Assembly (NCBI GenBank): GCA_017508045.1
Contig: JAFVZT010000018.1
Span: 1-34,765, forward strand
DNA: 34,765 bases
Source of the DNA: Oscillospiraceae bacterium
GTDB lineage: Bacteria > Bacillota > Clostridia > Oscillospirales > Oscillospiraceae
Reading direction: 5' to 3'
Below, piece after piece: positions 1 to 34,765 of the stretch (its first letter is position 1; each line of letters begins with the position of its first letter). The notes under the pieces are model-generated. The model saw only the letters and a list, made by a program, of their open reading frames with translations. It ran no database searches and was not told the DNA's origin. Both the position numbers and the translations under genes were made by a program.

Positions 1-65
1 ACCTTGCCGCTCTCATCGAAGATCTGGGTCATGCCCACTTTCTTGCCGATGATTGCTTTCTTCAT
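1..65 (-). CDS. rplC: 50S ribosomal protein L3, N-terminal part (runs off the window)
   Basis: The reverse strand from the ATG at 65 reads MKKAIIGKKVGMTQIFDES, the typical bacterial L3 amino terminus with its GMTQIF signature. Only about 21 codons lie inside the window. L3 binds 23S rRNA near the peptidyl-transferase centre. A GGAG-type ribosome site lies about 10 bases upstream. rplC follows rpsJ by 127 bases on the same strand, the normal order at the start of the S10 operon, so the rest of that operon should continue to the left of the window. Confidence 0.93.
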   Translation of the reverse strand, partial: MKKAIIGKKVGMTQIFDESGK

Positions 66-192
66 CTTGGGTTTTCTCCTTTTTCATTAGGTTATTGGTT
101 GACAAAGCATTGGGAACTTTGCCAACATGACCCGTCCGCCCGATGCTTTTCAGTGCGGGCAGCGGTGAATCCTTATATATAATGTATAAGGA

Positions 193-504
193 TTACAGCT
201 TTATCTCAATTTCAACGCCAGCCGGCAGATCCAGGCTCATCAGAGCCTCAACGGTCTTCTGGTTGGGGTTGAGAATATCGATCAGTCTCTTGTGGGTTCT
301 GCGCTCGAACTGCTCACGGCTGTCCTTATACTTATGGACGGCGCGAAGGATGGTAACAACCTCCTTCTTGGTGGGCAGAGGGATGGGGCCGGACACAGCA
401 GCGCCGTTGCGCTTAGCGGTGTCAACGATTTTTGCTGCGCTGGAGTCGATGAGCTGATGGTCATAAGCCTTCAGCCGGATGCGGATCATTTGCTGGTTTG
501 CCAT
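193..504 (-). CDS. rpsJ: 30S ribosomal protein S10
   Basis: This 103-residue protein matches S10 in length and sequence, with [10 protein letters not shown] near the start, [17 protein letters not shown] in the middle and a VEIEIKL end. S10 is part of the 30S head and also acts as NusE in transcription antitermination. The open frame extends further upstream, but MANQQ at 504 is the start because AGGAGG lies 6-11 bases ahead of it and the family begins here. It is the first gene of the S10 operon and is expressed from the promoter at 780-808 through a leader of about 270 nt. The 127-base gap to rplC is longer than usual for this operon. Confidence 0.97.
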
Positions 505-600
505 GGTTTTGTTTCCTCCTTGATAAAACGTACTCAGTTTTCGTGGTTCCTGGGTACGGTCGAACCCGCTGTTCACGCCGCCGTGCGTATCATTCTAAGG

Positions 601-628
601 CAAGAAAAATGGCCGACTTTCGCCGACC
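601..628 (-). terminator. Attenuator-like hairpin in the rpsJ leader
   Basis: On the reverse strand a 7-bp stem (GGTCGGC with GTCGGCC, two G-U pairs) closes a GAAA tetraloop and is followed at once by ATTTTTCTT. This is the form of an intrinsic terminator. It lies inside the transcript, about 145 nt after the predicted start and about 97 nt before the rpsJ start codon, so it could act as an attenuator for the S10 operon. A small CAGCG/CGCTG hairpin lies just upstream of it. Function is inferred from shape only. Confidence 0.5.
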
Positions 629-779
629 CTTCCTCTGCCGCAGCGATATACGCTGACATAAACAGAAGCAGTTCAGCCGCCCGATGACCGGACATACTCC
701 GCAGAAGTTACCGCTTTTTAGGCGCAATCTCCTGCATCATCGCAGTACGCGGGCAGAATCCGCCTGCACGCGCTCGATT

Positions 780-808
780 ATCTTATCATCAGCGACACCG
801 TTTGTCAA
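780..808 (-). promoter_or_regulatory. Strong sigma-A promoter of the S10 operon
   Basis: The reverse strand has TTGACA (808-803), a 17-bp spacer and TAAGAT (785-780). The DNA upstream of the -35 box (about 809-860) is rich in A/T tracts, as in an UP element. Transcription should start near 773, giving a leader of about 270 nt before rpsJ. The rest of 505-999 holds no gene; it contains this leader, the AT-rich stretch and the divergent promoter at 939-967. Confidence 0.8.
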
Positions 809-938
809 GAACTTTTTGAGAAAATTTCACAAATTTTTCTATAAATTTTCAGTCAATAGGTAGAATTTTTTATCTGCACAAAAACAATGCATATTTTAGT
901 CACAGGGCGACACTTTAGCCACGGCAGACAGCCGGTAC

Positions 939-967
939 TTGCGAAAAAGCCGACTTATGTGTATAAT
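939..967 (+). promoter_or_regulatory. Promoter of the HAD phosphatase gene
   Basis: TTGCGA (939-944), a 17-bp spacer and a perfect TATAAT (962-967) lie 33 bases before the start codon at 1000. This implies a short leader of about 26 nt. Confidence 0.7.
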
Positions 968-999
968 AAATGATAAGCTTGGATTACATAGGAGATTTT

Positions 1000-1809
1000 A
1001 TGGATAAGAACGCACTTTTACAGTCTGTTAAGCTGTATCTTTTGGATATGGACGGCACAATTTATCTGGGTAACCGTCTTTATGATTTTACGCCGGAATT
1101 GCTGGAAGCCCTGAAAGCCTCCGGGCGGCGGTATCTGTTCATCACCAACAATTCCTCCAAAAGCGTCCATGCCTACATTGAAAAGCTGGAGAAAATGGGT
1201 ATTGCCTCCACCTGTGAGGATTTTCTTACCTCTACACAGGCAACGATTTTTTATTTAAAAAAGCACCATCCGGGAAAAACCCTGTATGTCTGCGGCACAA
1301 AATCCATGCAGCAGGAGCTTACAGGCGCCGGCTTTGCTCTTACCACCGACCTTGAGAAGGCAGATTGCATTGTCATGGGCTTTGATACGGAATTAACCTT
1401 CCAAAAGCTCCACGATGTGAGCAAGCTTCTTTTGACCCGGAAGGAGATCCCCTACATCGCCACCAATCCGGATTTGGTCTGTCCCACGGAATTTGGCAGC
1501 GTACCGGACTGCGGCAGTGTATGCCAAATGATTTTTAACGCCACCGGGCGCAGGCCTGTGGTCATCGGAAAGCCCGGTCCGCTTATGATCGAACTGGCTA
1601 TGGAAAAGCTGGGATACACCAAGGAAGAAACTGCCGTGGTCGGTGACCGGATTTATACCGATGTCAAAGCCGGCTTAAATGCCGGTGTTACCGGCATTTT
1701 GGTGCTGAGTGGAGAAACCACCTTGGAAATTCTGGAGCAATCTGCGGATAAGCCCCATCTGGTTTTACAGGACGCGTCGGAAATTTTAAAGGCAATACGT
1801 ATATCATAA
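1000..1809 (+). CDS. HAD-IIA family sugar-phosphatase-like hydrolase (NagD/AraL type)
   Basis: A 269-residue cytosolic HAD superfamily protein. The nucleophile motif DMDGT is at residues 16-20, followed by a flap that begins IYLGN as in the NagD/4-nitrophenylphosphatase group. Motif II is in ITNNSS, motif III is the lysine in VIGKPGPLM, and motif IV is VVGDRIYTDVKAG. Length and the C2a-type cap insertion fit HAD-IIA enzymes, which remove phosphate from small metabolites such as sugar phosphates and nucleotides; the substrate cannot be read from sequence. The start at 1000 is preferred over the in-frame ATG at 970 because GGAG lies five bases ahead of it. The gene appears monocistronic, with its own promoter and the hairpin at 1810-1828 directly after the stop. 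Confidence 0.88.
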   Translation: MDKNALLQSVKLYLLDMDGTIYLGNRLYDFTPELLEALKASGRRYLFITNNSSKSVHAYIEKLEKMGIASTCEDFLTSTQATIFYLKKHHPGKTLYVCGTKSMQQELTGAGFALTTDLEKADCIVMGFDTELTFQKLHDVSKLLLTRKEIPYIATNPDLVCPTEFGSVPDCGSVCQMIFNATGRRPVVIGKPGPLMIELAMEKLGYTKEETAVVGDRIYTDVKAGLNAGVTGILVLSGETTLEILEQSADKPHLVLQDASEILKAIRIS

Positions 1810-2089
1810 CCACCGGCCGCGTCGGTGGCATACACAGGCCCCCTCTGACGAGGGCAGATTTCCCCGGTAGCGGGGAAAATGTCCGCGAAGCGGACAAAAG
1901 GGGCGCGGGCCCGGCAGGGCTGGATTTTTGCATAGCAAAAAGACTGGGGGAGAGAATATTGCTCTTCTTGTTTCTCTCCCTCCGTCTTCGCCTAGCGGCG
2001 AAGCCACCTCCCTCATCAGAGGGAGGCAAGTCGCTGCGGCGGGACTGTGCATAGCGAAAGCTTTTTAGAGCCACCGGCACGGTCGGTGG
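1810..2089. repeat. Mosaic of palindromes, probable dispersed intergenic repeat
   Basis: No gene is visible in these 280 bases. Both ends carry nearly the same hairpin: CCACCG-N7-CGGTGG at 1810-1828 and again at 2071-2089. Between them lie at least six further perfect or near-perfect palindromes: CCCTC/GAGGG (1841-1854), TTTCCCC/GGGGAAA (1859-1878), GTCCGC/GCGGAC (about 1881-1895), TTTTTGC/GCAAAAA (about 1924-1940), CTTCGCC/GGCGAAG (about 1985-2002) and CCTCCCT/AGGGAGG (about 2007-2026). Similar clustered-palindrome blocks are common between genes in Oscillospiraceae, where they yield false proteins rich in Pro, Arg and Gly. Membership of a genome-wide family is inferred. Confidence 0.6.
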
Positions 2090-2106
2090 TATTCTTATAC
2101 AATTAA

Positions 2107-2135
2107 ACCGCCCGGTTTTCAGAAAACCGGGCGGT
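2107..2135. terminator. Terminator-like hairpin after the PP2C gene
   Basis: A long perfect stem (ACCGCCCGGTTTT with its complement) sits six bases beyond the stop codon of the leftward phosphatase gene at 2141. The T tract is short on both strands, so termination is likely but not textbook. Confidence 0.6.
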
Positions 2136-2140
2136 ACTTC

Positions 2141-2992
2141 TTATTGTAAACTGGCATAAAATATGGTTGCATCGTCGGACAGCTTCAACCGGGGATGCTT
2201 CCGGTAGTCTGCATCCGCTTTTTGGGCTCCCAGCAGTCGGTCAAACAGCTTTTGCGGTTCTTCCGATGCTGCCGCATCCATAAAGCCCTCCGGACCGTCC
2301 GCCAGCCGGAACATATGATAATACTCATAAAAGCCGTCGGACACCATGCAAATATCCCGAATTTGCGTAAGCGGAAGCTTTCCGCATATTGCCTTGCGCA
2401 CACTTTGGGCATCGTCCGCAAGAGAGATGTACCCCTCGGGCGTATTCATCAGCATACGAACACGGCGCAGCTGGGGCAGCAGCTTTTGCCGGCATTTGGA
2501 AAGAGGAATGTTTTCCTCCCGGGCAATCTGTAAACCGAGGCTTATAGAGCTTTCGTCCAATCTGCAAAGGGTTTCATCCAAATATTCTGCCACAGAGCCG
2601 TCTTGAAACCGCACCAAAAGAACACAGTCACCTACGTTAATATACTCCAAAAAGCCATCTTTTATCCGAACAGCCGTTCCCACGGCGCAGGGTACATCCG
2701 GTCTTTCCACCCTGCCCCCTGCCCTGCGGAGAAATTCTGCCCACACCGTTTCCACGCCCCGGCTGAACAGCTCCGGCAACGGTTGTGTAGAGCCGGGCAG
2801 ATTGTCCTTTAAAAAGTCGGAAAAGGCAGCGGCATACCACTGCGCGTCGCTTCCGTCGGCTTCCGCCACCAGGCGTTTTCCGTTTAAACCGGTAGAGCCG
2901 TCCAAAACCCAGGCGCAGTCCTCGGCATAGCCGAAGGCATCCTCATTGACCCGGGCAACGGTGAAGCTTCCGCCCTTGACCTTACATAGCAT
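2141..2992 (-). CDS. PP2C-family protein phosphatase-like protein
   Basis: A 283-residue protein with PP2C (PPM) metal-dependent phosphatase features: NEDAFGY near the start, VLDGSTG, the YINVGDCVLL strand in the middle, VSDGFYEY, and SDDATIFYASL at the end. The aspartates in NEDA, DGS, SDG and SDDA are the expected metal ligands. Such proteins dephosphorylate Ser/Thr or regulate kinases; here the partner is unknown. The ATG at 2992 is chosen over that at 3016 because GGAGG precedes it by five bases. It overlaps the end of the upstream membrane-protein gene by 11 bases, so translational coupling is likely. It differs from the housekeeping PrpC phosphatase of the prkC locus in sequence and context. 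Confidence 0.78.
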   Translation of the reverse strand: MLCKVKGGSFTVARVNEDAFGYAEDCAWVLDGSTGLNGKRLVAEADGSDAQWYAAAFSDFLKDNLPGSTQPLPELFSRGVETVWAEFLRRAGGRVERPDVPCAVGTAVRIKDGFLEYINVGDCVLLVRFQDGSVAEYLDETLCRLDESSISLGLQIAREENIPLSKCRQKLLPQLRRVRMLMNTPEGYISLADDAQSVRKAICGKLPLTQIRDICMVSDGFYEYYHMFRLADGPEGFMDAAASEEPQKLFDRLLGAQKADADYRKHPRLKLSDDATIFYASLQ

Positions 2993-4076
2993 AATAGCCT
3001 CCATAGAACATAGCACCCACAGTCAAGGCAATTCCCAGAATCACAATGATGGTATTGACCAGCAATCGCTTTGCCCCACCGTGAAGCACAAAACCAATGG
3101 TGCCGAAGGCAGTAATCAAACAGCCGGTAAGGGCCACCAGAAGCGTTGCGCCCTCAGCAAATTTCATGCCCATCATAATCTGGGTGCCGGCAATCAGAAG
3201 ACCGATAATTGCGGAGAAAAAGCTCAGAAACTCCAAATTCTTCACATTGTTTTCTTGAATCTGCTGGTTAATCGTCTCTTCCTGATGCATAATGGTTTTG
3301 CTCAAAACCTGTTCGTAATACTCACTTTGCATCCGCACGCCCATAAGCTGATAGTCAATTTGCTTATTTTTATCCGTTTCCCTGGAGATTGCCAGCTCCA
3401 CATCGTTTTGTGCCTGCTTAAAATACGGCTCACGCTGGGAAATGTCTGCATAAATAGCCTTAATATTGTGCAATCGGGCGCGGGTAATATAGAATTTGGC
3501 ATATCCGCCGCTTTGCTTGATCGCGTCATTGACCCGATCCAAAGCCTTTTGCATATATTCGGTAACGAAATAAACGGCGCGGGAGGGGTCTTTTTCACAG
3601 GCCTCGGCAACATATTCGGCAAAGCAATGCTCCACGCCGTAGTTATAGCCCATAATTTCCGGATCGCAAAGCCGGTCAGCTTCCTCCAAAAGACTCCAGT
3701 CGTTGGGGTCCAGGATTTTTCTGCACATCAGCATCAAAAAGCCGTAGGAAACCTTCTTTTGGAAACCGGGCTTGGGCGCATTCAGCAGAGTGTTGTAGTC
3801 TGTCTTCAGACGGTTTCTGCGGTAGTAGGTACAAAGGGCGTAATATGCGGCATAAGCCATATCCGGCTGAGTTTCATACTCTTCAATCAGCTGGCTCAGC
3901 ACAGCCTGCACATCGTCATATTTCCACGGGTTCTGGTCGATGAGCCGCACAATTGCCTCTTCATAGGCGCGGGTGCCATCACCCTCATTTACAATATCCG
4001 GGTAGGTTGTCAAATATTCCCGGACATTGGGGATATCCATTGCTTCCAGCTTTGCGGTTTTTGTTAAAACTGCCAT
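2982..4076 (-). CDS. Helical-repeat protein with three C-terminal membrane segments, function unknown
   Basis: A 364-residue protein of a family I cannot name. Residues 1-240 are alpha-helical with TPR-like spacing of Ala, Tyr and Leu (for example AYAAYYALCTYYRRN). A charged, Gln-rich stretch around 245-280 could form a coiled coil. Three hydrophobic segments follow at about 283-304, 309-332 and 338-361. The predicted form is a cytosolic solenoid tethered to the membrane by its carboxy end. The gene lies 27 bases after the DUF1846 gene and overlaps the PP2C gene, so the three probably form one operon. It may be a membrane scaffold for the phosphatase, which is inference from position only. 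GGGAGG lies about eight bases before the ATG. Confidence 0.7.
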   Translation of the reverse strand: MAVLTKTAKLEAMDIPNVREYLTTYPDIVNEGDGTRAYEEAIVRLIDQNPWKYDDVQAVLSQLIEEYETQPDMAYAAYYALCTYYRRNRLKTDYNTLLNAPKPGFQKKVSYGFLMLMCRKILDPNDWSLLEEADRLCDPEIMGYNYGVEHCFAEYVAEACEKDPSRAVYFVTEYMQKALDRVNDAIKQSGGYAKFYITRARLHNIKAIYADISQREPYFKQAQNDVELAISRETDKNKQIDYQLMGVRMQSEYYEQVLSKTIMHQEETINQQIQENNVKNLEFLSFFSAIIGLLIAGTQIMMGMKFAEGATLLVALTGCLITAFGTIGFVLHGGAKRLLVNTIIVILGIALTVGAMFYGGYYAM

Positions 4077-4103
4077 GATAATAACCTCCCTTTTATTTGT
4101 ATA

Positions 4104-5570
4104 TCAGCCCTTAAAGCGGGGCTGGCAGGTAAGATTTACGCCCAGACGTTTAAATACCTTTTCATCCACCGCCGACAAAATCACGGAGGAGTGTACCTCA
4201 CAGCCGCGCAAATTGCCCAGCTGCTCCATTGCGCGCTCCGCGGTGGGGTCGGTAGCAGCACTGATAGACAAGGCAATAAGCACCTCATCGGTATGCAATC
4301 TGGGGTTTCGGTTGCCCAGATGGTCTACCTTTAAATGTTGAATAGGATCAATAACCTTAGGAGAAATCAGGTGCAGCTCGTCGGGAATATCAGCAAGGGT
4401 CTTTAGCGCATTAAGCAGCAGTGCCGCCGATGCCCCCAGCAAATCCGAGGTTTTTCCCGTGACGATTTTTCCGTCCGGCAGCTCCATAGCCGCAGCCGGC
4501 AGACCTGTCTTTTCTGCTTTTTCCAGTGCCGGAGCAACCACACTGCGCTCCTGGGTGGAAACGTCGGCCTTCTTCATCAGAAGCTCCAGCTTCAAAACCT
4601 CCGCAGAGCCGGTTTTACCCTGCTTCTGGTCGCACAAAGCCGCATAATATCTGCGCAAAATCTCCTGACGGGATGCGCTCCGCGCCGCCTCATCGTCCAC
4701 AATACAGTTGCCCACCATATTCACGCCCATATCTGTGGGGGATTGGTAGGGGCATTTACCCAAAATCCGCTCAAACATGGCCACCAGTACGGGGAAGGCC
4801 TCCACATCCCGGTTGTAGTTAACGGTGGTTTTGCCGTAAGCCTCCAAATGGAAGGGGTCAATCATATTCACATCGGACAAATCCGCGGTTGCTGCCTCAT
4901 AAGCCAAATTTACCGGATGATTTAAGGGCAAATTCCAAACCGGGAAGGTTTCAAATTTTGCATAGCCGGCCCGAACGCCCCGTTTATGCTCATGGTACAG
5001 CTGGCTCATGCAGGTTGCCAGCTTTCCGCTGCCGGGACCAGGGGCGGTAACCACCACCAGCTCCCGGGTGGTTTCAATAAAATCGTTTATGCCGTAGCCT
5101 TCATCGCTGACAATGTGAGCAATATCCGAAGGATACCCCTCAATATTATAATGGTGATAAACCTTTACCCCCATTGCCTCCAGCCGGGACTGAAATGCCC
5201 GGGTAATATCCTTATCGTTAAACCGGGTCAGCACCACAGAGCTGACATACAGACCAAAGCCCCGGAAAACATCAATCAGGCGGATAACATCCCGGTCGTA
5301 GGTAATGCCCAAATCTCCCCGGATTTTATTCTTCTCAATATCCGCGGCGTTGATGGCAATTACCATCTCCACCTTGTCCTTTAACTGCAAAAGCATGCGC
5401 AGCTTGCTGTCAGGCCGGAAGCCGGGAAGCACGCGGGCCGCATGGTGATCGTCATACAGCTTACCGCCAAACTCCAAATACAACTTGCCGCCGAATTGCT
5501 CTATCCGGTTGCGGATATGCTCTGACTGGCTTTGAATATATAAGTCATTGTCAAAAGCAAGCCTTGTCAT
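4104..5570 (-). CDS. DUF1846 family protein
   Basis: A 488-residue cytosolic protein with the recognisable DUF1846 beginning: [19 protein letters not shown], then [18 protein letters not shown] and the Asn/Asp-rich [20 protein letters not shown] nucleotide-binding-like loop, [19 protein letters not shown], lies near residue 180. The family is common in Firmicutes and structures exist, but no biochemical role is established to my knowledge. The ATG at 5570 is preferred because GAGGTGG precedes it and family members start at MTRLAFDN or similar. It is the first gene of the leftward operon with the membrane and PP2C proteins. Confidence 0.85.
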
Positions 5571-5605
5571 AATCATCCACCTCTTTTTCTGGATCATACT
5601 TGTTT

Positions 5606-5634
5606 ATTGTATAAGAAACTGTTTAAAATAGCAA
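5606..5634 (-). promoter_or_regulatory. Promoter of the DUF1846 operon
   Basis: The reverse strand shows TTGCTA (5634-5629), a 17-bp spacer and TACAAT (5611-5606), 36 bases before the start codon. It is back to back with the tcdA promoter. Confidence 0.65.
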
Positions 5635-5649
5635 GCTATTTTCTAAAAG

Positions 5650-5678
5650 TTGACAGTATTTTCATTCCATGTTAGGAT
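5650..5678 (+). promoter_or_regulatory. Promoter of the tcdA gene
   Basis: A perfect TTGACA (5650-5655), a 17-bp spacer and TAGGAT (5673-5678) lie 24 bases before the start codon. Confidence 0.65.
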
Positions 5679-5701
5679 TATACCAAATAAGGAGGGATTG
5701 T

Positions 5702-6412
5702 ATGAACCCCTTTTCCAGAACTGCCCTGCTGCTGGGCGACGAGAATATGGATAAGCTGAAAAACGCCACTGTGGCGGTATTCGGCCTCGGCGGTGTCGGC
5801 GGCTATGTGGCAGAAGCTTTGGCCCGCAGCGGCGTAGGCGGCTTGGAGCTTGTCGATCACGATACCATCAGTTTAACCAATATCAACCGGCAAATTCTTG
5901 CGACCTACACCACCTTAGGTATGGGCAAAGCCGAGGCGGCAAAGAATCGGGTGTTGGACATCAACCCCGATGTCCGGGTAACTGCCAAACCCGTATTTTT
6001 TTCCTCTGAAACAGCAGAAAAATTTGACTTTTCCCGGTACAGCTATGTGGTAGACGCCATTGATACTGTTACAGGAAAGCTGGCTCTGGTCACCGCCGCC
6101 CAAGCAGCCGGTGTGCCGATTATCAGCTGTATGGGTACCGGCAATAAGCTGGACCCTTCGAAATTTCAAATCACCGACATTTCCAAAACCTCCGTGTGTC
6201 CCCTTGCCCGGATTATGCGTAAGGAGTGTGCCAAGCGGGGCATCCATAAGCTGAGGGTTTTGTTTTCCACAGAGGACCCCCTCTCCCCTGCCGCTTCTGA
6301 TTTGGAAGAGCTTCCTCAGGGGCGCAGAGCCTTGCCGGGAAGTGTTGCCTATGTCCCCTCGGTGGCAGGTCTTATGATCGCCGGTGCTGTTATTCAGGAT
6401 TTAATCAATTAA
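5702..6412 (+). CDS. tcdA: tRNA threonylcarbamoyladenosine dehydratase (E1-like ThiF/HesA fold)
   Basis: A 236-residue ThiF/MoeB-type adenylating enzyme. After FSRTALLLGDENM comes the nucleotide-binding FGLGGVGGYVAEALARSG (about residues 27-44), then DHDTISLTNINRQ, and VVDAIDTVTGKLAL. The single-domain length, the carboxy-terminal GSVAYVPSVAGLMIAG and the lack of Cys zinc pairs favour TcdA (CsdL/YgdL), which cyclises t6A37 in ANN-decoding tRNAs in an ATP-dependent reaction. A MoeB or ThiF role is less likely without a nearby sulfur-carrier gene. The start at 5702 is preferred over 5669 because GGAGGG lies just before it. Confidence 0.85.
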   Translation: MNPFSRTALLLGDENMDKLKNATVAVFGLGGVGGYVAEALARSGVGGLELVDHDTISLTNINRQILATYTTLGMGKAEAAKNRVLDINPDVRVTAKPVFFSSETAEKFDFSRYSYVVDAIDTVTGKLALVTAAQAAGVPIISCMGTGNKLDPSKFQITDISKTSVCPLARIMRKECAKRGIHKLRVLFSTEDPLSPAASDLEELPQGRRALPGSVAYVPSVAGLMIAGAVIQDLIN

Positions 6413-6573
6413 TTCTTCACAATTCTATCTTTTTCCCTTGTTTTATGCGTTTAACTGTGATATAATAGGCTAATATATTGGATAAATGCAGTTCTTCTGT
6501 TTTTTGTCTATTAAAAAATCAATTATAACGCCAGAATGCGGTTATCGTCAGAACTTTGTCAACAACAAACTGA

Positions 6574-6602
6574 TTGTCAATATCCGCTTTTGCGTGTAAT
6601 AT
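6574..6602 (+). promoter_or_regulatory. Promoter of the nahK-ROK-nagA operon
   Basis: TTGTCA (6574-6579), a 17-bp spacer and TAATAT (6597-6602) lie 20 bases before the start codon. TTGTCAA occurs at 6556-6562 and again at 6574-6580, so the -35 region carries two direct repeats 18 bp apart that could be a regulator site. The rest of the 210-base gap is AT-rich and holds no gene. Confidence 0.6.
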
Positions 6603-6622
6603 TTAGGTATGAGAGGTAATGT

Positions 6623-7708
6623 ATGAAAATAGACAATGTGCTTTGCGCATTTGAGTTTAATGGCGAGCCGGTTTCCTGTCAGGAGTTTGGCAAAGGCCGC
6701 ATCAACAGCACCTTTATGATTCAAACCGACACCGGAAAAGCCTATGTTCTGCAGTTAATTAACAAGCGTGTTTTTAAAGACCCGGTAAAGCTTATGGAAA
6801 ACGCCAGCCGCGTCACCAACTACCTGTTGGAGCGTACCGACGGTTGTTATACAACCTTGCGGTATATGCAAACAAAAAGCGGCACGTATTGCCATCAGGA
6901 TGAGCAGGGCGAATATTGGCGGATGTATGAGTTTGTCCCCGGCATTGGCTTGGATGCCCCGGATTCTGACGAGGATCTGTATCAGTGCGCCTTGGCCTTC
7001 GGCTGGTTTCAAAATCTGCTGGCAGATTTCCCCGCCGACTCTCTTCACGAAACTATCCCCTGCTTCCATAACACCATTGACCGTTACCAAAAGCTCAAGG
7101 AGTCGATTGCTGCCGATGTTATGGGTCGTGCCGACTCCGTCCGGGCAGAAATTGACTATCTTTTATCCCGTGAGGAAATTGCCGGAACTATCCAAAGAAA
7201 GCTGGACTCCGGCGAGTTGCCTCTGCGGGTCACCCATAACGACACCAAGCTTAACAACGTTCTTCTGGACCCTATCACCCACCAAAGCGTGTGCGTATTG
7301 GATTTGGACACTGTTCTGCCCGGCTCCAGCCTATATGACTACGGCGATTCCGTTCGCTTCGGCGCTGCCAACGGCGGCGAGGACGCGGAGGATCCCAGTC
7401 TGGTGAGCCTGAATCTGCATCTGTTTGAGGTGTACACCAAGGGCTACTTAGAAGCAGTCACCAGCTTGACGGAAAAAGAGATTGACCTGCTGCCCATAGG
7501 CGCACTGGTCATTACCCTGGAGCTGGCAACCCGCTTCCTGAAGGATTACTTAGACGGCGATATTTATTTTAAAATCAAAGAGCCTCACCACAACCTGCTT
7601 CGCGCCCGGAACCAAATTGCTTTGGCCCAGGATATGGAGCAAAAAATGACGGATATGGAAGCAATTGTGAGGAGCCTTAGGAGGACATTATCAAAATGCA
7701 GTATTTAG
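6623..7708 (+). CDS. nahK: N-acetylhexosamine 1-kinase-like phosphotransferase (APH fold)
   Basis: A 361-residue aminoglycoside-phosphotransferase-fold kinase. The glycine-rich FGKGRINSTFMI (about 22-33) is the nucleotide loop, LQLINKRVF carries the conserved Lys, RVTHNDTKLNNVLLD (202-216) is the catalytic loop with D207, and DLDTVLPG (227-234) is the metal-binding segment. The HNDTK and DLDTV signatures are those of NahK, which converts free GlcNAc or GalNAc to the 1-phosphate in the lacto-N-biose/galacto-N-biose route. It overlaps the following ROK gene by 13 bases and is in one operon with nagA, which supports an amino-sugar substrate. A related sugar kinase of the same fold is possible. 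Confidence 0.72.
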   Translation: MKIDNVLCAFEFNGEPVSCQEFGKGRINSTFMIQTDTGKAYVLQLINKRVFKDPVKLMENASRVTNYLLERTDGCYTTLRYMQTKSGTYCHQDEQGEYWRMYEFVPGIGLDAPDSDEDLYQCALAFGWFQNLLADFPADSLHETIPCFHNTIDRYQKLKESIAADVMGRADSVRAEIDYLLSREEIAGTIQRKLDSGELPLRVTHNDTKLNNVLLDPITHQSVCVLDLDTVLPGSSLYDYGDSVRFGAANGGEDAEDPSLVSLNLHLFEVYTKGYLEAVTSLTEKEIDLLPIGALVITLELATRFLKDYLDGDIYFKIKEPHHNLLRARNQIALAQDMEQKMTDMEAIVRSLRRTLSKCSI

Positions 7709-9072
7709 GTATTACATATGAAATGAAGCACGCACCCAAGCTGGACTCTGCCTTTGTCCCCTTCGGTGTCTGGAGCAATGCTTATCGCAAGAATGCCGCT
7801 ATGCCCATTGCCATTGCAGTCGAGCGTAACGACGGTAACCTTTCCGTCCGGCGCACCTGCATTCACGGCACAGCTGAGCTGGCGCAGGCAGATTATCGCT
7901 ATGTAGAACGGTACGTTAAGTTCCTGCTGTGGTCCATTGGCGGTTTTCGGGTATATGTCTGCGGCTGCAGCGACATCGCCAAGCGTCTGCAAAGTGCCTA
8001 CAGCCAAACCGGTGAACGGGCCTTTGACTACGATTTCTTCGGAAAGCTTTATGAGCGTCCTCTGGAAATTATCGACCTGCCTTTGGAGCGCTGTCCCGAA
8101 GCCAACGAAACCCCCAAGCCCATCGGCGGTCACTTGAACGGCTGTCGCATCGGCTTTGATGCCGGCGGCTCTGACCGGAAGGTTTCTGCCGTGATTGACG
8201 GTGAGTGCGTCTACTCCGAGGAAGTAGTCTGGCATCCCAAGAAAAACCCCGACCCCAACTATCAGTACGAGGGTATTTTGGATTCCTTCCGCACAGCCGC
8301 CTCGAAAATGCCCCGGGTGGATGGCATTGGCGTTTCCTCTGCCGGTGTATTTATCGGCAACGCCCCCATGATTTCCAGTATTTTCTACTGCGTTCCCAGG
8401 GAGCGCTGGGATGAGGTGAAAACCGTTTTTGACCGGGCAGCCGCCGAAATCGGCAACGTACCCATCGTAGTTGCCAATGACGGCGATGTATCTGCCCTTG
8501 CCGGTGCTATGGGTATGAATGTCGGCTCTATTATGGGTCTGGCTATGGGCACCAGCGAAGCCGTGGGCTATGTAGACAAAGACAGCAATGTTCTTGGCTG
8601 GATTAACGAGCTGGCCTTTGCCCCCGTTGACCTGCAGGAGGATGCCCTTGTGGACGAGTGGTCTACCGACCGCGGTGTGGGTTGTAAATACTTCTCTCAG
8701 GATGCGGTTATCAAGCTTGCACCTAAGGCCGGTATTGCACTGGACGAAGCCCTCTCCCCTGCGGAAAAGCTGAAAGTTGTCCAAGGTCTTATGGAGCAAG
8801 ATGACCCCAGAGCTCAGGCAATTTTTGAATCCATTGGTGCATATTTGGCTTATGCCACTGTTCAATATTCCCATTTTTACGAGTTGAAGCATTTGATGCT
8901 GCTTGGTCGTGTTATGTCCGGCAAGGGCGGTGACACCATTTTACGGGTTTGCCAAGAGGTTCTTGCCGATGAATTCCCCCGGCTTGCCGACTCTATGCGG
9001 GTTATGCTCCCCGATGAGAAAACCCGTCGCGTAGGCCAATCCGTTGCTGCGGCCAGTCTGCCGGAGTGCTAA
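7696..9072 (+). CDS. Divergent ROK-family sugar-kinase-like protein with N-terminal extension
   Basis: A 458-residue protein. Residues 150-458 follow the ROK/ASKHA fold: GFDAGGSDRKVSAVIDG (153-169) for phosphate binding, DGIGVSSAGVF (209-219), VVANDGDVSALAGA (258-271) with the probable catalytic D262, and GLAMGTSEAVGYV (281-293). The ROK zinc motif CxCGxxGCxE is not present. Residues 1-145 form an extra domain of unknown role. It could phosphorylate GlcNAc at C6 to feed NagA, or use a different amino sugar; this is inference from context. A GGAGG lies about 11 bases before the ATG, inside the end of the kinase gene. Confidence 0.7.
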   Translation: MQYLGITYEMKHAPKLDSAFVPFGVWSNAYRKNAAMPIAIAVERNDGNLSVRRTCIHGTAELAQADYRYVERYVKFLLWSIGGFRVYVCGCSDIAKRLQSAYSQTGERAFDYDFFGKLYERPLEIIDLPLERCPEANETPKPIGGHLNGCRIGFDAGGSDRKVSAVIDGECVYSEEVVWHPKKNPDPNYQYEGILDSFRTAASKMPRVDGIGVSSAGVFIGNAPMISSIFYCVPRERWDEVKTVFDRAAAEIGNVPIVVANDGDVSALAGAMGMNVGSIMGLAMGTSEAVGYVDKDSNVLGWINELAFAPVDLQEDALVDEWSTDRGVGCKYFSQDAVIKLAPKAGIALDEALSPAEKLKVVQGLMEQDDPRAQAIFESIGAYLAYATVQYSHFYELKHLMLLGRVMSGKGGDTILRVCQEVLADEFPRLADSMRVMLPDEKTRRVGQSVAAASLPEC

Positions 9073-9084
9073 GGAGTAACCAGT

Positions 9085-10212
9085 ATGTTTTACAAAAATG
9101 CAAGAATTTTCACAAAGGATTTTACCTTTCAGCTTGGCGGCTTTGAGGTAACCGAAGACGGGCGCTTCCAAAATGTACTTGGCAGCATCCCGGCAGATGC
9201 CGTGGATTTGCAAGGTGCTACCGTCATTCCCGGTCTTGTGGATGTCCATATCCACGGCTCTATGGGCGGTGACTTTTCCGATGGTGACGCCGCCGGTCTT
9301 GAGACTATGGCCAGGTATCTGTGCAAGGTGGGCGTCACCTCCTTTGCCCCGGCTTCCATGACCCTGCCCTATGAGACGCTGGAAAAGGCCTACGCAAACG
9401 GCGTCAGCTTTGTGGCTAAGCAGCTGCCCGGCTGTGCGCGGCTGATGGGTGTGAATATGGAAGGTCCGTATTTTTCCGAAAAGAAAAAGGGAGCGCAAAA
9501 TGCCGCCTACTTAAAAAATCCGGACTTTGCCGGCTTTAAGAAGCTCTATGACGGCTGTGGCGGTTTAATCCGGATTGTTGACATTGCCCCGGAGCTGCCC
9601 GGTGCAGAAGAATTTATTAAGCAGGCAAAAGAGCTTTGCACCGTGTCTATTGCTCATACCGACTCGGATTACGACCACGCCCGCAAAGCTTACGATGCCG
9701 GTGCTACCCATTTAACGCACCTGTATAACGCTATGCCCGGCATCCACCACCGCAATCCCGGTGTCATTCCGGCGGCGGCGGAAAATCCCAACGTCCGGGC
9801 AGAGTTGATTTGTGACGGGCTGCACGCCCACCCCTCCTGCGTACGGCTGGCGTTCTCCATTTTTGGCGGTAGCCGAATTGTTCTGGTGTCCGACGCTCTG
9901 CGGTGCTGCGGCTTAGCTGACGGCGAATATGAGCTGGGCGGGCAAACGGTTCGTCTTTCCGGGGGTATCGCCAAATTGGCAGACGGCACCATTGCCGGTG
10001 CTGCCACAAACCTGTTCGATGCTATGAAAAACGCCATGGCTTACGGCATTTCCGAAACAGATGCCATTCGTGCTGCCACCTACAACCCTGCCTGTGCTAT
10101 CGGTGCCGAAGCAAAAATTGGCTCCATTGAAAACGGCAAGCTGGCAGACTTTGTGGTTTGCGCTTGTGGTTATAGTCAAAAGCGTGTTTTTCTCGGCGGA
10201 AAAGAAATTTAA
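9085..10212 (+). CDS. nagA: N-acetylglucosamine-6-phosphate deacetylase
   Basis: A 375-residue amidohydrolase that removes acetate from GlcNAc-6-phosphate to give GlcN-6-phosphate. Visible motifs are DVHIHGS (H55, H57), NMEGPYFS with the metal ligand E126, AHTDSDYDHA (H191), THLYNAMPG (H209, H212), HHRNPG, CDGLHAHP and the catalytic aspartate D270 in LVSDALRC. Length is normal for the family. It starts 12 bases after the ROK gene behind AAGGAG and ends the three-gene operon, with a hairpin directly after it. No nagB is in this window, so GlcN-6-P must be handled elsewhere in the genome. Confidence 0.93.
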   Translation: MFYKNARIFTKDFTFQLGGFEVTEDGRFQNVLGSIPADAVDLQGATVIPGLVDVHIHGSMGGDFSDGDAAGLETMARYLCKVGVTSFAPASMTLPYETLEKAYANGVSFVAKQLPGCARLMGVNMEGPYFSEKKKGAQNAAYLKNPDFAGFKKLYDGCGGLIRIVDIAPELPGAEEFIKQAKELCTVSIAHTDSDYDHARKAYDAGATHLTHLYNAMPGIHHRNPGVIPAAAENPNVRAELICDGLHAHPSCVRLAFSIFGGSRIVLVSDALRCCGLADGEYELGGQTVRLSGGIAKLADGTIAGAATNLFDAMKNAMAYGISETDAIRAATYNPACAIGAEAKIGSIENGKLADFVVCACGYSQKRVFLGGKEI

Positions 10213-10216
10213 CTGC

Positions 10217-10241
10217 AATACCCCGGAGAATCCGGGGTATT
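10217..10241 (+). terminator. Hairpin at the end of the nagA operon
   Basis: An 11-bp perfect stem, AATACCCCGGA with its complement around a GAA loop, begins four bases after the nagA stop. The T tract after it is poor, so it may be an inefficient terminator or a 3'-end stabiliser. Confidence 0.6.
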
Positions 10242-10283
10242 GTTGCGCGTTGAAACCTGCTTTTTCACTTTAAGGAGTTTGTC

Positions 10284-11672
10284 ATGCTGCAAAAATATAT
10301 CGGAGATAAAGCATTTTACGGCAGAGTCAGTGCCATTGCTCTGCCCATTATTGTGCAAAATCTCATTACCAATTTCGTATCACTGCTGGATAACATTATG
10401 GTCGGTCAGCTCAGCGACGCTCAAATCAGCGCCGTTAGCATCGCCAATAATAACCTGTTGTTCATTTTTACCCTGTGCCTTTTTGGCGGTGCGGCCGGTG
10501 CGGGAATTTTTACCGCCCAGTTTCACGGCTCAGGTAATACGGAAGGCATCCGTCACGCCTTCCGGTTTAAAATTCTGATTTGTCTAGGTATAACCTTGCT
10601 GGGCTGCGGAATTTTCCTTGGCTTCAGTGAGCCTCTGATTTCCCTGTATTTGCAAGGCGAAGGCGATCCGGTTCAGGCTGCCGAAACACTGGAATACGGC
10701 CGGCAGTACATATTTATTATGTTACTTGGTATGCTGCCTTTTGCCATGACCAATGTCTACGCCAGCACCCTTCGGGAATGCGGTCACCCCACCGTGCCTA
10801 TGGTAGCCGGTCTGGTGGCAACAGCGGTTAATATGTTCTTTAACTATATCCTGATTTTCGGAAAGCTTGGCGCTCCCGCCATGGGCGTTACCGGTGCCGC
10901 CACTGCCACGGTAATTGCCCGGTATGTGGAATTTCTTTTCGTATTTTTTTGGACACACAAAAACGTGGATAAAAACCCCTATGTTCCGGGCCTTTATCGC
11001 AGCTTTTATATCCCAAAGTCGCTTCTTAAATCCATTGCCGTCCGGGGGCTTCCCCTTCTGATTAACGAGGGTTTGTGGTCGTTAGGCATGGCGCTGCTTA
11101 ATCAGTGCTACTCTTTTTACAGTCTGGATGTTGTTCCGGCACTGAGTATTTCCACCACGATTTACAATCTTTCCGCTGTAGTATTCCGGTCTTTAGGTAA
11201 CACGGTAGGCATCATTACCGGACAGATGCTGGGGGCGAAGCACTCCAACGAGGAAATCCGAAGTGACAACACCAAGATGACGGTTTTGTGTATTGCCTCG
11301 GGTGTTGTGTTTGCAGGAATAGCCGCTGCATTATCTGTGGCGTTTCCCGCTATTTACAACACCACCGACTCTGTGCGGCTGCTTTCCACTCAACTTATTC
11401 TGATTTCTGCCATAACTATGCCCCTGCAGGCCTATATTTTCCCGGTTTATTTTACCCTCCGTGCAGGCGGCAGAACTGTGGAAACCTTCTTGTTTGACTG
11501 CGGCTCCATTTGGGCCTTAAGCATCCCGGCAGCCTTTATTCTTACTCGATTAACCGGTCTGCATATTACGGTAATCTTTTCTCTTTGTCAATGTGTGGAT
11601 ATTCTTAAATGCTTCATCGGTTACCGTATGATAAAAAAAGGCGACTGGATACAAAATCTTACCGTTAAATAA
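10284..11672 (+). CDS. MATE-family multidrug/cation exporter
   Basis: A 462-residue membrane protein with about 12 transmembrane helices in the two-fold MATE pattern. The first half has ALPIIVQNLITNFVSLLDNIMVGQLSD, a typical MatE beginning (quoted in two parts: ALPIIVQNLITNF and SLLDNIMVGQLSD), followed by GGAAGAGIFTAQFHG. The second half repeats the pattern with GLPLLINEGLWSLG and RSLGNTVGIITGQMLGA. Such proteins export cationic drugs or metabolites using Na+ or H+ gradients. AAGGAG lies seven bases before the ATG. It follows the nagA operon by 71 bases and may be reached by read-through, but no functional link is visible. Confidence 0.9.
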   Translation: MLQKYIGDKAFYGRVSAIALPIIVQNLITNFVSLLDNIMVGQLSDAQISAVSIANNNLLFIFTLCLFGGAAGAGIFTAQFHGSGNTEGIRHAFRFKILICLGITLLGCGIFLGFSEPLISLYLQGEGDPVQAAETLEYGRQYIFIMLLGMLPFAMTNVYASTLRECGHPTVPMVAGLVATAVNMFFNYILIFGKLGAPAMGVTGAATATVIARYVEFLFVFFWTHKNVDKNPYVPGLYRSFYIPKSLLKSIAVRGLPLLINEGLWSLGMALLNQCYSFYSLDVVPALSISTTIYNLSAVVFRSLGNTVGIITGQMLGAKHSNEEIRSDNTKMTVLCIASGVVFAGIAAALSVAFPAIYNTTDSVRLLSTQLILISAITMPLQAYIFPVYFTLRAGGRTVETFLFDCGSIWALSIPAAFILTRLTGLHITVIFSLCQCVDILKCFIGYRMIKKGDWIQNLTVK

Positions 11673-11678
11673 AAATTT

Positions 11679-11708
11679 GGGCGTGTTGCAAATTGCTGCA
11701 ACACGCCC
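11679..11708. terminator. Bidirectional terminator between two convergent genes
   Basis: A 12-bp perfect stem, GGGCGTGTTGCA with its complement around a 6-nt loop. The plus strand continues TTTTCTTATTT and the reverse strand AAATTTTTATTT, so it can end both the rightward MATE gene and the leftward DHHW gene. Confidence 0.88.
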
Positions 11709-11713
11709 TTTTC

Positions 11714-12817
11714 TTATTTCAAAGTCTTTCCGCTGTTGAGCACCAAGGTGCTGTAAAGCATCAGCACATCCTGACCTTTAAATTCCACAAACTGACCCAG
11801 CATCCGGCTGTCCATATACCGGATATCCACCAAGGTTACGGTCTTATAGTCCTGCACGATCAGCGGCACAAGAGAGCTTCCGAAGGAGTCCCGAAATACA
11901 ATCAACTCCTTGTCAGTTTTTGCATTGGGGTTTTCAATCCGCAGAAGCGACTGGGCCCCGGAGAGAAATACCTCATACAAATCCTTACCGGTAAGCTTAT
12001 TCATATCATAAACCGATGTGGGCTTACTGGGGTCGTATCCGTAAACCTTACATTCTTTTAGCAAGTCGCTTTCCATGATATAGATCGTTTCCGGCTCTAA
12101 ATCTAACGCCGCCTGTCCGTAGTATACACCGTAAAAGGGCCGGGAAAGGGCGGTTTTGGTAAACTCCGACGGATTTGGCGGGGTTGCTCCCAAGGCCTGA
12201 CTGATTGTCTTTGCGGTCAAAAACAGCTCCTCCTGCCGCCAATGGGTGTCCGTAAAATAGTAATTTCCGTAGCCTAGGGTATGGGTGATATCCACATAGG
12301 TAGCAAAGGGCAGCCCCTGCTTCACCGCGGAAAACATTTTTTCATAGTCCATGGCCGGATAGCCGTTTTCCTGGGTCAGATAGTATCCCTTGTCGGGAAC
12401 AACCGATACATAGACCTTGCTGCCGCTTTGCTCCAGATAGGTTTTGTACACATTATTCAATCGGCCTATTGCGTAATTTAACGCCTCAGTATCCAGAGGA
12501 TACTCCAGCTTGGCGGCATAGCCGTTTTCAATATAAATTCCGTTGTTGTCCTGCTGCTGAAGCACATTGTAGTGTACCATAGCTTTCAGTCGCCGAAACA
12601 AGTCCCGACCCGGAAACTGGTCCAGAGTATATTCTTCAAAATCCGAAACAAATTCCCCGGACAGCAATTCCTTCGTTGAAAGCTCCGGGAATTGCGCCAA
12701 CTTGCGGCGCTCCGCATCGGAAAAGGCATCCGGCTGCTTTATCCACGCAAAAGCCGCCAGCGCTGCCCAAAGCACCACCACAGCGCCTATGCCAAGGGCG
12801 CGTATTTTCTTCGTCAT
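11714..12817 (-). CDS. DHHW-family protein, AlgJ/AlgX-like partner of the MBOAT acyltransferase
   Basis: A 367-residue protein with one N-terminal membrane segment (about residues 7-26) and an extracytoplasmic domain. It has a DTHW motif at 190-193 in place of DHHW and FRDSFGSSL with S311. The Asp-x-His plus Ser arrangement matches the catalytic residues of SGNH-like acetyltransferases that work with MBOAT proteins in polysaccharide O-acetylation. It begins 14 bases after the MBOAT stop, with a GAGGAGG site overlapping that stop; an upstream TTG at 12835 is possible but less likely. The acceptor polymer is not known; an exopolysaccharide or teichoic acid is plausible. Confidence 0.78.
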   Translation of the reverse strand: MTKKIRALGIGAVVVLWAALAAFAWIKQPDAFSDAERRKLAQFPELSTKELLSGEFVSDFEEYTLDQFPGRDLFRRLKAMVHYNVLQQQDNNGIYIENGYAAKLEYPLDTEALNYAIGRLNNVYKTYLEQSGSKVYVSVVPDKGYYLTQENGYPAMDYEKMFSAVKQGLPFATYVDITHTLGYGNYYFTDTHWRQEELFLTAKTISQALGATPPNPSEFTKTALSRPFYGVYYGQAALDLEPETIYIMESDLLKECKVYGYDPSKPTSVYDMNKLTGKDLYEVFLSGAQSLLRIENPNAKTDKELIVFRDSFGSSLVPLIVQDYKTVTLVDIRYMDSRMLGQFVEFKGQDVLMLYSTLVLNSGKTLK

Positions 12818-12831
12818 ACTCCACGCCCTCC

Positions 12832-14217
12832 TCAAAAACGAAAATACAGGAACGGATTAAAGGAGCCGTCCACCAGATACGCCGTACAAACCAGCAAAAA
12901 GGCAGCCATCATAACAATTTCCAGCACTGCGCCTACCGGCCTGTTTTCCAATTTTTGCGCCGCAGTACGCACGATGGGCGTAGACCCAACCAGAGCTGCA
13001 AGCAAAATAATGCTGTAGCTTTTTAAATAGTACAGGGTCGTTCCGGTAACCAAGGGAACACCGCTCATACCGAACATACCGCCAATATCTGAAACCGCCT
13101 GATTTAGGTCTGCGGCATTGAACAGAACAAAGCCCAAAACCACAACCAAAAGCACATACGTCCTTCGAAGCACCGTAGGCATTTTTTGCAGCGCCGGCAC
13201 CCATTTTTCCAGAAGCAAAAACACTGCGTAAAGCAGACCCCACAGCACGAAATTCCACGCCGCGCCATGCCACAGTCCCGTAAGCATCCACACCACCAGA
13301 ATATTAAATACCCAGCGCCCCTTGCTTACCCGGTTGCCGCCCAGGGGGATATAAACATAGTCCCGAAACCAGCTTCCCAGGCTAATATGCCACCGCCGCC
13401 AAAATTCAGAAACGGATTTGGAAATATAGGGATAGTTAAAATTCTCCACAAACCGGAAGCCGAACACCCGACCCAAACCGATTGCCATATCACTGTAGCC
13501 GGAAAAATCAAAATAGATATGCAGAGCAAAGGCAATGGCGTAAATCCAGTAAAACAAAACAGATTTTTCCTGTGCTGAACGAAACAGCTCCGTCAGCTCG
13601 CCCAGCTGATTGGCGACAATCACCTTCTTGGCAAGTCCCACCAAAAACCGCCGCAGGCCAAGGGTAACATTCTCCCAGCTGTGGCTTCGGTTTTCCAGCT
13701 GCCGGGCAACATCCACATATCGGACGATAGGGCCGGCAATCAGCTGAGGAAACAAAGATACATACGCACCAAAGCTGACAATATTTTTTTGGATCTGGGC
13801 GTCCCCCCTGTAAACATCAATGGTATAGCTTAAGCACTGGAAGGTGTAAAAGCTGATGCCGATGGGCAGCGCCAATCCCAAAAGAGGAATTTCCGCGCCG
13901 GTAAATCTGTTAATGTTTTCCAGTAAAAAGTCTGCATATTTAAAAACAGCCAGCAGTGCCAGACTGGTAACCACAGACACCGTCAGCCAAAATTTCTTTT
14001 TTGTAATGTCTGTGCTTTTGCCAATGGCAATGCCGCAGCCGTAAAACAGGCCAATGGTTGCCACCATTAAAAATACGTAAACCGGCTCGCCCCAAGCGTA
14101 AAATATAAGACTAAACACCAGCAAAACCGTATTTTTAAACCGCTGCGGAACAAGAAAGTATGCTATCAGTACCACCGGCAGAAAATAAAAGAGAAACGGG
14201 ATGCCGGAAAAAAGCAT
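12832..14217 (-). CDS. MBOAT-family membrane O-acyltransferase (AlgI/DltB-like)
   Basis: A 461-residue polytopic membrane protein. Characteristic segments are LPIGISFYTFQCLSYTIDVY (117-136), FPQLIAGPIVRY, FDFSGYSDMAIGLGRVFG, EFWRRWHISLGSWFRDY (271-287) and WMLTGLWHGAAWNF (310-323), which contains the catalytic H317. Family members move acyl groups, usually acetyl, across the membrane to cell-envelope polymers. The downstream DHHW gene is the usual partner. GGGAGG lies seven bases before the ATG. No dlt genes are near, so AlgI-like O-acetylation of a polysaccharide is more likely than D-alanylation. Confidence 0.9.
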   Translation of the reverse strand: MLFSGIPFLFYFLPVVLIAYFLVPQRFKNTVLLVFSLIFYAWGEPVYVFLMVATIGLFYGCGIAIGKSTDITKKKFWLTVSVVTSLALLAVFKYADFLLENINRFTGAEIPLLGLALPIGISFYTFQCLSYTIDVYRGDAQIQKNIVSFGAYVSLFPQLIAGPIVRYVDVARQLENRSHSWENVTLGLRRFLVGLAKKVIVANQLGELTELFRSAQEKSVLFYWIYAIAFALHIYFDFSGYSDMAIGLGRVFGFRFVENFNYPYISKSVSEFWRRWHISLGSWFRDYVYIPLGGNRVSKGRWVFNILVVWMLTGLWHGAAWNFVLWGLLYAVFLLLEKWVPALQKMPTVLRRTYVLLVVVLGFVLFNAADLNQAVSDIGGMFGMSGVPLVTGTTLYYLKSYSIILLAALVGSTPIVRTAAQKLENRPVGAVLEIVMMAAFLLVCTAYLVDGSFNPFLYFRF

Positions 14218-14250
14218 AATTTTATCCTCCCATAAAAGGTTTAAAAGACA

Positions 14251-14275
14251 AAAGAGCAGTAAGATACTGCTCTTT
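14251..14275 (-). terminator. Terminator of the lipoprotein gene
   Basis: A perfect stem AAAGAGCAGTA with its complement around an AGA/TCT triloop lies 20 bases after the lipoprotein stop. The reverse strand continues with TTTTGTCTTTT. It separates the lipoprotein gene from the MBOAT gene. Confidence 0.8.
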
Positions 14276-14295
14276 ATCCCTTTGCTTTTGTGAAA

Positions 14296-14853
14296 TCAAA
14301 GATACTCGCTGTATAAAATTTCTGCCTGCGGATAGGCGGCCTTGAAGTGTTTTTCAAAAGGTCCGGTAAAGTTCTCAATGCCGAAGCAGGCAACCACATA
14401 GTTATCCGAAATCACGGCAATCAGCATTTTTTCCGGAGGCGCGCAGATCCACCTTGCCTCGGAGATAGACGTTTGCATCGCCTTGGCAAAGGCCTTTGCG
14501 TCCGTTTTTACCCTGTATGCGCCGATGACCAGATAGTTCAGCATCTGTCCGTTTACCAGCGACGCGGCGCTGTCTAAGTTGGCAACCTGTTCCGCCGGCA
14601 CAAGCAAATTGGAAACCAAGCCCTCATCCTGCAAATCGTGATTTCCCGGCCCGTCTGTAACTGCATTGGCAGCGTCGCCGCCCATGGGCATAAATTCCTT
14701 TTCCGAAGCATCGTAACGGCCCCACACCGTTTCCAAAATTTCCAGCGCGCTTTCCGGGGCTTTCCCGTTTTCGTCCCCGGTTGACCCTCTGGTGCAGGCA
14801 GCCATACCCATTACCAGAGCCAGTGTCAAAAAAACTGTCATGATTTTTCTCAC
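14296..14853 (-). CDS. Small surface lipoprotein, function unknown
   Basis: A 185-residue protein with a lipoprotein signal peptide: MRK, a hydrophobic run, and a lipobox ending in AAC with the lipidated Cys at residue 20. The mature part begins TRGSTGDENG and is a soluble alpha/beta domain with LEILETVWGRYDASEKEFMPMGGD and YLVIGAYRV. It resembles the DUF4358 group of Clostridia lipoproteins, which is a tentative assignment. The start is a GTG at 14853 with GGAGGA eight bases ahead; the ATG four codons later is too far from that site. It may work with the neighbouring O-acylation genes, but a terminator lies between them. Confidence 0.7.
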   Translation of the reverse strand: MRKIMTVFLTLALVMGMAACTRGSTGDENGKAPESALEILETVWGRYDASEKEFMPMGGDAANAVTDGPGNHDLQDEGLVSNLLVPAEQVANLDSAASLVNGQMLNYLVIGAYRVKTDAKAFAKAMQTSISEARWICAPPEKMLIAVISDNYVVACFGIENFTGPFEKHFKAAYPQAEILYSEYL

Positions 14854-14889
14854 GGTACATTTCCTCCAAATATAAATTGGTTAATGGAC

Positions 14890-14920
14890 ATTATACCCGC
14901 TTTTTCCAAACATTATCCAA
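14890..14920 (-). promoter_or_regulatory. Possible promoter of the lipoprotein gene
   Basis: The reverse strand has a perfect TATAAT (14895-14890), 36 bases before the GTG start. The best -35 match, TTGGAT (14920-14915), is at a long 19-bp spacing and overlaps the end of mntP. Confidence 0.45.
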
Positions 14921-15488
14921 GAATTCCTAAATGCTCCAAAAGAATCTTAATACCAAGCACCAGCAAAATAATACCGCCTGCCATTTGCGCCTTCTTTTCA
15001 AAACGGCTACCGAATACATTTCCGATTTTGACACCGGCGGCGGACAGTACAAATGTAATCACACCGATAAGTAAAACTGCGGTAACAATATTGACATCCC
15101 CCACCATTGCAAGAGAGATGCCCACCGCTAAAGCATCAATACTGGTGGCAACCGCCATAACGAACATAGATTTTGCGGACAAATCCGCATCCTCATCCTT
15201 ACAGCAATCACAGTCGCTTTCAAAGGCTTCCTTAAGCATATTGATACCAATAAGCGCCAGCAGCCCAAAAGCAACCCAATGGTCCACCGCTTTGATGGCA
15301 TCGGCAAACATAGTCCCCAAAAAAAAGCCGATCAGCGGCATTAATGCCTGAAAGCCGCCAAACCAAGCACCGCACAGTACACCGGCCTTCACCGTTGCTT
15401 TTTTTATAGACAGGCCCTTGCACACAGACACCGCAAAAGCATCCATACTAAGGCCCACCGCCAACAACAAAAGCTCAGCTAAACCCAT
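14913..15488 (-). CDS. mntP: Manganese efflux pump MntP
   Basis: A 191-residue membrane protein with six predicted helices in two similar halves. The conserved acidic motifs are LSMDAFAVSV (D16) and ATSIDALAVGIS (D118). MntP exports Mn2+ and protects against manganese overload. The cytosolic loop between the halves carries CDCCKDEDAD (about 93-102), an unusual Cys/Asp cluster that could bind metal. It lies 37 bases after gpsA as the last gene of a three-gene operon; no yybP-ykoY riboswitch is seen directly upstream. Confidence 0.93.
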   Translation of the reverse strand: MGLAELLLLAVGLSMDAFAVSVCKGLSIKKATVKAGVLCGAWFGGFQALMPLIGFFLGTMFADAIKAVDHWVAFGLLALIGINMLKEAFESDCDCCKDEDADLSAKSMFVMAVATSIDALAVGISLAMVGDVNIVTAVLLIGVITFVLSAAGVKIGNVFGSRFEKKAQMAGGIILLVLGIKILLEHLGILG

Positions 15489-15525
15489 TTTCCCTCCATT
15501 TATATGTTCGCTTCCGTAGCAACAC

Positions 15526-16548
15526 TTAATAACGGTTTTCCAGTGCAGAAACAGGCAGCTCCGGTTTATAATCCCGAGCCATCAGGATGTTCACCGCCTG
15601 AGACACCGGCATTTTGCCGTTGACCACAGCATCCACCGTTTCCACAATGGGCATTTCCACGCCATACTGTCTCTTCAGATGCATAGCTGCCGGCAGTGCG
15701 TTAATGCCCTCAACCACCATTCCGACCTGTTTGACTGCCTCCTCAGGGGAAACTCCCTGTCCCAACAGTATGCCGCAGCGGTTGTTCCGGCTATGGACGC
15801 TGGTAGCGGTAACAATTAAATCGCCTACGCCGGCAAGGCCGCCAAAGGTCTGCTCCTTGCAGCCCATGGCTGTACCCAAACGGGCGATTTCCGCAATGCC
15901 CCGGGTAATCAAGGCTGCCTTGGCATTATCTCCGTAGCCTAAGCCCGCAGCAATACCGGCAGCCAGAGCAATTACATTTTTCATAGCGCCGCACAGCTCC
16001 ACGCCCAGCACATCGTCATTGGTATACACCCGCATACAGCTGCTGGTAAATACCTCCTGCACCAGCTCCGCCACCGCAAGATCCTCACAGGAAGATACGA
16101 TGGTGGTAGGCAAATCCCTTGCCACCTCTTCGGCATGGGTAGGTCCGGAGAGCGCCACAAGCTTCACCTCGGAATTTTGCAGCTCCTGGGCAATAATCTG
16201 GGTCATGGTACACAGCGTATCTGCCTCCATGCCCTTAGCAACATCCACAACAATCTGCCCGCCCCGAACATAAGGCGCAGCCTTCCGGGCGGTACTGCGC
16301 ACAAAAGGTGAAGGCACTGCAAACAGCAAAATGTCCATGCCCTCGCAAACGCCTTTTATATCCTTGGTAAACGCCACCTGCTCAGGAATCTCCATCCCCG
16401 GCAGATTGGGGTGACGACGGGTAGCGGAAAATTCATCAATTTCTTTTTCTATGGCAGACCAGACGGTTACGCTGTGTCCGCTGTTGGCAAGCATCCGGGC
16501 AAGAGCCATGCCCCATGTGCCTGCGCCTAATACTCCGATTTTTTTCAT
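15526..16548 (-). CDS. gpsA: Glycerol-3-phosphate dehydrogenase [NAD(P)+]
   Basis: A 340-residue cytosolic enzyme that reduces dihydroxyacetone phosphate to sn-glycerol-3-phosphate for phospholipid synthesis. It has the Rossmann loop GVLGAGTWGMALARML near residue 5, AVPSPFVR, the SGPTHAEEVARDLPTT segment, CGAMKNVIALAAGI with the catalytic Lys, and a carboxy domain with GGLAGVGDLIVTATS and SRNNR. Length is normal. Its start overlaps the end of the flavin reductase gene by four bases (ATGA), so the genes are translationally coupled. Confidence 0.96.
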   Translation of the reverse strand: MKKIGVLGAGTWGMALARMLANSGHSVTVWSAIEKEIDEFSATRRHPNLPGMEIPEQVAFTKDIKGVCEGMDILLFAVPSPFVRSTARKAAPYVRGGQIVVDVAKGMEADTLCTMTQIIAQELQNSEVKLVALSGPTHAEEVARDLPTTIVSSCEDLAVAELVQEVFTSSCMRVYTNDDVLGVELCGAMKNVIALAAGIAAGLGYGDNAKAALITRGIAEIARLGTAMGCKEQTFGGLAGVGDLIVTATSVHSRNNRCGILLGQGVSPEEAVKQVGMVVEGINALPAAMHLKRQYGVEMPIVETVDAVVNGKMPVSQAVNILMARDYKPELPVSALENRY

Positions 16549-17078
16549 TGGTTTGCTTCCTCTACAATATAGGCATTTATGATTTCACCGTAATATACGG
16601 TGTGATAATCTCCCTCGTTTCGGGTCCCCATAGTATAAAACCGGTCAAAGCAAGCTTTGTCAATGGCGGACGGGTCCTGCTCCTGACGGTAAATCACCCT
16701 GCACTCCAAGGTCAGGGGAAGCTCCCGGATTGCCGGAACAGGAATCTTCTGTCCGGGTACAGTGTTCAGCCCCAATTGCGCCAGCTTATCCATATCTCTG
16801 CCGGACTTCGTTCCGCAAACAGCCAAAATCGTCTTGTCCACCTGTCCCAGAGGTACATTGACGGTAAACACGCCGGTTTCATCCAAAAAAGACTTGGTGT
16901 ACCGGCTTTCCCGCACCAAAACGGTAAAAACAGGCTTAGACCAAATCACGCCCAGCTGACCCCAGCCGATGGTCATAGAATTGACCTTTCCATCCTTGCA
17001 GGTTGTCAGCAGAATACCGCTACCGATATTCTTCATAATATGACCTGCGTAATCCCATACATCAATCTGCTTATTCAT
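16545..17078 (-). CDS. Flavin reductase-like FMN-binding protein
   Basis: A 177-residue protein of the flavin-reductase/split-barrel family. Features are GILLTTCKDGKVNSMTIGWG near the start, KPVFTVLVRESRYT, and FTVNVPLGQ, which build the FMN site in related proteins. Such proteins are cytosolic FMN oxidoreductases, sometimes annotated as flavoredoxin; the substrate is unknown. The start MNKQIDVWDY at 17078 is chosen because GGGGG lies eight bases before it. It is the first gene of the operon with gpsA and mntP, an association with no obvious metabolic reason. Confidence 0.85.
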   Translation of the reverse strand: MNKQIDVWDYAGHIMKNIGSGILLTTCKDGKVNSMTIGWGQLGVIWSKPVFTVLVRESRYTKSFLDETGVFTVNVPLGQVDKTILAVCGTKSGRDMDKLAQLGLNTVPGQKIPVPAIRELPLTLECRVIYRQEQDPSAIDKACFDRFYTMGTRNEGDYHTVYYGEIINAYIVEEANQ

Positions 17079-17117
17079 AAGGCATACCCCCATAGAAATT
17101 ATGCAAATATTTACTCC

Positions 17118-17146
17118 ATTATATCGGTTTTCTTAATCAATTTCAA
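17118..17146 (-). promoter_or_regulatory. Promoter of the flavin reductase-gpsA-mntP operon
   Basis: The reverse strand has TTGAAA (17146-17141), a 17-bp spacer and TATAAT (17123-17118), 40 bases before the start codon. Confidence 0.75.
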
Positions 17147-17158
17147 GAGCAAATTAAG

Positions 17159-17187
17159 TTGACAATTCTTACCCAAGGGCATATAAT
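17159..17187 (+). promoter_or_regulatory. Consensus promoter of azlCD
   Basis: A perfect TTGACA (17159-17164), a 17-bp spacer and a perfect TATAAT (17182-17187). The -35 boxes of this promoter and the leftward promoter are only 12 bp apart, so the two may compete or be regulated together. The leader from about 17194 to 17247 has an imperfect ACACCTT/AAGGCGTGT dyad next to the ribosome site. Confidence 0.82.
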
Positions 17188-17247
17188 CGAAACGTCATAA
17201 AAATACAAAAATACACCTTCCTCAGCAAAAGAAAGGCGTGTAAAACT

Positions 17248-17940
17248 GTGAAAAAACAAGCGTTAAAAACCGTTTTTCGGGACACCCTGCCGGTACTCAC
17301 CGGCTATTTGTTCCTCGGCGGAGGCTTTGGAATTTTGCTCAGCGAAAAAGGCTACGGCATTTTCTGGGCCTTTTTTATGGGCCTATTTATGTTTGCCGGC
17401 TCCGGTCAATACTTGGCGGTAAGCCTGCTGGCAAGTCAGGCCTCGTTAATCAGCACAGCCATTGCCACCCTTTTGGTTAACGCGCGGCATTTATTTTACG
17501 GCATTTCCCTTGTGGACACCTATCGGGATGCCGGCAGGAAAAAGCCTTATATGATATTTGCCCTCACCGACGAAACCTATTCTCTGGTAACTCAAAATCA
17601 GCCGCCGGAGGGTATGGGGCGACAAAGCTACTGCTTCTGGGTATCCCTTCTTGACCACATCTACTGGGTCTGTGGCTGTGTGCTGGGCAATATCCTGGGC
17701 AGCACCCTGCCAATGCGTTTTGACGGCGTGGAGTTTGTTCTGACTGCGCTGTTTGTCACCATGTTTGTGGAGCAATGGATCAGCAATACCAACCACCGCC
17801 CCGCAGTTATCGGTGTATGCTCTACCGTACTGTGTCTGATGATTTTCGGCAGCCAAATCTTTTTAATCCCCTCTATGGCGCTGATTGCCGTTTTGCTCAC
17901 CGTCTCCAGAAAAACAGCAAGGAGGGATCTACATGCATAA
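17248..17940 (+). CDS. azlC: AzlC-family branched-chain amino acid exporter subunit
   Basis: A 230-residue membrane protein of the AzlC family. Motifs are LPVLTGYLFLGGGFGILL near the start, FAGSGQYLAVSLL, LLVNARHLFYGISLV and FALTDETYSLV, all typical of AzlC/YgaZ. With AzlD it exports branched-chain amino acids or analogues such as 4-azaleucine. The start is a GTG at 17248 with AAAGG 11 bases before it; no better ATG is present. The end overlaps azlD by eight bases. Confidence 0.9.
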   Translation: MKKQALKTVFRDTLPVLTGYLFLGGGFGILLSEKGYGIFWAFFMGLFMFAGSGQYLAVSLLASQASLISTAIATLLVNARHLFYGISLVDTYRDAGRKKPYMIFALTDETYSLVTQNQPPEGMGRQSYCFWVSLLDHIYWVCGCVLGNILGSTLPMRFDGVEFVLTALFVTMFVEQWISNTNHRPAVIGVCSTVLCLMIFGSQIFLIPSMALIAVLLTVSRKTARRDLHA

Positions 17941-18250
17941 TGTATGGATTGTTGTGGTGGCGGCCCTTGTCACTATGGCTACCCGGTTTCTTCCCTTCAT
18001 TATTTTTGGCAGAGGCAAAAAAACGCCGGATATTATTCTATACTTAGGTAAGGTGCTGCCTTATGCCATCATGGGTATGCTGGTGGTGTATTGCATGAAG
18101 GATGTCGCCTTTCTAGCTTACCCCTACGGCATCCCGGAGCTTCTGGGCTGCGTTGTGGTGGCGGCTTTGCAGCTGTGGAAGCGAAGCAGCCTTTTATCTA
18201 TCGGTGTGGGCACTGTTTTTTATATGGTGCTTGTACAGCTTGTGTTTTAA
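17933..18250 (+). CDS. azlD: AzlD-family exporter subunit
   Basis: A 105-residue membrane protein with three to four hydrophobic segments. VVAALVTMATRFLPFIIF and YLGKVLPYAIMGMLVVY match AzlD/YgaH. It is the small partner of AzlC. AAGGAGGG inside the end of azlC sets the start at 17933. A strong terminator directly follows. Confidence 0.9.
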   Translation: MHNVWIVVVAALVTMATRFLPFIIFGRGKKTPDIILYLGKVLPYAIMGMLVVYCMKDVAFLAYPYGIPELLGCVVVAALQLWKRSSLLSIGVGTVFYMVLVQLVF

Positions 18251-18283
18251 AAAATGCGATGCAGAAAATCCGCATCGCATTTT
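18251..18283 (+). terminator. Terminator of azlCD
   Basis: A perfect 12-bp stem AAAATGCGATGC with its complement around a 9-nt loop, beginning right after the azlD stop and ending in TTTT. Confidence 0.85.
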
Positions 18284-18327
18284 CCTATTTAAACAGACCG
18301 GGTTCACTGGGTAATCAGCAGACCGGG
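18284..18327 (-). repeat. Imperfect copy of the 3' end of the P-type ATPase-like gene
   Basis: These 44 bases match 24459-24502, the last codons, stop and flank of the 666-residue membrane protein gene, at 37 of 44 positions, including 12 in a row. In the same reading frame the copy encodes SLPGLLITQ followed by a stop, against VPGLLITEWTRSI in the gene. It lies between azlD and the convergent 716-residue protein gene. It may be a gene remnant or part of a dispersed element. Confidence 0.55.
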
Positions 18328-18380
18328 CAAGGAGGCGGCAGAACTGTCACCTATCCCTCTTTTTATAAGCATTTCCCTGC

Positions 18381-20531
18381 CTATCTCAGCTCTGCAAGCT
18401 TCAGCAGGGTTTCCAATACTTTCATGCTCTTGGCGGTAGAAAGATAGCTCCGTCCTGCAAGCATAAGCTCTGCGCTCCCGTCTTGGGTAACTACTGCAAG
18501 CTGTTCACCGCCCAGCTCCTTTTCATAAACAAGGTCCTCGGGAGCATCGGAGATACGAAGCATACCGCTTCCCTCTGTGTGCCAGATAACCGCATAGCTT
18601 CTATCCTTGCGGCTAAAGGTGAAGGCACGGATTTTGTCATCGCCGGTCTGCACCTGGGTGTAAGGAACTAATTCATAATTCCCCTGCTCGTTGATAAGCA
18701 GGATATGCTCCTTCTCGGTGGTCCTGAGCATATCCTTTTGCGCCGGTGTCAACCAATTGGAATTGCGGACATCCTCCCAGCGGCGCAAGACCTCTAAGGT
18801 ATCGGCAGTGCGGGCTGTTTGGTTCAAATTTTCCAATGTTCCCAGCATTGTAATGGGACAATCCCAAGCCGCGGCACGCATAGAGCCGTACTCATAGTGA
18901 TCCGGTTGCGTATCCATTCTGTATGCCCACCAGCCAAAGTTTACACGGGTAAAATTCCGAGCCATACAAGGCGCTTCCATTGCCGGATACTGGTCAATAC
19001 GCATTTTGAACTCATTCATTGGAAATACGTCAAAGGCATTGCCGCCGGTAATCATATGCCAGCTGAAGTGGCTCCGGGCAGCACCTTCGGAAAACAGCGG
19101 CGCCGGATCGAGCTTATTATACACACGCAGCTGCGCATTGGGAATATGGAATGCAAAGGGCAGGTTTGTTCCCTCAGAGCCATCAAAATAGGTAAATTCA
19201 AAGCCTAATTTATAGATCTGTGCAACTTTTTCGGCAAGCTCCTCCGGCAAATCCGTATCCTGATCCGGATAACAGGAGGTAGCGCCGAATTCCGAAACAT
19301 CCAAAATGCCTCCCCAGCAGGCAAAATCGTGCGCCTTTACCTGAGTTTCCCATGCACCCCGGACACATCCGGTAAAAGCATAGGGCGCCTCGGTAGTATA
19401 GTCCTCATAGGAAATCAGCTCTCCACCGAACTGCAGAAGTCTTGTCCCCTCTGCACGAGGGCAGCCTGCCGGATTTTGGCAGACAAAAACCGTATCATCT
19501 GTTTCGTTCAATGCTTTTGCCAGCATAAATTTCTGCTTCAGGTGCAAACGATGATCTGCCACAGGCGTAACATATTTTGTCTTTAATCCCACGTGGGTGT
19601 GCAGGAAATGAAATCCCGGAACAATGCCCGCCGCTTTTACCTTTTGCAGCATTGCTACCACATCCTCGGCACCGTTTGGGTATTCCGGACGGTAGGTATA
19701 ATCGCTGAAATAAGAGAACATCTCTCCTGCCTTAAATATACTGGGCGTGGAGAAAAGCATCAGCCGGAAGCCGCCCATTTTCGCATAGCGAATATGGGTA
19801 TCAATGTTTTCCGGTGTAATTTGCGCAGAACGGTATATAGAATAGTGAATTTCCTTGCTGCGTCGGCTCTTCACGCCACGAGGCAGCGAAAAATCCTGTT
19901 CAACCTTATCCACATCGTCCAAAAAGCTTTCAGAATTTGAAGCCAGCAAAACAGCTGTGCAGCCTTGCAGCTTCACATCCCGATGGGCTTCGGCATAGAA
20001 AACCCGGTAGTTTTGGAAGGGTTCCGCGCCAATGAACGTATGGGGCATGGCACCCTGCACATTAACCGCCACCGTATCATCCCAGAAAACATTCAGCCAG
20101 TCACCGAAATTTTTCCGGTTCTTCACAGGCAACTGCAAAAAGCGGATTTCCCGTACCGGTGGCAAATCCATATTCAGTCCTTCATAATTATACTGGGTTT
20201 TGTCCACCCAGAAATCCACGAAGGTGACCGCCAAATACTGCGGCTGTTCCTTGATCTCCAAAACTGCTTTATAAGGAACGACTTCAAACCCCACAAGCAG
20301 GCGGTTTCCCTCCCGGGTGATAGAATTTGCCCGAAAGGTAGTTTTCGCACATAAATAGGACAGCTTAATTTCGTTATGATACGGGCGGTCCTGAGTTACT
20401 GTACACAGCGGAACCGGCTCATATAAATCCAGGCATTCCTGTCCGCTTCCTTTATGAATTAAGCTTTTGACAATGGCATTGCTGCCAACAGTCAGCCTAA
20501 ATTGGCCGGTTTCCAGAATAATATCTTCCAT
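18381..20531 (-). CDS. Large probable TIM-barrel glycosidase-like protein, family not assigned
   Basis: A 716-residue protein with no signal peptide, so probably cytosolic. I cannot place it in a named family. Residues 1-200 look like a beta-sandwich (many Tyr/Phe-rich strands). Residues 225-580 look like a TIM barrel: GGFRLMLFSTP (253-263), AAGIVPGFHFLHTHVGL (300-316), GGELISYEDY (369-378), FTGCVRGAWETQVKAH (386-401) and FEFTYFDGSEG (444-454) with D450 at a strand end. Residues 600-716 look like a small beta domain. This layout is that of clan GH-D-like glycoside hydrolases; D450 and an acidic residue near 371 or 502-508 are candidate catalytic groups, which is inference. It is the last gene of the AraC-linked operon, 12 bases after the creatininase gene. 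Confidence 0.6.
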   Translation of the reverse strand: MEDIILETGQFRLTVGSNAIVKSLIHKGSGQECLDLYEPVPLCTVTQDRPYHNEIKLSYLCAKTTFRANSITREGNRLLVGFEVVPYKAVLEIKEQPQYLAVTFVDFWVDKTQYNYEGLNMDLPPVREIRFLQLPVKNRKNFGDWLNVFWDDTVAVNVQGAMPHTFIGAEPFQNYRVFYAEAHRDVKLQGCTAVLLASNSESFLDDVDKVEQDFSLPRGVKSRRSKEIHYSIYRSAQITPENIDTHIRYAKMGGFRLMLFSTPSIFKAGEMFSYFSDYTYRPEYPNGAEDVVAMLQKVKAAGIVPGFHFLHTHVGLKTKYVTPVADHRLHLKQKFMLAKALNETDDTVFVCQNPAGCPRAEGTRLLQFGGELISYEDYTTEAPYAFTGCVRGAWETQVKAHDFACWGGILDVSEFGATSCYPDQDTDLPEELAEKVAQIYKLGFEFTYFDGSEGTNLPFAFHIPNAQLRVYNKLDPAPLFSEGAARSHFSWHMITGGNAFDVFPMNEFKMRIDQYPAMEAPCMARNFTRVNFGWWAYRMDTQPDHYEYGSMRAAAWDCPITMLGTLENLNQTARTADTLEVLRRWEDVRNSNWLTPAQKDMLRTTEKEHILLINEQGNYELVPYTQVQTGDDKIRAFTFSRKDRSYAVIWHTEGSGMLRISDAPEDLVYEKELGGEQLAVVTQDGSAELMLAGRSYLSTAKSMKVLETLLKLAELR

Positions 20532-20543
20532 TTTTCTTCCTCG

Positions 20544-21281
20544 TTACACAATTACGCTTCTAAGCCACTCCAAGGTGCATTGTACCATATGCTTTCCGGT
20601 CTCTGCGCTGGCTTCCTTGGCGCTTTCGGCAAACCACTCGGTATTTCTTTCGCACCGGGACAGGTCTACATTTTCAGGCCAGGTACCCATCATCAGGCTG
20701 GTTTCCCACTTGCCTGCGTGATCAAAGCCGCCGCATTTGATTTGTGCCTCGGCACCAATCAGGGGAACAACCTTAATGTAGGAGAAGGGATCTTCTCCGC
20801 CGCCGAGATTTTCGTAATAAGAGGCATAGCTGTCGCTGCCCCACCAGCCCTTGCCCAGCTTTTCTTCCATATATTCCATAGTGACCTTTTTGGCCGCTTT
20901 ATGGCAGGCAATGGTCATAGGCATCAGACCTGCGCCCTCAGTTTGATGATGGGGGATCAGGTAGATATTTTTATGCCCTGCGTCAATCATCGACTTGAGA
21001 ATGCAGTACAGGTATTGGGCATAGGTATCCTCGTCAACGTGGAAGTGGCTGGGCTTCGGCTCACAGACCGCATAGGATGCCACACCGTACCACACAGGCG
21101 GACAGATCACAATTTCCTTTTCCTTTTCCAGCTCACGCAAGCAGCCGGTAACCACCATTGTGTCTGTGCCGCAGGATGCGTGGTGGGCATGGTATTCCAA
21201 GGTTCCTATGGGAATAATAAAGGGTACATTTCTGTTAACTGCGTCTTGAATATCATCGTAAAACATATCCACTAGCTGCAT
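20544..21281 (-). CDS. Creatininase-family amidohydrolase
   Basis: A 245-residue protein with the family's first metal motif as IPIGTLEYHAHHASCGTD (E29, H31, D40), a second at IPHHQTEG (H111, H112, E115) where NGHxxN is usual, and GFDHAGKWETSLMM (187-198) with E193. The family includes creatininase, MftE, and deformylases acting on formamidopyrimidines; all hydrolyse cyclic or linear amides with a two-metal site. The altered second motif suggests a non-standard substrate. ATG at 21281 follows AAGGAG. It lies between the M24-like and 716-residue protein genes, so it probably serves the same pathway. Confidence 0.8.
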   Translation of the reverse strand: MQLVDMFYDDIQDAVNRNVPFIIPIGTLEYHAHHASCGTDTMVVTGCLRELEKEKEIVICPPVWYGVASYAVCEPKPSHFHVDEDTYAQYLYCILKSMIDAGHKNIYLIPHHQTEGAGLMPMTIACHKAAKKVTMEYMEEKLGKGWWGSDSYASYYENLGGGEDPFSYIKVVPLIGAEAQIKCGGFDHAGKWETSLMMGTWPENVDLSRCERNTEWFAESAKEASAETGKHMVQCTLEWLRSVIV

Positions 21282-21301
21282 AATTTTTGCTCCTTTCCAG
21301 A

Positions 21302-21327
21302 CAAGCCCCACAAAAATGTGGGGCTTG
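21302..21327. other. Perfect hairpin inside the operon
   Basis: An 11-bp perfect stem CAAGCCCCACA with its complement around a 4-nt loop fills the 70-base gap between the M24-like and creatininase genes. There is no T tract on the operon strand, so it is more likely an mRNA processing or stability element than a terminator. Confidence 0.55.
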
Positions 21328-21351
21328 ATTGTCCTATCTGAGATATTCTAT

Positions 21352-22524
21352 TTAGAAATAAAGCTCCGGACACAGCTCGGGAATTTCCGGGCTGAGCAGC
21401 TGGAAGCCGTTTTCGGCAACGGCGATACCCTTCTCCCAACGGACACCGAAGGTGTCGCCGGAAATGTAGGTGTCCACCTGGAAGCACATATTGGGCTTCA
21501 GGTAATAATCAGAGCTAGTTTCACACCAGGGTGCTTCCACCTCGATAATACCGGTGCCGTGCAGAGGTCCGTAAACGTAGTTCTCAGCAAAGCCGTTGTC
21601 CACAAACTTCTGATAGAAGCCCTTTGCAATGTCAGCAGCAAACACACCGGCCTTCACCTGCTTGGCAGACCAATCGTGCATTTCGCGGCAGAACTGTACA
21701 ATCTCGCGGCGGCGGCCCTCCAGCTTACCCAGGCAGAGGGGGTAGCCGATGGCGGCAGAATAGCCGTCAATTTTCGCAGACAGGTTCAGCTGCACAATAT
21801 CATTCTTCTGGAACTGCCGATAGGAAGAACGGGAAATGGCATGGCGGGTAGATGCCTCAGAAAATACGTACATAGGCAGGCCTTCATACTCTGCACCGTT
21901 TTCGTAAACCACACGCTGTGCAACGCCTACCATCTGCAGCTCGGTCATACCGGGCCGAATTTCCTTCATCACCTGCTGGGTAGCCAGTTCAGCAATCCGG
22001 TAGCCCTCACGCAGGCAAGCCAGCTCATTTTCGGATTTAATGGAACGAAGCTCCACCATAATCTTACCGGCATCAATCAGCTCTGCCTTGGGGAATGCCT
22101 CACGGATGGCATTGTAGATGGTGACGGAGGTATCCAGGAAGGATGCCACGCCAATACGCAAATGCTCACCGGACACACCGATGGCCTTGAAAACATCGTG
22201 GAAGGTATCGGGCTTCAGCTCCGGATAAGCAGGGTCTGCACCCTCACGGTAAGCTGTCAGAACAAAGGTCTTGTCCAGCTTGTTGCGGTCTGCACCAAAC
22301 ACAGCAGACTCAGGGCCTACCATCAAAGCGGCATCACCGTTTGCGGCAATAGCCACGCCGGCGCGCTCAAACAGAGGCCAGAAGCCGGAAAAATAACGGG
22401 GGTTGGCATAGTCAGCCTCGTTGCCGTTGACGATCAGAACATCCAGTCCCTCACGGCGCAAAATAGCTGCCGCACGCTGTACTCTTTCCTTGTATTCGTA
22501 ATCAGGAATGCAAATTCTAGACAT
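21352..22524 (-). CDS. Creatinase-like M24 (pita-bread fold) protein lacking two metal ligands
   Basis: A 390-residue protein with a creatinase N-terminal domain (about 1-155) and an M24 domain (160-385). Metal-dependent M24 peptidases have Asp, Asp, His, Glu, Glu. Here the expected positions read N247 (in QLNLSAKIDGY), A258 (in GYSAAIGY), H322 (in GPLHGTGI), E330 and E364, so both aspartates are gone. H228 in STRHAIS is the conserved substrate-side His. Creatinase itself uses this fold without metal to hydrolyse creatine to sarcosine and urea, so a metal-free hydrolase is more likely than a peptidase. It is adjacent to a creatininase-family gene, as in creatinine degradation, though the other neighbours point to sugars. 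Confidence 0.78.
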   Translation of the reverse strand: MSRICIPDYEYKERVQRAAAILRREGLDVLIVNGNEADYANPRYFSGFWPLFERAGVAIAANGDAALMVGPESAVFGADRNKLDKTFVLTAYREGADPAYPELKPDTFHDVFKAIGVSGEHLRIGVASFLDTSVTIYNAIREAFPKAELIDAGKIMVELRSIKSENELACLREGYRIAELATQQVMKEIRPGMTELQMVGVAQRVVYENGAEYEGLPMYVFSEASTRHAISRSSYRQFQKNDIVQLNLSAKIDGYSAAIGYPLCLGKLEGRRREIVQFCREMHDWSAKQVKAGVFAADIAKGFYQKFVDNGFAENYVYGPLHGTGIIEVEAPWCETSSDYYLKPNMCFQVDTYISGDTFGVRWEKGIAVAENGFQLLSPEIPELCPELYF

Positions 22525-22546
22525 ATGTATTTCCTCCTAAAAATAA

Positions 22547-22903
22547 TTATTCACAATAGCCGGGTGTGGTGTAAAAATTCACCGTCCGGGGTTCTGCTCT
22601 GCCGTATTGGGCAACTACCGGCACAGAGCTTTCCAGCATAATGGCATACTGCTGTTCAAACTCCGCAGTATAAACGCCAAAATCCTCCTCGCGGTTGGTG
22701 CGCAAACACCGAACACGCTTCGCATTTACCGTGGTAGTAAAGCTGACCGGATCCTTGTCCGCATACAAAAGTGTAATTTTAATCACTGCATCTGTATCCG
22801 TCACATTGGTGATAATCACAGATTCGTGCCCGGGAATGGCGTTTACCCCTACAGGGGGAAGCTCCGCATCCGGGAATATCCAAACCTTCTTTCCGTAATC
22901 CAC
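22547..22903 (-). CDS. ASRT-domain (sensory rhodopsin transducer family) small-molecule-binding protein
   Basis: A 118-residue beta-rich protein with the ASRT pattern: GKKVWIFPDAELPP, PGHESVIITN (25-34), ITLLYADKDPVSF, KRVRCLRTN and VPVVAQYGR. The family was named for the transducer of Anabaena sensory rhodopsin, but most members occur without rhodopsin in carbohydrate gene clusters and are predicted to bind sugars or other small ligands. No rhodopsin gene is present here. The start is a GTG at 22903 with TAAGGAGGT six bases ahead. It lies 11 bases after the RhaM-like gene. Confidence 0.8.
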   Translation of the reverse strand: MDYGKKVWIFPDAELPPVGVNAIPGHESVIITNVTDTDAVIKITLLYADKDPVSFTTTVNAKRVRCLRTNREEDFGVYTAEFEQQYAIMLESSVPVVAQYGRAEPRTVNFYTTPGYCE

Positions 22904-22914
22904 AAAATACCTCC

Positions 22915-23244
22915 TTACCTATAGTAGAAAATTTGCTGCATATCGTGGTAAAACTCGCTGTCAGGGGAAAACGCGAACTTTTCAAAACAGGGCTTTGTAT
23001 GCGTCCACCATTGCTGCGTCACCGGGTCCTGTGCCATTTTTTCCATATCCGCCTCATAGTCCTCGCCCACATATTCAAAATAGGCAAAGACCAAATCGCC
23101 ATTGCGGAAAATGGAGTAGTTCTGCAAATTGCAATCGGTAATCGTTTTCAAAACCTCAGGCCACGGATTTGCATGAAGCGCACAGTAATCTTGAATTTTC
23201 TCAGGCTTTAAACGTCCAACCTGTCCGAAGCAAACCTTTTTCAC
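22915..23244 (-). CDS. L-rhamnose mutarotase-family protein
   Basis: A 109-residue ferredoxin-like-fold protein with the RhaM pattern: YCALHANPWPEVL (Y20, H24), NYSIFRNGDLVFAYFEYVG and a WWTHTKPC end. RhaM interconverts the anomers of L-rhamnose; relatives act on other deoxy sugars. Full length for the family. A GTG at 23244 is the likely start, eight bases after AGGGGG; the GTG at 23253 overlaps the ribosome site. It is the first gene of the five-gene operon. No rhamnose isomerase or kinase is nearby, so the real substrate may be another sugar, and the symbol rhaM is withheld. Confidence 0.82.
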   Translation of the reverse strand: MKKVCFGQVGRLKPEKIQDYCALHANPWPEVLKTITDCNLQNYSIFRNGDLVFAYFEYVGEDYEADMEKMAQDPVTQQWWTHTKPCFEKFAFSPDSEFYHDMQQIFYYR

Positions 23245-23264
23245 TGCACACACCCCCTAACTTA

Positions 23265-23270
23265 ATTATA
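23265..23270 (-). promoter_or_regulatory. -10 box of the mutarotase-ASRT-creatinase operon
   Basis: A perfect TATAAT on the reverse strand, 21 bases before the RhaM-like start. There is no good -35 box at 17 bp (TTTTCA at best), which fits a promoter that needs an activator. Confidence 0.55.
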
Positions 23271-23296
23271 TAATAACCCCTCACAAGTGAAAAATC

Positions 23297-23325
23297 TTGG
23301 CTGATATTGGCATAAAATAGGACAA
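23297..23325 (-). promoter_or_regulatory. Candidate AraC-type operator upstream of the operon
   Basis: AATAGGACAA at 23316-23325 lies about 60 bases before the predicted start of transcription and just after the araC stop codon. The same ten bases recur at 24242-24251 in the araC leader. Two TTGGC copies (23297-23301 and 23307-23311) ten bases apart lie between it and the -10 box. Position and spacing fit an AraC activator site. Confidence 0.45.
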
Positions 23326-23328
23326 TAT

Positions 23329-24198
23329 TCACTTTTCGATGCCAAGTGGCTGTTGCTGCTTGGCGTATTGGTACGGTGTACAATCCTTATACTTTTTAAA
23401 GCAGCGAATAAAATAACTGATGTCGTTAAAACCACATTGGTTTGCAACCTCCGTGATGGTAAATCTTCTCTGCTCCAGCAAATAGCAAGCCACATCAATT
23501 CTGTAAAAATTTACATAGTCAATGGGCGTTCTTCCGGTTACAACACGGAAATATTTGCAGAAATATTTCGCTGACAAGCCGGCTATCCGGGCCAGGTCAT
23601 CCAGAGAGATTTGCTCCTGATAATTGCAGGAAATAAATTCAATAGCCGTTTTTATCTGGGAAATCCGGCCATGACCTTCTTTTTTTCTTTCAGTCCGGCT
23701 TCGGTATTCCTTCTGCAGCGCCGTTCCGTAAAAGTCATACAAGCCGGAAAGCACAAGCAGCTCCCAGCCCTGCTTTTTATATCTGGCCGCTGCAAACAGT
23801 CGGGATGCGCATTTTAAAATACCCGGTTGCTCCTTGGTAAAGACGTTTTGGATTTGACAGCCGTCCTTCTCCAAAACGCTTAAGTATTTTCGAACGATGG
23901 GTGTTTGATGCAGCAAGGAGGAGATATTGAAATCGATACATTCATAAGCGCAGCTTACAGGTTCTCCGCCGTGGAGTGTTCCTCCGGGAATATAACACAG
24001 CTCACCCTCCTGCAGAAGTATCTCCTTGCCGTTCAGAGAGAGCTTAAACTCCCCTTTGCGGATATACAACAGTTCCGTCTCGCTGTGCCAGTGATACGGC
24101 ATAGTATACCGGGGATGCTGTGGGTCCACAGCATAGAATTCCAACGGAAAAGTATCGGAGCCGTGCTGCCTTAGTTCTTTATAGTTTAAATAGTGCAT
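23329..24198 (-). CDS. AraC-family transcriptional regulator with cupin sensor domain
   Basis: A 289-residue regulator. The N-terminal half is a cupin: PYHWHSETELLYIRKGEFKL (34-53), then LLQEGELCYIPGGTLHGGEP. The carboxy half (about 185-285) has two helix-turn-helix units, ISLDDLARIAGLSAKYFCKYF and ITEVANQCGFNDISYFIRCF (quoted without flanks), and the terminal TPYQYAKQQ. Such proteins sense a sugar or metabolite and activate adjacent catabolic genes. It is transcribed toward, and ends about 60 bases before, the promoter of the five-gene operon, so it is the likely activator. Confidence 0.92.
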   Translation of the reverse strand: MHYLNYKELRQHGSDTFPLEFYAVDPQHPRYTMPYHWHSETELLYIRKGEFKLSLNGKEILLQEGELCYIPGGTLHGGEPVSCAYECIDFNISSLLHQTPIVRKYLSVLEKDGCQIQNVFTKEQPGILKCASRLFAAARYKKQGWELLVLSGLYDFYGTALQKEYRSRTERKKEGHGRISQIKTAIEFISCNYQEQISLDDLARIAGLSAKYFCKYFRVVTGRTPIDYVNFYRIDVACYLLEQRRFTITEVANQCGFNDISYFIRCFKKYKDCTPYQYAKQQQPLGIEK

Positions 24199-24241
24199 AA
24201 TTCACATTCCATTCGCAATTAGAGCATATTTTCTACTGAAT

Positions 24242-24296
24242 AATAGGACAAAATGTAACATACTTTAATCTTACGGCATTACATTGCCGATGTCAA
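24242..24296 (-). promoter_or_regulatory. Promoter of araC with spacer palindrome and shared motif
   Basis: The reverse strand has a perfect TTGACA (24296-24291), a 17-bp spacer and TAAGAT (24273-24268). The spacer is almost entirely the palindrome CGGCA-N6-TGCCG (24274-24289), which looks like an operator. AATAGGACAA (24242-24251) lies about 10-19 bases after the predicted start, where bound protein would block transcription, so autorepression is plausible. Confidence 0.6.
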
Positions 24297-24322
24297 GTCT
24301 TAGGTATATCTAAAAAGAAATG

Positions 24323-24352
24323 GGAGTGGCACAGCAAACCCTGTGCCACTCC
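24323..24352 (-). terminator. Terminator of the rlmB/P-type ATPase-like operon
   Basis: A perfect 12-bp stem GGAGTGGCACAG with its complement around a 6-nt loop. The reverse strand continues CATTTCTTTTTAG. It lies 111 bases beyond the stop codon at 24464; nothing else is visible in the gap 24353-24463. Confidence 0.75.
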
Positions 24353-24463
24353 GTATAAAAAGAATATTGCCAATATGGGAAAACCTTTTGTGCTGTCTCA
24401 CAATTTGATTAACCCGAAAGCATCTCAATCCCGCTTTCGTGCGCAGCTTCTTCGTCTTCCTAT

Positions 24464-26464
24464 TTAAATGGAACGGGTCCATTCGGTAATCAGCAGTCCG
24501 GGAACCATCCACACCAGCTCATACAGGAACATGTTTACCGGTGTTAACAGCTCTGCCGCGCCTAAAACAGCCAGCACCGCCATCATCACGATGCCCAAAA
24601 TTCCGCCGGTCATATGCACAATCGTACCCAGCTTTGCCGCCGTTTTGACGCTTCTTGCGCCGGTTACTGCGTAAGCAACAGGAGCAAAGCCCTGTCCGGT
24701 AATTAAGGCAAGCGCCGGCGCTTCCGAATCCTGTGTCACCTCACGCAAAGCAGCGCGTTCTTCCGATTCCGGAATTTCCAAGCGCTTTGTTTTTGCTCCG
24801 AAAACAGATTGGATAAAGCCGAGATTCAAAATAAAATCGTTGGCAATCAGCACAGACTTTAGTCCACGGCAGGCAGTCAATGTGGAAAGTCCTGCCACAG
24901 AGGACTTATCCTTTTCATAGGTAATGGCAAACAAACCGCACAGCTCGGTATTCACAGCCAGACATACTGCCTGATTAACCCGAACACCCTCCGGCAGCAC
25001 TACGCCCATATCCTTTAGAAAACGCAGCGTGCCCACCAGCACCGGCTCACCGTTTACCTCGCCGCCGATTCCGCCGTCATAGACGGTAAGGTTTTCCACT
25101 GTATAGTGCATGCCGTTTCGGCTGTCCAGCAAATGGGTAAACAGCGGCTCCAGACTGCTTTGGTCTGCGGAAATCAGAGCTGATGCATAGGCGATAATCT
25201 GATCCGGCTGACGATCCCCAAAGAATTTGACACCGTTCATCTGCACCGTTCCGGAGGGGAACAGGTCTTCGTGTTTTAGCGGAAATACCGCCTTGCCGCA
25301 CAGACCCTCCACGCCCTGCCAGCCGCACAGAACCGTACCCAAAGCATGCAGCCGACGCTCCAAAATCGCCATAGGACGGGATATGGTAATAAACATGGAT
25401 GCCGGCATAGCAGCAAGGGTAGTCACCGCTGCAACCTGAATGCCAAAGCGAGGGCTATGGAGTATTCCCGCCGCAACGCCCAGCGCCACACTGACGCACA
25501 AGGCAACCAGTGCATAAATGTTCAAAATTCTTTCCTGCCGGGAGGGTTTTTCATAGGTGTCCATAAAATGCTCCACCTGTCCCTCACCCCGGAGAAAGCC
25601 CTTTGTTCCGCGGTAATACTCCTTTTCTGCGGTAATACTGTCCAACCGGGTTGCTTTGCGCATGGTATCCAGCTGTCCCATACGGGCGTTTCTGCGCTGG
25701 TAAGTGCTCCACAAGGACATGGTTACCTGCAGGCTAAAGGCAGCGCAGCAGGGAATTGCCTGCTCCTTCAAGCACAAAACGCCGTCAACGCAGCACAGGA
25801 AAAAGGTAAACAGCAGCAGCGTATTCAAAGAAAACCGCTTCCGGAGCAAATCCGCCGCACCCTCAAGAAGCTGGAAGCTGCCCAGTAATGCGGACAAAAG
25901 CATGGATATAAACTGGACAAACACCATCAGCCGCAGACGGCTCTCCGGCACAACCCCAAAAGCGTACATGGCTGTCATCAAGGTTGATGCAAGCACCACC
26001 AGAATACTGGCAAAAATCGCAAGCTGAATTTTCACCAGACCTTTTTCCACCAGAGCATAATACTGCTTTTCCGGTCCAGCTACCAGCTGCTTTTTTAATT
26101 CCCGCAGGCGGGAACGGGGACGGAAGGCAATGGGCTGGGGAGGAACATACTCGGCAATGGGCTGCTCATACTCCGGCTCCCACTGGGCAGAATACGGCTC
26201 GGTTCTGTGTTCCTCCGGCACAGGCAGCTGGGCATCGTCTTCCTCTTCTAAAATGGGCTTGGCATTGTGTACCTTTCCCTGCATTTGGGGAAGCTTTTCC
26301 AAACGAACAGTATCTCCGGTAACCGTGGAGGTAACCGTCGGCTCCTCCTTCTGCTCCTGAGCTGTTTCTTCTTCCGCCTCCGGCGCAGACTCGGAGCCAA
26401 ATTCTTTTAGAATATCCTCCAGACTAAATTCCAGGTCCTTCTGGTCTTTTTCCTGCTCGTCCAT
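24464..26464 (-). CDS. Degenerate heavy-metal P-type ATPase-like membrane protein
   Basis: A 666-residue protein. Residues 1-110 are acidic, Glu/Pro/Gln-rich and probably disordered. Hydrophobic pairs lie at about 147-200, 213-250 and 313-360, and a last pair at about 615-660, as in P1B ATPases. The TM6-like segment reads AVTTLAAMPASM where CPC is usual. The phosphorylation site that should follow reads VFPLKHEDLFPSGTVQMNG (393-411), with no DKTGT. The N-domain-like GGEVNGEPVLVGTLRFLKDMG lies at 467-487. The hinge and TGDN motifs are replaced by YEKDKSS (516-522) and LIANDFILN (539-547). It therefore cannot pump by the normal cycle. AAAGGAGGT overlapping the rlmB stop sets the start. Role unknown. 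Confidence 0.72.
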   Translation of the reverse strand: MDEQEKDQKDLEFSLEDILKEFGSESAPEAEEETAQEQKEEPTVTSTVTGDTVRLEKLPQMQGKVHNAKPILEEEDDAQLPVPEEHRTEPYSAQWEPEYEQPIAEYVPPQPIAFRPRSRLRELKKQLVAGPEKQYYALVEKGLVKIQLAIFASILVVLASTLMTAMYAFGVVPESRLRLMVFVQFISMLLSALLGSFQLLEGAADLLRKRFSLNTLLLFTFFLCCVDGVLCLKEQAIPCCAAFSLQVTMSLWSTYQRRNARMGQLDTMRKATRLDSITAEKEYYRGTKGFLRGEGQVEHFMDTYEKPSRQERILNIYALVALCVSVALGVAAGILHSPRFGIQVAAVTTLAAMPASMFITISRPMAILERRLHALGTVLCGWQGVEGLCGKAVFPLKHEDLFPSGTVQMNGVKFFGDRQPDQIIAYASALISADQSSLEPLFTHLLDSRNGMHYTVENLTVYDGGIGGEVNGEPVLVGTLRFLKDMGVVLPEGVRVNQAVCLAVNTELCGLFAITYEKDKSSVAGLSTLTACRGLKSVLIANDFILNLGFIQSVFGAKTKRLEIPESEERAALREVTQDSEAPALALITGQGFAPVAYAVTGARSVKTAAKLGTIVHMTGGILGIVMMAVLAVLGAAELLTPVNMFLYELVWMVPGLLITEWTRSI

Positions 26465-26467
26465 ACC

Positions 26468-27244
26468 TTACCTCCTTTGGCGCACCGCTTCGTACAGCAA
26501 GATCGACGCGGCGGCAGATGCGTTCAGAGAAGAAATTCGTCCCTTCATAGGGATATGCACGGTAACATCACAATTTTTTTGAACAAGGCGGCTCATCCCC
26601 TCGCCCTCAGAGCCGATCACAATGGCTGCAGGAACGGTCAAATCCGCCTGATACATGGGGATTGACCCCTCCGCGGCTGTTCCGAAAATCCAGACACCCT
26701 TCTTTTTCAGCTCCTCGATGGCGGCATTGATATTGGTCACCCGGGCCACCTTCATATACTCCACCGCACCGGCAGAGGCTTTGGAAACCGTAGCCGTCAA
26801 CCCCACACTGCGGCGCTTGGGAATGATTACACCGTGGGCGCCGGCACATTCCGCACTGCGGATAATGGCGCCTAAATTATGGGGGTCGGACAGCTCATCG
26901 CAAATCACCAGCAGTGCCGGCTCTCCCCGGTCCGCCGCCTCCTGCAGCAAATCATCTATGGAAAAATATTCCCGGGCTGCTGCCAGGGCTATCACACCCT
27001 GGTGGGCATGGGTAGTTGACATAACATCCAGTTTTCTTCTGTCCACCGGAACGACCACCGCGCCGGCGTCCTTCGCCTGGGCAGCCAGCCGCTGCAGACC
27101 CTTGTCCGTTTCACCGGCGGCAATAAAGACCTTGTCGATGGTTCTGCCGCTGCGCAGAGCCTCTGTCAGCGCATTTCTGCCCTCCAGCTGACCCTCAACT
27201 TCTTCTACGGGCTGCTTTGCTTCCCGACGACGGTATTCTGCCAT
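26468..27244 (-). CDS. rlmB: 23S rRNA (guanosine-2'-O-)-methyltransferase RlmB, SpoU family
   Basis: A 258-residue SPOUT methyltransferase. The N-terminal substrate-binding domain begins with VEGQLEGRNALTEALRSG. The catalytic knot has the three motifs SDPHNLGAIIRSAECAGA, AIVIGSEGEGMS and IPMKGRISSLNASAAASILL. RlmB methylates G2251 of 23S rRNA (E. coli numbering); relatives in Gram-positive bacteria (YacO) have the same length. The next gene starts three bases after its stop and shares its ribosome site with the end of rlmB, so both are in one transcript. Confidence 0.92.
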   Translation of the reverse strand: MAEYRRREAKQPVEEVEGQLEGRNALTEALRSGRTIDKVFIAAGETDKGLQRLAAQAKDAGAVVVPVDRRKLDVMSTTHAHQGVIALAAAREYFSIDDLLQEAADRGEPALLVICDELSDPHNLGAIIRSAECAGAHGVIIPKRRSVGLTATVSKASAGAVEYMKVARVTNINAAIEELKKKGVWIFGTAAEGSIPMYQADLTVPAAIVIGSEGEGMSRLVQKNCDVTVHIPMKGRISSLNASAAASILLYEAVRQRR

Positions 27245-27283
27245 AAGCCCCTCCCCTTTCTCGCGTATAATAACATTTGCTTT

Positions 27284-27312
27284 ATTGTAACAGATTTTTT
27301 ATCCGGCTACAA
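27284..27312 (-). promoter_or_regulatory. Promoter of the rlmB operon
   Basis: The reverse strand has TTGTAG (27312-27307), a 17-bp spacer and TACAAT (27289-27284), 40 bases before the start codon. Confidence 0.6.
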
Positions 27313-27376
27313 CTGCTATTTTAAGGAAGAATTTGTAAATTCACAGAAATTTTACTGAAAACTCCTGTATCTTTCA

Positions 27377-27405
27377 TTGCACTTAAGCTAAAAATATGGT
27401 ATTAT
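27377..27405 (+). promoter_or_regulatory. Promoter of ftsH
   Basis: TTGCAC (27377-27382), a 17-bp spacer and TATTAT (27400-27405) lie 31 bases before the TTG start. Confidence 0.65.
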
Positions 27406-27435
27406 GGGCAAAACAATTTCGGGAGGCGAGGATTT

Positions 27436-29340
27436 TTGGATTCCAATCGTAACGACCAAAACAAAAATCCCAACAACGGGAAAAAGCCCAAGGGCAATTT
27501 TTTTGTAGCGCTGCTGATTACCGTAGTGCTGATATTACTGATTAATACTGTTTTCAACTTTGTCCGAAACAGTCAGTATAACCAAACCAACCTCTCCCAT
27601 TTTCTGGATGCCAAGGAAAATGGGCAATTAACCGAGGTGGAAATTCGGTTTGACCGCATTGTGTATATGACCAAGGAGGAGGCAGCAAAGCCTGCCGCGG
27701 AGCAAAAGGCATTTTATACGGGTCTTCCCTCCGGCAGCGATACCTATGCCCTGGCAGTAGAGCTGCGGGACGCAGGAGTCACGGTTAACTGGCCTATTGT
27801 AGAGGATAACTCCGTCGTCACCATGATACTGACCTATGTAATTATGTTTGGTTTACTCTTTGCCGGTATGAGCCTGCTGACCCGCCGGATGGGCGGCGAT
27901 GGCATTATGGGCTCTATCGGCGCCAGCAAGGCCAAGGTCTACATGGAAAAGCAAACCGGTATCACCTTTAAGGATGTTGCCGGACAGGACGAGGCAAAGG
28001 AATCCTTACAGGAGATTATCGATTTTCTCCACAACCCTCAAAAATACACCGACATCGGTGCAAAGCTGCCTAAGGGCGCGCTTTTGGTAGGCTCTCCCGG
28101 TACAGGAAAAACCCTCCTTGCCAAGGCAGTCGCCGGCGAAGCCAATGTCCCCTTCTTCTCCATATCCGGCTCGGACTTTGTGGAAATGTTTGTAGGCGTT
28201 GGCGCAAGCCGCGTTCGGAATTTGTTCCAGCAGGCGGCAAAGGTCGCTCCCTGTATTATTTTCATCGACGAAATTGATGCGGTAGGCCGCTCCCGGGATG
28301 CCCGGTACGGCGGTAACACCGAGCAGGAGCAGACCCTCAATCAGCTTCTGGGTGAAATTGACGGCTTTGATTCCTCCAAGGGTATTGTTTGTCTTGCCGC
28401 CACCAACCGCCCGGAAATTCTGGACAAGGCGCTGCTCCGCCCCGGTCGTTTTGACCGCCGTATTGTTGTAGACAGACCCAACCTCCAGGGCAGACTGGAT
28501 ACATTAAAGGTACACACCCGGAAGATTAAGCTTGCCGAGGATGTGGATTTGAAAAAGCTTGCCCAGGCTACCGCCGGCGCTGTAGGCGCAGACCTTGCCA
28601 ATCTGGTAAACGAAGCCGCCCTGCGGGCTGTCCGCCATGGCAGACAGACTGTCAATCAGGAGGATTTACTTGTTTCCTTTGAAACCGTTATTGCCGGCAC
28701 AGAAAAGAAAAATACCGTTTTAACGGATACGGAAAAGCGTATGGTGGCTTATCACGAGGTAGGGCACGCCCTGGTTGCCGCTTTGGAAAAGCACGCCCAG
28801 CCTGTTTCCAAAATTACCATTGTCCCCCACACCTCCGGCGCTCTGGGCTATACCATGCAGATGCCCGAGGAGGAAAAATATCTTCAGACAACCCAGGAGC
28901 TTTTAACGGAGCTGCGTACCCTGGTAGGCGGCAGAGCCGCGGAAGAGGTGGTGTTTGGTGTGAAAACCACCGGCGCTGCCAATGATATTCAGCGTGCCAC
29001 AGCCCTTGCCCGGAACATGATTGCCCAGTACGGCATGAGCAAGGAGCTGGGCCTAATGGCCCCGGCTACGGTACAGCATCAGTATTTGGAGGGTAACGCC
29101 TATCTGGACTGCTCCCAGGATACCGCCGCTTTGGTGGATAAGGAAATTCAGGCTCTTCTGAATACCTGCTACGAAGATGCCAAGAAGCTTTTGACGGACA
29201 ATCGGGCGCTTCTGGATGAAATTGCCCTGTACCTGCTTTCCAAGGAAACCATTACCGGCGACGAGCTGATGGCGTTTATCCGCCCTGCTGAGGAACAGAC
29301 GCAGGAAGCCCCCGCACCGGAAACCGAAGAACAGATATAA
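27436..29340 (+). CDS. ftsH: ATP-dependent zinc metalloprotease FtsH
   Basis: A 634-residue membrane-anchored AAA+ protease that degrades unneeded or damaged membrane and regulatory proteins. Membrane segments at about 21-43 and 125-148 bracket a short extracytoplasmic domain. Walker A is GSPGTGKT (219-226), Walker B IIFIDEID (274-281), and the second region of homology [20 protein letters not shown] begins at about 322. The zinc site is HEVGH (440-444) with D517 in AANDIQRAT. Length is typical. The start is a TTG at 27436 with GGAGG nine bases ahead. The tail is acidic and Gln/Pro-rich. Confidence 0.96.
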
Positions 29341-29347
29341 TGAAACA

Positions 29348-29379
29348 CCCCGGTCAGCAAACCAATGCGCTGACCGGGG
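29348..29379 (+). terminator. Terminator of ftsH
   Basis: A perfect 11-bp stem CCCCGGTCAGC with its complement around a 10-nt loop, seven bases after the stop, followed by GTTATTCTTCTTT. Confidence 0.82.
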
Positions 29380-29399
29380 GTTATTCTTCTTTATAAGGG

Positions 29400-29438
29400 T
29401 TGACTTTTGTAGAATATGGTGTATACTAGTCGTATAAT
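29400..29438 (+). promoter_or_regulatory. Promoter of the glycine riboswitch and glyA
   Basis: TTGACT (29400-29405), a 16-bp spacer and TATACT (29422-29427). A second, perfect TATAAT at 29433-29438 has no good -35 box but may also be used. Transcription from either starts just before the riboswitch. Confidence 0.6.
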
Positions 29439-29491
29439 GAAATAGACCTATGACGCTTGCCGGGAGAATTGTTTGCAACCGGAAGCGGAGG

Positions 29492-29570
29492 ACTCTCTGG
29501 AGAACACATTGAGTTGTGTGCCGAAGGTGCAAGGGGCAACCCGAATCTCTCAGGCAAACGGACAGAGATA
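29492..29570 (+). ncRNA. Glycine riboswitch, single complete aptamer
   Basis: The conserved core is clear: GCCGAAGGTGCAAGGGGCAA (29519-29538), then TCTCTCAGGCAAACGGACAG (29547-29566), closed by a P1 helix between CTCTCT near 29493 and AGAGAT near 29564. Only one complete aptamer is visible. The flanks can pair with each other: GACGC (29452-29456) with GCGTC (29589-29593), and TTGCCG (29457-29462) with CGGCAA (29577-29582), as expected for a reduced ghost partner. It precedes glyA, whose enzyme makes glycine, and ends in a terminator, so glycine should turn glyA off. Confidence 0.88.
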
Positions 29571-29575
29571 GGCGT

Positions 29576-29628
29576 GCGGCAATAAGCCGCGTCGGAGCAG
29601 TCCTCATAAGGACTGCTATTTTTATTAG
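29576..29628 (+). terminator. Expression platform of the glycine riboswitch
   Basis: The hairpin AGCAGTCCT/AGGACTGCT (29596-29617, 4-nt loop) is followed by ATTTTTATT and is a classic intrinsic terminator. Just upstream GCGGC/GCCGC (29576-29590) forms a second hairpin that competes with the flank pairing described for the aptamer. This gives a plausible switch between read-through and termination. Confidence 0.8.
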
Positions 29629-29654
29629 AAAATAAAAGAAAGAAGGACGTTTTT

Positions 29655-30908
29655 ATGCTTACCAAACCCATTGATTCCATTGGCTTTGTTGCCAACTTTG
29701 ACCCGGAGGTTGCCGCAATGATGGACCGGGAATTTACCCGGCAGAAGGACGGTCTGGAGCTGATTGCCTCAGAAAACTTTGCCTCCCCCGCAGTCATTGC
29801 CGCCATGGGCTCTGTGCTTACCAATAAGTATGCCGAGGGTCTGCCCGGCATGCGTTACTACGGCGGCTGCCAGCATGTTGACGAGCTGGAGTCCTTGTGT
29901 ATTCAGCGTGCAAAGGATTTGTTCGGAGCAGAATTTGCCAATGTGCAGCCCCACTCCGGCGCACAGGCAAATATGGCTGTTGAGCTGGCATTTTTGCAGC
30001 CCGGAGACACCCTGATGGGTATGAGCCTTGCCAACGGCGGTCACCTGACCCACGGCAGCCCTGCCAACCTGTCCGGCAAATATTATAACGTGGTTTCCTA
30101 CGATGTTAACCACGAAACCGGTCTGATTGACTACGACGAAATCCGCGACTTGGCAAAGAAAAATCAGCCCAAGCTGATTATTGCCGGAGCTTCCGCCTAC
30201 CCTCGCGCCATTGACTTTAAGCTCTTTGCTGAAATCGCTCACGAGGTCGGCGCACTGTTGATGGTGGATATGGCACACATTGCCGGTCTGGTTGCCGGCG
30301 GCGCTCACATGAGCCCTGTGCCTTATGCCGACATCGTTACCACCACCACCCACAAGACCCTCCGCGGTCCTCGCGGCGGCTTGATTCTGGCAAAGGAAGA
30401 GTTTGCCAAAAAGCTGAACTCCGCCGTATTCCCCGGCACACAGGGCGGTCCTTTGGAGCACATCATTGCCGCCAAGGCTGTCTGCTTTAAAGAGGCTATG
30501 GACGACAGCTTTAAAGCCTACGCCCACAACATCGTCAAAAACGCACAGGTGCTGGCAGAGGCTATGCTGGCAGAAGGCTTTGACCTTGTTACCGGCGGTA
30601 CCGATAATCACCTGATGCTGGCTGATTTGCGGCCTATGAACATCACCGGCAAGGAGCTGCAGGTGCGCTGCGATGCCAACCACATCACTCTGAACAAGAA
30701 CGCAATCCCCGGTGACCCCCAAAAGCCCTCCGTCACCAGCGGCGTCCGTGTGGGTACTGCAGCTGTCACCACCCGGGGTCTGGGCGCAGAGGAAATGAAG
30801 CAGATTGCCCACTGCATCGCATTGACTGCCAAGGATTTCGAGGGCACTGCCGCCGAGGTCAAGGCAACCGTCGCCGAAATCTGCGAAAAGTTCCCCATGT
30901 ATCAGTAA
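29655..30908 (+). CDS. glyA: Serine hydroxymethyltransferase
   Basis: A 417-residue PLP enzyme that converts serine and tetrahydrofolate to glycine and 5,10-methylene-tetrahydrofolate. Visible motifs are [28 protein letters not shown], the active-site [14 protein letters not shown] with K234 binding PLP, and [13 protein letters not shown]. Length and sequence are normal. The start has AAGAAGGA a few bases upstream. Expression is controlled by the glycine riboswitch and terminator directly before it. Confidence 0.97.
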
Positions 30909-30917
30909 GCTATTTCC

Positions 30918-30953
30918 AAAATGAGCCGATGCAACTTTGCATCGGCTCATTTT
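30918..30953. terminator. Bidirectional terminator between glyA and the second MATE gene
   Basis: A perfect 15-bp stem AAAATGAGCCGATGC with its complement around a 6-nt loop, with A tracts on one side and T tracts on the other. The stop codon of the leftward MATE gene (30947-30949) lies within its right arm. Confidence 0.88.
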
Positions 30954-32335
30954 ATACGCTCCAAGGGATTCCACCGCCCTCGGGTATAATAAATTGTAAG
31001 TAAGGTAAACAGCAGCAGGTTATGACCGATCATACAGGCCCAGGCAGAAATCAGTCCCAAATGCAAAAGGCTTGTACAGATAAGCGTACCTAAAATTCGT
31101 ACACCCCACATACTGATAATATCGTACCAAAATGCGGTCTTGGTATCCCCCACTCCCTGCAGCATGCCTTGAATGATAATGCTCACACCGAAAAACGGCT
31201 CAGACAGCGCTACCATTCGCAGCACCGTGCTTCCCAAAGCAATTACCTGAGAATTCTCCGAAAACAGTCCCATCATAGAAGGCGCTGCGATAAAGAGCAA
31301 ACCGCCGGATACTACCATAAGAATGACTTCAATGAGCATCAGCAGCCTGGACAAATCCCTCATTTTTTCCTTGTCCCGGGCGCCGTAGGCATTTCCGGTG
31401 AGGGTTGCCGCTGCCGTCTGCATTCCGTAGCCGGGAATGTAAAAGGCAGATTCCACTGTATTGGCAATGGTGTGGGCGGCAGCTGCCACCTCTCCCAAGG
31501 CGTTAATCATAGCAGCAAAAAATACATAACCCAAGGATGTTCCAAACCGCTGGAGCATATTGGGACAGGCAATTTTTAAGCAGGGCTTTAAAACTGACCA
31601 GTCGGGTTTTATCCTCTGTCTGCCGGGACTTAGCACCGGATGCTTCCAAAACGCCAGTGTAATCAAAATTCCGCCTAAGGTAAAGGCAATGGCACTGGCA
31701 ACCGCCGCGCCGGCAACGCCCCAGCCAAAACCGGGGATTACCCACGGATTTCCCAAAAGCTCTACCCGGCGAGTGGGGTAAATCATAAAGAAATTAAGTA
31801 TTACGTTGACAAAATTAACGGCAAGTCCCGTAAGCATCGGGGTTTTGGTATCTCCTGCCGCCCGAAGGGCTGTTCCGAAAATAATGGTCGCGGTGCGGGG
31901 CAGCATGGGAATGTACAAAATAAAGAAATATTGGGATGCAAGCGCCCGGATATGCGGCTCTGTCTGCATCCAAACCGGTATTGCACCGCTTAAAGAAAGG
32001 GTCAGCGCAGTAAAAAACACGCCGGTTACCAGCACCGCCAGCACAGCCTGCGCTGCTGCCTTGGAGGCAGCAACCCTGTCCTTTGCGCCGATTGCCTGGG
32101 CGATCATCGCCAAAAAACCCACACCCAGCGCAGAAATTGTACCGCTAATGAGCCAATTCAGTGTGCCGGTAGCGCCCACTGCGGCGGTAGCGGTCGTCCC
32201 CAGAGAGCCCACCATAGCAGTATCGATGTACTGCACCGCCGTTTGCATAAGCTGCTCCAGCATAGTGGGCCACGCCAGGGTCAATATCACAGGAAACAGC
32301 TCCCATTTAAATTGTTTGGTTAGGTTTTTTACCAT
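30947..32335 (-). CDS. MATE-family exporter (second copy in the window)
   Basis: A 462-residue, 12-helix MATE transporter. The first half has LAWPTMLEQLMQTAVQYIDT and AMVGSLGTTATAAVGATG; the second half has NMLQRFGTSLGYVFFAAMI and the AAAATLTGNAYGARDKEKM segment; FGTALRAAGDTKTP and MLQGVGDTKTAFW are the paired family motifs. It is not a close duplicate of the exporter at 10284-11672, since the two differ throughout and belong to different MATE subgroups. The substrate is unknown. GGAGG lies seven bases before the ATG. The gene appears monocistronic. Confidence 0.92.
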   Translation of the reverse strand: MVKNLTKQFKWELFPVILTLAWPTMLEQLMQTAVQYIDTAMVGSLGTTATAAVGATGTLNWLISGTISALGVGFLAMIAQAIGAKDRVAASKAAAQAVLAVLVTGVFFTALTLSLSGAIPVWMQTEPHIRALASQYFFILYIPMLPRTATIIFGTALRAAGDTKTPMLTGLAVNFVNVILNFFMIYPTRRVELLGNPWVIPGFGWGVAGAAVASAIAFTLGGILITLAFWKHPVLSPGRQRIKPDWSVLKPCLKIACPNMLQRFGTSLGYVFFAAMINALGEVAAAAHTIANTVESAFYIPGYGMQTAAATLTGNAYGARDKEKMRDLSRLLMLIEVILMVVSGGLLFIAAPSMMGLFSENSQVIALGSTVLRMVALSEPFFGVSIIIQGMLQGVGDTKTAFWYDIISMWGVRILGTLICTSLLHLGLISAWACMIGHNLLLFTLLTIYYTRGRWNPLERIK

Positions 32336-32396
32336 AAAGCTGCCTCCTTTCTGTCAACTTCTCAAATTCCGGCGCTGACTTTCCTATTCTGGAAAC

Positions 32397-32425
32397 ATTA
32401 TACCGCCATATAGCAAAAAGTGCAA
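32397..32425 (-). promoter_or_regulatory. Promoter of the second MATE gene, overlapping a terminator
   Basis: The reverse strand has TTGCAC (32425-32420), a 17-bp spacer and TATAAT (32402-32397). The -35 box lies inside the left arm of the hairpin at 32415-32445. Confidence 0.68.
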
Positions 32426-32445
32426 GGCAAAGCCTTGCACTTTTT
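32415..32445. terminator. Bidirectional terminator after the D-aminoacylase gene
   Basis: A perfect 14-bp stem AAAAAGTGCAAGGC with its complement around an AAA loop, with A and T tracts at its ends. It lies 78 bases after the stop of the leftward deacylase gene. Confidence 0.82.
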
Positions 32446-32523
32446 CAGAGTGTGTGTCCAAAGCAAGATCACCGGTAAATACTATGGAAGCCGTCTCTTT
32501 TATCGCGCTTGTTCTCCTTTGGC

Positions 32524-34113
32524 TTACTCCTTGGCTAAATGGCGCAAAACCCTACCGCTGCGCTCACCGGTATATTCACCCTTTGCAATAACAGGTACAC
32601 CGTTGATGATGACATAGTCCATACCTTCAGAGTATTTCTGCGGCTCCGGGAAGGTGGCATTGATCTTCAAATCGTGGATGTTGAAAATATTGATATCCGC
32701 ATACTTGCCTGCTTCCAGCACGCCACGGCCCTCTAAGGCAAAGTGCTGAGCGGGTATCATACCCACCTTCTTCACTGCATCCTGAATAGAGATGACGCCC
32801 AGATCCCGGACGTACCGGGCAAAGAACTGGGTCATAGACATATACGCGTAGATAGGTCCTGCGCTCTCGGGAGAATCGTCAAAAACACCGGAATCGGTCT
32901 GCCACATATAGATGGGATCGGTGACCACGGAATCGATCAATATCTGCTCTTTGAAGACGATCGCGCGCAGGCCGACCACATTGGCATCTGCCAGAGTAGG
33001 CGCGCCCATCATGATATCCAGGAATACGTCCACAGGCTCCTTGCCGGATTGCTTGACCATATCCGCGAAAGGAATGCTGGAAAGCTCCGGATTATAAGGG
33101 CAGTTGATGTACAGCAGGCGGTCCCACTGGCCGTGAGCCAGGAAGCGCCAGTAGCGATCCAGATCGTTCTTTACCTTTTCCCGGCCAGCCGGGTCAGCCA
33201 ATATTTCTTTTGCCTTATCCCAGCCCTCCGCATACAGCCAGGGAGGCAGCATAGCCAGGGCAGCACCGGGTGCAAAGCAGTTGGGAAGCATATCGCAGTA
33301 CACATTCAAATGCTCGATTTCCCGTGCATCCTTCAGCATCTGCATGCCTTTGAACAAATACTCGTCGGGAACACCGTTGTCATCTTTGATGTTAAGATGG
33401 GATACTGTACCCCGCAGACCGGTCTTGCGGATCACATTGAGGAATTCGTTCACCGATTCCAGTACATAGTAACCTTCGTCACGCATGTGGGTGGAGTAGT
33501 TACCATCATATTCGGCTACGATCTGAGCCAGCCGTTCCACTTCCTCCGGACGGCACAGAATTCCGGGAACAAATTCCAGTCCGGTAGAAAGGCCGATAAA
33601 GCCGGCTTCCATAGCTTCACGCAGGAAATCCTCCATGATTTGGAATTGCTCTTGTGTGTAGTCCGTGGTGTAGAGATTTGCCATTTTCCGCAGCTGGTTG
33701 TGTCCGCAGAGCCATGCGGTATTTATGGTGGTACCCATTTTGTCTACCTGCTCGAGCACAGAGGCAACGCAGCCCTTGGGATACTTGCCGTCAGCAGGGA
33801 CAGGGCGGTTTAGATTCATCAGACCGCAGTTTGCAACGATTTGGGTGGTAATACCCTGTCGGATAGCGTTTTGACACTCGGGATACTTAAACAGATTTGT
33901 GTCGGAATGGGAATGGGAATCGATAAAGCCGGGGGTCACATACTTGTGGTGGGCATCGATCTCCAAAGGCGCAGACACACCCTTGAGATTGCCGATGTAA
34001 TCGATCTTATCGCCGATGATAGCAATATCCGCATAGTAGGGAAGCTTGCCGGTACCATCCACGATGGTGCCGTTTCGGATAATGATGTCAGGTTTCTTTC
34101 TGTAAAAAGCCAT
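32524..34113 (-). CDS. N-acyl-D-amino-acid deacylase (amidohydrolase family)
   Basis: A 529-residue metal-dependent amidohydrolase of the D-aminoacylase group. The N-terminal beta domain has IIIRNGTIVDGTGKLPYYAD. Ligand motifs are FIDSHSHSD (H67, H69), VANCGLMN with C96, STGLEFVPG (E180), YSTHMRDEG (H209), VSHLNIKDD (H239) and a late Asp in QTDSGVFDD. The Cys ligand in place of a carboxylated Lys is the mark of D-aminoacylases, which release D-amino acids from N-acyl-D-amino acids. It may serve D-amino-acid salvage or peptidoglycan-derived compounds. The ATG at 34113 has AGGAGGG upstream and is preferred over 34149. No transport gene is adjacent. Confidence 0.85.
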   Translation of the reverse strand: MAFYRKKPDIIIRNGTIVDGTGKLPYYADIAIIGDKIDYIGNLKGVSAPLEIDAHHKYVTPGFIDSHSHSDTNLFKYPECQNAIRQGITTQIVANCGLMNLNRPVPADGKYPKGCVASVLEQVDKMGTTINTAWLCGHNQLRKMANLYTTDYTQEQFQIMEDFLREAMEAGFIGLSTGLEFVPGILCRPEEVERLAQIVAEYDGNYSTHMRDEGYYVLESVNEFLNVIRKTGLRGTVSHLNIKDDNGVPDEYLFKGMQMLKDAREIEHLNVYCDMLPNCFAPGAALAMLPPWLYAEGWDKAKEILADPAGREKVKNDLDRYWRFLAHGQWDRLLYINCPYNPELSSIPFADMVKQSGKEPVDVFLDIMMGAPTLADANVVGLRAIVFKEQILIDSVVTDPIYMWQTDSGVFDDSPESAGPIYAYMSMTQFFARYVRDLGVISIQDAVKKVGMIPAQHFALEGRGVLEAGKYADINIFNIHDLKINATFPEPQKYSEGMDYVIINGVPVIAKGEYTGERSGRVLRHLAKE

Positions 34114-34171
34114 GAATGATCCCTCCTGATAATAGCTGTTTATATGCATGCTGACAGGTTATTTATGTTTG

Positions 34172-34303
34172 TTAAATACATTCGTCTACACATACATCCG
34201 CAAGTGTTTTGGCAATATTTTCGCCCCATTCATAAAGATGCCCATACTCCCTGTTTCCGGAATAAGGGGTCTCAATGGTGACCGCCAGTGCGGCATCCAA
34301 AGG
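34172..34303 (-). pseudogene. C-terminal remnant of a truncated gene, possibly a zinc carboxypeptidase-like protein
   Basis: Reading 34303 to 34172 on the reverse strand gives 43 residues and a stop: PLDAALAVTIETPYSG, then NREYGHLYEWGENI and AKTLADVCVDECI. It has protein-like composition but a stop directly in front and no start with a ribosome site. LAVTIETPY could be the catalytic-Glu strand of an M14-type peptidase, which is a guess. It looks like the end of a gene lost when the repeat-rich DNA to its right arrived. It lies in the leader of the deacylase gene. Confidence 0.4.
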
Positions 34304-34367
34304 TCATATGCGGAATACTCCGACCTTCTTCGCTGTTACCCAATATATGTTGTAGTTTGGTATGATT

Positions 34368-34396
34368 ATTATAGTGCGTATTTCTACATTTGTAAA
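34368..34396 (-). promoter_or_regulatory. Promoter with CopY/BlaI-like palindrome upstream of the deacylase gene
   Basis: The reverse strand has TTTACA (34396-34391), a 17-bp spacer and TATAAT (34373-34368). TACATTTGTA (34385-34394), a perfect TACANNTGTA palindrome, overlaps the -35 box. That is the consensus for CopY/BlaI/MecI-type repressors. The leader to the start at 34113 would be about 250 nt. Confidence 0.5.
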
Positions 34397-34411
34397 TACA
34401 AAAATGCACAG

Positions 34412-34511
34412 AGCTAAATTATATTCGTCCCAGCTGCCCGCAGGCAATTTAGCTGGCGTATGCCAATTTAGCTTGGGTCGCAAATTTAGCTCGTCAAAGG
34501 CGAATATAGCT
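34412..34511. repeat. Iteron-like array of AATTTAGCT
   Basis: AATTTAGCT occurs at 34446-34454, 34465-34473 and 34483-34491, and AATATAGCT at 34503-34511, with starts 19, 18 and 20 bases apart. One inverted copy (AGCTAAATT) lies at 34412-34420. The spacing of about two helical turns would put all copies on one face of the DNA. No gene starts within it. Confidence 0.6.
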
Positions 34512-34512
34512 G

Positions 34513-34713
34513 AAAAAGCACCCCGAAGGGTGCTTTTTCATTGTGGACGATATAGGACTCGAGTTGCTTCTTCCGCTTTGTGGAAAATAGGACACCACCC
34601 GTTGGGTGGTGTATAGTGCTGTTAATTGATTTTCGTCTACAGGCATCCGCCTGCATCCGTAAATCAATAGGACTCTTCCGCGGGCTAAAAAAGTGTCCCC
34701 CGGACACTTTTTT
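34513..34713. repeat. Cluster of strong hairpins, probable dispersed repeat
   Basis: Four inverted repeats stand in a row: AAAAAGCACCC (34513-34538, 4-nt loop), ACACCACCC (34592-34612, 3-nt loop), ATTGATTT with AAATCAAT (34625-34668) enclosing CAGGC/GCCTG, and AAAAAAGTGTCC (34687-34713, 3-nt loop). ATAGGAC recurs at 34552, 34587 and 34667, and TTCCGC follows two of these. No credible gene is present in this stretch, and nothing is recognised in the last 52 bases of the window. Confidence 0.55.
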
Positions 34714-34765
34714 GCGCTCTGGCGACCGCCGCCCTGTTCGAGTCCTTATCGGCCAAAACCAAAAA

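Follow-up and report, generated by a model that had tools for sequence, protein, structure and literature searches.

A compact AraC-controlled gene set in an Oscillospiraceae bacterium and its relatives, a candidate cassette for catabolism of an L-fucose-like sugar

In the IolN pathway a creatininase-family hydrolase takes part in carbohydrate catabolism, and creatinine degradation uses creatinase and creatininase. The locus analysed here, in a window of 34,765 nucleotides (the whole stretch of DNA that was analysed) from an Oscillospiraceae bacterium, pairs the superfamilies of these two enzymes, but its M24 protein is unlike creatinase in residues and scores, and its creatininase-family protein reaches 56.9 bits against the creatininase model TIGR04448, below the equivalog cut-off of 235. 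The latter protein is of the same family as IolN (3-dehydro-scyllo-inosose hydrolase, NF041098), its best NCBIfam match, and falls far below that equivalog cut-off (57.6 against 245 bits). Solo ASRT proteins are small cytosolic domains in sugar operons, predicted to be sugar sensors, with a signature (SHEshChhN) that includes a predicted ligand cysteine (de Souza, Iyer, Aravind 2009, PMC2739507). The solo ASRT neighbourhoods named in the part of that paper used here include isomerase/aldolase/kinase, ABC transporter, amylase, dehydratase and other genes, and M24 and creatininase-family genes are not among them; the window ASRT gene also lies in a probable sugar operon, but its signature cysteine is replaced by isoleucine. 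A further comparison is with FucM, the L-fucose mutarotase of the non-phosphorylating fucose pathway (PMC11199699), since the nearest solved relative of the window mutarotase (7byu) is named L-fucose mutarotase, but the window operon has no fucose dehydrogenase, lactonase or dehydratase genes. No description of the gene set was found in one open-licence library, searched on creatininase, ASRT, M24, mutarotase, fucose, inosose and DUF4432; by their titles the other papers that came up, among them a review of infant gut nitrogen, appear unrelated. The features of the locus are as follows.

24268..24296, minus strand: sigma-70-like promoter of araC, TTGACA-17-TAAGAT (consensus match only)
23329..24198, minus strand: regulator of the AraC family with a cupin-type sensor domain and an HTH, 289 residues (HTH_AraC 8.8e-21 and AraC_binding 9.2e-13, above Pfam cut-off)
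23303..23335, minus strand: operator-like site AAAGTGAATATTGTCCTATTTTATGCCAATATC, with the next -35 element 9 bases downstream
23265..23293, minus strand: sigma-70-like promoter of the structural genes, TTTTCA-17-TATAAT, preceding the mutarotase gene (consensus match only)
22915..23253, minus strand: RhaM-like mutarotase, 112 residues (Pfam rhaM 1.4e-27; nearest solved relative 7byu)
22547..22903, minus strand: ASRT-domain protein, predicted sugar-binding, 118 residues (Pfam ASRT 1e-21; signature GHESVIITN)
21352..22524, minus strand: M24 (pita-bread family) protein, 390 residues, dinuclear metal site lost (Peptidase_M24 2.1e-26, plus Creatinase_N)
20544..21311, minus strand: creatininase-family amidohydrolase-like protein, 255 residues, main metal ligands kept (Pfam Creatininase 3.1e-28)
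18381..20531, minus strand: 716-residue protein whose family has relatives in none of Pfam, NCBIfam and PDB; its context makes it a probable glycosidase

The six genes form a single leftward unit, as the sequence-only reading had placed them, with their own AraC gene at its head; open reading frames and Pfam agree with that layout, and the 716-residue protein is the one without a family. The five structural genes are spaced 11, 22, 40 and 12 bases apart, and araC lies 75 bases from the mutarotase gene. The upper end set earlier for the cluster, 24296, is the first base of the promoter-like site of araC. Because the region 18000-24700 holds 16 promoter-like sites, where shuffled sequence gives 8.2 +/- 2.6, such sites are weak evidence by themselves. 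No clear shift in GC content was seen in the operon (44-52% per kb, 47-56% in the surroundings).

The set is conserved elsewhere, and the refuting condition named in the sequence-only reading, a gene order present in no other genome, did not overturn that reading. All five structural genes are also present in loci L081, L082 and L083, in two other orders; L081 and L082, which are near copies (as are L109 and L110), keep four genes in the window order with the gene for the 716-residue protein moved to the front, and no other locus showed the window's exact gene order. That all five genes recur in three more loci shows the grouping to be more than chance. Among 38 fetched neighbourhoods of creatininase-family genes, an M24 gene lay at most two genes away in 25, and 13 had no M24 neighbour, some of them at contig ends, and an ASRT gene was nearby in 13. 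The core of the set is AraC, M24, ASRT and the creatininase-family protein, which sometimes stand alone and in many genomes are joined by mutarotase-like genes of three families and by several glycosidase types. Genes of these two joining kinds recur across Clostridia and Bacteroidales and in one Kiritimatiellae locus, and no ASRT gene was found in the Bacteroidales and Kiritimatiellae loci seen; at three standalone loci (L174, L176 and L177) the four neighbour genes scanned included no sugar genes. In Bacteroidales the combination varies and draws on SusC with SusD (L086, L091), GH29 (L101, L109), GHL6, MFS proteins and homologues of the 716-residue protein with signal-like starts, which look exported; L091 is the homologous locus of Petrimonas sp. 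IBARAKI, a cultured relative. Four loci are excluded from the 34 module runs counted below: L082, L110 and L076 as near copies or cut short, and L065 for its divergent M24 gene. Genes were called with a simple longest-ORF caller, which chose antisense frames over some M24 and ASRT genes; these were read by blastp, and the one set of run counts affected by this choice was used for the MFS gene only.

A transporter and a sugar kinase had been expected to lie outside the set, and this matches what is seen in relatives, where a sugar-symporter-like MFS gene lies beside the set in five Bacteroidales loci and L211, and an FGGY kinase gene adjoins it in L081. Two scanned MFS members best match the NagP, GluP and FucP models, below cut-off. 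Together with glycosidase types and mutarotases beside the set, these neighbours are in keeping with the release and use of a sugar, as the sequence-only reading proposed.

The window mutarotase is closest to 7byu (E 1.2e-25), named an L-fucose mutarotase in the PDB and which we take to be FucM of the non-phosphorylating fucose pathway; against the L-rhamnose mutarotase model TIGR02625 it reaches 45.9 bits, below the equivalog cut-off of 99.6. A mutarotase or mutarotase-like gene lies in or beside 17 of the 34 module runs (RhaM in 3, DUF4432 in 8, DUF6786 in 6). DUF4432 is presumably a mutarotase family, and for DUF6786 the match to a mutarotase model reaches only 18 bits; no profile match between the two was found, and neither matched a PDB entry by sequence. 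The window ASRT protein scores 77.5 bits with the Pfam model (cut-off 25), with the H, E and N of the signature kept and S changed to G; the signature cysteine is isoleucine in 11 and methionine in 1 of the 12 ASRT proteins listed.

The M24 protein lies nearer to Xaa-Pro peptidases (2zsg, E 1.3e-21) than to creatinase (1chm, E 6e-11). Its metal-ligand columns read N, A/S, H, D, E in all ten aligned module members, compared with D, D, H, E, E in the ordinary enzyme, a pattern that the genome's own ordinary M24 peptidase (on C26) keeps. In the same ten proteins both metal-bridging aspartates are thus lost, as is the N-lobe histidine, which we take to be the catalytic histidine of creatinase; its column holds isoleucine in 10/10. 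The guanidino or creatine-like substrate suggested earlier is therefore unsupported, and a creatine/creatinine pathway is rejected for the M24 protein on these residues together with the scores. The creatininase-family protein, unlike the M24 protein, may still have a creatine or creatinine role. It matches Pfam PF02633 with 99.2 bits (gathering cut-off 31.3) and keeps E39, H41, D50, H122, H198 and E203, the first four of which are invariant in 8 rows and align with E34, H36, D45 and H120 of Pseudomonas putida creatininase. With E122 of that enzyme, which aligns with T/S124, these are presumably its metal ligands, so that four of the five are kept.

For the 716-residue protein no NCBIfam or PDB match was found, and in none of 31 family members did any Pfam family score below E 0.039; weak matches tallied over the 31 pointed to no consistent family, and PDB sequences, which might have borne out the TIM-barrel-like fold proposed in the sequence-only reading, gave no match to the 31-row family profile, even at E 10. 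Acidic residues that are invariant in the family include E371, D450 and E453. No known glycoside hydrolase family thus matches it by model or solved structure (Pfam, NCBIfam, PDB), and it is from gene context that we regard it as a probable glycosidase that frees a sugar. The family is large and unclassified, with 129 relatives confirmed in one scan and 80 loci kept, and in some Bacteroidales it sits in polysaccharide-utilisation loci; a fucosidase or sugar symporter also accompanies the homologue in Bacteroidales relatives. It is no obligate part of the set, because its gene is beside a creatininase-family gene in 10 of these 80 loci and in 0 of the 38 separately fetched creatininase-centred neighbourhoods, from which those ten loci were left out. 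Carriage on plasmids was considered and dropped: for the 716-residue protein no more than two weak matches turned up, both from Embleya, and for the creatininase-family protein none at 1e-20.

The operator-like site was chosen by eye from the output of motif sampling over 11 intergenic stretches, compared with six shuffles, and was then tested. The sampling itself gave only a modest excess: at width 14 it reached 10.1 bits where the shuffles gave 8.1-8.5, and at width 18 it reached 11.5 where they gave 9.0-9.5. The first 7 of the 33 bases overlap the end of araC. The 12-mer AARGTGAATATT within 1,867,128 bases of 119 loci has 4 exact copies, all just upstream of the module, and the four loci are those whose AraC aligns full-length with the window AraC (at least 196 bits); ten other AraC proteins score at most 75.5 bits. 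The 12-mer was chosen after the sequences had been inspected, so its odds are no clean test. Identities to the whole site are 26 in L216, 24 in L066 and 22 in L083, and since one of 20 shuffled sites also reached 24/33, only L216 beats all shuffles at full length. A fifth near place of the 12-mer, with one mismatch, lies inside the AraC gene of L176.

Across genomes, a creatininase-family gene was found in 28 of 50 genomes with the 716-residue family, hand-chosen from its 80 loci, with all ten that have an adjacent creatininase-family gene among the 50 (18 of 40 when these ten are set aside), against a background of 21/394 genomes in the window's order and 1/277 in the order of Petrimonas. Within the window's order the co-occurrence is 7/13 against 14/381 (Fisher 6e-7, assuming that all 13 are among the 394 genomes). 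Of the 21 genomes of the order that have a creatininase-family gene, 15 encode L-fucose isomerase (PF02952, E <= 1e-30), as do 102 of the other 368 (Fisher 7e-5, assuming that all 21 are among the 389 genomes, and confounded by the mixing of families); the isomerase is absent from the window's own genome, which is 76% complete. The set thus mostly coexists with L-fucose isomerase, and the idea that it replaces canonical fucose catabolism is unsupported.

We judge it somewhat better than an even bet that the set is an AraC-controlled sugar-catabolic cassette moving between lineages, with an L-fucose-like sugar as its target and the steps that follow. The 716-residue protein would cleave a glycoside, in the cytosol here and outside it in Bacteroidales; once the sugar is free, the mutarotase would interconvert its anomers; ASRT would bind the sugar, as a sensor or as an enzyme partner; and its conversion would then fall to the M24 protein, stripped of the usual metals, together with the metal-bearing creatininase-family protein, with the opening of a C-N (acyl-amide) or ring bond as the likeliest reaction. 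For the substrate our guess is a fucose-like or N-acylated 6-deoxy sugar. The gene set, its conservation, the operator-like site and the active-site residues kept or lost are direct observations, whereas the sugar class, the roles, the reaction, the sequence of steps and the horizontal movement are inferred. A more specific and less probable proposal is a new route by which a monosaccharide enters metabolism: a glycosidase of a novel family would free the sugar, of a 6-deoxy and perhaps N-acylated amino type, one of three unrelated kinds of mutarotase would present the right anomer, and the M24 and creatininase-family pair, assisted by ASRT, would act on the free sugar before phosphorylation or isomerisation.

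Three other explanations were weighed against this cassette. An oxidised-sugar route, in which a Gfo/Idh/MocA dehydrogenase makes a keto-sugar, the creatininase-family protein works as a diketone or lactone hydrolase in the manner of IolN and the M24 protein is a further lyase, would suit the IolN match, the ThuA gene in L083 and the Gfo/Idh/MocA genes found close to the set in L083 and L173 (by Pfam) and in L065, L168, L169 and L217 (by blastp at 24-31% only). We consider it unlikely, as the window operon has no dehydrogenase gene, L168, truncated by a contig end, is the only run among the 34 with a Gfo-like label inside it, and Gfo/Idh/MocA genes are common in these genomes. Lower still we place the original proposal of a glycosylated amide or guanidino compound, split by the 716-residue protein so that the two hydrolases act on the nitrogen-bearing aglycone: two C-N-bond families and a mutarotase share one operon, and L083 and L076 carry a ureidoglycolate-lyase-like cupin gene, but the M24 protein lacks the N-lobe histidine and two metal ligands and is nearer to prolidases than to creatinase. 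In L086, moreover, the mutarotase-like, M24, creatininase-family and GHL6 proteins have no signal-like start (by eye) and are encoded beside a symporter, an arrangement more in line with a single imported sugar than with an aglycone. The affinity of the M24 protein to Xaa-Pro peptidases, with the lack of sugar genes among the scanned neighbours of standalone loci, would favour a peptide or compatible-solute hydrolase cassette, with an M24 protein of prolidase or ectoine-hydrolase type, a creatininase-family peptidase like MftE and sugar genes as chance neighbours. This we regard as improbable, given that the metal ligands are lost in ten module M24 proteins and kept in the ordinary peptidase of the same genome, and that mutarotase-like and glycosidase-type genes recur from Clostridia to Bacteroidales and the Kiritimatiellae locus.

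The set is a compact one, found in uncultured anaerobes of guts and digesters, whose members are placed only loosely by family models, under the labels peptidase, creatininase, rhodopsin transducer, rhamnose mutarotase and no family at all. Its five proteins look soluble, and it points to the large, unclassified family of the 716-residue protein. ASRT gains a recurrent neighbour that can be tested as a partner, and if the M24 and creatininase-family pair does act on the free sugar, ASRT would be an enzyme subunit or an allosteric sensor and not a transducer of light signals.

Open reading frame analysis of the window placed six genes on the minus strand, spanning 24198-18381. Spacers within the group of five structural genes measure 11-40 bases, and 75 bases separate araC from the first of these. 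Pfam and NCBIfam searches bore out the domains assigned in the sequence-only reading (AraC regulator, RhaM-like mutarotase, ASRT protein, M24 protein and creatininase-family protein) except for the 716-aa protein (18381-20531, minus strand), proposed to be TIM-barrel-like, for which neither database gave a family. The flanking genes are ordinary: AzlC/AzlD downstream (Pfam) and, upstream, a 666-aa protein with no family above cut-off in the Pfam scan, then a SpoU methylase gene (Pfam). Elsewhere in the window (6623-11669), one rightward row encodes an APH-type phosphotransferase, a 458-aa protein without a Pfam family, an Amidohydro_1 protein and a MatE exporter.

Among 150 sampled genomes of the window's family, only its own had a match to the 716-aa protein; the order gave 21 of 295 and the class 7 of 391, these two counts including its own genome and distant matches. 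A contig scan with a 13-row profile gave at least 80 loci carrying relatives (the 716-aa family), in Bacillota, Bacteroidota, Lentisphaerota, Kiritimatiellota, Verrucomicrobiota, Planctomycetota and Omnitrophota. A creatininase-family relative occurs in ten of the 80 (L076, L081, L082, L083, L086, L091, L101, L105, L109 and L110), and an M24 relative without one in two more (L065 and L066). The operon first noticed from the sequence is real and conserved, with the complete five-gene set in three further loci among the 80. In these, the M24 and creatininase-family proteins are 85-87% identical to those of the window, whereas identity falls to 47-49% for the 716-aa proteins. In a tree of 84 716-aa sequences, the 12 module-linked sequences require seven gains or losses of the module label, at least six of them by starred branches, and the window's protein sits in a starred group that excludes L076 and L081-L083. 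The identities and the tree together indicate that the cassette has probably been paired with different members of the 716-aa family. The creatininase-family protein (E ≤ 1e-30) was found in 21 of 394 genomes of the window's order; there was no match in any of the four other sampled genomes of its genus (G049, G135, G817 and G849), whereas three genomes from two other families (f16 and f20) encode proteins 85% identical to the window's, suggesting horizontal transfer. The operon is probably mobile.

Relative to this rate in the order, the creatininase-family gene (E ≤ 1e-40) was present in 28 of 50 genomes hand-picked for carrying the 716-aa family, or 18 of 40 once the ten cases of adjacency are set aside, a rough ratio given that genome sets, queries and thresholds differ between the carrier set and the order sets. 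It occurred in 6 of the 11 Bacteroidota genomes among the 50 (two of the six being near copies), and in 1 of 277 genomes of the order of Petrimonas, Petrimonas itself only. Thirty-eight creatininase-centred neighbourhoods were fetched, 20 through the order search and 18 through that of the 716-aa carrier genomes; M24 lay within two genes in 16/20 and 9/18, and ASRT nearby in 9/20 and 4/18, respectively. At five loci (L172, L174, L175, L176 and L177) the unit comprises only a divergent AraC gene and M24-ASRT-creatininase; four neighbouring genes scanned in L174, L176 and L177 encode an iron hydrogenase, a P-type ATPase, a BspA-type LRR protein and a carbamoyl-phosphate synthase. Locus L228 (G899:C8, 7978-11665) has a tandem pair of creatininase-family paralogues, then a distant 716-aa relative, with a divergent AraC gene adjoining.

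One operator-like site was located in the window:

23303-23335, operator-like site of 33 bases in the interval from araC to the mutarotase gene; it precedes the -35 element by 9 bases

It shares its first 7 bases with the end of araC; the corresponding site in L083 overlaps a divergent araC at its called start, and those in L066 and L216 are intergenic. The best matches outside the window (2.65 Mb of loci) were in L216 (26/33) and L066 (24/33), both upstream of the module, and 20 shuffled control sites reached a maximum of 24 matching bases. Exact copies of the 12-mer AARGTGAATATT number just four across 119 loci totalling 1,867,128 bases (window, L083, L066 and L216), and all lie no more than 160 bases upstream of the first module gene; with one mismatch allowed, five were near the module (0.2 expected) and 33 elsewhere. 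These four loci are those whose AraC aligns with the window's at full length (196-209 bits, 34-37%), compared with 53-76 bits, mostly over partial length, for ten other module-adjacent AraC proteins. The association is strong but not blind, the motif having been picked after looking at the sequences. Upstream of the M24 gene in L169 and L172 are pairs of GATNRTGCAA half-sites exactly 21 bases apart, the usual spacing for AraC-type sites, unlike the window's site.

Alignment of ten module M24 proteins to 2zsg showed the two Asp ligands replaced by N and A/S, the first Glu by D and the N-lobe His by Ile, with the ligand His and last Glu kept; the ordinary M24 peptidase of the same genome (contig C26) keeps all six positions. 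Given these replacements, the module M24 is not a dinuclear peptidase, both Asp ligands being lost, and it lacks the N-lobe His that has a role in creatinase. The window's own genome also has, at L234 (G000:C19, 70-2664), a second atypical M24 (392 aa) lacking both Asp ligands, directly behind a 464-aa protein that we take to be MlrC/M81-like, paralleling the module in pairing an M24 without metal ligands with another hydrolase. The creatininase-family protein retains E39, H41, D50 and H122 as well as the H198/E203 motif, all without variation across eight rows, but has T/S where E122 of the P. putida enzyme stands. The mutarotase retains H27, Y46 and W82-W83, presumably with functional roles. 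Of the published ASRT signature SHEshChhN (PMC2739507), the window's protein retains H, E and N but not the Cys, which suggests a ligand different from that of TM1070.

Sequence and profile searches found no PDB relative of the 716-aa protein, the one sub-threshold match being a ribosomal protein (E 0.69). A distant branch of the family aligns to window residues 150-623 in profile comparison (99.4%, E 5.6e-22), and these relatives (CL18-type genes) also adjoin the module. Acids invariant across 31 aligned rows include E371, E414, D450, E453 and D501. Judged by eye, Bacteroidota homologues start with signal- or lipoprotein-like stretches, and three Clostridia homologues do not. Our best guess, from context rather than any match, is a glycosidase. 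Residues about 345-405 contain a segment (GELI.YE.YTTE.PY.FTGC.RG...T...H) that we take to resemble small beta domains of phage baseplates, and L112 (3732-10326) carries the family gene in three tandem copies.

A mutarotase or mutarotase-like gene lies in or beside 17 of 34 module runs (RhaM-type 3, DUF4432 8, DUF6786 6; labels assigned by blastp to Pfam-scanned members). DUF4432 is presumably of galactose-mutarotase type, and DUF6786 matched a mutarotase model once and weakly, at 18.4 bits against a cut-off of 550. Carbohydrate-type neighbours include GHL6, GH29, GH20, GH3, CBM9, a NodB-type deacetylase, an Amidohydro_3 protein and a Mac/hexapeptide acetyltransferase. The order M24, creatininase, DUF6786 is common to five Bacteroidales loci (L086, L091, L101, L105 and L109), followed by an MFS gene in four (L091 ends there), with a 716-aa homologue and GHL6, GH29 or CL18-type genes ahead or after; SusC and SusD are present in L086 and L091. 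The best models for two scanned MFS proteins were NagP, GluP and FucP, all below cut-off. By eye, the M24, creatininase, DUF6786 and GHL6 proteins of L086 have no signal- or lipoprotein-like start. The Kiritimatiellae locus L211 has M24, NodB, GHL6, creatininase, MFS and DUF6786-like genes.

The shortest route fitting the Bacteroidales layout would lead from an exported glycosidase through a sugar symporter to a cytosolic mutarotase, and then to M24 and creatininase. Since no kinase, isomerase or dehydrogenase was recognised in most module runs, among the run genes scanned, the M24-creatininase pair may take the free sugar as its substrate. The operon had been proposed to degrade a glycosylated amide or guanidino compound; the kind of system, a sugar with hydrolases, holds, and that substrate is unsupported or unproved. 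The amide-opening families, the NagP-like symporter, and the deacetylase and acetyltransferase genes nearby point to an N-acylated sugar, and the mutarotase, together with GH29 and GHL6, to one resembling fucose; a candidate substrate, an N-acyl 6-deoxy-amino sugar, would fit both.
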